A DNA stretch of 39,231 nt from a bacterium (GTDB lineage Bacteria > Fidelibacterota > Marinisomatia > Marinisomatales > JAHJCW01), in the NCBI GenBank assembly GCA_030606865.1, contig JAUWFQ010000004.1:1-39231 (forward strand), read 5' to 3'. A program made the position numbers and the translations under genes. Below are positions 1-39,231 of the stretch, piece by piece (within the stretch, counting starts at the first letter, position 1; every line of letters begins with the position of its first letter). The notes under the pieces are model-generated. The model was not told where the DNA came from. It did no database searches and worked only from the letters and a program-made list of their open reading frames with translations.

Positions 1-17
1 GTAATTATCACCTTTTT

Positions 18-1979
18 TTAATCATCATAACTTCTTTCATAGTTAAACCTATCTTTAAATAATGGTTTCTTTTCTTTTGAAAACCATGACTTTGAAAATT
101 GACGTTTAAATTTTTGCTTTAAATCTTTTTCAAGTAAATCATATAATCGTTTAGCATTTTCTGGTATATCAGGACTAATTTCAGGATTAAGTAATTCAAT
201 TTTAATATTTTCTAAATTTTCTTCAGTCTCCTCAAGTTTTCGTTTTAATACCCTAATTCTATTGGCAATCCTTTTTTGCTCTTTATAGTTAGATTTATTT
301 TTAGTTGCAGGTTTCTTAATCCTTTCAGCGTCACTATTTTTATCAATCCCGGATTCTTTTTTCCAGATATAATAATCATAGTTTCCGGCATATGCTACAA
401 CTTCGCTCCCGCATTCTGCGGGATTTCCGCTATGCTCCAACATTCTATTAATTTCATAGGTCGTATTAGTTATTTCATTTAAAAAATGTCGGTCATGAGA
501 AATACAAACAATTGTTCCAGTGTAATTCTTTAATGCCGCTTCAACCACATCACGCGAAATCATATCAAGATGGTTTGTAGGTTCATCCAATAGTAATAAA
601 TTGGCTGGTTGAATTAGTATTTTAGCAAGCGCTAAACGCGATTTTTCTCCGCCTGAAAGTACCTTAACAAGCTTGTCGACTGAATCACCTGAGAATAAAA
701 AACTTCCTAAATAACTTCTGATTTCTGTTTCATTTTTACCACTTGACACTGTTTGTAATGATTCAAATATTGTTATGTTTGGGTCAAGTATCTCTAATTG
801 ATGTTGAGCAAAATAAGCTGTAGTAACATCCTTTCCATATCGTAACACGCCAGAGGAAATCGGCTCAACGCCAGCAAGCATTTTTAATAAAGTTGATTTC
901 CCTGCCCCGTTATGACCAACTAAGCCAATTGTCTGTTCTCTTTCTATCTCAAGATTAAGATTCTTGTACACGGAAATATCACCATAATTTTTACTTACAC
1001 TTTTTAAACTGACAACTTTTAATGGGCTCCGAGCCGGTTGAGATATTCGAATATTTATATGTTTTTTATTTTGAGTTGGCTCGTCGATCAACTCCAACTT
1101 TTCTAATAGCTTGATCTTGCTTTGTACTTGTCTTGATTTGGTATTTTTATAACGGAATCTCTCTATAAAACGTTTGGTTTGGGCTATCGTATCTTGCTGA
1201 TTAGAATACGCTGCTTGCTGTTGCTCTATCCTAATTTGTTTTTGCTTACGATAGCTTAAGTAATTACCTTTATATAATATTACTTTGGCTTGATCAATTT
1301 CAATAATATTATTTACAGATTTATTTAAAAATTCCCTATCATGGCTAATCATTACTAAGCTGCCTTTCCAAGCAGCAAGAAAACTTTCCAACCATATCGT
1401 TGCATCTAAATCAAGATGATTGGTCGGTTCATCGAAAAATAATACATCAGGATTTTTTAATAAAATTCCCGCTAAAGCGACACGCATCCGCCAGCCACCG
1501 CTGAATGTATCCAGATTCCTTTGGAATTGATCTTCCGTAAAACCAAGACCTCCCAAGATTTCCTTTGCTTTCTTATCAATAGACCAGCCACCAAGGCCAT
1601 CAAATCGCTGTTGCAGATCGCCAAGTATCTTAAGTTTTTTTGTATCGTTTGGATTGCTTGCTATTTCCGATGAAACAATTTCCATTCTATTTTCAATATC
1701 TCTTATTTCAGGAAAAGAATCTAGCACTTCATTGAGGATTGACCGCTTTGTACCAATAATTATATCTTGCGGTAAATATCCAATTAAAAGACCCTTATTT
1801 TTCTGAATGGTGCCTTTATCCGGAAATTCTATACCAAGCATTAAACGTAATAGAGTTGTCTTACCGGATCCATTTGGACCAACCAAACCAATACGCATGC
1901 TTTTTTTTATCAGCAATGATACATTGCTAAATAAAATTCCGTCCGGATACTCTTTTGATATATTGTCTAATTGAATCAT
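18..1979 (-). CDS. ABC-F family ATPase, tandem ATP-binding cassettes
   Basis: A soluble ATPase with two ABC cassettes and no membrane segment (653 residues), the architecture of ABC-F proteins that act on the ribosome (translation factors or antibiotic-protection proteins). The first cassette has Walker A GPNGSGKT (34-41), signature FSGGW (159-163) and FFDEPTNHLD (181-190). The second has GHNGAGKST (355-363), LSGGEKS (441-447) and LLLLDEPTNHLD (461-472). The positively charged interdomain linker (about 240-310) corresponds to the P-site tRNA-interacting motif region. A Lys/Glu-rich predicted coiled coil (about 560-625) follows, as in Uup/YdiF-type members. It lies downstream of mtaB, separated by a 96-base spacer holding an inverted repeat. 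The subfamily is not resolved; a resistance role cannot be told from a housekeeping one by sequence alone. Confidence 0.9.
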   Translation of the reverse strand: MIQLDNISKEYPDGILFSNVSLLIKKSMRIGLVGPNGSGKTTLLRLMLGIEFPDKGTIQKNKGLLIGYLPQDIIIGTKRSILNEVLDSFPEIRDIENRMEIVSSEIASNPNDTKKLKILGDLQQRFDGLGGWSIDKKAKEILGGLGFTEDQFQRNLDTFSGGWRMRVALAGILLKNPDVLFFDEPTNHLDLDATIWLESFLAAWKGSLVMISHDREFLNKSVNNIIEIDQAKVILYKGNYLSYRKQKQIRIEQQQAAYSNQQDTIAQTKRFIERFRYKNTKSRQVQSKIKLLEKLELIDEPTQNKKHINIRISQPARSPLKVVSLKSVSKNYGDISVYKNLNLEIEREQTIGLVGHNGAGKSTLLKMLAGVEPISSGVLRYGKDVTTAYFAQHQLEILDPNITIFESLQTVSSGKNETEIRSYLGSFLFSGDSVDKLVKVLSGGEKSRLALAKILIQPANLLLLDEPTNHLDMISRDVVEAALKNYTGTIVCISHDRHFLNEITNTTYEINRMLEHSGNPAECGSEVVAYAGNYDYYIWKKESGIDKNSDAERIKKPATKNKSNYKEQKRIANRIRVLKRKLEETEENLENIKIELLNPEISPDIPENAKRLYDLLEKDLKQKFKRQFSKSWFSKEKKPLFKDRFNYERSYDD

Positions 1980-1993
1980 TTATGTTTTATTCC

Positions 1994-2072
1994 TCCCCCT
2001 AAATCCTCCTCCAAAGGGGGACATAAATTTCTCTCCGGGCATGTCTCCCCTTGAGGGGAGATTAAGAGGGGT
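1994..2072. repeat. Intergenic inverted repeat of two C-rich/G-rich units
   Basis: Between mtaB and the ABC-F gene, one unit (about 1995-2022, CCCCCTAAATC...AAAGGGGGAC) is followed, 20 bases later, by a related unit in opposite orientation (about 2043-2072, GTCTCCCC...AAGAGGGGT). Each unit is itself a small palindrome (CCCC...GGGG). It stands out by its G/C runs against AT-rich surroundings. Elements of this style are scattered through Bacteroidetes/Ignavibacteria-type genomes; function is unknown, possibly mRNA 3'-end protection or termination. Confidence 0.65.
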
Positions 2073-2075
2073 AAA

Positions 2076-3374
2076 TTATTCATGTTCTCCTAACATATAA
2101 CCATTATTTTTAATCTTAATCATTTTAATTGGTATAATTGTATTTACCATCTCAGCATTTCCTTTCACCATAACTTTAATGTAATTGTCGGTATGTCCTT
2201 GTATTTTATTATCAAAGTACGATTCAAATAGCACTTTTCTTCTTTCACCGATAAATCTGTTATAAAATGTATATCGTTTTTCATCCGATAATTTGTGCAA
2301 TATTTTGCTACGCTCTACTTTCTGTTGATGAGATACTACATTTTCGAATAATAAAGCTTTTGTATTGTCGCGCGGAGAATATGAGAACACATGTAAATAT
2401 GATACATCTAAGCTATTTATGAAATCATAAGTTTGTTGAAAATCTTTTTCTGTTTCGGTTGGAAACCCGACTATCACATCGACTCCAATACAGCAATCCG
2501 GCATAACAGCTTTAATTATTTCAACTCTTTCAGCATATAATTCACGCCGATACCGGCGACGCATATCTTTCAATACCTTATTTGAACCAGATTGTAGTGG
2601 AATATGAAAATGTGGTACAAATAGTCTTGATTCTGCTATGAAATCAATCATTCCACCGGTTAATAGATTAGGCTCTATCGAAGAAATTCTAATGCGGTCA
2701 ATGTTTTCTAATTTATCCAATTCCTTAATTAAATCAAAAAATGATTCATTTGTACCTCTTCCAAAATCACCGGTGTTTACGCCGGTTAACACAATTTCTT
2801 TTGTATTCGTTTTAGCAATTTCTTGCGCTTGCTGCATCGTATTTACGATATTAGCACTTCGGCTTTTTCCGCGAGCTAAGGGAATCGTACAATATGTGCA
2901 TTCATAATCACACCCATCTTGTACTTTAAGAAATGTTCTCGTTCGTTCGCTGGCAGAGTGCGATGCGTGAAAATCATTCAGTCTATCTGTATGACTGTGA
3001 TATTCTAATTCATTGGTATTATTTATAAATGCTTGATAATGTTTAAATACATTGAATTTTTCATCATTGCCCAATACTGTGCTAACTCCGGGAATAGAGT
3101 TAGCTTCTTCCGGTTTTAGTTGCGAAAAACAACCAACCATAGCAATGAAGGCTTTAGGATTTTTACGTACAGCTTGGCGAACAGCTTTCCGGCAATCCTT
3201 GTCGGCATTGGCGGTAACAGTACAGGTGTTTATTATATAGACATCAGCAGACTCACCAAAATCCACAACCATAAATCCCCGATTGGCAAAATCACGAGAT
3301 ATAGTTGACGTTTCTGCAAAATTTAATTTACAGCCGATTGTCTTTAGTGCTATATTTTTTCTAATTCGTTCCAT
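2076..3374 (-). CDS. mtaB: tRNA N6-threonylcarbamoyladenosine(37) methylthiotransferase, MtaB type
   Basis: Radical-SAM methylthiotransferase predicted to convert t6A37 to ms2t6A37 in tRNAs reading ANN codons. The N-terminal UPF0004 domain has the three auxiliary-cluster cysteines C15 (TIGCKLN), C51 (INTCTVT) and C82 (VGCFSQ). The radical-SAM CxxxCxxC is at C155/C159/C162 (GCDYECTYC). A C-terminal TRAM-like segment is present. The GCKLN..E and INTCTVT..AD..CRK..R signatures fit MtaB/YqeV better than MiaB or RimO. Length 432 is normal. The ATG start faces the patatin-like gene, so the two are divergently transcribed from a spacer of about 12-42 bases, depending on the start chosen for the neighbour. 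Confidence 0.87.
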   Translation of the reverse strand: MERIRKNIALKTIGCKLNFAETSTISRDFANRGFMVVDFGESADVYIINTCTVTANADKDCRKAVRQAVRKNPKAFIAMVGCFSQLKPEEANSIPGVSTVLGNDEKFNVFKHYQAFINNTNELEYHSHTDRLNDFHASHSASERTRTFLKVQDGCDYECTYCTIPLARGKSRSANIVNTMQQAQEIAKTNTKEIVLTGVNTGDFGRGTNESFFDLIKELDKLENIDRIRISSIEPNLLTGGMIDFIAESRLFVPHFHIPLQSGSNKVLKDMRRRYRRELYAERVEIIKAVMPDCCIGVDVIVGFPTETEKDFQQTYDFINSLDVSYLHVFSYSPRDNTKALLFENVVSHQQKVERSKILHKLSDEKRYTFYNRFIGERRKVLFESYFDNKIQGHTDNYIKVMVKGNAEMVNTIIPIKMIKIKNNGYMLGEHE

Positions 3375-3386
3375 AGTATATTTAAT

Positions 3387-4340
3387 ATGGGGCGAAATTT
3401 CGCTAATTTTATGCTAATGTTTAAGCACAAAAAAATAGGTTTGGTTTTAGGCAGCGGTTCTGCTCGTGGGTGGGCACATATTGGAGCAATAGAAGCCATT
3501 GAAGAAGCCGGAATTCCAATTCATTGCGTAGCAGGTACAAGTGTCGGCGCTTTTGTCGGAGCAGTTTACGCCACCGGCGATTTAGCTAGTCTAAAAGAAT
3601 TTGCTCTCCAAATGGATTGGAAAAAAGTTATCTCGTATTTTGATGTCGTATTTCCAAAATCAGGATTTATGGATGGTAAAAAAGTACATGACCTGTTTTC
3701 AATTCATACAGACGCAAAAACCTTTGATGATTTTAAAATACCGGTAAAAATGATCGCCACCGATCTAAAAACCGGAAAGAAAGTAATAATAGATTCAGGA
3801 AATATAATTGAGGGAATACGGGCGAGTGTTTCAGTGCCGGGGGTTTTTACTCCTGTGAAACGTGGTGATAGATGGTTAGTGGATGGCGGATTAGTTGATC
3901 CCATACCTGTAAGCGCTGTCCGTAATATGGGCGCTGATTTTGTTATAGCCGTTGACCTGAACTCTGATCTTGTAAGTCACGATTATAAACCATCAAAGCA
4001 ATCAACTAAAGCAATAATGCCAAATAAAAAAAGAAACGAATTAATGGCGCGCATTTCAGCGCAGTACAATTCAGCGGGAAAAGCCGTTAAATCACAAATC
4101 AATCGTTGGTTTTCCAGTTCCATAAAATCACCAAATATTCTTGATGTTATGGGTACTTCACTTGGCATCATGCAAGAACAGATTTCCAGAATCAATCTCG
4201 CTATGGATCCGCCTGATATATTAATTCAACCGCGCTTAGGGGATTTAAAGATGTTCGATTTTGATCAGGCCGAGCGTTCAATACAAGAAGGTTACACCCA
4301 AGCAAAATTTCAAATAGATAATATTAAATCGGTTCTTTAA
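3387..4340 (+). CDS. Patatin-like phospholipase family protein (RssA/NTE-like)
   Basis: Serine lipase-like hydrolase of the patatin family, predicted to act on membrane or acyl-ester lipids. The oxyanion-hole glycine segment GSGSARGWAHIG occurs near residues 22-33, the nucleophile elbow GTSVG at 50-54 (Ser52), and the catalytic Asp in DGG (Asp166). Thus the Ser-Asp dyad is intact. The family usually starts a few residues before the KIGLVLGSG strand, so the ATG at 3417 is a plausible alternative to the ATG at 3387 and would leave 42 rather than 12 bases for divergent promoters. No signal peptide or C-terminal beta-barrel is visible, so it is probably cytoplasmic. Its stop codon directly touches that of the convergent LolA-like gene. 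Substrate unknown. Confidence 0.85.
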   Translation: MGRNFANFMLMFKHKKIGLVLGSGSARGWAHIGAIEAIEEAGIPIHCVAGTSVGAFVGAVYATGDLASLKEFALQMDWKKVISYFDVVFPKSGFMDGKKVHDLFSIHTDAKTFDDFKIPVKMIATDLKTGKKVIIDSGNIIEGIRASVSVPGVFTPVKRGDRWLVDGGLVDPIPVSAVRNMGADFVIAVDLNSDLVSHDYKPSKQSTKAIMPNKKRNELMARISAQYNSAGKAVKSQINRWFSSSIKSPNILDVMGTSLGIMQEQISRINLAMDPPDILIQPRLGDLKMFDFDQAERSIQEGYTQAKFQIDNIKSVL

Positions 4341-5114
4341 TTATTCAGACACTTCTTCTTCGAAAAAAATGTCCTCAATACCTTGATTCACTTTATAATC
4401 AGAAAATTTTAATGTAATCATCCCTGATAAATCCTTTTCTAATGAATCGTCTTGCATACCGCCAAATTGATGTCTTGCGCCAAAAGTTTTTTCCACTCCG
4501 GAAGGCAATCCTCCAGAGTATTCAAATTTGATAATTGTTTCTTTTGGTAAATTAATACCATCTTCAAATGATTTATATTCTGATTGTATTTCCACAACTT
4601 TTACAGTATCCATCCACGTTTCAGACTTTATCAATGTCCAGATGTTGCGATCAACCCAAAGTTTCATCGACAAATCTAACTTCTTGTCAATATTACCCAT
4701 TTTACCAAACATTAGTGAATCCGGTTTTAAATTACCATGCAATATCCAAACTTGTTTACCATTATAATATTCAGCACCTATTACCGAAACATTAATAAGA
4801 TTATCAAATAAATCAATTGGTGAGGATATCATTCCCGACTTAGGAATTGCGGCAAATCCTTTTGTCTCCACTTTTGTTAAATTAGGTTGCTTAAACCAAA
4901 AATTAACACGTTTTCTTGGCATTCTTAATATTGGTGTTTTGATCGATATTTCGATACGGACATAATAATCTTCAATGCGATTATAATTTTGTTCCAGACT
5001 ATCCAAAACAGAATCAGCCGTGGGGAATATACTAATTGAGTATTTATCCTTATCTTGGGCAACTATATTGCTAAATAACATAAAAATTAATAAATGTGTA
5101 GCGAGTTGTTTCAT
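4341..5114 (-). CDS. Exported LolA-like outer-membrane lipoprotein-sorting domain protein
   Basis: A 257-residue protein with an N-terminal signal peptide (hydrophobic core LLIFMLFSN, probable cleavage after AQ at about residue 20). The mature part has the repeating beta-strand pattern of LolA/LolB-like folds: a segment on coat-forming strands with FWFKQPNLTKVET near 67-79, a YYNGKQVWIL strand, then KLWVDRNIWTLIKSE, which resembles the 'L-W-[IV]-D-..-..-L-..-K' signature of outer-membrane lipoprotein-sorting proteins. The start codon overlaps the permease stop by one base, so it is the last gene of an ABC exporter operon. That context suggests a periplasmic acceptor for something exported by the neighbouring ABC-2 pump. 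Family assignment is by pattern only. Confidence 0.6.
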   Translation of the reverse strand: MKQLATHLLIFMLFSNIVAQDKDKYSISIFPTADSVLDSLEQNYNRIEDYYVRIEISIKTPILRMPRKRVNFWFKQPNLTKVETKGFAAIPKSGMISSPIDLFDNLINVSVIGAEYYNGKQVWILHGNLKPDSLMFGKMGNIDKKLDLSMKLWVDRNIWTLIKSETWMDTVKVVEIQSEYKSFEDGINLPKETIIKFEYSGGLPSGVEKTFGARHQFGGMQDDSLEKDLSGMITLKFSDYKVNQGIEDIFFEEEVSE

Positions 5115-5953
5115 TAAGTTGAAATATCCTTTCGAATGAATTGTACAGTACTGATAATTATAAATACTAACATATAAATTGTTAAAATAATTGCGTCATT
5201 TCCAATATCTCTCCATGGGACCGGATCGAAAAATGCCTTTTGCCAAATATCGAAATATGATGTGAAAATATAAGGACTTATTTTCTCAAATATATCGATC
5301 GGAATATTTGCTATCGCCAATCCTATTATTATTATCGACATCGCGCCAATGATTGGACCAATACCGTTGTTGACCATTGATGAGAACATAAAACATAATG
5401 TTGTTACTACTAACATGACAAAAGTTGCGAATACAAAAGCAAGCGCAAATCGTACCCAAGCCATCTCCTGCGGTAGTATTAAAATTCCCTCATCAAATAC
5501 TACTAAATCACCAATTCCGAGCCATAAAGAACCTAAGCCGAGACTCATTATTGCAAAAAATGTTATAAGTATAATCGTGTAAAAATATGTCGCAATTAAT
5601 TTTGCGAGTAAAATCTGAAACCTAGATATTCTTCTTATCAGTGTAATTCTAAATGTACCCGCAGCGCCTTCACCAGCGACAACATCGCCTGCCACAAGCA
5701 TTATCAAAAACGGGATGTGTACCCATAAAAAATTCATAGTAATGTACGTTACTAAAAACCCGTTAAATACCGAGCCAACAATTATGAATGAACCTTCTAA
5801 CTGACGTACAATATCTTGCTCAATTCCTGTAGCACCTTTAGAAAATCCCCAAATTATTAGTGGCATAAGAATTGCCAAAGCCAAGAACCCAAGTAAACTG
5901 CGTTTTTTACCAAAAATTTTAATTATCTCTATACCAATCAGCTTAATTAACAT
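5114..5953 (-). CDS. ABC-2 type transporter permease
   Basis: A polytopic membrane protein of 279 residues with about six hydrophobic segments (roughly 18-36, 55-85, 108-140, 165-190, 200-225 and 250-270). It begins with a short cytosolic amphipathic helix and a basic stretch (FGKKRS) typical of ABC-2 permeases. The motif GDVVAGEGAAGTFR at about 88-101 matches the conserved cytoplasmic loop 'E...G(T)...L' that couples ABC-2 permeases to the ATPase. It follows the ATPase gene by one base and overlaps the LolA-like gene by one base, so the three form an operon. Substrate unknown. Confidence 0.85.
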   Translation of the reverse strand: MLIKLIGIEIIKIFGKKRSLLGFLALAILMPLIIWGFSKGATGIEQDIVRQLEGSFIIVGSVFNGFLVTYITMNFLWVHIPFLIMLVAGDVVAGEGAAGTFRITLIRRISRFQILLAKLIATYFYTIILITFFAIMSLGLGSLWLGIGDLVVFDEGILILPQEMAWVRFALAFVFATFVMLVVTTLCFMFSSMVNNGIGPIIGAMSIIIIGLAIANIPIDIFEKISPYIFTSYFDIWQKAFFDPVPWRDIGNDAIILTIYMLVFIIISTVQFIRKDIST

Positions 5954-5954
5954 C

Positions 5955-6863
5955 TTAAATACTATCTCCGGTAAGTGATAAAAAATAATCTTCTAATGAT
6001 GTTCGTGGAATAATAGCTGAAACATCGATATCAGCTTTTATTAAGTCGTGGGTCAATTTACTTAAATCTTTATTTGCAATTTTTACTTTGAAAATCCCAT
6101 TATTTTCTTCAACAAATGAAATTAATTTCGAATATTTTAATAATTTCCAAGCTTTTTTAAGGGGTTTTGCTTTTATCTCAGTTATAAATGTATCAGACTC
6201 ATTAAGCAAATCATGCACACTGCCGATCTTTATTAACTTCCCTAAATTAATTATGGCCATCGTAGTACAGGTCTGTTCCACTTCGTGCAATAAATGAGAT
6301 GATAATAGTATGGTGATACCCTCTTGAGCTAATTTTTGTATTAAACCTCGCACCTCTTTCATACCACGCGGATCAAGGCCATTTGTGGGTTCATCCAATA
6401 TTAACAATTTTGGATTACTTAATAATGCTTGAGCAATTCCTAAACGTTGTTTCATTCCTTGAGAAAATGCTTTTACTTTATCTTCTCTACGGTTAGCTAA
6501 TCCAACGATTTTTAACACTTCACCAATTCTAGTTTTCGAGACATTATCCATCGTCGCTAATAGCGATAAATTTTTGTACGCTGATAAATACTCATAAAAA
6601 TCGGGACGTTCAACTAATGCGCCAACTCCCTGCAATGCTGAATTGTGGTATTTTCGAACTGATTTAGTAAATATTTCAATATCACCGCTATCAGGTTTTA
6701 TGAGAGACAACATTGCCCTAATAGCAGTTGATTTCCCCGCCCCATTCGGACCTAAAAAACCAAATATTTCACCGATTTTAATATCAAATGATAAACCATC
6801 TACCGCTTTTCGCTTACCAAAGGATTTTGAAAGGTTTTTTACTGATAATATCACTTCTGACAT
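5955..6863 (-). CDS. ABC transporter ATP-binding protein (ABC-2 exporter class)
   Basis: The ATPase partner of the following permease, 302 residues. Walker A is GPNGAGKST (38-46), the signature is SQGMKQ (134-139), and Walker B is LLILDEPT (153-160) with the D-loop GLDPRG. The SQGMKQRL form of the signature is typical of the DrrA/CcmA/NatA class of ABC-2 exporter ATPases. The C-terminal 80 residues form the additional regulatory domain usual in that class (ending SLEDYFLSLTG). It is the first gene of the three-gene operon. It starts 148 bases from the divergent sulfur cassette, with which there is no evident functional link. Confidence 0.92.
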   Translation of the reverse strand: MSEVILSVKNLSKSFGKRKAVDGLSFDIKIGEIFGFLGPNGAGKSTAIRAMLSLIKPDSGDIEIFTKSVRKYHNSALQGVGALVERPDFYEYLSAYKNLSLLATMDNVSKTRIGEVLKIVGLANRREDKVKAFSQGMKQRLGIAQALLSNPKLLILDEPTNGLDPRGMKEVRGLIQKLAQEGITILLSSHLLHEVEQTCTTMAIINLGKLIKIGSVHDLLNESDTFITEIKAKPLKKAWKLLKYSKLISFVEENNGIFKVKIANKDLSKLTHDLIKADIDVSAIIPRTSLEDYFLSLTGDSI

Positions 6864-6960
6864 AGTAGAATTTCTACATTTTACTTTATAGAAAAAATAC
6901 TAATAAAATATAAATTAAAGACCCTTTTGTCTTGTATGTGGTAATTATTGTTATTAATTT

Positions 6961-6978
6961 CTGTTGTGAATACAGCAG
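6961..6978. promoter_or_regulatory. Candidate operator dyad upstream of the MerR-type regulator
   Basis: An imperfect palindrome, CTGTTGT-GAAT-ACAGCAG (7-base arms, one G/T mismatch), about 35 bases before the regulator start in the 148-base divergent spacer. MerR-family proteins bind dyads within their own promoters, so autoregulation is plausible. No convincing -35/-10 pair with 19-20 base spacing could be fixed around it. Confidence 0.3.
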
Positions 6979-7011
6979 AATATCGGCATTGATGGTTACA
7001 GAAATAATAAA

Positions 7012-7491
7012 ATGAATAGTAATTCAATAGAAAATCCAACGGCACCATTATATCCATTGAGGGTAGCTGCAGAATTAACGGGTACTTCAGTCTATGCACT
7101 GAGGCAATATGTTGATTTAGGTCTGATTATTCCGTATAAAACACCCGCTAATCGAAGATTGTATTCCAAAGTTGATATCCAAAGAATTCTATGTATTCGA
7201 AAATACTTAGATGAATACGGTCTTAACATTGCTGGTATCAAAGCACTTTTTGCTGCTGTACCATGTTGGCTCATAAAGCCCTGTACTGAATCCGATTGCG
7301 AACAATGTGATGCGTATACATCATTAACTCAACCGTGTTGGCAGGTATCGGTCAAAGGACCTACTTGTCAAAACATAGATTGTCGTATTTGTGAAGTTTA
7401 TCGATTGCCGGAAGAATGTAATGATTTAAAATCAATTTTTAAGAAATTAGAAAAAGAAAAAACATTAACAAATAAAATATTTAAAAGGTAG
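7012..7491 (+). CDS. MerR-type regulator with a duplicated cysteine motif
   Basis: 159 residues. The N-terminal half (14-80) is a MerR-type winged helix: PLRVAAELTG..VYALRQYVDLGLI..Y.TPANRRLYSKVDIQRIL, the helix-turn-helix plus wing. Instead of the usual long dimerisation helix and effector domain, the C-terminal half is cysteine-rich: C85, C91, C96, C99, C109, C119, C124, C127, C136. These form two copies of CW-x(4 or 8)-C-x4-C-x2-C (85-99 and 109-127). This arrangement could bind metal, iron-sulfur clusters or sense persulfides (inference). It is the first gene of the sulfur cassette, ten bases ahead of the SQR-like gene, so it is the likely local regulator. The start is the only ATG before the HTH. 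Confidence 0.8.
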   Translation: MNSNSIENPTAPLYPLRVAAELTGTSVYALRQYVDLGLIIPYKTPANRRLYSKVDIQRILCIRKYLDEYGLNIAGIKALFAAVPCWLIKPCTESDCEQCDAYTSLTQPCWQVSVKGPTCQNIDCRICEVYRLPEECNDLKSIFKKLEKEKTLTNKIFKR

Positions 7492-7500
7492 AATAATTAT

Positions 7501-8730
7501 ATGAAAAAATTAGTCATTTTGGGTGCCGGGACCGCTGGAACAATGATCCTTAATAAATTAGAACCGGTATTGGATAAAGATGAGTGGCATATAACCATAG
7601 TTGACCAATACGAAACACATTACTATCAACCGGGATTTCTTTTTATACCATTTGGTATTTATAATAAAAAGGATGTGATAAAACCCAAACGAGACTTTTT
7701 CCCTTCCGGTGTTGAAGTTTTATTCGATTCAATTAACAAGATAGAACCAAAGGAAAATAAAATTATCTTAACAAATCAAAAAGTGTTGAACTATGATTAC
7801 CTAATAATTGCTACAGGTTGCAAGATTAATCCTGATGAAACAGAGGGCTTGACGAAAAAAGGATGGTACAAAAATATATTCGATTTTTATACAATTGAAG
7901 GTGCAATGGGCTTGGCACACTTTCTTAAATATTGGGAAGGTGGAAAAATGGTACTGAATATTACAGAGATGCCAATTAAATGTCCGGTGGCACCACTTGA
8001 ATTCGTATTTTTAGCAGATTGGTGGTTTACAGAACAGGGCATACGTGACAAAGTAGAAATTTCATTTGTTACACCCTTGGATGGTGCTTTTACAAAACCT
8101 CGTGCCTCAAAAGTATTCGGCGATTTTTTAAGCAAGAAAAATATCAAACTTGTACCTGATTTTAGTACCGGTAGCGTTGATCATGAAAATAATAAAATTA
8201 TATCATGGGATGAAAAAGAAGTGCCGTACGATCTTTTAGTTACTATCCCAACCAATATGGGTGATGAATTAATTGCGCGTTCCGGAATGGGTGATGAATT
8301 AAATTTTGTACCCACCGATAAACAATCACTGCTCTCTAAAAATCATAAAAATATTTTTATAATCGGCGATGCCACCGATTTACCAAGTTCAAAAGCAGGC
8401 TCAGTAGCGCATTTTGAAGCAGATGTATTATATGATAATTTCCTTAGTGCAATTGAAGGAAGACCATTAAGAGCAAAATTTGATGGGCACGCTAATTGTT
8501 ACATCGAATCCGGTTTCGGGAAGGGTATTCTAATAGACTTTAACTATGATACAGAACCTTTGCCGGGGAAATATCCCCTGCCGGGAGTGGGTCCGTTCTC
8601 ACTTTTAGAAGAAACAAAAATGAACCACTACGGAAAAATAATGTTCCGTTGGATGTATTGGAATTTATTATTACGCGGAGCTGAACTGCCGATTGAATCA
8701 CAAATGCTTATGGCAGGTAAGAGAAAATAG
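7501..8730 (+). CDS. Sulfide:quinone reductase-like FAD-dependent oxidoreductase
   Basis: A 409-residue flavoprotein of the SQR/flavocytochrome c sulfide dehydrogenase family, predicted to oxidise sulfide or a related thiol at the inner membrane and pass electrons to quinone. The FAD-binding GxGxxG is at 8-13 (GAGTAG), the second FAD motif IIGDATDLPSSKAG at 287-300. Cysteines are C107 (IIATGCKI), C161 (PIKCPVAP) and C333 (ANCYIESG); the last two sit where the redox-active pair of SQRs is found. The C-terminal stretch MFRWMYWNLLLRG resembles the amphipathic membrane-anchoring end of SQRs. A GG-containing SD (AAAAGGTAG) lies upstream. It is directly followed by the DUF1641 gene. The SQR subtype, and sulfide as substrate, remain inferred. 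Confidence 0.83.
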   Translation: MKKLVILGAGTAGTMILNKLEPVLDKDEWHITIVDQYETHYYQPGFLFIPFGIYNKKDVIKPKRDFFPSGVEVLFDSINKIEPKENKIILTNQKVLNYDYLIIATGCKINPDETEGLTKKGWYKNIFDFYTIEGAMGLAHFLKYWEGGKMVLNITEMPIKCPVAPLEFVFLADWWFTEQGIRDKVEISFVTPLDGAFTKPRASKVFGDFLSKKNIKLVPDFSTGSVDHENNKIISWDEKEVPYDLLVTIPTNMGDELIARSGMGDELNFVPTDKQSLLSKNHKNIFIIGDATDLPSSKAGSVAHFEADVLYDNFLSAIEGRPLRAKFDGHANCYIESGFGKGILIDFNYDTEPLPGKYPLPGVGPFSLLEETKMNHYGKIMFRWMYWNLLLRGAELPIESQMLMAGKRK

Positions 8731-8731
8731 A

Positions 8732-9412
8732 ATGACTAATCAAAATTTAGAATTACAATTACATTCAATTGATAAGAAGTTAGATCTTATATCTGAAGAA
8801 TTAGCTGTAGTTCGCAGGCAAAGAGAAGAACTGAATGAGTTAAAGCAAGATTTAACTGTTATTGCTAAGGACGTTTTTAATACTGCAATTGTGGAGCTTG
8901 AAGATATCGCACCATTTGTACAAACAGGTGATTTCTTACATCTTCTCAAAAAGATATTGCAAAATACTCGCAATATTACAAATGTGATGACACAATTTGA
9001 GAGCGCCCTTGATTTCTTTGAAGATGCAAAACCTATAAGCAAAGAATTATTTAATACCACTTTAGAAAAATTAGACGAATTCGACCAAAAGGGATATTTT
9101 CAATTTATTAAAGAGTTAATGAATGTAGCAGATCGCGTCGTTGAACATTTTTCTGAAGAGAATGTCAAAATGCTTGGCGATAATGTTATTACAATACTTG
9201 AGACTGTTAAAAGGTTAACACAGCCTGATATGTTAGCAGCACTTAATAATGCTGTTAGTATTTATCAGAGCCTTGATCCAAAAGATGCGCCCCAGTATTC
9301 TATTTGGAAAGTGATGCGTGAATTAAATACACCAGAAATGAAAAAGGGAATTGGTTTTGTGATTACCTTTTTAAAGAAAATTACAGAAGAAAAAAGAATC
9401 AAAAATAAATAA
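8732..9412 (+). CDS. DUF1641 domain protein
   Basis: A 226-residue, almost wholly helical soluble protein. The N-terminal 45 residues are a heptad-patterned coiled coil; the centre contains ELEDIAPFVQTGDFLHLLKKIL, typical of DUF1641, a family often found beside SQR-like flavoproteins, formate dehydrogenase or heterodisulfide-reductase-type genes. It has no cysteines, so it is not itself a thiol carrier; an adaptor or membrane-tethering role for the SQR-like protein is a guess. I place the start at the ATG one base after the SQR-like stop, because the SD-like AGGTAAGAG precedes it. An upstream in-frame TTG at 8693 would overlap the SQR-like gene by 38 bases and add an atypical peptide. Confidence 0.78.
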   Translation: MTNQNLELQLHSIDKKLDLISEELAVVRRQREELNELKQDLTVIAKDVFNTAIVELEDIAPFVQTGDFLHLLKKILQNTRNITNVMTQFESALDFFEDAKPISKELFNTTLEKLDEFDQKGYFQFIKELMNVADRVVEHFSEENVKMLGDNVITILETVKRLTQPDMLAALNNAVSIYQSLDPKDAPQYSIWKVMRELNTPEMKKGIGFVITFLKKITEEKRIKNK

Positions 9413-9423
9413 AGGAGTTAAAT

Positions 9424-9741
9424 ATGGCGACAAGAGAAATTGCCGGGATTACTGTAGAGATTGATGAGGATGGATATATGGCTGATCATACTCAATGGAA
9501 TATAGAAATGGCCGTTATACTTGCCAAGGAACAAGAAATTGAGGAATTAACTGATCGGCATTACGTTGTTATCGAATATATGCGTAAAGAATTTGAAGAA
9601 AATGGCACTGGCCCTTCAATTCGTAAATTAAATAAACAAAGCGGTGTTTCAACCAAAGAGTTATATCAACTCTTCCCTGGTGGACCAGCTAAAAAAGCAG
9701 CCTTTATCGCAGGTATTACAAAACCTCACGGTTGCATATAA
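9424..9741 (+). CDS. tusE: DsrC/TusE-family sulfur carrier with a single C-terminal cysteine
   Basis: 105 residues, the normal size for DsrC/TusE. It matches along the full length: ..G..V.IDEDGYM.D...WN...A..LA..E.I.EL...H..VI..MR.EF...G..P..R.L, then LFPGGPAKKAAFIAG and the C-terminal KPHGCI. The penultimate Cys104 is the persulfide-carrying CysA. The second DsrC cysteine (CysB, ten residues upstream in GPAKGAC..AG) is alanine here, so the protein resembles TusE rather than the DsrC that forms a trisulfide with DsrAB. SD AAAGGAG precedes the ATG. It lies between DUF1641 and DsrE2 genes, as expected for a sulfur-relay partner; a dedicated role in 2-thiouridine synthesis is unlikely in this context. 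Confidence 0.88.
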   Translation: MATREIAGITVEIDEDGYMADHTQWNIEMAVILAKEQEIEELTDRHYVVIEYMRKEFEENGTGPSIRKLNKQSGVSTKELYQLFPGGPAKKAAFIAGITKPHGCI

Positions 9742-9754
9742 AAAGGAGAAAATC

Positions 9755-10267
9755 ATGAATAAACCCGACCCAATAAAAAGAGTCTCACTAGTTTGCGCTA
9801 AGGGTGGATTAGAAGAAGTTTATCCGGCATTGATACTAGCTAATGGTGCTCGTATGGAAGGCATTGAAGCATCTATTTTCTTTACATTTTTTGGACTAAA
9901 TGCAATTATAAAGAAAACTCACAACAATCTTAAAGTAGCAACTGTCGGCAATGCCGCGCTGAACTTGGCGATGCCGATGTTGAAAATGCCGATTACTATG
10001 CCCTTCCCAACAATAATTGGAGCAATACCAGGAGTATCCAATTTTGCAACTTGGCTAATGAAACGTGAAATGGAAAAATTGGATGTTCCCCCTGTTGGCG
10101 AGTTCCTCGAAATGATCGACGATGCTGGTGCTGAGATATATGCCTGTAAAATGACGGTTGATATGTACGGATTAAAAATGGATGATTTTGTTCCGCAAGT
10201 AAAAGAAATTATGACTGTTAGCGAATTTTATGAAAAATCTGCCGGTGCTGAAATAATATTTACATAA
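9755..10267 (+). CDS. DsrE2-type (DsrE/DsrF/DrsH-like) sulfurtransferase
   Basis: 170 residues with the DsrE2 pattern: KRVSLVCAKGGLEEVYPALILANGARMEG.EA.IFFTFFGL, then a glycine/proline/methionine-rich hydrophobic insertion at about 70-100, and EMIDDAGAEIYACKMTVDMYGL. The conserved cysteine in IYACKMT (Cys131) is the expected persulfide site; Cys14 in the first strand loop is a second candidate. DsrE2 proteins are thought to move sulfane sulfur to TusA/DsrC-type carriers and are often membrane-associated, which the hydrophobic insertion supports. I chose the ATG at 9755 because AAAAGGAG lies seven bases upstream; an earlier TTG would read through the TusE gene. It is the last gene of the cassette, followed by a strong hairpin. 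Confidence 0.87.
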   Translation: MNKPDPIKRVSLVCAKGGLEEVYPALILANGARMEGIEASIFFTFFGLNAIIKKTHNNLKVATVGNAALNLAMPMLKMPITMPFPTIIGAIPGVSNFATWLMKREMEKLDVPPVGEFLEMIDDAGAEIYACKMTVDMYGLKMDDFVPQVKEIMTVSEFYEKSAGAEIIFT

Positions 10268-10282
10268 TACATTATTAAAAAT

Positions 10283-10319
10283 ATTAAGGGCAATTCAATA
10301 AAAGCGAATTGCCCTTAAT
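10283..10319. terminator. Bidirectional hairpin between convergent genes
   Basis: A perfect 14-bp inverted repeat (ATTAAGGGCAATTC / GAATTGCCCTTAAT) with a 9-base loop, centred between the DsrE2 gene stop and the convergent exported protein gene. Flanking A- and T-rich bases on both sides suit termination in both directions, though there is no long T run. Confidence 0.75.
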
Positions 10320-10329
10320 CAATAAACTA

Positions 10330-11484
10330 TTATTTAAGCAGAACCATTTTCTTGGTCTGAATAAATCCTTCTACTTCAATCTGATAGATGTAAACACCTG
10401 CATTTACCAAATTACCTGCAAAATCTCTGCCTTCCCAATTAATTGATTTACTGCCCGACGATTCGATTTGATCAACCAATGTAACAATATTTCTACCTAA
10501 AAGATCAAATACACTTATCTTAACATTGGATTCCTTACTCACATCATAAAAAATTGTAGTATTCGGATTAAAAGGATTCGGAAAGTTTTGGTGTAATTGA
10601 AATTCTGTTGGAATACTTATTTCATTATTATATGTTGATAATTGGGCAAACGGAATAAAATCAACCGTGTTTGCATTCATATTTGGTGCAACTAAAATAT
10701 CATTAATTTGGTCATAGAAAATGTCTGCTACTCCATTGTGTGGCACACCATCATGTCCTGTTGATGCTACAGTCGTCAATGCTGGTGTAAAATTTGAATC
10801 ATATCGATAGACTTGATTCGGTTGGCTCCAACAAGACACATAATAATTCCCAAGATGGTCAACAGTTATGCCATCTAGCGACTGAAAACCAGCATTTGTT
10901 ATAAGCGTTGTTACATTATTTGTAGCTAAGTCTATGGCAGATATCGCTGAACCTGTGGCGGGTCTATCATCTGTAAATAATAATCTATTATTTGCAACAT
11001 CATACAATAATCCATTAGCTCCGGCATTTGCTAGTAATGTCGTATAAGTACCCGTTGTTGGATCAAATTTATATATATTGTTATTATCAGAGAAATAAGC
11101 ATTACCTGCTGCATCTGCTGTTACATCATTTACAAAATCACCGCCGATAATTGTTATATTCTTTTGAACCACTCCTGTAGCCATAATTATTGCCAGAAGA
11201 ACTTGGGAATCGTCATTCGCGGTTGATGCAGCATATAGTGTAGTTCCTGAAATAGTAAGGCCACGAATTGATTTAGCAGCTCCTTGCTTATAATAACTGA
11301 GATTACTCGGATTTAGTCGTGGTACTGAGATTATGTCACCATTTCCCGTGTTAGAGATGAGATATCTATCGTTTACGGCATCATAAACCGCACTTTCAGG
11401 ATTATTATAGGCTTGAGCGAAAATTATATTTGTTACAAATAAAACAGCTATAATTATTAGAAGATAAGACCGTATTAACTTCAT
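10330..11484 (-). CDS. Exported beta-propeller protein with type IX-like C-terminal sorting domain
   Basis: 384 residues. A signal peptide (LIRSYLLIIIAVLFVTNIIFAQ) is followed by about 270 residues of SMP-30/NHL-like propeller repeats (NGDIISV, LYAAST, NAYFSDNNNIYKFD, RLLFTDD, DGITVDHLGNYYVSCW, QVYRYD). The last 90 residues (295-384) are a Por-secretion-type sorting domain: QNFPNPFNP, then VFDLLGR, ..NAGVYIYQI and a terminal KKMVLLK. That implies secretion across the outer membrane to the cell surface. The start is the ATG at 11484, six bases after GGAGGT; a TTG four codons earlier would bury that SD. Ligand unknown. No type IX apparatus gene lies in the window. Confidence 0.85.
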   Translation of the reverse strand: MKLIRSYLLIIIAVLFVTNIIFAQAYNNPESAVYDAVNDRYLISNTGNGDIISVPRLNPSNLSYYKQGAAKSIRGLTISGTTLYAASTANDDSQVLLAIIMATGVVQKNITIIGGDFVNDVTADAAGNAYFSDNNNIYKFDPTTGTYTTLLANAGANGLLYDVANNRLLFTDDRPATGSAISAIDLATNNVTTLITNAGFQSLDGITVDHLGNYYVSCWSQPNQVYRYDSNFTPALTTVASTGHDGVPHNGVADIFYDQINDILVAPNMNANTVDFIPFAQLSTYNNEISIPTEFQLHQNFPNPFNPNTTIFYDVSKESNVKISVFDLLGRNIVTLVDQIESSGSKSINWEGRDFAGNLVNAGVYIYQIEVEGFIQTKKMVLLK

Positions 11485-11536
11485 ATAGACCTCCAATTAT
11501 TCAATTGACAGGCTATAATCTAAATATATAGGTAAT

Positions 11537-11576
11537 AAAAAAAATAGGAACTTAATAACTAAAATTAAGCTAGTTC
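11537..11576 (-). terminator. Probable intrinsic terminator of the Rrf2 gene
   Basis: Read on the minus strand, the end of the Rrf2 gene forms GAAC-TAG-CTTAAT-loop-ATTAAG-TTCC, a 6-bp stem extended after a bulge, followed by a run of eight Ts (11537-11544). The AT-rich stem is weak but its position right at the stop codon fits termination. Confidence 0.5.
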
Positions 11577-11987
11577 TTCATCTGTTATTATATAATTATT
11601 AATTGTTGCACTCTTTAGAGTCTCTATAATCATATCCTCTTGAGATAAAAAGAACCGATGAACTTTGCAATAATCAATAAGCGGACATATACTGGGATTT
11701 TTTAAGCATTCATTAATAGTCATATCAAATCCCATTGCATACAGTATATCATAGAAAGAAAGCTTGTTTGGAGAAACCTTTAGTCTAATACCACCATATT
11801 TGCCCTGAATAGTCTCAATAACATTATTATTTTTCAATTTGTGAACTATTTTGGTTGTAAAGGGTACTGTTAGATATAGTTTCTTAGAAACTTCCGGTAC
11901 AGATTTGTGTTCTTTTTTATTGAAACCTGCTAAATAGGCGCAAATACGAATTGCATAATCGTATTCCCTTTTTATAAACACTGCCAT
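11565..11987 (-). CDS. Rrf2-family transcriptional regulator with IscR-like cluster ligands
   Basis: 140 residues, normal for Rrf2 proteins. The N-terminal winged helix is clear: REYDYAIRICAYLA.., SVPEVSKKLYLT.PFTTKIVHKLKNNNVIETIQGKYGGIRL. The sensor region has C94-x6-C101-x5-C107-x2-H110, close to IscR's C-x5-C-x5-C-x2-H; this supports an iron-sulfur cluster sensing iron, oxygen, nitric oxide or sulfur status. The gene is divergent from the class V aminotransferase (103-base spacer), its most likely target. Whether it also controls the sulfur cassette 1.7 kb away cannot be told from sequence. Confidence 0.87.
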   Translation of the reverse strand: MAVFIKREYDYAIRICAYLAGFNKKEHKSVPEVSKKLYLTVPFTTKIVHKLKNNNVIETIQGKYGGIRLKVSPNKLSFYDILYAMGFDMTINECLKNPSICPLIDYCKVHRFFLSQEDMIIETLKSATINNYIITDEELA

Positions 11988-12090
11988 ATTATACTAATTT
12001 ACTAAAATTAAATCATAATTATAAAATATTATTATTTCATTTAGAATAACCCAATCGTGTGAATTGTATAAAATTACTGTAAATTTGAAT

Positions 12091-15593
<3,503 letters not shown>

Positions 15594-15608
15594 TTTAATG
15601 AGGTAACT

Positions 15609-15965
15609 ATGAAAAAAACTGAAATGATGAAAATGAAGAATATTATTGGCGATGTTGTATTACTGATTCTTGCTAATACAGAAGCATTAGCAGAAATTGG
15701 TGTAACTCAAAAAACAATTTATGTTAAAGCACTTGGCTACGATGATTTTGGAATATGGGTTGAATTCTCAAATTTTAAAATTCCCAAATTAAAAACAGCG
15801 AAAGGGGAAAAACCAAAACGTCCGATGTATCAATCTGTTACCGGTTCGCTGTTGATACAATGGCCATTGATTACATCAATTGTGCATTTCCCAGGTGTAG
15901 AAGATTTTGATTTCCCCAGTCCATTTGAATCTCATATTGGATTTGATGTAGAAACAGAAAAATAA
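15609..15965 (+). CDS. Small conserved-looking protein of unknown function
   Basis: 118 residues; I do not recognise the family. A GAGGT SD lies six bases before the ATG, 15 bases after the ligA stop, so it is translated. The protein opens with a methionine/lysine-rich helix, followed by a hydrophobic helix (IIGDVVLLILANTEAL), then alternating strands (TIYVKALGYDDFGIWVEF; SVTGSLLIQWPLITSIVHFPG) around a basic loop (KLKTAKGEKPKRP), and an acidic C terminus. No signal peptide and no cysteine. The strand pattern suggests a small beta-sheet domain. Two further methionines at residues 6-9 leave the exact start slightly open. Confidence 0.7.
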   Translation: MKKTEMMKMKNIIGDVVLLILANTEALAEIGVTQKTIYVKALGYDDFGIWVEFSNFKIPKLKTAKGEKPKRPMYQSVTGSLLIQWPLITSIVHFPGVEDFDFPSPFESHIGFDVETEK

Positions 15966-15979
15966 TAACGCTTAAGCAA

Positions 15980-16930
15980 TTAATTTGGCAACGGCACAAA
16001 CGCTAATACGGTTCCGGGAAATTTATCCGTAACAATTAGAAATCCCTTATCGTCTAATCGTACAATACCTTCCCAATTCCGCGAGTCGCCGAACTCAGAC
16101 AGTTTAATGTTAATCGGTTGAGTTTCTGTCCTAATAATTATCCCATCAACAATTTGAAATTCTAATAATCGTTCTACCGGTTTTATGTCTTTCTTTTTCG
16201 TAATTGGGTAATTCAAATCCGGCTTTAGTAACTTGAAATCGCCGGGCCAAAAGTAGTTTATCACCCAAAATTTACATTCGTCATCAATCTCAGTCGCATC
16301 GGTAATGCGATATTCAGTAAAAGGGAATGGTTTTTTAATATCTGATTTTAAATTTTTATCAAACTGATGATAAACCGGTGATTTGTTAACTTTCGCAGAA
16401 TTCACCTCATAAATAGTTATCACAGAATTATTATTTATTAATATAGTCTCATAAGTCATATTACTAAGCATAACCGGTGTTTTAATTTTCTTTAGACTTT
16501 TTTTATTAATTATAATTTCATTTTTAATACTATCAATAATTCCACGTGCGATGAAACCATGATTAGTATTACGTTTTTCAGCTTCGATAGTAACATAAAC
16601 TGTCTCATCATTAAAAACAATTGACTCATATCCTTCAAAACCGCATATACGCTTATCAAGACCGGACGAATTCCACTTGATTTCTTTTGGCAATATCGTA
16701 GTGCGGGATAAATCAAGGAAATCAAGAATTTGTGTTTTCGGAATCGAATATATTCTGTCTGTCGGATATTGCGGAAGTAAAATTAAATTATCCTTATACC
16801 AAGCAAGTCCGGAGACTTCTTGGTCAGGATTAGTAATATCGCCATTTAGAGTAATATAAATGGGCTCGACGGCTTGACTAAAAATAATCAAGGGTAAAAG
16901 CAAAATAAATTTGAGTGCAGGATATTTCAT
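15980..16930 (-). CDS. Exported beta-propeller protein, phytase/esterase-like (SdiA-regulated-like)
   Basis: 316 residues beginning with a clear signal peptide (KYPALKFILLLPLIIFSQA). The mature part shows propeller-like blades: EVSGLAWYKDNLILLPQ, GFEGYESIVFNDETVYVTIE, ITDATEIDDECKFWVINYF and NWEGIVRLDDKGFLIVTDKFPGT. The 'SGLA..', 'EG(I/Y)E.I' and 'NWEGI..L..KG..IVTD' pattern is that of esterase-like phytase and SdiA-regulated domains; the real substrate is unknown. An in-frame TTG/ATG extension up to 17080 would overlap the divergent pcm gene and add a non-signal N terminus, so I start at the ATG at 16930. No sorting domain is visible; it is probably periplasmic. Confidence 0.68.
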   Translation of the reverse strand: MKYPALKFILLLPLIIFSQAVEPIYITLNGDITNPDQEVSGLAWYKDNLILLPQYPTDRIYSIPKTQILDFLDLSRTTILPKEIKWNSSGLDKRICGFEGYESIVFNDETVYVTIEAEKRNTNHGFIARGIIDSIKNEIIINKKSLKKIKTPVMLSNMTYETILINNNSVITIYEVNSAKVNKSPVYHQFDKNLKSDIKKPFPFTEYRITDATEIDDECKFWVINYFWPGDFKLLKPDLNYPITKKKDIKPVERLLEFQIVDGIIIRTETQPINIKLSEFGDSRNWEGIVRLDDKGFLIVTDKFPGTVLAFVPLPN

Positions 16931-16977
16931 AAACTTACATAAATTACAGGCAAATTTAGATGAGAACATCAAAATAA

Positions 16978-17610
16978 ATGAATAAATTTGAACAGCATCG
17001 TTTACAAATGGTGGAAAATCAAATCCGTCGCAGAGGAATTTCCGATAAACGTGTTCTGCACGCGATGGCAACCGTCCCACGACATTTATTTATTGGTAAA
17101 CTGGAACGGCTGTTAGCCTACTTTGATGGACCTTTGCCAATCGGTCATGGGCAGACAATTAGTCAACCCTACATTGTGGCTTTTATGACCGATGAATTAC
17201 AAATTGAATCACATCACACAGTATTAGAGATTGGTGCCGGTTGCGGATATCAAGCCGCTATTTTATCATTATTAGCAAAAGACGTTATTTCATTGGAATA
17301 TGTAGCCAAACTAGCGAAATCTGCTAGTAAAAGATTGAACGAACTCGGCTATAACAATATTAAAGTTTACAATGCAAATGGTATAAACGGTTGGGAAGAA
17401 AATGCACCATATGATAGAATAATCGGAACAGCTGCTCCTGCATCAATACCCGATAAATTAGTAGAACAATTAGCACCGCAAGGTAGAATGATAATTCCGG
17501 TTGGAGGTAGTATTTTCGATCAGTCGCTTTTCATTATTACTAAAAATGAAAAAGGTAAGGTGAAAATAAAGCGTTCTCTTCCCGTGCGATTTGTGCCTAT
17601 GGTTGGTTAA
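16978..17610 (+). CDS. pcm: Protein-L-isoaspartate O-methyltransferase
   Basis: Repairs isomerised aspartyl residues by SAM-dependent methylation. 210 residues with all PCMT signatures: MVENQIRRRGI near the start, VPRHLFI, GHGQTISQPYIVAFM substrate loop, SAM-binding LEIGAGCGYQAAILS (83-97), and YDRIIGTAAP, followed by LVEQLAPQGRMIIPVG. Normal length. The ATG at 16978 is 47 bases from the divergent exported gene. No strong SD. The strong hairpin at 17681-17713 may end its transcript. Confidence 0.95.
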   Translation: MNKFEQHRLQMVENQIRRRGISDKRVLHAMATVPRHLFIGKLERLLAYFDGPLPIGHGQTISQPYIVAFMTDELQIESHHTVLEIGAGCGYQAAILSLLAKDVISLEYVAKLAKSASKRLNELGYNNIKVYNANGINGWEENAPYDRIIGTAAPASIPDKLVEQLAPQGRMIIPVGGSIFDQSLFIITKNEKGKVKIKRSLPVRFVPMVG

Positions 17611-17680
17611 AATAAATTTAGTATTTAATAAATTACTAAAATATTGCCATTAAAATAATTCGTAATTGAATTAATAGTGC

Positions 17681-17713
17681 ATCGCTGACAGCCCTTTAAG
17701 GGCTATTAGCGAT
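17681..17713. terminator. Two-stage perfect hairpin after pcm
   Basis: ATCGCT...AGCGAT (6 bp) encloses AGCCCTT/AAGGGCT (7 bp with a single central T), separated by a 3x3 internal loop. It sits 70 bases after the pcm stop and may terminate or protect that transcript; it lacks a proper T tract. The spacer 17611-17855 otherwise holds only two smaller hairpins and AT-rich sequence. Confidence 0.5.
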
Positions 17714-17746
17714 TTATACTCCTGCAAAGCTACAAATTGTTTACAT

Positions 17747-17826
17747 AACCTTGCGAAGGTTTACAACGATGATATTTTTTCAATTGGTATGTGTAGTAAT
17801 TTTTCTATAAACACCCTTCACAAGGT
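17747..17826. repeat. Pair of related AACCTT..AAGGTT mini-hairpins
   Basis: Two short palindromes occur 50 bases apart: AACCTT-GCG-AAGGTT (17747-17761) and CCTT-CAC-AAGG within about 17811-17826, each followed by TTTA or TTAC and preceded by ATAA. They look like two degenerate copies of one element, in the spacer between convergent pcm and the large peptidase gene. Function unknown; they may shape the 3' ends of both transcripts. Confidence 0.5.
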
Positions 17827-17855
17827 TTATTATAAATAATTATTTTAATTAAATA

Positions 17856-20828
17856 TTAAAAAGGATTAATTAACGCTAATCGAAAATATTGCTGCGGATT
17901 ATCTTGCTCTTTCCAACTTTCAATTGTTTGGGCTTCGCCCAACGCAAAATTAATTAAAGGCAGATTTCCGGCTTTAATTGCAAATTTAATTTCATAACCG
18001 GCTGTAAATATCCAATCTTGCATTTGTCCTCCTTCGTTCCAAGCATTTCCAAAATCGGAAATTAACGCACCGGTCACAGAACCAAGTGAAAATCCTAAAA
18101 TATTAATTGGCAATTCATGTATTAATGGAACACGCAATTCTAAAGAACCGAATACCAAGCGGTTTCCGAGTCTAACACCATCCCAGCCACGCGGGTTATG
18201 AACTTCCGGTATGCTTAATATACCGAAATCAAAAATGCCCATTGGAAAATAAATAGGGAAATCTCTTGTTAATCCTAAAGAATCTTGAGCGGGTGGCTTT
18301 CCAAACATCACTTGCGATTTTATTCTTGAATATAAAGTTAGTGGTCCTAAAAGTTTTGTATTCGAAAAACCATCAATTTTTATAAATGAATAACTAAAAT
18401 CACCGAATAACTTTTGATTTGCAAAATCAATACTCCCTTGCAGTCCAAAGCCTTGATTTGGAACGCTTGTATTTTTTGTGCTTGGACGCCTGTTCAACCA
18501 GCGATAGTTTAGTGAAACAATACCTTCTTTCCCTTCTTCAGGAATCGGCAAATCATGGAATTCGTTCGGATTGCGAGGAATAAACTCATTTGTATCGTAA
18601 TCATATACATCGCTTGGTATGTAAACAGTGCGTTTTTGCAAGGATAACGACATCCATAACATATGATTCGAACTTAACGAATTATGAAAATTGAAAGGAA
18701 TTTGTGAGGCAATCTGTATACCATCAAATTTTTCCATAAGTCCCGACAAACTTCTATCATAAGGGCGTATTCTCCACTGAGTATTATAAAAGTAATTTAA
18801 TTGCCATAGTGGTCCATGCTCGGCATTGATATAGCTCAGCAATAGCCACGGTTCTGAACCATCCGACCAAGATATTCCACCGCCGGCTTGTAACATATGT
18901 TTTCCCATCGCATCAGTCCAAACAGTTAAACCAAATAATCCGCTACCGTCAAAATAAGGTGATGCGATACTCAAAAAATGATGTGGGTGCTTATAAAAAC
19001 GATATTTTCCATTATCAACAAAACTTACTTCTTTCAATGGATCTGATATTGGTAAAACAAATTCCGAATGAGCCGTACGCCATTTCGTATAAGTATCACG
19101 CAGTGACAACGGATTGGTTGTAATATTCCTATTAGGGTTGATATGAACAATTCTAATAGAATCGACATCGGCTAAAGTAAGAGCAGTTAAAGTTGTGCCA
19201 TTCGGTGTCCACTGCCAACTAAATATAGCATCGCCAACGTCAGTAACTTGTTTTGATTGTTTAGTCTCTATCTCAATTGTATGAATATTTGGTGTTGTTC
19301 CGGCATGAGAAGTATAACTAATAGATTTACTATCGGGATGCCAAATCGGTAAATATTCGGCACTTATATTATCGGTTAATCGAGTCTCCACCTTTAAGCT
19401 AATATCCAACACAAAAATATCCATATTTCCGTCTGTGTTCGCTTTAGCAAAAGCGATTTGAGAACTATCAGGCGACCAACTCGGACTAATAATTTGAATA
19501 TCATCTTGATAATCAGTCAGTTGAATTAAATCCTCACCATTAGGCTTAATAAGATACAAATTAGATATAGAATTTTTATGTGCTACAAAAACAATCTGCT
19601 TGCCGTCAGGTGACCAATCAGGCCAAGTGGCACGGAAAGACTCAGTAATCCATTCATGTTTTTTAGTTTCTAAATCATATATACGTAAATCCCATACCAT
19701 TGACTGGTTTTCATCAAAATGATATTTTGAGTAGACAACCTGTTTATTGTTTGGTGACCAAGCTATTTTCCGATGATAATTACCGTAATCAATTTCCTTT
19801 AAATTCCATTTTATTGACTGTTTTATTTTTTCTTTTTCAAGTTTATTTCTATTAAATAATATTTTTAAAATCCCATATCTTTTTCTTTTTTTAGTTGATG
19901 TATCACAGACAGCTAAATATAATGACATATCACGTTGATCTTTATCATTTCTTCCCGCAATAATTATATGAAGACTATCGGAAGCTATCGCAAATCCGAA
20001 TTGTTTTTTTACCGGTAAGGTTGTTGTGATACCGATTTCCTCAATCGGTTCTTTTTGAGCGCGGTATCCATAATAATAAGTATTCATATGGCGGCGCCAA
20101 TCTTCTTCAAATTGCTTCAAAGATATTCCGGTATGTTTTTTAAAGGATTTATCAAATCGGAATAGTTTTATTTTATTCCTGTCATTGATTACATTGGTAA
20201 TTGTGGAATCACCAAATCTATCTGATATATACAAGACTTTTGAGTATCCATCGTGATGCGGGTCCATCTCGTCAAGTTTATTTTTTAATACATGATATTT
20301 ATGTGATAAGTCAGCACGATAAGAACGCCATTTTTCGGTATAATACTCTGCTGTGCCTTCTACAAACCAACCCGGTATTTTGGAGAACAGATAATTCCAG
20401 GGTTCAGGTAACCATGTTTTTATTGAATTAAATAAAACAATATGCTGTAATTCGTGTGACAATACTTGATGTAACCATTTAACATCCTCTAACCATATTG
20501 CTGCATCATTTTGATCGACCCAAATAAAAGTCATGTTTGTCCATAAAGCATAACCATTCATTATTTCATCTTCGGTAGTGAAAATTATATCTACTCGCGG
20601 TAACGATTCCAATCCCACTTGTTTCATTAAAATGGGGCGGACTTGTTCTGCTATAGATGCTCCTTCCTTTGCAATATCTTCTATGCCTTGATGATAATGT
20701 ATATTGAAGTTTTCTGTTGTAATTGTTGACCATTTTAACTCAGGATGGACTCGACCCGTCCATTGCCATGTTCCTTGACCGAACAAAAGGGACAATAATA
20801 AAATAAATAATAATGTAACTTTTTTCAA
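17856..20828 (-). CDS. Exported zinc metallopeptidase (peptidase MA-like) with TolB-type propeller and C-terminal barrel
   Basis: 990 residues in three parts. After a signal peptide (KKVTLLFILLLSLLFGQG), residues 30-270 form a gluzincin-type metallopeptidase: HELQH at 125-129 (zinc His125, His129; general base Glu126) and, 27 residues on, WFVEGTAEYY with Glu157/Glu161 as the third ligand. Residues 280-580 carry WD40-like/TolB repeats (W(S/T)PDGKQIVF, WSPDSSQIAF, WHPDSKSISY, WTPNGTTLTA). Residues 600-990 are rich in alternating aromatic strands and resemble a surface-antigen-type outer-membrane barrel, ending with F. So it is probably a peptidase anchored at the outer membrane. The start is a TTG at 20828; no better ATG precedes the signal peptide. 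Substrate unknown. Confidence 0.82.
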   Translation of the reverse strand: MKKVTLLFILLLSLLFGQGTWQWTGRVHPELKWSTITTENFNIHYHQGIEDIAKEGASIAEQVRPILMKQVGLESLPRVDIIFTTEDEIMNGYALWTNMTFIWVDQNDAAIWLEDVKWLHQVLSHELQHIVLFNSIKTWLPEPWNYLFSKIPGWFVEGTAEYYTEKWRSYRADLSHKYHVLKNKLDEMDPHHDGYSKVLYISDRFGDSTITNVINDRNKIKLFRFDKSFKKHTGISLKQFEEDWRRHMNTYYYGYRAQKEPIEEIGITTTLPVKKQFGFAIASDSLHIIIAGRNDKDQRDMSLYLAVCDTSTKKRKRYGILKILFNRNKLEKEKIKQSIKWNLKEIDYGNYHRKIAWSPNNKQVVYSKYHFDENQSMVWDLRIYDLETKKHEWITESFRATWPDWSPDGKQIVFVAHKNSISNLYLIKPNGEDLIQLTDYQDDIQIISPSWSPDSSQIAFAKANTDGNMDIFVLDISLKVETRLTDNISAEYLPIWHPDSKSISYTSHAGTTPNIHTIEIETKQSKQVTDVGDAIFSWQWTPNGTTLTALTLADVDSIRIVHINPNRNITTNPLSLRDTYTKWRTAHSEFVLPISDPLKEVSFVDNGKYRFYKHPHHFLSIASPYFDGSGLFGLTVWTDAMGKHMLQAGGGISWSDGSEPWLLLSYINAEHGPLWQLNYFYNTQWRIRPYDRSLSGLMEKFDGIQIASQIPFNFHNSLSSNHMLWMSLSLQKRTVYIPSDVYDYDTNEFIPRNPNEFHDLPIPEEGKEGIVSLNYRWLNRRPSTKNTSVPNQGFGLQGSIDFANQKLFGDFSYSFIKIDGFSNTKLLGPLTLYSRIKSQVMFGKPPAQDSLGLTRDFPIYFPMGIFDFGILSIPEVHNPRGWDGVRLGNRLVFGSLELRVPLIHELPINILGFSLGSVTGALISDFGNAWNEGGQMQDWIFTAGYEIKFAIKAGNLPLINFALGEAQTIESWKEQDNPQQYFRLALINPF

Positions 20829-20895
20829 TTTGCTAACGGCTTAGATATAATATTGTTCACTTGTTTAATAGATTGTTTATCATTAATATTTTTTA

Positions 20896-21495
20896 TCATA
20901 ATTGCAGGAATTTGCCTATCTGCTCGTTCAAGTCACTGATTGATTTAAATTGTATCGCATTCATATTTAATGATTTTGCCATTTCAACATTTTCGATTAA
21001 ATCATCTATAAACAGCGATTTTTCTGCTGTAACACCGGCAATTTCCAAAGCCTTAATATATATATCTTCTTCCGGTTTGCGAGATCCTACTTCAAAGGAA
21101 TAAATACCGCCAGTTATCTTGTCAAATAATTTGAACCGTTCTTCTTCCAAAATATGATAAGGATTTGTATTTGACAATAACCAAACAGGATGTTTTGTAG
21201 TAAGGTTATTCATAATTTTTACAACTTCGGTCTCTTCTCCGACTAACAAACTCCAAGCTTTCCAAAATTGTTCTTCAGTTAAATTGTTTGAGATAGGCAA
21301 TTCTCTTTTCACTGCTTTAAAGAATTCCGAACCCGAAATTTCACCTCGTTCATATCTATGATGTTCTTCTTCAGGAAAAACATCTATGATTTCTTCCTCG
21401 GATAACTTAGTAAAATCACTCAAATGTTTTATTGTCCTATCAGGATGTATATTTAATAAAACACCACCTATGTCAAAAAATATTGTTTTAATCAT
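20896..21495 (-). CDS. HAD-superfamily phosphatase (subfamily IA, YihX-like)
   Basis: 199 residues from the ATG at 21495 (an in-frame TTG lies two codons earlier). Motif I is FFDIGGVLL with nucleophile Asp8; the second Asp of DxD is Gly, as in the YihX/alpha-D-glucose-1-phosphatase group. Motif II is LLSNTN (Ser108), motif III KPEEDIY (Lys140) and motif IV FIDDLIENV (Asp164/Asp165). A four-helix cap lies between motifs I and II. Substrate is not predictable beyond a small phosphorylated metabolite. The spacer to the methyltransferase gene upstream in transcription holds a composite repeat. Confidence 0.87.
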   Translation of the reverse strand: MIKTIFFDIGGVLLNIHPDRTIKHLSDFTKLSEEEIIDVFPEEEHHRYERGEISGSEFFKAVKRELPISNNLTEEQFWKAWSLLVGEETEVVKIMNNLTTKHPVWLLSNTNPYHILEEERFKLFDKITGGIYSFEVGSRKPEEDIYIKALEIAGVTAEKSLFIDDLIENVEMAKSLNMNAIQFKSISDLNEQIGKFLQL

Positions 21496-21503
21496 TTTCA
21501 AAT

Positions 21504-21527
21504 ATGAATAAAATTATGAATAAAATT
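21504..21527. repeat. Perfect 12-base tandem duplication
   Basis: ATGAATAAAATT occurs twice in direct succession immediately upstream of the HAD gene start. It is probably a slippage-type duplication; no coding or regulatory role is evident. Confidence 0.8.
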
Positions 21528-21599
21528 ATCCGTGCAAATCCCCGCCTGCCGAAGCATTGGCGTAGGTAGGTGTCTAATCCGTGTCATCCGTGTTCTATT
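21528..21599 (-). repeat. Intergenic repeat copy A, apparently interrupted by a palindromic element
   Basis: The outer parts (21528-21540, ATCCGTGCAAATC, and 21575-21599, TAATCCGTGTCATCCG...CTATT) match copy B at 22406-22447 (21 of 25 bases in the right part, 11 of 13 in the left). Copy B has only four bases between the parts; copy A has 34, and those (about 21541-21574) form a palindromic element with CCTGCC...GGTAGG and inner GCC...GGC. The methyltransferase TAG stop (21595-21597) lies inside the repeat. Confidence 0.7.
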
Positions 21600-22332
21600 T
21601 CCCACAAATGTAGATTTGCAATTTACTGTTTTCATCAAAAGGATTTTTATCGTAGTCACCAAAAATGTTTTCTATAATAAACCCGCGATCTTTAAGTAGT
21701 CGTTGGATTCTCTCCAGTGAAATCATAAAATGACTATAATTAAATATTACCGGCTCTGCTTTTCCTTCATGAAAAGCATACCAAGTTATATGATTGATCT
21801 CGGTCTGTGGATCATATTTATTCTTCTCTTTCACAATAACGGTCTTCCCATTATTATCTTTGTATTCACCAACCGGATAATATTTATTTTCATCGCGATA
21901 TAGAAACTTCAGATTTGGAACAAACATATCAATTAAAAATTTGCCGTTTTCGTTGAGGTGTTTGCGCACGCAAGTTAAACAAGAAATTATTTCATCTTCG
22001 TTCATTAAATGAAATATTGAATTAAAACCAATAAATATAAAATTGAATTTTTGTTGTAGATCAAAAGTCCTCATGTCACCAATGCTAATCTTGCCTAAAT
22101 CAGCGAAGCGAGATATTTTCTTATTAGCTCTATCAACGAACTCCGGACTCAAATCAATTCCTACATATTGAAAACCATTTTCTAATAATGGCATTGCAAT
22201 CCGTCCTGTTCCGGCTGCTAATTCTAAGATAGGTCCACCTATTTGTTTGGCATGCTTTAGGAAAAATTTAATATCGCCGGTTTGAGTATTTACAATATCA
22301 TAAAAATCGGCATCAGAATAAATGTCTTTCAT
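21595..22332 (-). CDS. Class I SAM-dependent methyltransferase
   Basis: 245 residues. SAM-binding motif I is LELAAGTGRIAMPLL (36-50), followed by the acidic strand end YVGIDLSPEFV, motif II region GDMRTFDLQ, motif III FNFIFIGFNSIFHLM and the post-motif NENGKFLIDMFVP. The pattern is that of the UbiE/CcoQ-like small-molecule methyltransferases (Methyltransf_25), and the C-terminal half is the usual beta-rich lid. No recognition domain points to a substrate. The stop codon lies within an intergenic repeat. Neighbours (M24 peptidase, HAD hydrolase) give no pathway clue. Confidence 0.85.
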   Translation of the reverse strand: MKDIYSDADFYDIVNTQTGDIKFFLKHAKQIGGPILELAAGTGRIAMPLLENGFQYVGIDLSPEFVDRANKKISRFADLGKISIGDMRTFDLQQKFNFIFIGFNSIFHLMNEDEIISCLTCVRKHLNENGKFLIDMFVPNLKFLYRDENKYYPVGEYKDNNGKTVIVKEKNKYDPQTEINHITWYAFHEGKAEPVIFNYSHFMISLERIQRLLKDRGFIIENIFGDYDKNPFDENSKLQIYICGK

Positions 22333-22404
22333 AAATTAATATTTCTCTATCAATAATATCCGGCAGTTGTCGGATTAAATTGACTTTTTATTTGTTTTCT
22401 ATTT

Positions 22405-22448
22405 AATCTGCGCAAATCTGTTTAATCCATGTTATCTGTGTGCTATTA
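22405..22448 (-). repeat. Intergenic repeat copy B at the M24 peptidase stop codon
   Basis: A run of degenerate 10-11 base units (ATCTGCGCAA, ATCTGTTTAA, TCCATGTTA, TCTGTGTGCT) ending in CTATTA, whose TTA is the complement of the peptidase stop codon. It is the intact counterpart of copy A. On the minus strand it reads AATAG-CACAC-AGAT..., a type of short-period repeat seen downstream of genes in many FCB-type genomes. The rest of the 113-base spacer (22333-22404) shows nothing recognisable. Confidence 0.7.
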
Positions 22449-23525
22449 AAGAATCCTCAACTCTTTTGAAGTCTTATTCAGCACCTCATTCCCATCTTTT
22501 TTCACTATGATGTCATCTTCAATTCGCACGCCACCCCAACCGGTCAGGTAAACACCTGGTTCAATGGTAACTACATTGTTTTCTTTTAATATTTCCTCAC
22601 TTTGTTGACTTAAACGAGGATAGGCGTGGATTTCAAGTCCGATGCCATGCCCGGTAGAATGTATGAATTTATCGCCGTATCCCGCATCAGCGATAACGGC
22701 TCGTGTAGTATCATCAACCGCTTTACATGCCACGCCTGCTTGGGCAGCATCAATGCCCGCTTGCTGCGCTTTTTTAACAAGTTCATATATTTCATAATGT
22801 TTTTCGGTAGCCTTACCGATTACAACCGTTCTAGTCATATCAGCGTGATATCCTGCATATTTAGCTGCTGCGTCAATTACTACAAAATCACCTTTTTTGA
22901 GTTTGCGTTCACCGGGTTGGGCATGTGGTAATGCACTGTTAGGACCGGAAGCTACTATGGAAGGGAATGCTTCGCCATCACCATACTTTCGATAACGCAT
23001 TTCTAACTCTAACGCTATCTTTTTTTCAGCAATTCCAATTTTTAATAACTGTAATACTTCATCAAATACTTTATCAGTTATTTCAACTGCAGTTCGAAGA
23101 GCTTCCAATTCGCTTTCATCTTTTATTGCAGCCAAATTTTCTAATATCATTTTTGTGCTTTCCCATTTAACATCAGGGAATAGTTCGGTAAGCTGATTAT
23201 ATGAACTAACCGACAAGGACTCGCTTTCAAGCGCCAGTTTTAATCCTTCGGAAATTAGATTATTTTTTTGTGCAATTTCGATATGAGTACCATAGTCGAT
23301 AAAACGTTCAAACCCTTTAACTTCATCCTTAGATTGCTCCATATAACGACCATCTGTTATAAAATAATTATCATTTGGCGTTATTATGCACGACCCGGCA
23401 GATCCTGTAAAACCGCAAATATATCGAACATTCGACAATTTACTGATTAGCATTCCATCAAGTCCCTGCTCAGCTAAAATTGATTTTAGCTTATTTTGAC
23501 GATTCCCAAAAATCTCGGCAGACAT
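22446..23525 (-). CDS. Xaa-Pro dipeptidase/aminopeptidase (M24B family)
   Basis: 359 residues, typical for PepP/PepQ-like enzymes that cleave X-Pro peptide bonds. An N-terminal creatinase-like domain (GLDGMLISKLSNVRYICGFTGSAG, 22-44) precedes the pita-bread catalytic domain. All metal ligands are present: Asp218 (VVIDAAA), Asp229 (YHADMTRT), His293 (STGHGIGLEIH), Glu322 (TIEPGVY) and Glu336 (GVRIEDD). No signal peptide, hence cytoplasmic peptide recycling. It follows the TPR gene by 11 bases, so it is probably in the same transcript. The length fits Bacillus/Firmicutes-style YqhT rather than the longer E. coli PepP. Confidence 0.92.
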   Translation of the reverse strand: MSAEIFGNRQNKLKSILAEQGLDGMLISKLSNVRYICGFTGSAGSCIITPNDNYFITDGRYMEQSKDEVKGFERFIDYGTHIEIAQKNNLISEGLKLALESESLSVSSYNQLTELFPDVKWESTKMILENLAAIKDESELEALRTAVEITDKVFDEVLQLLKIGIAEKKIALELEMRYRKYGDGEAFPSIVASGPNSALPHAQPGERKLKKGDFVVIDAAAKYAGYHADMTRTVVIGKATEKHYEIYELVKKAQQAGIDAAQAGVACKAVDDTTRAVIADAGYGDKFIHSTGHGIGLEIHAYPRLSQQSEEILKENNVVTIEPGVYLTGWGGVRIEDDIIVKKDGNEVLNKTSKELRIL

Positions 23526-23536
23526 GCTTTATAAAT

Positions 23537-24337
23537 TTAATTTTGGCTTTCTGTAATTAATTTTTGTAGATTTTGGCGCTCTTGGTTAAGCAAAGCAGAA
23601 TCTGCACCCTTTTCCTCTAACATTTTCAACACAGACATTGCTTGCTGATAAAGCTTTTGTTTCTTTAACACATTGACCATAGTGAAGGTTGCCATTCGTG
23701 GACTAATATCTAACGATTGCAATTCTTCTTCGCTTATCTTTTGTGGTTCTATTGATGGTGGTTTAGGACCGATGATTGTTTCTTCATCTTGAGTTATCGT
23801 ATGTGAAGTCTCTACCGGAGCATCCCTTTTTTCAGGTGTTGCTTCCAACTTTTGCTTGAGTTTATCTACTGCACTCTTTTTTACTTTAGGTTTTTTTAAC
23901 TTAGCAATTTCCTTTTTCTCGGATGGTTCAGATTTTTGTTTTAAAGAATGTTTTAAAAAAGCTTTCACATCGGGATGAGTTGGATTTATTTTCGCAATTC
24001 TGCGCCAAAGTTTAGCGATAGAATCAGGAGCTCTTTTTAACTTTAATTGTATCTTTGCTAAATTTAATGCAGCTCTGTAATGAAATGGTTCAATAGCCAT
24101 TACATTTTTCAATAACTTTTCAGCTACCATTAAATTCTCTCCCAATTGATTTATTTCTGCCAATATGAATAAACCTTCAACATTATTAGGATGGTATTCC
24201 AAACCGATTTCACATACTTTTTTTGCTCTATTCAAGTCTCCTTCTGTTTTATAAATATCTGCTAGTACCGGAAACAGTACTGTATCAAAGTGATTAGCAA
24301 AATATTTTTCTAGTTCCGCTTTATTTTTTAAATCCAT
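23537..24337 (-). CDS. TPR-repeat protein with charged linker
   Basis: 266 residues. The N-terminal part (17-130) holds about three tetratricopeptide-type helix pairs (FPVLADIYKTEGDLNRAKKVCEIGLEYHPNN; LFILAEINQLGENLMVAEKLLKNVMAIEP; ALNLAKIQLKLKRAPDSIAKLWRRIAKINP). A Lys/Glu/Pro-rich linker (133-200) follows. The C-terminal 60 residues are another helix pair (TFTMVNVLKKQKLYQQAMSVLKMLEEKG). No signal peptide or membrane segment. Its ATG overlaps the stop of the B12-binding gene by one base, indicating translational coupling; a scaffold role for a B12 enzyme is only a guess. Confidence 0.8.
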   Translation of the reverse strand: MDLKNKAELEKYFANHFDTVLFPVLADIYKTEGDLNRAKKVCEIGLEYHPNNVEGLFILAEINQLGENLMVAEKLLKNVMAIEPFHYRAALNLAKIQLKLKRAPDSIAKLWRRIAKINPTHPDVKAFLKHSLKQKSEPSEKKEIAKLKKPKVKKSAVDKLKQKLEATPEKRDAPVETSHTITQDEETIIGPKPPSIEPQKISEEELQSLDISPRMATFTMVNVLKKQKLYQQAMSVLKMLEEKGADSALLNQERQNLQKLITESQN

Positions 24338-24741
24338 TATCTTCTATTATTTTCAACCCAATCAGTAATATAATTTATAGTCGTTTGGACAACCGTCCCA
24401 GGACCAAACAACTTTCCCACTCCTTGAGATTGCAGAGCTTTCATTTCTTTTTCCGGAATAATACCACCACCGGTCAATAAAACATCATCCAGTCCTTTTT
24501 CTTTCATCAATTCTAAAACGCGGGGAAAAATTGTGTTATGGGCACCTGACAATATCGATAATGCAATGACATCTGCATCTTCTTGCAATGCAGCGGATAC
24601 AATCATTTCCGGAGTTTGTCGTAATCCTAAATAGATAACTTCCATACCGGCATCGCGATAAGCGGCAGCCAATACTTTTATCCCACGGTCATGCCCATCT
24701 AGCCCCGGTTTAGCCATAACTATTCTAATTTTTCGTTTCAT
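24337..24741 (-). CDS. Stand-alone B12-binding subunit, methylmalonyl-CoA mutase C-terminal type
   Basis: 134 residues corresponding to the cobalamin-binding domain of methylmalonyl-CoA mutase. [10 protein letters not shown] carries the DxHxxG motif with the cobalt-ligating His17; SILSGAHNT and [12 protein letters not shown] are the other two cofactor-contact loops (usual SxL and GG motifs). [10 protein letters not shown] and [10 protein letters not shown] are diagnostic of the acyl-CoA mutase group, as opposed to methionine synthase. It is a separate small subunit, as in archaeal-type mutases (mcmA2); the catalytic large subunit is not in this window. It starts 63 bases after dtd and overlaps the TPR gene. 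Confidence 0.9.
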
Positions 24742-24804
24742 ACACCTATACTCACTAATTATCTATTGGTGAATTTACAATTAGATGTTTGAAAAATCAT
24801 AGAT

Positions 24805-25275
24805 TCAAAATTTGCTCTGTTGTTTTGCTTTTTTTATTTTACTGTCTAAAACAAATGTGACAGGACCATCATTAATCAACGATACATCCATCTTTGCCCC
24901 AAAACGACCTGTCTTAGTTGGTATATTGCCAGATTCCATATATTTAACAAATAAATTATACAATTGCTCCGCGCGTTCAGGAGCTGCAGCATTAATAAAA
25001 CTTGGCCTTCGACCTTTTTGCCAATCGCCACAAAGAGTAAATTGACTTACAACCAACGCTTCTCCACTTACATCTTTTATAGATAGATTCATTTTTTCAT
25101 CATCGTCATTAAATATGCGGAAATGTGCTATTTTATCCTGTAAAAAACGGCAATCTGTTTCATCGTCGGCTGACATAATACCTAATAATATTACAAGTCC
25201 ATTATCAATCTCGGCGATTGGTTTCCCATCTATCAAAATTACTGCTTTTGATACACGTTGAATTACTGCTATCAT
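24805..25275 (-). CDS. dtd: D-aminoacyl-tRNA deacylase
   Basis: Hydrolyses D-aminoacyl-tRNA to stop D-amino acids and mischarged glycine entering translation. 156 residues (family 145-150) with the two hallmark motifs: SQFTLCGD (77-84) and NDGPVT (135-140), containing the Gly-cisPro that selects chirality. The N terminus MIAVIQRVSKA is characteristic. Its ATG overlaps the dnaE stop (TGA) by four bases, so it is translationally coupled to dnaE. A basic tail of about ten residues follows the last conserved strand. Confidence 0.96.
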   Translation of the reverse strand: MIAVIQRVSKAVILIDGKPIAEIDNGLVILLGIMSADDETDCRFLQDKIAHFRIFNDDDEKMNLSIKDVSGEALVVSQFTLCGDWQKGRRPSFINAAAPERAEQLYNLFVKYMESGNIPTKTGRFGAKMDVSLINDGPVTFVLDSKIKKAKQQSKF

Positions 25276-28200
25276 TCTACCCAGATATTTTTTTCACCGT
25301 ATTCTTCACGTAATTTTTGTAAAAATAATTTATTTGAAGACACTTTTATATTTTGTGCTAATATTCTTTGGCGAAGCTGACCATTTGAAATATGAAAAAT
25401 CAAACTACAACTTCCTCGGTATTGTTTTGCTAAACTGTACAAACCATCAAGATCAAGTTCCTCGGCTAATTCAGGAGTCAATCTAATATTTACACGTCTT
25501 GATAGTAACTCTCGGCAATTTTCCAAAGGCACAATTTGCTCCGCGATCAATTTTAAATCAGAAAAATCAGATCGAGCAGTGGGTTTCCCCTGAACGAAAA
25601 TAATTTGGTTATTTTCTATCAAATTCTTATAACGTTCATATGTATCACTAAACACTAATATCTCAGCTTGACCACCTAAACAATCTAAATTGAAAAAGGC
25701 CATTTGATTATTTTTTCTATCATAATGACGTCGTAAATCGCGTATTATGCCACCGATTTGAATTTTATCTATTGACCGTAAAGAATTTTTCTCAGAAAAA
25801 TCGAAATTGCTAAATTCTTCCAAATCATCCGCATATTTTAGCAACGGGTGCCCTGATAAATATAATCCCAATACTTCCTTTTCCTGGTCTAAAGATTCTT
25901 GTTCACTCCACTCCTCTACATCCGATAGCGGTGGTTTAATTACTACTTCACTTTCCTCAGAATTTGACATATTAAAAAGTCCAACTTGGTCACTCGAAGC
26001 ATCATCTTGTCTTTGGTGTCCATATTTAAAAGCATTATCAATAGATGCAAACATCTGCGCGCGCGTACCGCTTAGTGAATCCATAGCACCAGCTTTAATT
26101 AAACTTTCCAAAACTTTTTTATTGAGTAAATGAAGATTTACCCGGCTGCATACATCAAAAATATCCGTGTATTTTCCGTCTTTATCCCTTGCTTCTATTA
26201 TTTTTTCCACTGTTTTTGTACCAACATTTTTTACAGCATTTAATCCAAATGAAATGGTTTTATCATCAATAGGCCGAAATTCAACACCCGATACGTTGAT
26301 GTCTGGCGCATTTACCTTAATACCTAATTTTCGACAGTCATTAATCAATATAACAACACGATTACTATTAGACATTTCGCTGGTTAAATTAGCTGACATG
26401 AACTCTGCTGGATAATATGTTTTTAACCACGCAGTCTGATAAGCTATTATCGCATAAGCGGTGGAATGGCTCTTATTAAAACCATATTGCGCAAATTTTT
26501 CAATTAACTCTACAATTTCAGTTACCTTGCTCTTGGTTATACCGCGTCCAACAGCACCTGTAATAAACTTTTCCGTACTTTCTTTCATTAAGTCAGCAAT
26601 TTTTTTGCCCATTGCGCGACGCATAATGTCAGCTTCTGCCATACTAAAACCGCCAATCTCATTTGCAATTTGCATCACTTGTTCTTGATACACAATTATT
26701 CCATGAGTCTCTTCCAAAATAGGTTTTAAATCGGGATGCGGATAAACAATCTTCTTTTTCCCATGCTTTCTATCAATATAATCATTGATGCTATTCATAG
26801 GACCCGGACGATAAAGGGCATTCATTGCGATTAAATCTTCAAGTGCAGTAGGTTTCAATTTTTTTAGGAATTCCCTCATTCCCGATGACTCAAACTGAAA
26901 AATACCTGCAGTCATCCCTTTAGCAAACAGCTTAAATACTTTTGTGTCATCATACTGCAAATTATCTATATCCACTTCTACGCCAAGACGTTTGATTAAT
27001 TTGACAGCTTTATCAATAACTGTTAGGGTTCTAAGTCCTAAAAAGTCCATTTTTAGTAAGCCAAGATCTTCTAACCCCTTCATATCGTATTGACTTGTAA
27101 TATCGCCTTGCGATGATTTATAAAGCGGCACAAAATCTGTCAAATCGCTCGGAGCGATTACGACACCAGCTGCGTGAGTGGAGGCATGACGATTCATTCC
27201 TTCTAAAACCAAGGAATGTTTAATTAGCTCCCTGTACTCTCCATTAGCAAAGTTGTGTAATTCAGGATTTTTTTCTATTGCATCCTCTAAAGTAATATTT
27301 AATTCTTCCGGTATCGCTTTCGCGATTTTATCAATTTCGTTAAAGGGGTAGCTCATCACACGCCCAACATCACGCACAACCTGCCGGGCTTTCATTTTCC
27401 CAAATGTAATAATTTGCGTAACAGAATTTTCACCATACTGTTTTTTGATATAATCAATTACTTCACCGCGCCTTTCTATGCAAAAATCAATATCGATATC
27501 AGGTAGGCTGATGCGCTCGGGATTTAAAAATCTTTCAAAAAGTAAATTATATTTTAAAGGGTCAATAGATGTAATTCCTAAAGCGTAGGAAACTATACTT
27601 CCCGCAGCAGATCCACGACCGGGACCTACCGGAATACCATTTTCTTTAGCATAATTAACAAAATCGGCAGTTATTAAGAAATATCCAGCAAAACCCATAT
27701 CCTTTATAACACCTAATTCATGGTCAAACCGCGATTGAATATCTTCACTAATCGTACCATAGCGTTTGTTCAATCCTTCGATGCACAGTTTATGTAGGTA
27801 ATCATCGGGATTAGAGCTTGTTGAATTATCCGGCATGGGGAAATTTGGTAAATGATATTCACCTAACGGTATGTCCAAATCTATGCTATCTGCGATACGA
27901 CGTGAATTTTCTATTGCACCCGGTATATCACTAAATAATGCATGCATTTCATCTTGAGATTTTAAATAAAACTCATCTGTTGCATACCGCATCCGATTTG
28001 GATCATTCCTTTCTTTTCCAGTTGCAAGACAAATATGAATATCATGAGCATCATAATGTTCCTTTTTCGCATAATGCGCATCATTTGTTGCGACAATCGG
28101 AAGATCAATTTCTTCTGCAAGACGTTTTGTATTTGTAATGTTAATTTGCTCTTCAGGAATTCGATGGTTCTGCACTTCAAGGTAGAATCGTCCCGGGAAA

Positions 28201-28697
28201 ATTTCTGCAAATTCAAGAGCAGCTTTCTTAGCTCCATCAAAATCATTTTTGACTAATTTTTCAGGTATCTCCCCCTTCAAACAGGCAGATAACGCAATTA
28301 AACCGTCACTGTGTTTCCTTAATAATTCTTTATCGATACGGGGACGATAATAAAATCCATCTAAGTAACCATAGGTTACTAATTTCATTAGGTTTTTATA
28401 TCCGGTATAATCTTTTGCTAATAAAATTAAATGATTATTCTCTCTACCTAATTGACCGCTCTTTTCTGTTCTTTTCCCTTTAGCTACATATACTTCACTA
28501 CCTATAATTGGTTTGATTCCTTTCTTTTTTGCAGCTTTATAAAATTGTATAGCGCTAAACATATTACCATGTTCAGTTAGTGCAATGCTATCCATCCCTA
28601 GCGCGATTATAGTCTCGAGCATAACATCAATGTTTTGCGCACCATCAAGCAAACTATAATCCGAGTGATTATGCAGATGTACGAAATCGGAAGCCAT
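25272..28697 (-). CDS. dnaE: DNA polymerase III alpha subunit
   Basis: The replicative polymerase, 1141 residues, DnaE1 type. PHP domain at the N terminus (FVHLHNHSDYSLLDGA, 5-20, with the metal-binding HLHxHSxYS pattern; ALTEHGNMF), palm with the catalytic PDIDIDF (399-405; Asp400 and Asp402), the GPGRGSAAGS motif, fingers with MGKKIADLM and FNKSHSTAYA, then tandem HhH (VGTKTVEKI), OB fold and a C-terminal domain. No intein or frameshift. The gene sits unusually within a coupled run of translation genes: its ATG overlaps the UbiA-family stop by one base and its own stop overlaps dtd. Confidence 0.98.
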   Translation of the reverse strand: MASDFVHLHNHSDYSLLDGAQNIDVMLETIIALGMDSIALTEHGNMFSAIQFYKAAKKKGIKPIIGSEVYVAKGKRTEKSGQLGRENNHLILLAKDYTGYKNLMKLVTYGYLDGFYYRPRIDKELLRKHSDGLIALSACLKGEIPEKLVKNDFDGAKKAALEFAEIFPGRFYLEVQNHRIPEEQINITNTKRLAEEIDLPIVATNDAHYAKKEHYDAHDIHICLATGKERNDPNRMRYATDEFYLKSQDEMHALFSDIPGAIENSRRIADSIDLDIPLGEYHLPNFPMPDNSTSSNPDDYLHKLCIEGLNKRYGTISEDIQSRFDHELGVIKDMGFAGYFLITADFVNYAKENGIPVGPGRGSAAGSIVSYALGITSIDPLKYNLLFERFLNPERISLPDIDIDFCIERRGEVIDYIKKQYGENSVTQIITFGKMKARQVVRDVGRVMSYPFNEIDKIAKAIPEELNITLEDAIEKNPELHNFANGEYRELIKHSLVLEGMNRHASTHAAGVVIAPSDLTDFVPLYKSSQGDITSQYDMKGLEDLGLLKMDFLGLRTLTVIDKAVKLIKRLGVEVDIDNLQYDDTKVFKLFAKGMTAGIFQFESSGMREFLKKLKPTALEDLIAMNALYRPGPMNSINDYIDRKHGKKKIVYPHPDLKPILEETHGIIVYQEQVMQIANEIGGFSMAEADIMRRAMGKKIADLMKESTEKFITGAVGRGITKSKVTEIVELIEKFAQYGFNKSHSTAYAIIAYQTAWLKTYYPAEFMSANLTSEMSNSNRVVILINDCRKLGIKVNAPDINVSGVEFRPIDDKTISFGLNAVKNVGTKTVEKIIEARDKDGKYTDIFDVCSRVNLHLLNKKVLESLIKAGAMDSLSGTRAQMFASIDNAFKYGHQRQDDASSDQVGLFNMSNSEESEVVIKPPLSDVEEWSEQESLDQEKEVLGLYLSGHPLLKYADDLEEFSNFDFSEKNSLRSIDKIQIGGIIRDLRRHYDRKNNQMAFFNLDCLGGQAEILVFSDTYERYKNLIENNQIIFVQGKPTARSDFSDLKLIAEQIVPLENCRELLSRRVNIRLTPELAEELDLDGLYSLAKQYRGSCSLIFHISNGQLRQRILAQNIKVSSNKLFLQKLREEYGEKNIWVE

Positions 28698-29536
28698 TAC
28701 ATTGACCCCAGCCAGACAGCCAAAACACCGGCAATTGTACTAAGTTTTAGTAATTTTGCGACACGTTTTGCACTAGTAATTGTCGGAAATTTCATCATTG
28801 AAAATACAGTTATTACCAAAGGAATCTCAACGCCAAATAACACAAAAATTATATACCAATAATTATATGTGCCTATTACAAAAGGAATAATAGCACCGAT
28901 ACCAATAAGTATTGCAAAAACAGATACTAAAACCCAAGCTTTTTTCACACCTACTACAATTGGAAATGTTTTCAGCTTAGCTTTTTGGTCTCCTACCACA
29001 TCGCTAATATCCTTAACAAGTTCTCTTACAATTGTTAAACCAAAAGCTAATAATGCCGGTATTATCATTGCTTCCAAATTTTGTAAAGCAGCACCCGCGA
29101 ACAAAAATGTTAATCCCAAAATGAGTGAAATAATAAAGTTGCCCGCTAAAGGCATACCTTTAAACCAGATACTGTAAAATATCATCATAGGTAACGCAAT
29201 CGCAACTGCGATAAAAGTAGCCGTGAATGGTAATATAAAGGCTAAGACGGTACCGATAATAAATAAAATAATAGCTAAGAATAATGCAGTTTGTGGTTTT
29301 ACATCGCCTGTAACCAAGGGTCGATTTGGTTGATTGATTTTGTCGGTTTCTAAATCGAAGTAATCGTTTATTGCGTTGGCAGCAGCATTATAACAAACCA
29401 CAACGATTAATGCGGTAAACCACACTGAGACCTTACCTGTTTGCTTTAAAATTGATGCGGTAATAATTACTGCAAAAGCACCAATGGTGAGGTTCAAAGG
29501 ACGTAAAATTATTATATGCGCGATTAGTTTCTTCAT
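28697..29536 (-). CDS. UbiA-family prenyltransferase, geranylgeranylglycerol-phosphate geranylgeranyltransferase-like
   Basis: 279-residue integral membrane enzyme with about eight to nine transmembrane helices. The two Asp-rich prenyl-diphosphate/Mg sites are intact: NDYFDLETD (57-65) and DISDVVGD (176-183). The run DKINQPNRPLVTG and the RELVKD..GD...KTFPIVVG pattern resemble the UbiA subgroup annotated as digeranylgeranylglyceryl phosphate synthase more than UbiA (4-hydroxybenzoate) or MenA, but I cannot place it by alignment here. Either a polyprenyl lipid or a quinone precursor may be the product. It overlaps prmC by four bases and dnaE by one, so it is embedded in a coupled operon of unrelated functions. 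Confidence 0.82.
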   Translation of the reverse strand: MKKLIAHIIILRPLNLTIGAFAVIITASILKQTGKVSVWFTALIVVVCYNAAANAINDYFDLETDKINQPNRPLVTGDVKPQTALFLAIILFIIGTVLAFILPFTATFIAVAIALPMMIFYSIWFKGMPLAGNFIISLILGLTFLFAGAALQNLEAMIIPALLAFGLTIVRELVKDISDVVGDQKAKLKTFPIVVGVKKAWVLVSVFAILIGIGAIIPFVIGTYNYWYIIFVLFGVEIPLVITVFSMMKFPTITSAKRVAKLLKLSTIAGVLAVWLGSM

Positions 29537-30411
29537 ACAACTTGAGCTATTAATACACGATCATCACTGTTATAATCTTTAATTAATTCAACATTTTTAA
29601 ATTTATCATTCGAAAATATTTGCATAGCTTTTTTAGGATGTTCACCTAAACCGACCTCAAGAAAAAGCCAACCCTTCAAGTTTATTATTTTTTTACTTAT
29701 TTCCGAAATTTTATGGTAAAAAATTAATCCATTTGCTGAATCTGTTAAAGCAGAATTAGGTTCAAAATTCTTTACATCCGGCATCAATGATTCTATTTCT
29801 TTTTGAGGAATATAGGGGGGGTTGGAGATAACAACATCATATTTCCCTTCAATTCTATTTTTAAATAAATCAAGTTGTGAAAAAATTACATTTCCAATTT
29901 TCAACGTTTTAGCATTTAATTGCGCTACTTCAATTGCTTTAATTGAATTGTCAATGCCTGTAATTTTTGCGTTCGGTAATTCTTGACCCAAAGCTAATGC
30001 CAAACAACCAGAACCTGTTCCTATATCTAATATTGAAATATTTTTATTTTTACCTATGGTTTCTATAAGCACATCAATCAACTTTTCGCTCTCGGGGCGA
30101 GGGATCAATACGTCAGGTGTTACCTTGAGTATCAAATTATAGAATCCGGCTTTGCCGGTTATATATTGTATCGGTTCCCGATTTTTTCTCCGTTGCACCC
30201 ATTCTCTAAGTTTTACAAGTTGTAGTTTTGCGATTGTTTCTTCAAATCGTAGATATAGGTCAACCCGGCTGCATTCCAAAATATCCTGAAGTAATAGTTC
30301 TATTTCCTTACGTGGATTATCAAAATCATTATCAGAAAAATATTGCTCACCCCATTTTATAAGGTCAATCACCCGCCAAATTTTCTGTGAATTGCGGGCG
30401 GTGGGTATCAA
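29533..30411 (-). CDS. prmC: Peptide chain release factor N5-glutamine methyltransferase
   Basis: Methylates the glutamine of the release-factor GGQ motif. 292 residues: N-terminal helical domain (19-90, ending in REPIQYITGKAGFYNL), a beta hairpin with TPDVLIPRPESEKL, SAM-binding LDIGTGSGCLALALG (128-142) and the catalytic NPPY (197-200). Its target, prfA, is directly upstream. The start is a TTG immediately after the prfA stop (TAATTG), preceded by an SD-like AAAGGCGAA inside prfA; a GTG 13 codons later is less well supported. Confidence 0.95.
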   Translation of the reverse strand: MIPTARNSQKIWRVIDLIKWGEQYFSDNDFDNPRKEIELLLQDILECSRVDLYLRFEETIAKLQLVKLREWVQRRKNREPIQYITGKAGFYNLILKVTPDVLIPRPESEKLIDVLIETIGKNKNISILDIGTGSGCLALALGQELPNAKITGIDNSIKAIEVAQLNAKTLKIGNVIFSQLDLFKNRIEGKYDVVISNPPYIPQKEIESLMPDVKNFEPNSALTDSANGLIFYHKISEISKKIINLKGWLFLEVGLGEHPKKAMQIFSNDKFKNVELIKDYNSDDRVLIAQVV

Positions 30412-31473
30412 TTATTCGCCTTTTAGACTTTCTTGCTGTTCGGCAATACGCAATTGGTCTATCATTTCAGAAATGTCACCATCTAGCATCGCTTCGAGTT
30501 GATATGCAGTATAATTAATACGATGATCAGTGATGCGCCCTTGCGGAAAATTATAGGTCCGTATCTTTGCGGATCGGTCTCCGGTAGAAACCAAAGTTTT
30601 GCGTTCTTTTGCACGCTCGGAAGCAATTCTTTCTTCCTCCGCAGCAAGCAAACGTGAACGTAATACTTTCAACGCAGAGGCACGATTTTTATGCTGAGAG
30701 CTTTCATCCTGACAGGTAACTACTAAACCAGTTGGAAGATGAGTTATACGAATAGCGGATTCAGTTTTATTTACATGCTGACCTCCGGCTCCACTTGCAC
30801 GATAAGTATCAATCTTGAGATCTTCATTGCGTACTTCAATATCTGCTTCTTCAGCTTCCGGCAAAATAGCAACGGTAGCAGCTGAGGTGTGAACTCTGCC
30901 ACTAGCCTCAGTCTTTGGCACACGCTGTACTCGGTGAACACCACTTTCGTACTTCATCTTGCCATAAGCACCTTTACCAGCTACAGAAAATACAATTTCC
31001 TTAAATCCGCCAATACCGGTACCATTGGCATCCATAACATGATATTGCCAATTGGATCGTTCGGCAAAACGTGAATACATTCTAAATAGATCTGAAACGA
31101 ACAGAGCTGCTTCATCCCCTCCGGTACCGGCTCGTATTTCAACGATTATATTTTTATCATCATTCGAATCTTTTGGTATAAGCAATATTTTTAACTTTTC
31201 CTCACACTTCTGAAGTTCTAGTTCAGTATTTGGCAAATCGTCTTTGGCAATTTCTTTTAACTCTTCATCATCGCCACTCAGTATATCTTGATATTCTTCA
31301 ACCTGCTTATTAAGAGCAACATACTCTCTCGCTTGATTTACTATATCTTCTATTGAGCTGCGCTCTTTAGAAATTTCGATGACTTTTGAATTATCGGCAA
31401 GGATTTCAGGATCAGTCAATGATTTTTCAAGCGCTTCGAAACGGTTAATTATTTGCTGTAGTTTTTTTATCAT
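30412..31473 (-). CDS. prfA: Peptide chain release factor 1
   Basis: Class I release factor for UAA/UAG. 353 residues, as usual. The peptidyl-tRNA hydrolysis loop GAGGQHVN has GGQ at 230-232, with Gln232 the PrmC target. The codon-recognition tripeptide PxT is PKT (186-188, [14 protein letters not shown]); RF1 rather than RF2 follows from this and from the absence of SPF and of any programmed frameshift. N-terminal helical domain 1-100. Its ATG overlaps the DUF1385 stop by four bases. Confidence 0.97.
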
Positions 31474-32411
31474 CCGATTGCTTCTGCTACATATTTTTTA
31501 CCGATGACATCTTTATATCTGTCACCGAATGCTGACTTTAATGATTCAATCGCCACTTCTACCATTTCATCTTCCGGTTCTTTGGTGGTGATATGTTGTA
31601 ACCATAATCCCGGCGCTCTTAGCATACGGAAGATTATATTATCGCCATTGCGGGCGCTAATTTTTAATACTTCATAGCCGATACCGGCTACTAAGGGCAT
31701 CATCAGCAAATGTAATAGGATTCTTGAAACAACGGTAAGACTACCAAAAAAACCTATAAAAACAGTGTCGATTACCGAGAAAATAAGTATAGCTGAAATC
31801 ATTACAATAAATAAAAAACTTGTTCCACAACGCGGGTGTTGAGTTGGAAAAGATTGAGCATTTTTTACTGTAACTGCCTTACCTGATTCAAAATTATATA
31901 CAACGCGGTGTTCTGCTCCGTGATATTGAAAAAGTCTTTTCACGTCTTTCATAAATGATATTAAAACTAAGTACAATATGAAAAAGGCAATCCGAAAAAA
32001 ACCGGCTATTAGATTGAACAAAAATGCATCCTTACTAACTAAAAACAATTTTGTTGTTATCCAATATGGTGCTGCCATAAAAAGTGCAAGTGCTAAAAGT
32101 ATTGCAGTAGAAGTAGTAAAAAATCCTGCCAATTTACCTGGTTCTTTCTTTTTATCTTTTTCCGGCGTGGCTATTTCGGCTGACCATTGTAATGTTCGCA
32201 TCCCCATTTTTAACGCTTCAAAAAGCGATATCATTCCACGCAGTACCGGTTTTTTCCATGTCTTGCTTTTTTCTGCCTTTGAGGTGAAATCATGCCTATC
32301 AATATGGATTGTTCCGTTCTCATCGCGGACAGCGGTCGCATATGCTCCTGGAACGCGCATCATCACACCTTCTATCACAGCTTGTCCACCAACCAAAATC
32401 GACGGTTTCAT
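31470..32411 (-). CDS. DUF1385 membrane protein
   Basis: About 313 residues. The family signature [14 protein letters not shown] stands near the N terminus, followed by [22 protein letters not shown], then four predicted membrane segments (about 95-115, 130-155, 195-225 and 230-250) with the conserved [15 protein letters not shown] and HPRCGTSF between them. Such proteins (YqhQ-like) commonly sit between rpmE and prfA/prmC, just as here; molecular function is unknown. I take the ATG at 32411 because the family starts only a few residues before GGQAV; an in-frame ATG at 32444 has a closely spaced GGAAG and is possible. Confidence 0.88.
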
Positions 32412-32496
32412 TAATGTATTAATTATAATATTTTTTATAAACATATCTTCCGCTTAATCTTTATCAATATAATCACTAACAATACTCAAAGATACA

Positions 32497-32537
32497 AAAA
32501 GGACTTCTATCTTTCGAATAAAAACAGAAGTCCTTTT
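32497..32537 (-). terminator. Intrinsic terminator after rpmE
   Basis: A 12-bp perfect stem, AAAAGGACTTCT / AGAAGTCCTTTT with a 17-base loop, just past the rpmE stop; on the minus strand the stem ends CCTTTTTG, giving a T run. It suggests rpmE is mainly monocistronic, with partial read-through or a separate promoter for DUF1385. Confidence 0.75.
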
Positions 32538-32547
32538 CAATATTTTG

Positions 32548-32757
32548 CTACTTAGCTTGGCGTTTTCCGTATTTTCTCTCAAATTTTTCGATTCTACCGG
32601 CAGTATCAACTAATTTTTGCTTACCGGAAAAGAACGGATGACAAACGTTACAAATATCAATCCGTTGATCGCCAATAGCACTATAAACCTTAAATGTATT
32701 ACCGCATGCACAACGCACGGTTCCAAGTTTGTATTCAGGATGTATTTTTTCTTTCAT
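32548..32757 (-). CDS. rpmE: Ribosomal protein L31, zinc-binding form
   Basis: Large-subunit ribosomal protein, 69 residues from the ATG at 32757, which is preceded by GGAG; an in-frame upstream start at 32778 would add seven atypical residues. MKEKIHPEY begins the family. The zinc cysteines C16, C18, C36 and C39 ([15 protein letters not shown]) are all present, so this is the C+ form, which serves as a zinc store in many bacteria. [25 protein letters not shown] is the usual C terminus. Confidence 0.97.
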
Positions 32758-32910
32758 CGATTCTCCGGTTCTATTCAATTACCATAATAAATAATTATAT
32801 AAAAATTCTCCGATTTACGGGGGCAGAGTTTAACGAAATAAAAATAAAAATCCTTGTAATATTTTATTAGCTGTATGATGAATATTGGTGTCACATTACA
32901 CAAAAATATT

Positions 32911-32928
32911 TTATTCAAATTTGAATAA
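32911..32928. promoter_or_regulatory. Perfect 18-base palindrome in divergent promoter region
   Basis: TTATTCAAATTTGAATAA lies in the 270-base spacer between rpmE and the aminotransferase gene, about 100 bases from the latter. A perfect palindrome of this length suggests a dimeric regulator's site or promoter element. A smaller dyad GTGT-CACATT-ACAC (32888-32901) lies beside it. The rest of the spacer is AT-rich with no recognisable gene or RNA. Confidence 0.4.
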
Positions 32929-33027
32929 TTATGGTTTAATTTTTAAGATTACTGTAATTTTCACTTAGTTAGTTTCAAACTTTATTAATAACAGTATTTA
33001 AGTTTATTATAATAAGAATAAAAAATT

Positions 33028-34242
33028 ATGAGCATTAGTCAAATCGCAAGAAGTCTTACTCCTTCCGCTACATTAAAACTAAATGAAAAAGCCACAATTT
33101 TGCGCCAGAAAGGCGATCCGGTTATTCATTTAGGTGGTGGAGAACCTAAAAGCAAAGCTCCTTTTGATGCTATTTTAGCAACTACCGGATTGTTAGATTC
33201 GGGAGAAATTAGATATTCTCCTCCAGATGGTACTGTAGCGATGAAAAAAGCAATTATCCGTTATACGGAAGAACACTACAATCGCTTAGTCGAACCTCGA
33301 CAAATCATTGCATCTAACGGTGCTAAACAGTCAATCATGGTAGCCTTGCAAGCTATTCTAAATCCCCACGAAGAAGTTATTTTCCCAACTCCCTATTGGG
33401 TGAGTTATCCTGATATGGTAAAACTTTGTCAGGGCGTACCGATATCTGTTTTACCCGAAGATGGAACATTTTATCCAAAAATATCTGATATAGAAGAGAA
33501 TGTAGGTTCTTACACAAAAGCAGTTATAATTAACAGTCCCAACAATCCGACCGGAGCTGCTTATTCTGAAGAATTTATTTCTGATATCATTGATTTTTGC
33601 AAAAAACGAGATTTATATCTAATAATGGATGATATTTATAATCGTTTAGTCTTTGATAACCGCAAACCAAGCAATTGTTTCGACTATATAAAGGAATTTG
33701 GTGATAACTCCAAGTTCATTTTAATCAATGGAGTATCAAAACAATATGCCATGACTGGGTTCAGAATTGGTTGGGCAATTGGTAATAAAAATCTAATAGA
33801 AGTAATGACAAATATTCAAAGTCATCAAACTTCGGGACCGCCGACGATATCGCAAAAAGCGGCTATAGGAGCAATAAATGGTGTTCAATCTTCAGTTGAA
33901 AATCTTCGAGAAGCATTAGAAAACCGAAGAAATATTATGATTGACAATCTGAATTCATTTGATGGACTAAAAGTAACAAAGCCAGATGGCACATTTTATT
34001 GCTTCGTAGATTTTAGCCATTATAATCCCAACTCCGTTGAACTATCAGAATTGCTCCTTGATAAAGTACAAGTTATAACAGTCCCCGGCTTGGCCTTTGG
34101 CCTTGATGGATATTTACGATTGAGTTATTGTGGGGGAGTAAATGATATAAGAGAAGGAATTGAAAGGATTCAGTGGGTACTCGATCCTGATGCTCCTAAT
34201 GAATTATACATTGGTGAACGTAAATTAGTGAGGGACTGGTAA
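33028..34242 (+). CDS. Class I/II aminotransferase, aspartate aminotransferase-like
   Basis: PLP-dependent aminotransferase of the aspartate aminotransferase I-gamma kind, predicted to interconvert aspartate and oxaloacetate with glutamate/2-oxoglutarate. 404 residues with IHLGGGEP..., the PLP-contact SNGAKQSI (96-103), the NSPNNPTGA motif (169-177), MDDIYNRL, the Schiff-base Lys238 in NGVSKQYAMTGFRIGW and the C-terminal LRLSYCGG, which carries the substrate-carboxylate arginine. The stop overlaps the ATG of pckA by one base, coupling it to oxaloacetate metabolism. Confidence 0.9.
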   Translation: MSISQIARSLTPSATLKLNEKATILRQKGDPVIHLGGGEPKSKAPFDAILATTGLLDSGEIRYSPPDGTVAMKKAIIRYTEEHYNRLVEPRQIIASNGAKQSIMVALQAILNPHEEVIFPTPYWVSYPDMVKLCQGVPISVLPEDGTFYPKISDIEENVGSYTKAVIINSPNNPTGAAYSEEFISDIIDFCKKRDLYLIMDDIYNRLVFDNRKPSNCFDYIKEFGDNSKFILINGVSKQYAMTGFRIGWAIGNKNLIEVMTNIQSHQTSGPPTISQKAAIGAINGVQSSVENLREALENRRNIMIDNLNSFDGLKVTKPDGTFYCFVDFSHYNPNSVELSELLLDKVQVITVPGLAFGLDGYLRLSYCGGVNDIREGIERIQWVLDPDAPNELYIGERKLVRDW

Positions 34243-35891
34243 TGAGTAAATATTTAAAAATCAAATCGCCCGCTGCTAATCAGGCACGTACTTTAGCATC
34301 AAGTTATGGACTTACTAATCACGGCTTAAAACATCTTGATACAGTCTATTGGAACCTTTCAACACCAGCTTTATATGAAGAGATAATTTTTAGAAGTGAA
34401 GGTAGTATTGTAAATCAAGGTCCTGTTTCAGTAAATACAGGTAAACACTCAGCTCGTGCGGCCAATGATAAATTTGTCGTACAAGAAGATACAACAATTG
34501 ATGATATTTGGTGGGGCGATTATAATCGTCCAATAAGCCCTGAAAAATTTAACACAATACTTACGCGTGCTCAATCTTATGTACAAGGAGATGATCTATT
34601 CGTCCAAGATTGCTATGCCGGCAATGACCCAAATTATCGATTACCTGTACGAATAATCACTGAACATGCCTGGCAAAGTTTATTTGCTCGTAATATGCTT
34701 ATCACGACCACCAATCAAGATGAATTGAAACACTTTATACCTGAATTTACAATAATAACACTTCCCGGATTTAAAGTAGATCCAAAAATTGATGGTACAA
34801 ATAGTAGTACAACTATTGTGTTAAATTTTGCAGAGAGGGTCGCTATTATTGCTAATTCACTTTATGGTGGCGAAATTAAAAAATCAGTTTTTACCGTCTT
34901 AAATTTTTTACTCACTTTTCGCGACGTTTTGCCGATGCATTGTTCTGCAAATGTAGGAAAAAAGAATGATGCTGCCCTCTTTTTCGGACTAAGCGGAACC
35001 GGTAAAACTACCCTTTCAGCTGATCCTAATCGTTTTCTTATCGGAGATGATGAACATGGATGGTCTGCAGATGGCATTTTTAACTTTGAAGGTGGTTGCT
35101 ACGCAAAAGTTATTCGGTTATCGGCAGAACATGAACCGGAAATTTACGCATGTACCAAAAAATTTGGTTCAGTATTAGAAAATGTTGTATTTGATGAAGT
35201 AAATCGAAAGATCGACCTAGATGATGATGTCTATACTGAAAACACTAGAATTTCATATCCATTGCACTACATTCCCAATACAGTGCCGGAAGGTATGGTT
35301 AACTCTCATCCGAAGAATATAATATTCTTAACCTGTGATGCTTCTGGTGTGATGCCGCCAATTGCACGTCTAAGTCCCGAGCAAGCTCAATACCACTTCA
35401 TAAGCGGATACACTTCAAAGGTAGCTGGTACAGAGATAGGTTTGGGAATTGAGCCCAAAATCACTTTTAGTGCCTGTTTTGGCGCACCCTTCATGGTGCG
35501 ACACCCCTCCGTATATGCCGCGATGCTTAAAGAGCGTATGCATAAACACCATGCCCAGTGCTGGTTAGTAAATACCGGATGGGTTGGTGGTCGCTTTGGC
35601 GTTGGTAAACGTATTAGTATTCACCATACTAGAAATTTACTCAATGCCGCATTGGATGGTAAACTTGATAAGGTTAAGTTTCGCAAAGATAAACTATTTG
35701 GATTCGAAGTTCCATTATCCTGCCCGGACGTTCCTGAGGATATATTAGAACCGTCAAATTCATGGGGAGACAGCAAAGATTATTGGAAAAAATATGATTC
35801 TTTAGCAGCTCGCTTTAATCAAAATTTTAAGCTGTTTGCGAATAAATGTTCTCAACCTGTTATTGACGCTGGGCCAAAAAGACTAAAATAA
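34242..35891 (+). CDS. pckA: Phosphoenolpyruvate carboxykinase (ATP)
   Basis: Converts oxaloacetate and ATP to phosphoenolpyruvate, CO2 and ADP in gluconeogenesis. 549 residues, in the normal range. Kinase-1a P-loop GLSGTGKTTLSA (249-260), kinase-2 motif IGDDEHGW (267-274) with the metal-binding Asp269/Asp270, and the oxaloacetate-binding region SVNTGKHSARAANDKF. The ATP rather than GTP type is shown by the P-loop and length. Overlap with the aspartate aminotransferase gene suggests a joint aspartate-oxaloacetate-PEP route. It converges on the Cas6b-like gene, with 38 bases between. Confidence 0.97.
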   Translation: MSKYLKIKSPAANQARTLASSYGLTNHGLKHLDTVYWNLSTPALYEEIIFRSEGSIVNQGPVSVNTGKHSARAANDKFVVQEDTTIDDIWWGDYNRPISPEKFNTILTRAQSYVQGDDLFVQDCYAGNDPNYRLPVRIITEHAWQSLFARNMLITTTNQDELKHFIPEFTIITLPGFKVDPKIDGTNSSTTIVLNFAERVAIIANSLYGGEIKKSVFTVLNFLLTFRDVLPMHCSANVGKKNDAALFFGLSGTGKTTLSADPNRFLIGDDEHGWSADGIFNFEGGCYAKVIRLSAEHEPEIYACTKKFGSVLENVVFDEVNRKIDLDDDVYTENTRISYPLHYIPNTVPEGMVNSHPKNIIFLTCDASGVMPPIARLSPEQAQYHFISGYTSKVAGTEIGLGIEPKITFSACFGAPFMVRHPSVYAAMLKERMHKHHAQCWLVNTGWVGGRFGVGKRISIHHTRNLLNAALDGKLDKVKFRKDKLFGFEVPLSCPDVPEDILEPSNSWGDSKDYWKKYDSLAARFNQNFKLFANKCSQPVIDAGPKRLK

Positions 35892-35929
35892 TCTTATCTA
35901 ATTAAAATAAATTTTCCGACCGATATAAT

Positions 35930-36913
35930 TCACACTGTGTGCTGTTTTTTATGATAATCTACTGTGTTGAAATTATTGTCTAATGGAATTTTGGGAGTTT
36001 CCTTTTTCTCTTGAGGTTTTCTTTTCGGTTTAGTTTTTATTTTTTTTACCGATTTTTCCTCAATCTCATACTCTTCTGATAATACCTTTTTAACTTTACC
36101 TTTTCCCTTGTTAACCGCACTCTTCGATTTTCTACGGGGTTTTGGTACATTTTTAACTTTTACGCTCTGTAAAGTATCATCATCTTCGATAATATTTGTA
36201 GGTTTATTATCTATTACCTCCGGGTTGAGAATATCTTCATCAAACTTAAAATCTTGCGGATTATATAAACCATGGATTGCACCATAACCACGGGTAATTC
36301 CATTGCCCAGGCCAATATAATTTGGTAATACAAAATTAGTTTGGAATTCACCTGAGAAGGAACCCCAATTATTCTCATAAACCGGTTTTGGAAATATAGA
36401 ATTGAGTTTTAACTTAGTATACACTTTATCATTTAGATCAACACCCATTTCTCGCGCTAAAAACACAATATTTTGACCTAGTAAACGATTTAAAAATACT
36501 ATTCTGTCTTTATTTTTTAAAAATTTATAACGGTTTTGTGTATTCTTACTTAGCGCAATCCAGGGCGATACAAATCTATATCTGAGTAATTGATCGACAT
36601 GTTTAAATTGATTGATACTTTCTTCTATATCTATATCTAAAATGTTGAAAGTAATATTCCCGAAATTTAACAATTCAAAATCTTTAGTAATTGATAGTAC
36701 CGGATCTGCGCCTTCTTTGATACCAACTATATAAATCTGTTCATTCAGTATTTTAACTTGTACTCGTGGATACAAAAACTCGTCGCGATAACGACCATCC
36801 AACATTGGTATTACAGAGCTATTAGGGTATTGCTTCATAAAAACGCCCTTTACTTGGTAGGCAGTCTTTTTTACCGGTTTATCAGTTATTAATCGAGCTA
36901 CAATTGTCTTCAC
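35930..36913 (-). CDS. Orphan Cas6b-like RAMP protein with a long basic tail
   Basis: 327 residues. The first 220 follow the Cas6b layout: strand-rich N-terminal domain (FLYPRVQVKIL..QIYIVGIKEGADPVL, 46-73), then RYRFVSPWIALSKNTQNRYKFL (111-132), helical FLNRLLGQNIVFLAREMGV, and a final GEFQTNFVLPNYIGLGNGITRGYGAI (188-213) with the glycine-rich G-x-G-x5-G-x-G loop (201-211) of RAMP endonucleases. The position of the HxH catalytic pair before the YPRVQ strand is LDGR (38-41), and no histidine occurs before residue 105, so cleavage activity is doubtful. Residues 225-327 form a Lys/Arg-rich disordered tail. Start is GTG with upstream AAGGA. rho precedes it by 67 bases; no cas gene or array is present. 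Confidence 0.65.
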   Translation of the reverse strand: MKTIVARLITDKPVKKTAYQVKGVFMKQYPNSSVIPMLDGRYRDEFLYPRVQVKILNEQIYIVGIKEGADPVLSITKDFELLNFGNITFNILDIDIEESINQFKHVDQLLRYRFVSPWIALSKNTQNRYKFLKNKDRIVFLNRLLGQNIVFLAREMGVDLNDKVYTKLKLNSIFPKPVYENNWGSFSGEFQTNFVLPNYIGLGNGITRGYGAIHGLYNPQDFKFDEDILNPEVIDNKPTNIIEDDDTLQSVKVKNVPKPRRKSKSAVNKGKGKVKKVLSEEYEIEEKSVKKIKTKPKRKPQEKKETPKIPLDNNFNTVDYHKKQHTV

Positions 36914-36980
36914 AGATTGTAATCCTTGTGACTTTAATATAGATTAAAAATAAATTAAACTTAAACCAATAATTGCAATA

Positions 36981-38228
36981 TTATCGACTCATTGTATCCA
37001 TAAATTCATCATTGGTTTTTGTTCTCAACATCCTGTCGCGTATGAATTCCATCGCTTCAACTATTTTCATCTCGTTCAACAATTTACGCAAAATCCAAAT
37101 GCGACCTAAAACCTTTTTGGATAATAAAAGTTCTTCTTTTCTTGTCCCTGATCTAACAATATCGAAAGAGGGATAAAGTCTTCGGTCGCTTAACCTGCGA
37201 TCTAAAACTAATTCCATATTGCCGGTACCTTTAAATTCTTCAAAGATTACATCATCCATTCTACTACCTGTATCGACAAGCGCTGTGGCGATAATCGTTA
37301 ATGTTCCTCCTTCTTCAGTATTACGGGCAGCACCAAAAAATTGCTTAGGCTTTTTCAGCGCGTTTGAATCTACACCACCTGATAAAATTTTTCCACTATG
37401 TGGAATTACCGCATTGTGAGCTCGTGCTAAACGCGTAAGACTATCTAATAAAATTACAACATCTTCACCATACTCAGCCATTCTGCGAGCTTTTTGCAAA
37501 GCCATGTCTGCTACTGCGACATGCCGTTCTGGTGCTTCATCGAAAGTGGAACTTAATACTTCAGCATCAACGCTGCGTTTCATGTCTGTTACTTCTTCCG
37601 GTCGTTCATCAATTAACAGTATTATCATTTTTGTCTTAGGATGATTTCTTCTTATTGAGTTTGCTAATTGTTGTAGCAATATTGTTTTCCCGGTTTTGGG
37701 CTGTGCTACAATCATCCCTCTCTGACCTTTTCCAATCGGACAAATTAAATCCATAATCCGCATTGATAAATTCTTTTGATCAACTTCCAGATTGAATTTT
37801 TCATTGGGATGCAAAGGTGTAAGATTATCAAATAACATTACATTCCTAACATCTTCCGGTGGTCTATCATTTACCGTATCAACTTTTAATAAAGCATAGA
37901 ATCGTTCTTTTGATTTTGGTGGTCTTATTTGCCCCGCTACTTCATGACCTGTTTTAAGACCAAATCGTTTTATCTGTGACGGGCTAACATAAATATCGTT
38001 AGGTCCCGGTAAATAATTAGAATCTGGACTGCGTAAAAATCCATAACCATCCGGTAACACTTCTAAGGTACCACGGGAATAAAGTGCATCCTCCTCCTTT
38101 GCTTCGGCTTTTAAGATTTGTACAACTAGCTCCTGTTTGTTTAGCCCGGAAATACTTTCAATTTTTAGATCCTTGGCTACTTTTGTTAAGTCTTTAATCT
38201 TTAGGGATTGAAGTTCATTAACGTCCAT
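36981..38228 (-). CDS. rho: Transcription termination factor Rho
   Basis: RNA-dependent helicase ending transcription. 415 residues, the E. coli size, with no large insertion: N-terminal Rho_N helix bundle (6-45), cold-shock-like RNA-binding fold ([34 protein letters not shown] in parts, 53-86), Walker A AQPKTGKT (175-182), Walker [15 protein letters not shown] and the R-loop SGGVDSNAL, plus the arginine-finger region [11 protein letters not shown]. The Q-loop region LSGGVDS is standard. A Cas6b-like gene follows 67 bases on; the 90-base leader upstream holds a small GACG-AGTA-CGTC hairpin and is otherwise featureless. Confidence 0.98.
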
Positions 38229-38318
38229 TATAAATTATCCTTCGGTTTTTCAATTGATTAAAAATCTATAAATAAAAATCGTGTGACGAGTACGTCTTTT
38301 CGGTAACGCTAAATTACA

Positions 38319-39231
38319 TTAAATGATGCCATTGTCAAAGGAAAAACCGTACTCCTTATAAATTGTCTCTCCAATGTAATGACTACCAAAAATTATACCG
38401 GGAGTTGATTGAGTTACTACATTATTAATTATTTTTATTGCTTTTATTATATCTGGTTCTAATGTTGCTTTAATTCCAAATTTAATTAAAGAATTATACA
38501 AATCTTTAGCATCCATAAGTCCCGAATCCGGTTTGCTTGTTACTATTAAATCTCTAAATCTACACTTTAACTTCGGAACAATTTGTTCAAGTTCTTTATC
38601 CGCTTTTAAAGCTATCAGTCCTATTGGTTTTTTGTGATATATCGCAAATAATGAATCCAACAAAACTTGGATACCGTGCGCATTGTGGGCTACATCATAA
38701 TAAATCGGAAGTGTTTTATGCATCTTTTGTGTTCGGGCTGGCCACTGCACTTCTTTTAATCCAGTGATTGTTATATCAGAATTAATTCTACTGCTAAAAT
38801 ATTTTACTGCTTCAATTGCCAGCACTGCATTTCTTGCTTGATGTTCCCCAATCAGACAAGTTTCGTATTCTATTCCTTTCCAACTGAGCTTGGTTCCTGT
38901 TTCACTTATTCTTATGTTTTTTATATCATTTTGATTACAATATGTAACTTTCGCACTTTTTCTATCAGCTATTTCAAGTAGCACATTTTTTACTTCTTCG
39001 CTCTGCGATGATAGAATCAACGGTACATCTTTTTTAATAATGCCACCTTTTTCAAATGCAATAGTCATTAAATCATTCCCTAATATCTCAGTATGATCTG
39101 CAGTAATTGAAGAAATAACCGTAATCTTCGGTTTTAGAACATTAGTCGAGTCTAATCGCCCCCCTAAACCGGTTTCAACAACTGCCACATCTACCCTTTC
39201 CTTATTAAAATAATCAAACGCCATTGCCGAA
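38319..39231 (-). CDS. folC: Folylpolyglutamate/dihydrofolate synthase, 5' end beyond the window
   Basis: The C-terminal 303 or so residues of a Mur-ligase-fold enzyme that adds glutamate to folates. Reading in from the window edge, MAFDYFNKERVD precedes GLGGRLDSTN (22-31), the ITADHTEILG motif, ..EKGGIIK, GEHQARNAVLAIEAV and DVAHNAHG at the start of the C-terminal domain. The frame stays open to the last base, so the ATP-binding loop and true start are outside; the apparent methionine near 39224 is internal. It lies 90 bases from rho; neither is obviously linked to the other. Confidence 0.92.
   Translation of the reverse strand, partial: SAMAFDYFNKERVDVAVVETGLGGRLDSTNVLKPKITVISSITADHTEILGNDLMTIAFEKGGIIKKDVPLILSSQSEEVKNVLLEIADRKSAKVTYCNQNDIKNIRISETGTKLSWKGIEYETCLIGEHQARNAVLAIEAVKYFSSRINSDITITGLKEVQWPARTQKMHKTLPIYYDVAHNAHGIQVLLDSLFAIYHKKPIGLIALKADKELEQIVPKLKCRFRDLIVTSKPDSGLMDAKDLYNSLIKFGIKATLEPDIIKAIKIINNVVTQSTPGIIFGSHYIGETIYKEYGFSFDNGII

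Follow-up and report, generated by a model that had tools for sequence, protein, structure and literature searches.

A Cas6b gene settled directly behind rho, the gene for the transcription termination factor, in an ancestor shared by much of the phylum Candidatus Neomarinimicrobiota (Marinimicrobia, SAR406; now Fidelibacterota). It has been kept there mainly by vertical descent and under strong purifying selection, with both catalytic histidines lost. The rho-linked, histidine-less Cas6b is a phylum-wide branch and not a single orphan. The gene, referred to below as cas6L, was analyzed in a contig stretch of 39,231 nucleotides (the window), for which an earlier reading, made by a model from the letters alone (the sequence-only reading), had already singled it out. 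The open reading frame proposed there was recovered at its exact coordinates, on the minus strand, with a GTG start and 327 codons, and all of the sequence blocks quoted for it are present in the protein in the same order. The relevant parts of the gene are as follows:

35930..36913, minus strand: cas6L, Cas6b-like protein without catalytic histidines, 327 aa, GTG start
36266..36913, minus strand: Cas6b core (Cas6b_N plus Cas6b_C), residues 1-216, which occurs phylum-wide
36794..36805, minus strand: MLDG, residues 37-40, at the site of the Cas6b HNH catalytic histidines
36752..36772, minus strand: YPRVQVK block, residues 48-54
36275..36313, minus strand: glycine-rich loop GLGNGITRGYGAI, residues 201-213, retained
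35933..36265, minus strand: C-terminal tail, residues 217-327, mostly disordered, found in the window's order only
35939..35971, minus strand: C-terminal motif FNTVDYHKKQH, residues 315-325, kept in nearly all members of the order

The identification of cas6L as a Cas6b homologue, a member of the Cas6b domain family by descent, is secure, because Pfam, PADLOC and PDB matches and the fold all agree. The protein scored above the curated gathering cut-offs for both Pfam domains (Cas6b_C, PF17262, 8.1e-24; Cas6b_N, PF17955, 6.1e-9), matched the PADLOC Cas6b model at 1.4e-38, and matched M. maripaludis Cas6b (4z7k, 4.6e-25) among PDB sequences; a search of NCBIfam yielded no matching model. In an AlphaFold2 model made from 59 orthologues, the core was mostly predicted at pLDDT >90, and residues 271-312 were disordered. 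The top five Foldseek matches of this model were all Cas6b chains, the best being 4z7k (E 1.6e-17, TM 0.80 normalised to the target). Thus, the fold prediction for which the sequence-only reading had called gives Cas6b, as did its own inspection of the letters. Both Pfam domains were also above cut-off in 9/9 divergent rho-linked members tested.

Two histidines have been implicated in catalysis by M. maripaludis Cas6b (PMC3652601). In a pairwise alignment, the segment IVHNHRDN of that enzyme, which contains H38 and H40 by residue count, lies opposite VIPM-LDG of cas6L, and the first histidine of cas6L is indeed residue 105, as the sequence-only reading had stated. We take H38 and H40 to be the two catalytic histidines. 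When 111 rho-linked homologues were aligned and a divergent class was set aside, the H40 column was gapped in 108/108 remaining sequences, and the H38 column was without any histidine. The loss of the catalytic pair, which the sequence-only reading had deduced from LDGR, is borne out across the rho-linked group; LDGR stands where the M. maripaludis enzyme has HNH. A wording such as “no histidine anywhere near” fails for some members, because certain copies from family f20 have a histidine four residues ahead of the H38 position. The most divergent rho-linked copies (L137, L139 and L141, family f25) have lost the YPR motif and carry HH or NH close to the N-terminus (SSHHFRAFML).

Rho-linked homologues have kept the glycine-rich loop as well as the YPxxQxK and PWxAL blocks, and G201, G203, G209, and G211 are conserved in rho-linked and CRISPR-type groups alike. 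Arg50 is present in 96% of rho-linked copies and absent from CRISPR-type copies in the alignment, i.e., it is specific to the rho-linked group. Position 204 is Asn in the rho-linked group and Lys or Arg in CRISPR copies, and the median core net charge is +4 in the former versus +7 to +13 in the latter. The lower core charge and Asn204 weaken the case for cas6L as a strong RNA binder.

The gene lies in a conserved cluster, the other members of which are placed in the window as follows:

36981..38228, minus strand: rho, transcription termination factor (Rho_N, Rho_RNA_bind, ATP-synt_ab)
36914..36980, minus strand: rho-cas6L intergenic region, 67 bp, with no terminator-like site on this strand
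38319..39224, minus strand: folC-like Mur ligase family gene, first in the conserved cluster, its 5' end perhaps cut by the window
33028..35891, plus strand: aminotransferase gene and pckA, between cas6L and rpmE in the window's genus
32548..32778, minus strand: rpmE, ribosomal protein L31, farther along the conserved cluster
29533..32444, minus strand: prmC, prfA and DUF1385, remainder of the rho-rpmE-prfA-prmC cluster

The neighbourhood with rho, which lies 67 bp upstream of cas6L on the same strand, had been pointed out before and is general: in 115/115 loci whose flanks reach rho, cas6L is the next gene after rho and has the same orientation. The gap between the two genes had a median of 31 bp in these loci, and the one gap that exceeded 97 bp (409 bp) is made up of a scaffold N run. 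The usual order of the cluster is folC-rho-cas6L-aminotransferase-rpmE-DUF1385-prfA-prmC. In the distant family f19 (L122, L123), the aminotransferase-pckA pair also adjoins cas6L; there the three genes share one strand, whereas in the window the pair runs opposite to cas6L. Two full folC-rho-cas6L-aminotransferase clusters were present in one assembly (G095:C13 and G095:C5; L045 and L046), which probably reflects mixed strains (5% contamination).

The possibility that cas6L replaces L31 in a rho-rpmE slot was rejected, since nearly all genomes have rpmE, farther along the cluster. A structured RNA element for autoregulation in the rho leader was also considered; the folding z-scores averaged -0.18 in 74 leaders from the order and +0.76 in 10 leaders from the class, and therefore give no signal of a conserved RNA structure that might serve as a target of cas6L. 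An Rfam search of the window produced no match. Order-wide, ~50-60 nt before rho (~38240-38330 in the window), a repeated TTGAC...TAATGTAATTT-like stretch leads into a C-rich segment; together they possibly form a promoter and a rut-like site through which Rho would regulate its own synthesis. In families f24 and f27, genomes with a normal rho also encode a second Rho-like protein that is shorter, lacks the N-terminal part and is 43-47% identical (G151:C15:916-1986, G152:C3:263227-264333 and G201:C51:97932-98936); no rho-linked cas6L was found in these groups.

Within the order, cas6L was detected in 99/130 genomes. The 31 genomes without it comprise 24 from the streamlined family f8 and seven with a completeness of 58-81%; one of these seven (G003) has no full rho match either. 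Among high-quality genomes of the order, 37/45 carry the gene; the eight without it all belong to f8, and outside f8 the count is 37/37. Outside the order, the gene recurs in several families, both in the same class and in other classes of the phylum, where identity to the window protein drops to 25-30% and the position behind rho is kept. In a profile scan, all of the best 80 of 183 relatives for which a phylum is stated belong to this phylum, and a broader profile, run on 40 genomes of non-carrying groups, returned only three hits, the known CRISPR-type copies. At least seven presence/absence changes of cas6L are needed on the rho tree, which was built by a quick method and is unrooted, so the direction of gain or loss is beyond proof; the nested distribution fits early presence and several losses. 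In several lineages without cas6L, folC, rho, and the aminotransferase gene (aspC) are still adjacent with nothing between them. With its presence changing and folC-rho-aspC kept without it, cas6L is dispensable for life with Rho.

The pairwise distances of cas6L and of rho are correlated (r = 0.78, Mantel 0/999; r = 0.52 within the order), and on the rho-linked side of the protein tree, branches match class, order and, largely, family. cas6L changes faster than its neighbour, with a mean identity within the order of 54% versus 78% for Rho. Between close pairs, dN/dS was 0.01-0.09 for the core residues and 0.08-0.20 for those of the tail. No viral relatives were found in an IMG/VR search. In one genome of the phylum, assembled as a single contig of 2,788,509 bp (G132; sampled GC 46.4%), the gene lies 12 bp behind rho, and neither a second Cas6b nor a Cas1 match was found. 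A cultured species of the phylum very probably still carries rho-linked cas6L; the isolate that gave the phylum its name is Fidelibacter multiformis IA91 (PMC11652737).

The window's assembly (2.03 Mb in 185 contigs, 91.6% complete) has a single Cas6b match, which is cas6L itself. Searches of this genome for Cas1, type III RAMP, Cas3-HD, Cas10, or a second Cas6b were negative, and named control genomes were positive in each cas family search. A scan of 398 kb of the assembly detected no array, although the same script does find arrays in L138 and L143, and no cas genes or arrays were found in the 39-kb window, in agreement with the sequence-only reading. That reading had named two observations that would speak against it, the lack of a Cas6 fold and type I or III cas genes elsewhere in the genome; the fold matches Cas6b, and the genome searches revealed no such cas genes. 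The search of related genomes that it had also suggested shows that rho and cas6L recur together, with a Cas1 match in 5/99 carriers of the order and none in 94/99. cas6L lacks two properties of a Cas6b crRNA endoribonuclease, the histidine pair and linkage to cas genes or an array (the array scan covering 398 kb).

Cas6b copies of the phylum located away from rho are different: HNH is present in 7/8 aligned and NNH in 1/8, and five CRISPR-type Cas6b genes share a contig with Cas1, at ~10 kb or less. The neighbours of the L142 copy (Cas8b, Cas7b, Cas5b, Cas3, and Cas1) make up a full type I-B locus. The genome that contains it (G136) has both kinds of Cas6b, the rho-linked one being at L129. 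In a tree of 41 rho-linked and nine CRISPR-type proteins, the two groups were split by a branch with 99/97 support. The Cas6b at L070:9941-10597 (G060) has NNH and occurs in a genome without a Cas1 match; its five upstream neighbours gave no PADLOC match, and it is possibly another orphan Cas6b, one that still bears a histidine.

The tail was described in the sequence-only reading as basic. This is true of the window's cas6L, in which the tail has a net charge of +8, but basicity is not a conserved property, because the net charge spans -14 to +20 across the order. The tail is ~114 residues long within the order; outside the order, the protein stops soon after the core. What is conserved is the C-terminal [FY]NxxxYHxKQH (FNxxxYHxKQH), together with a short post-core segment (~249-255), which the AlphaFold2 model docks at fair confidence; a KKVLSEEFDIEE-like block is present in the tail of many members. 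In 9/10 genomes scanned, the C-terminal motif occurred once per genome and in cas6L only (the tenth had no pattern match), and the idea that it is shared with other proteins was dropped, as no other bearer was found in those nine genomes.

The proposal of a role outside CRISPR immunity is well supported, as are the lack of any CRISPR found in the genome and the rho linkage at 115/115 loci, and there is very little doubt that cas6L is a domesticated, non-CRISPR protein. It probably binds RNA, and the balance is also in favour of its no longer cutting RNA. That it acts in the Rho pathway is a plausible but tentative proposal. Taken as a whole, we lean slightly towards an ancient domesticated non-CRISPR Cas6b that binds RNA, does not cut it, and operates in Rho-linked RNA metabolism; counted against this is that gene neighbourhood does not prove a shared function. 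cas6L would be co-transcribed with rho, as suggested by the short gap and by the lack of a terminator-like site in it, and its product would use the retained Cas6b core and glycine-rich loop to hold a cellular RNA, leaving this RNA uncut by the Cas6b histidine mechanism. Within the window's order, the FNxxxYHxKQH motif may dock the protein to a protein partner. The likeliest setting would be Rho-dependent termination of transcription, or the turnover of the resulting RNA 3' ends.

Several other explanations of the data were weighed. cas6L could still be an endoribonuclease, with a Lys/Arg network in place of the histidines and with cellular RNA, rather than CRISPR repeats, as its substrate. 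SsoCas6 cleaves without an active-site histidine, by means of basic residues (PMC3652601); K16, K22, R43, R50, and K54 of cas6L, being invariant in the 59-sequence order alignment, might form such a network, and the RNA-positioning loop is retained. However, both catalytic histidine positions of M. maripaludis Cas6b are lost uniformly throughout the phylum, and its K30 corresponds to a freely variable position. Lys22 is not a new catalytic residue, because the Arg aligned with it is conserved in CRISPR copies too. We consider a cutting cas6L unlikely. Distinctly unlikely, in our view, is a co-transcribed scaffold or ribosome-associated factor unrelated to Rho or RNA cutting, in which the Cas6 fold and the C-terminal motif would serve protein contacts. 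The wider rho-rpmE-prfA-prmC cluster, which combines termination and ribosome genes, the conserved, protein-specific tail motif, and a core less basic than that of CRISPR Cas6b would all agree with such a factor, yet the RNA-facing glycine loop and the YPxxQxK block are among the most conserved parts of the fold.

Processing of crRNA in trans, for a CRISPR system located elsewhere in the genome, has precedents in the trans-acting Cas6 known for type III systems (PMC12669027), and Cas1 is present in five genomes of the order. The absence of a Cas1 match in the 94 other carriers, of any tested cas family in the window's genome, and of arrays in the 398 kb scanned, as well as the fact that type I-B genomes have their own HNH Cas6b, make this very improbable. 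The patchy absence of the gene outside the order might suggest a gene in decay or one recently brought in by a mobile element; with core dN/dS values far below 1, a tree that matches taxonomy, distances that track rho, a fixed genomic position, and no relatives in IMG/VR, this is hardly credible.

With a Cas6b fold encoded behind rho in this uncultured marine bacterium and in the majority of its relatives, and with neither the catalytic histidines nor any CRISPR system, a part of an immune system has apparently turned to housekeeping. A more specific scenario, in which, before much of the phylum diversified, a CRISPR nuclease became an RNA-binding partner of Rho that no longer cuts and that shapes termination, is speculative. 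If true, it would add a Cas protein to the conserved parts of the core machinery of gene expression. A single Cas6 fixed behind rho phylum-wide, its active site gone in every aligned member, would clearly exemplify the entry of a Cas protein into housekeeping RNA metabolism. It raises the questions of which RNA cas6L holds and whether Rho-dependent termination changes without it. For annotation pipelines, the consequence is that a Cas6b match alone does not equal CRISPR presence. Descriptions of exapted CRISPR parts usually concern multi-gene modules that belong to mobile elements or to defence. In the open-access literature searched, subscription papers being outside the scope, no description of an orphan or repurposed Cas6, or of Cas6 in Marinimicrobia, was found.

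M. maripaludis Cas6b (4z7k, 4z7l) resembles cas6L in both domains, in fold (TMt 0.80), in the glycine-rich loop and the YPxxQxKI and PWxAL blocks, and in 24-26% sequence identity; cas6L differs in the lack of H38 and H40, in being rho-linked and not cas-linked, in its order-specific C-terminal tail, and in having a function that is not CRISPR. The type I-B Cas6b proteins of the same phylum (L142, L143, L071) belong to the same family, are 22-24% identical to cas6L, and co-occur with a rho-linked copy in some genomes, but they have kept HNH, are more basic, and, in the case of the L142 copy, the one checked closely, are surrounded by a complete type I-B operon. SsoCas6 of Sulfolobus solfataricus is, like cas6L, a Cas6-fold protein without an active-site histidine (PMC3652601), but it is a working crRNA nuclease of a CRISPR-bearing host, whereas no CRISPR was found in the genome that carries cas6L. 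Exapted CRISPR modules, such as cas5-cas6-cas7-cas8 with a STAND NTPase, also reuse CRISPR parts, but are multi-gene and tied to mobile elements or defence (PMC8730458), while cas6L is a single Cas6-like protein that resides in a housekeeping cluster and is inherited vertically.
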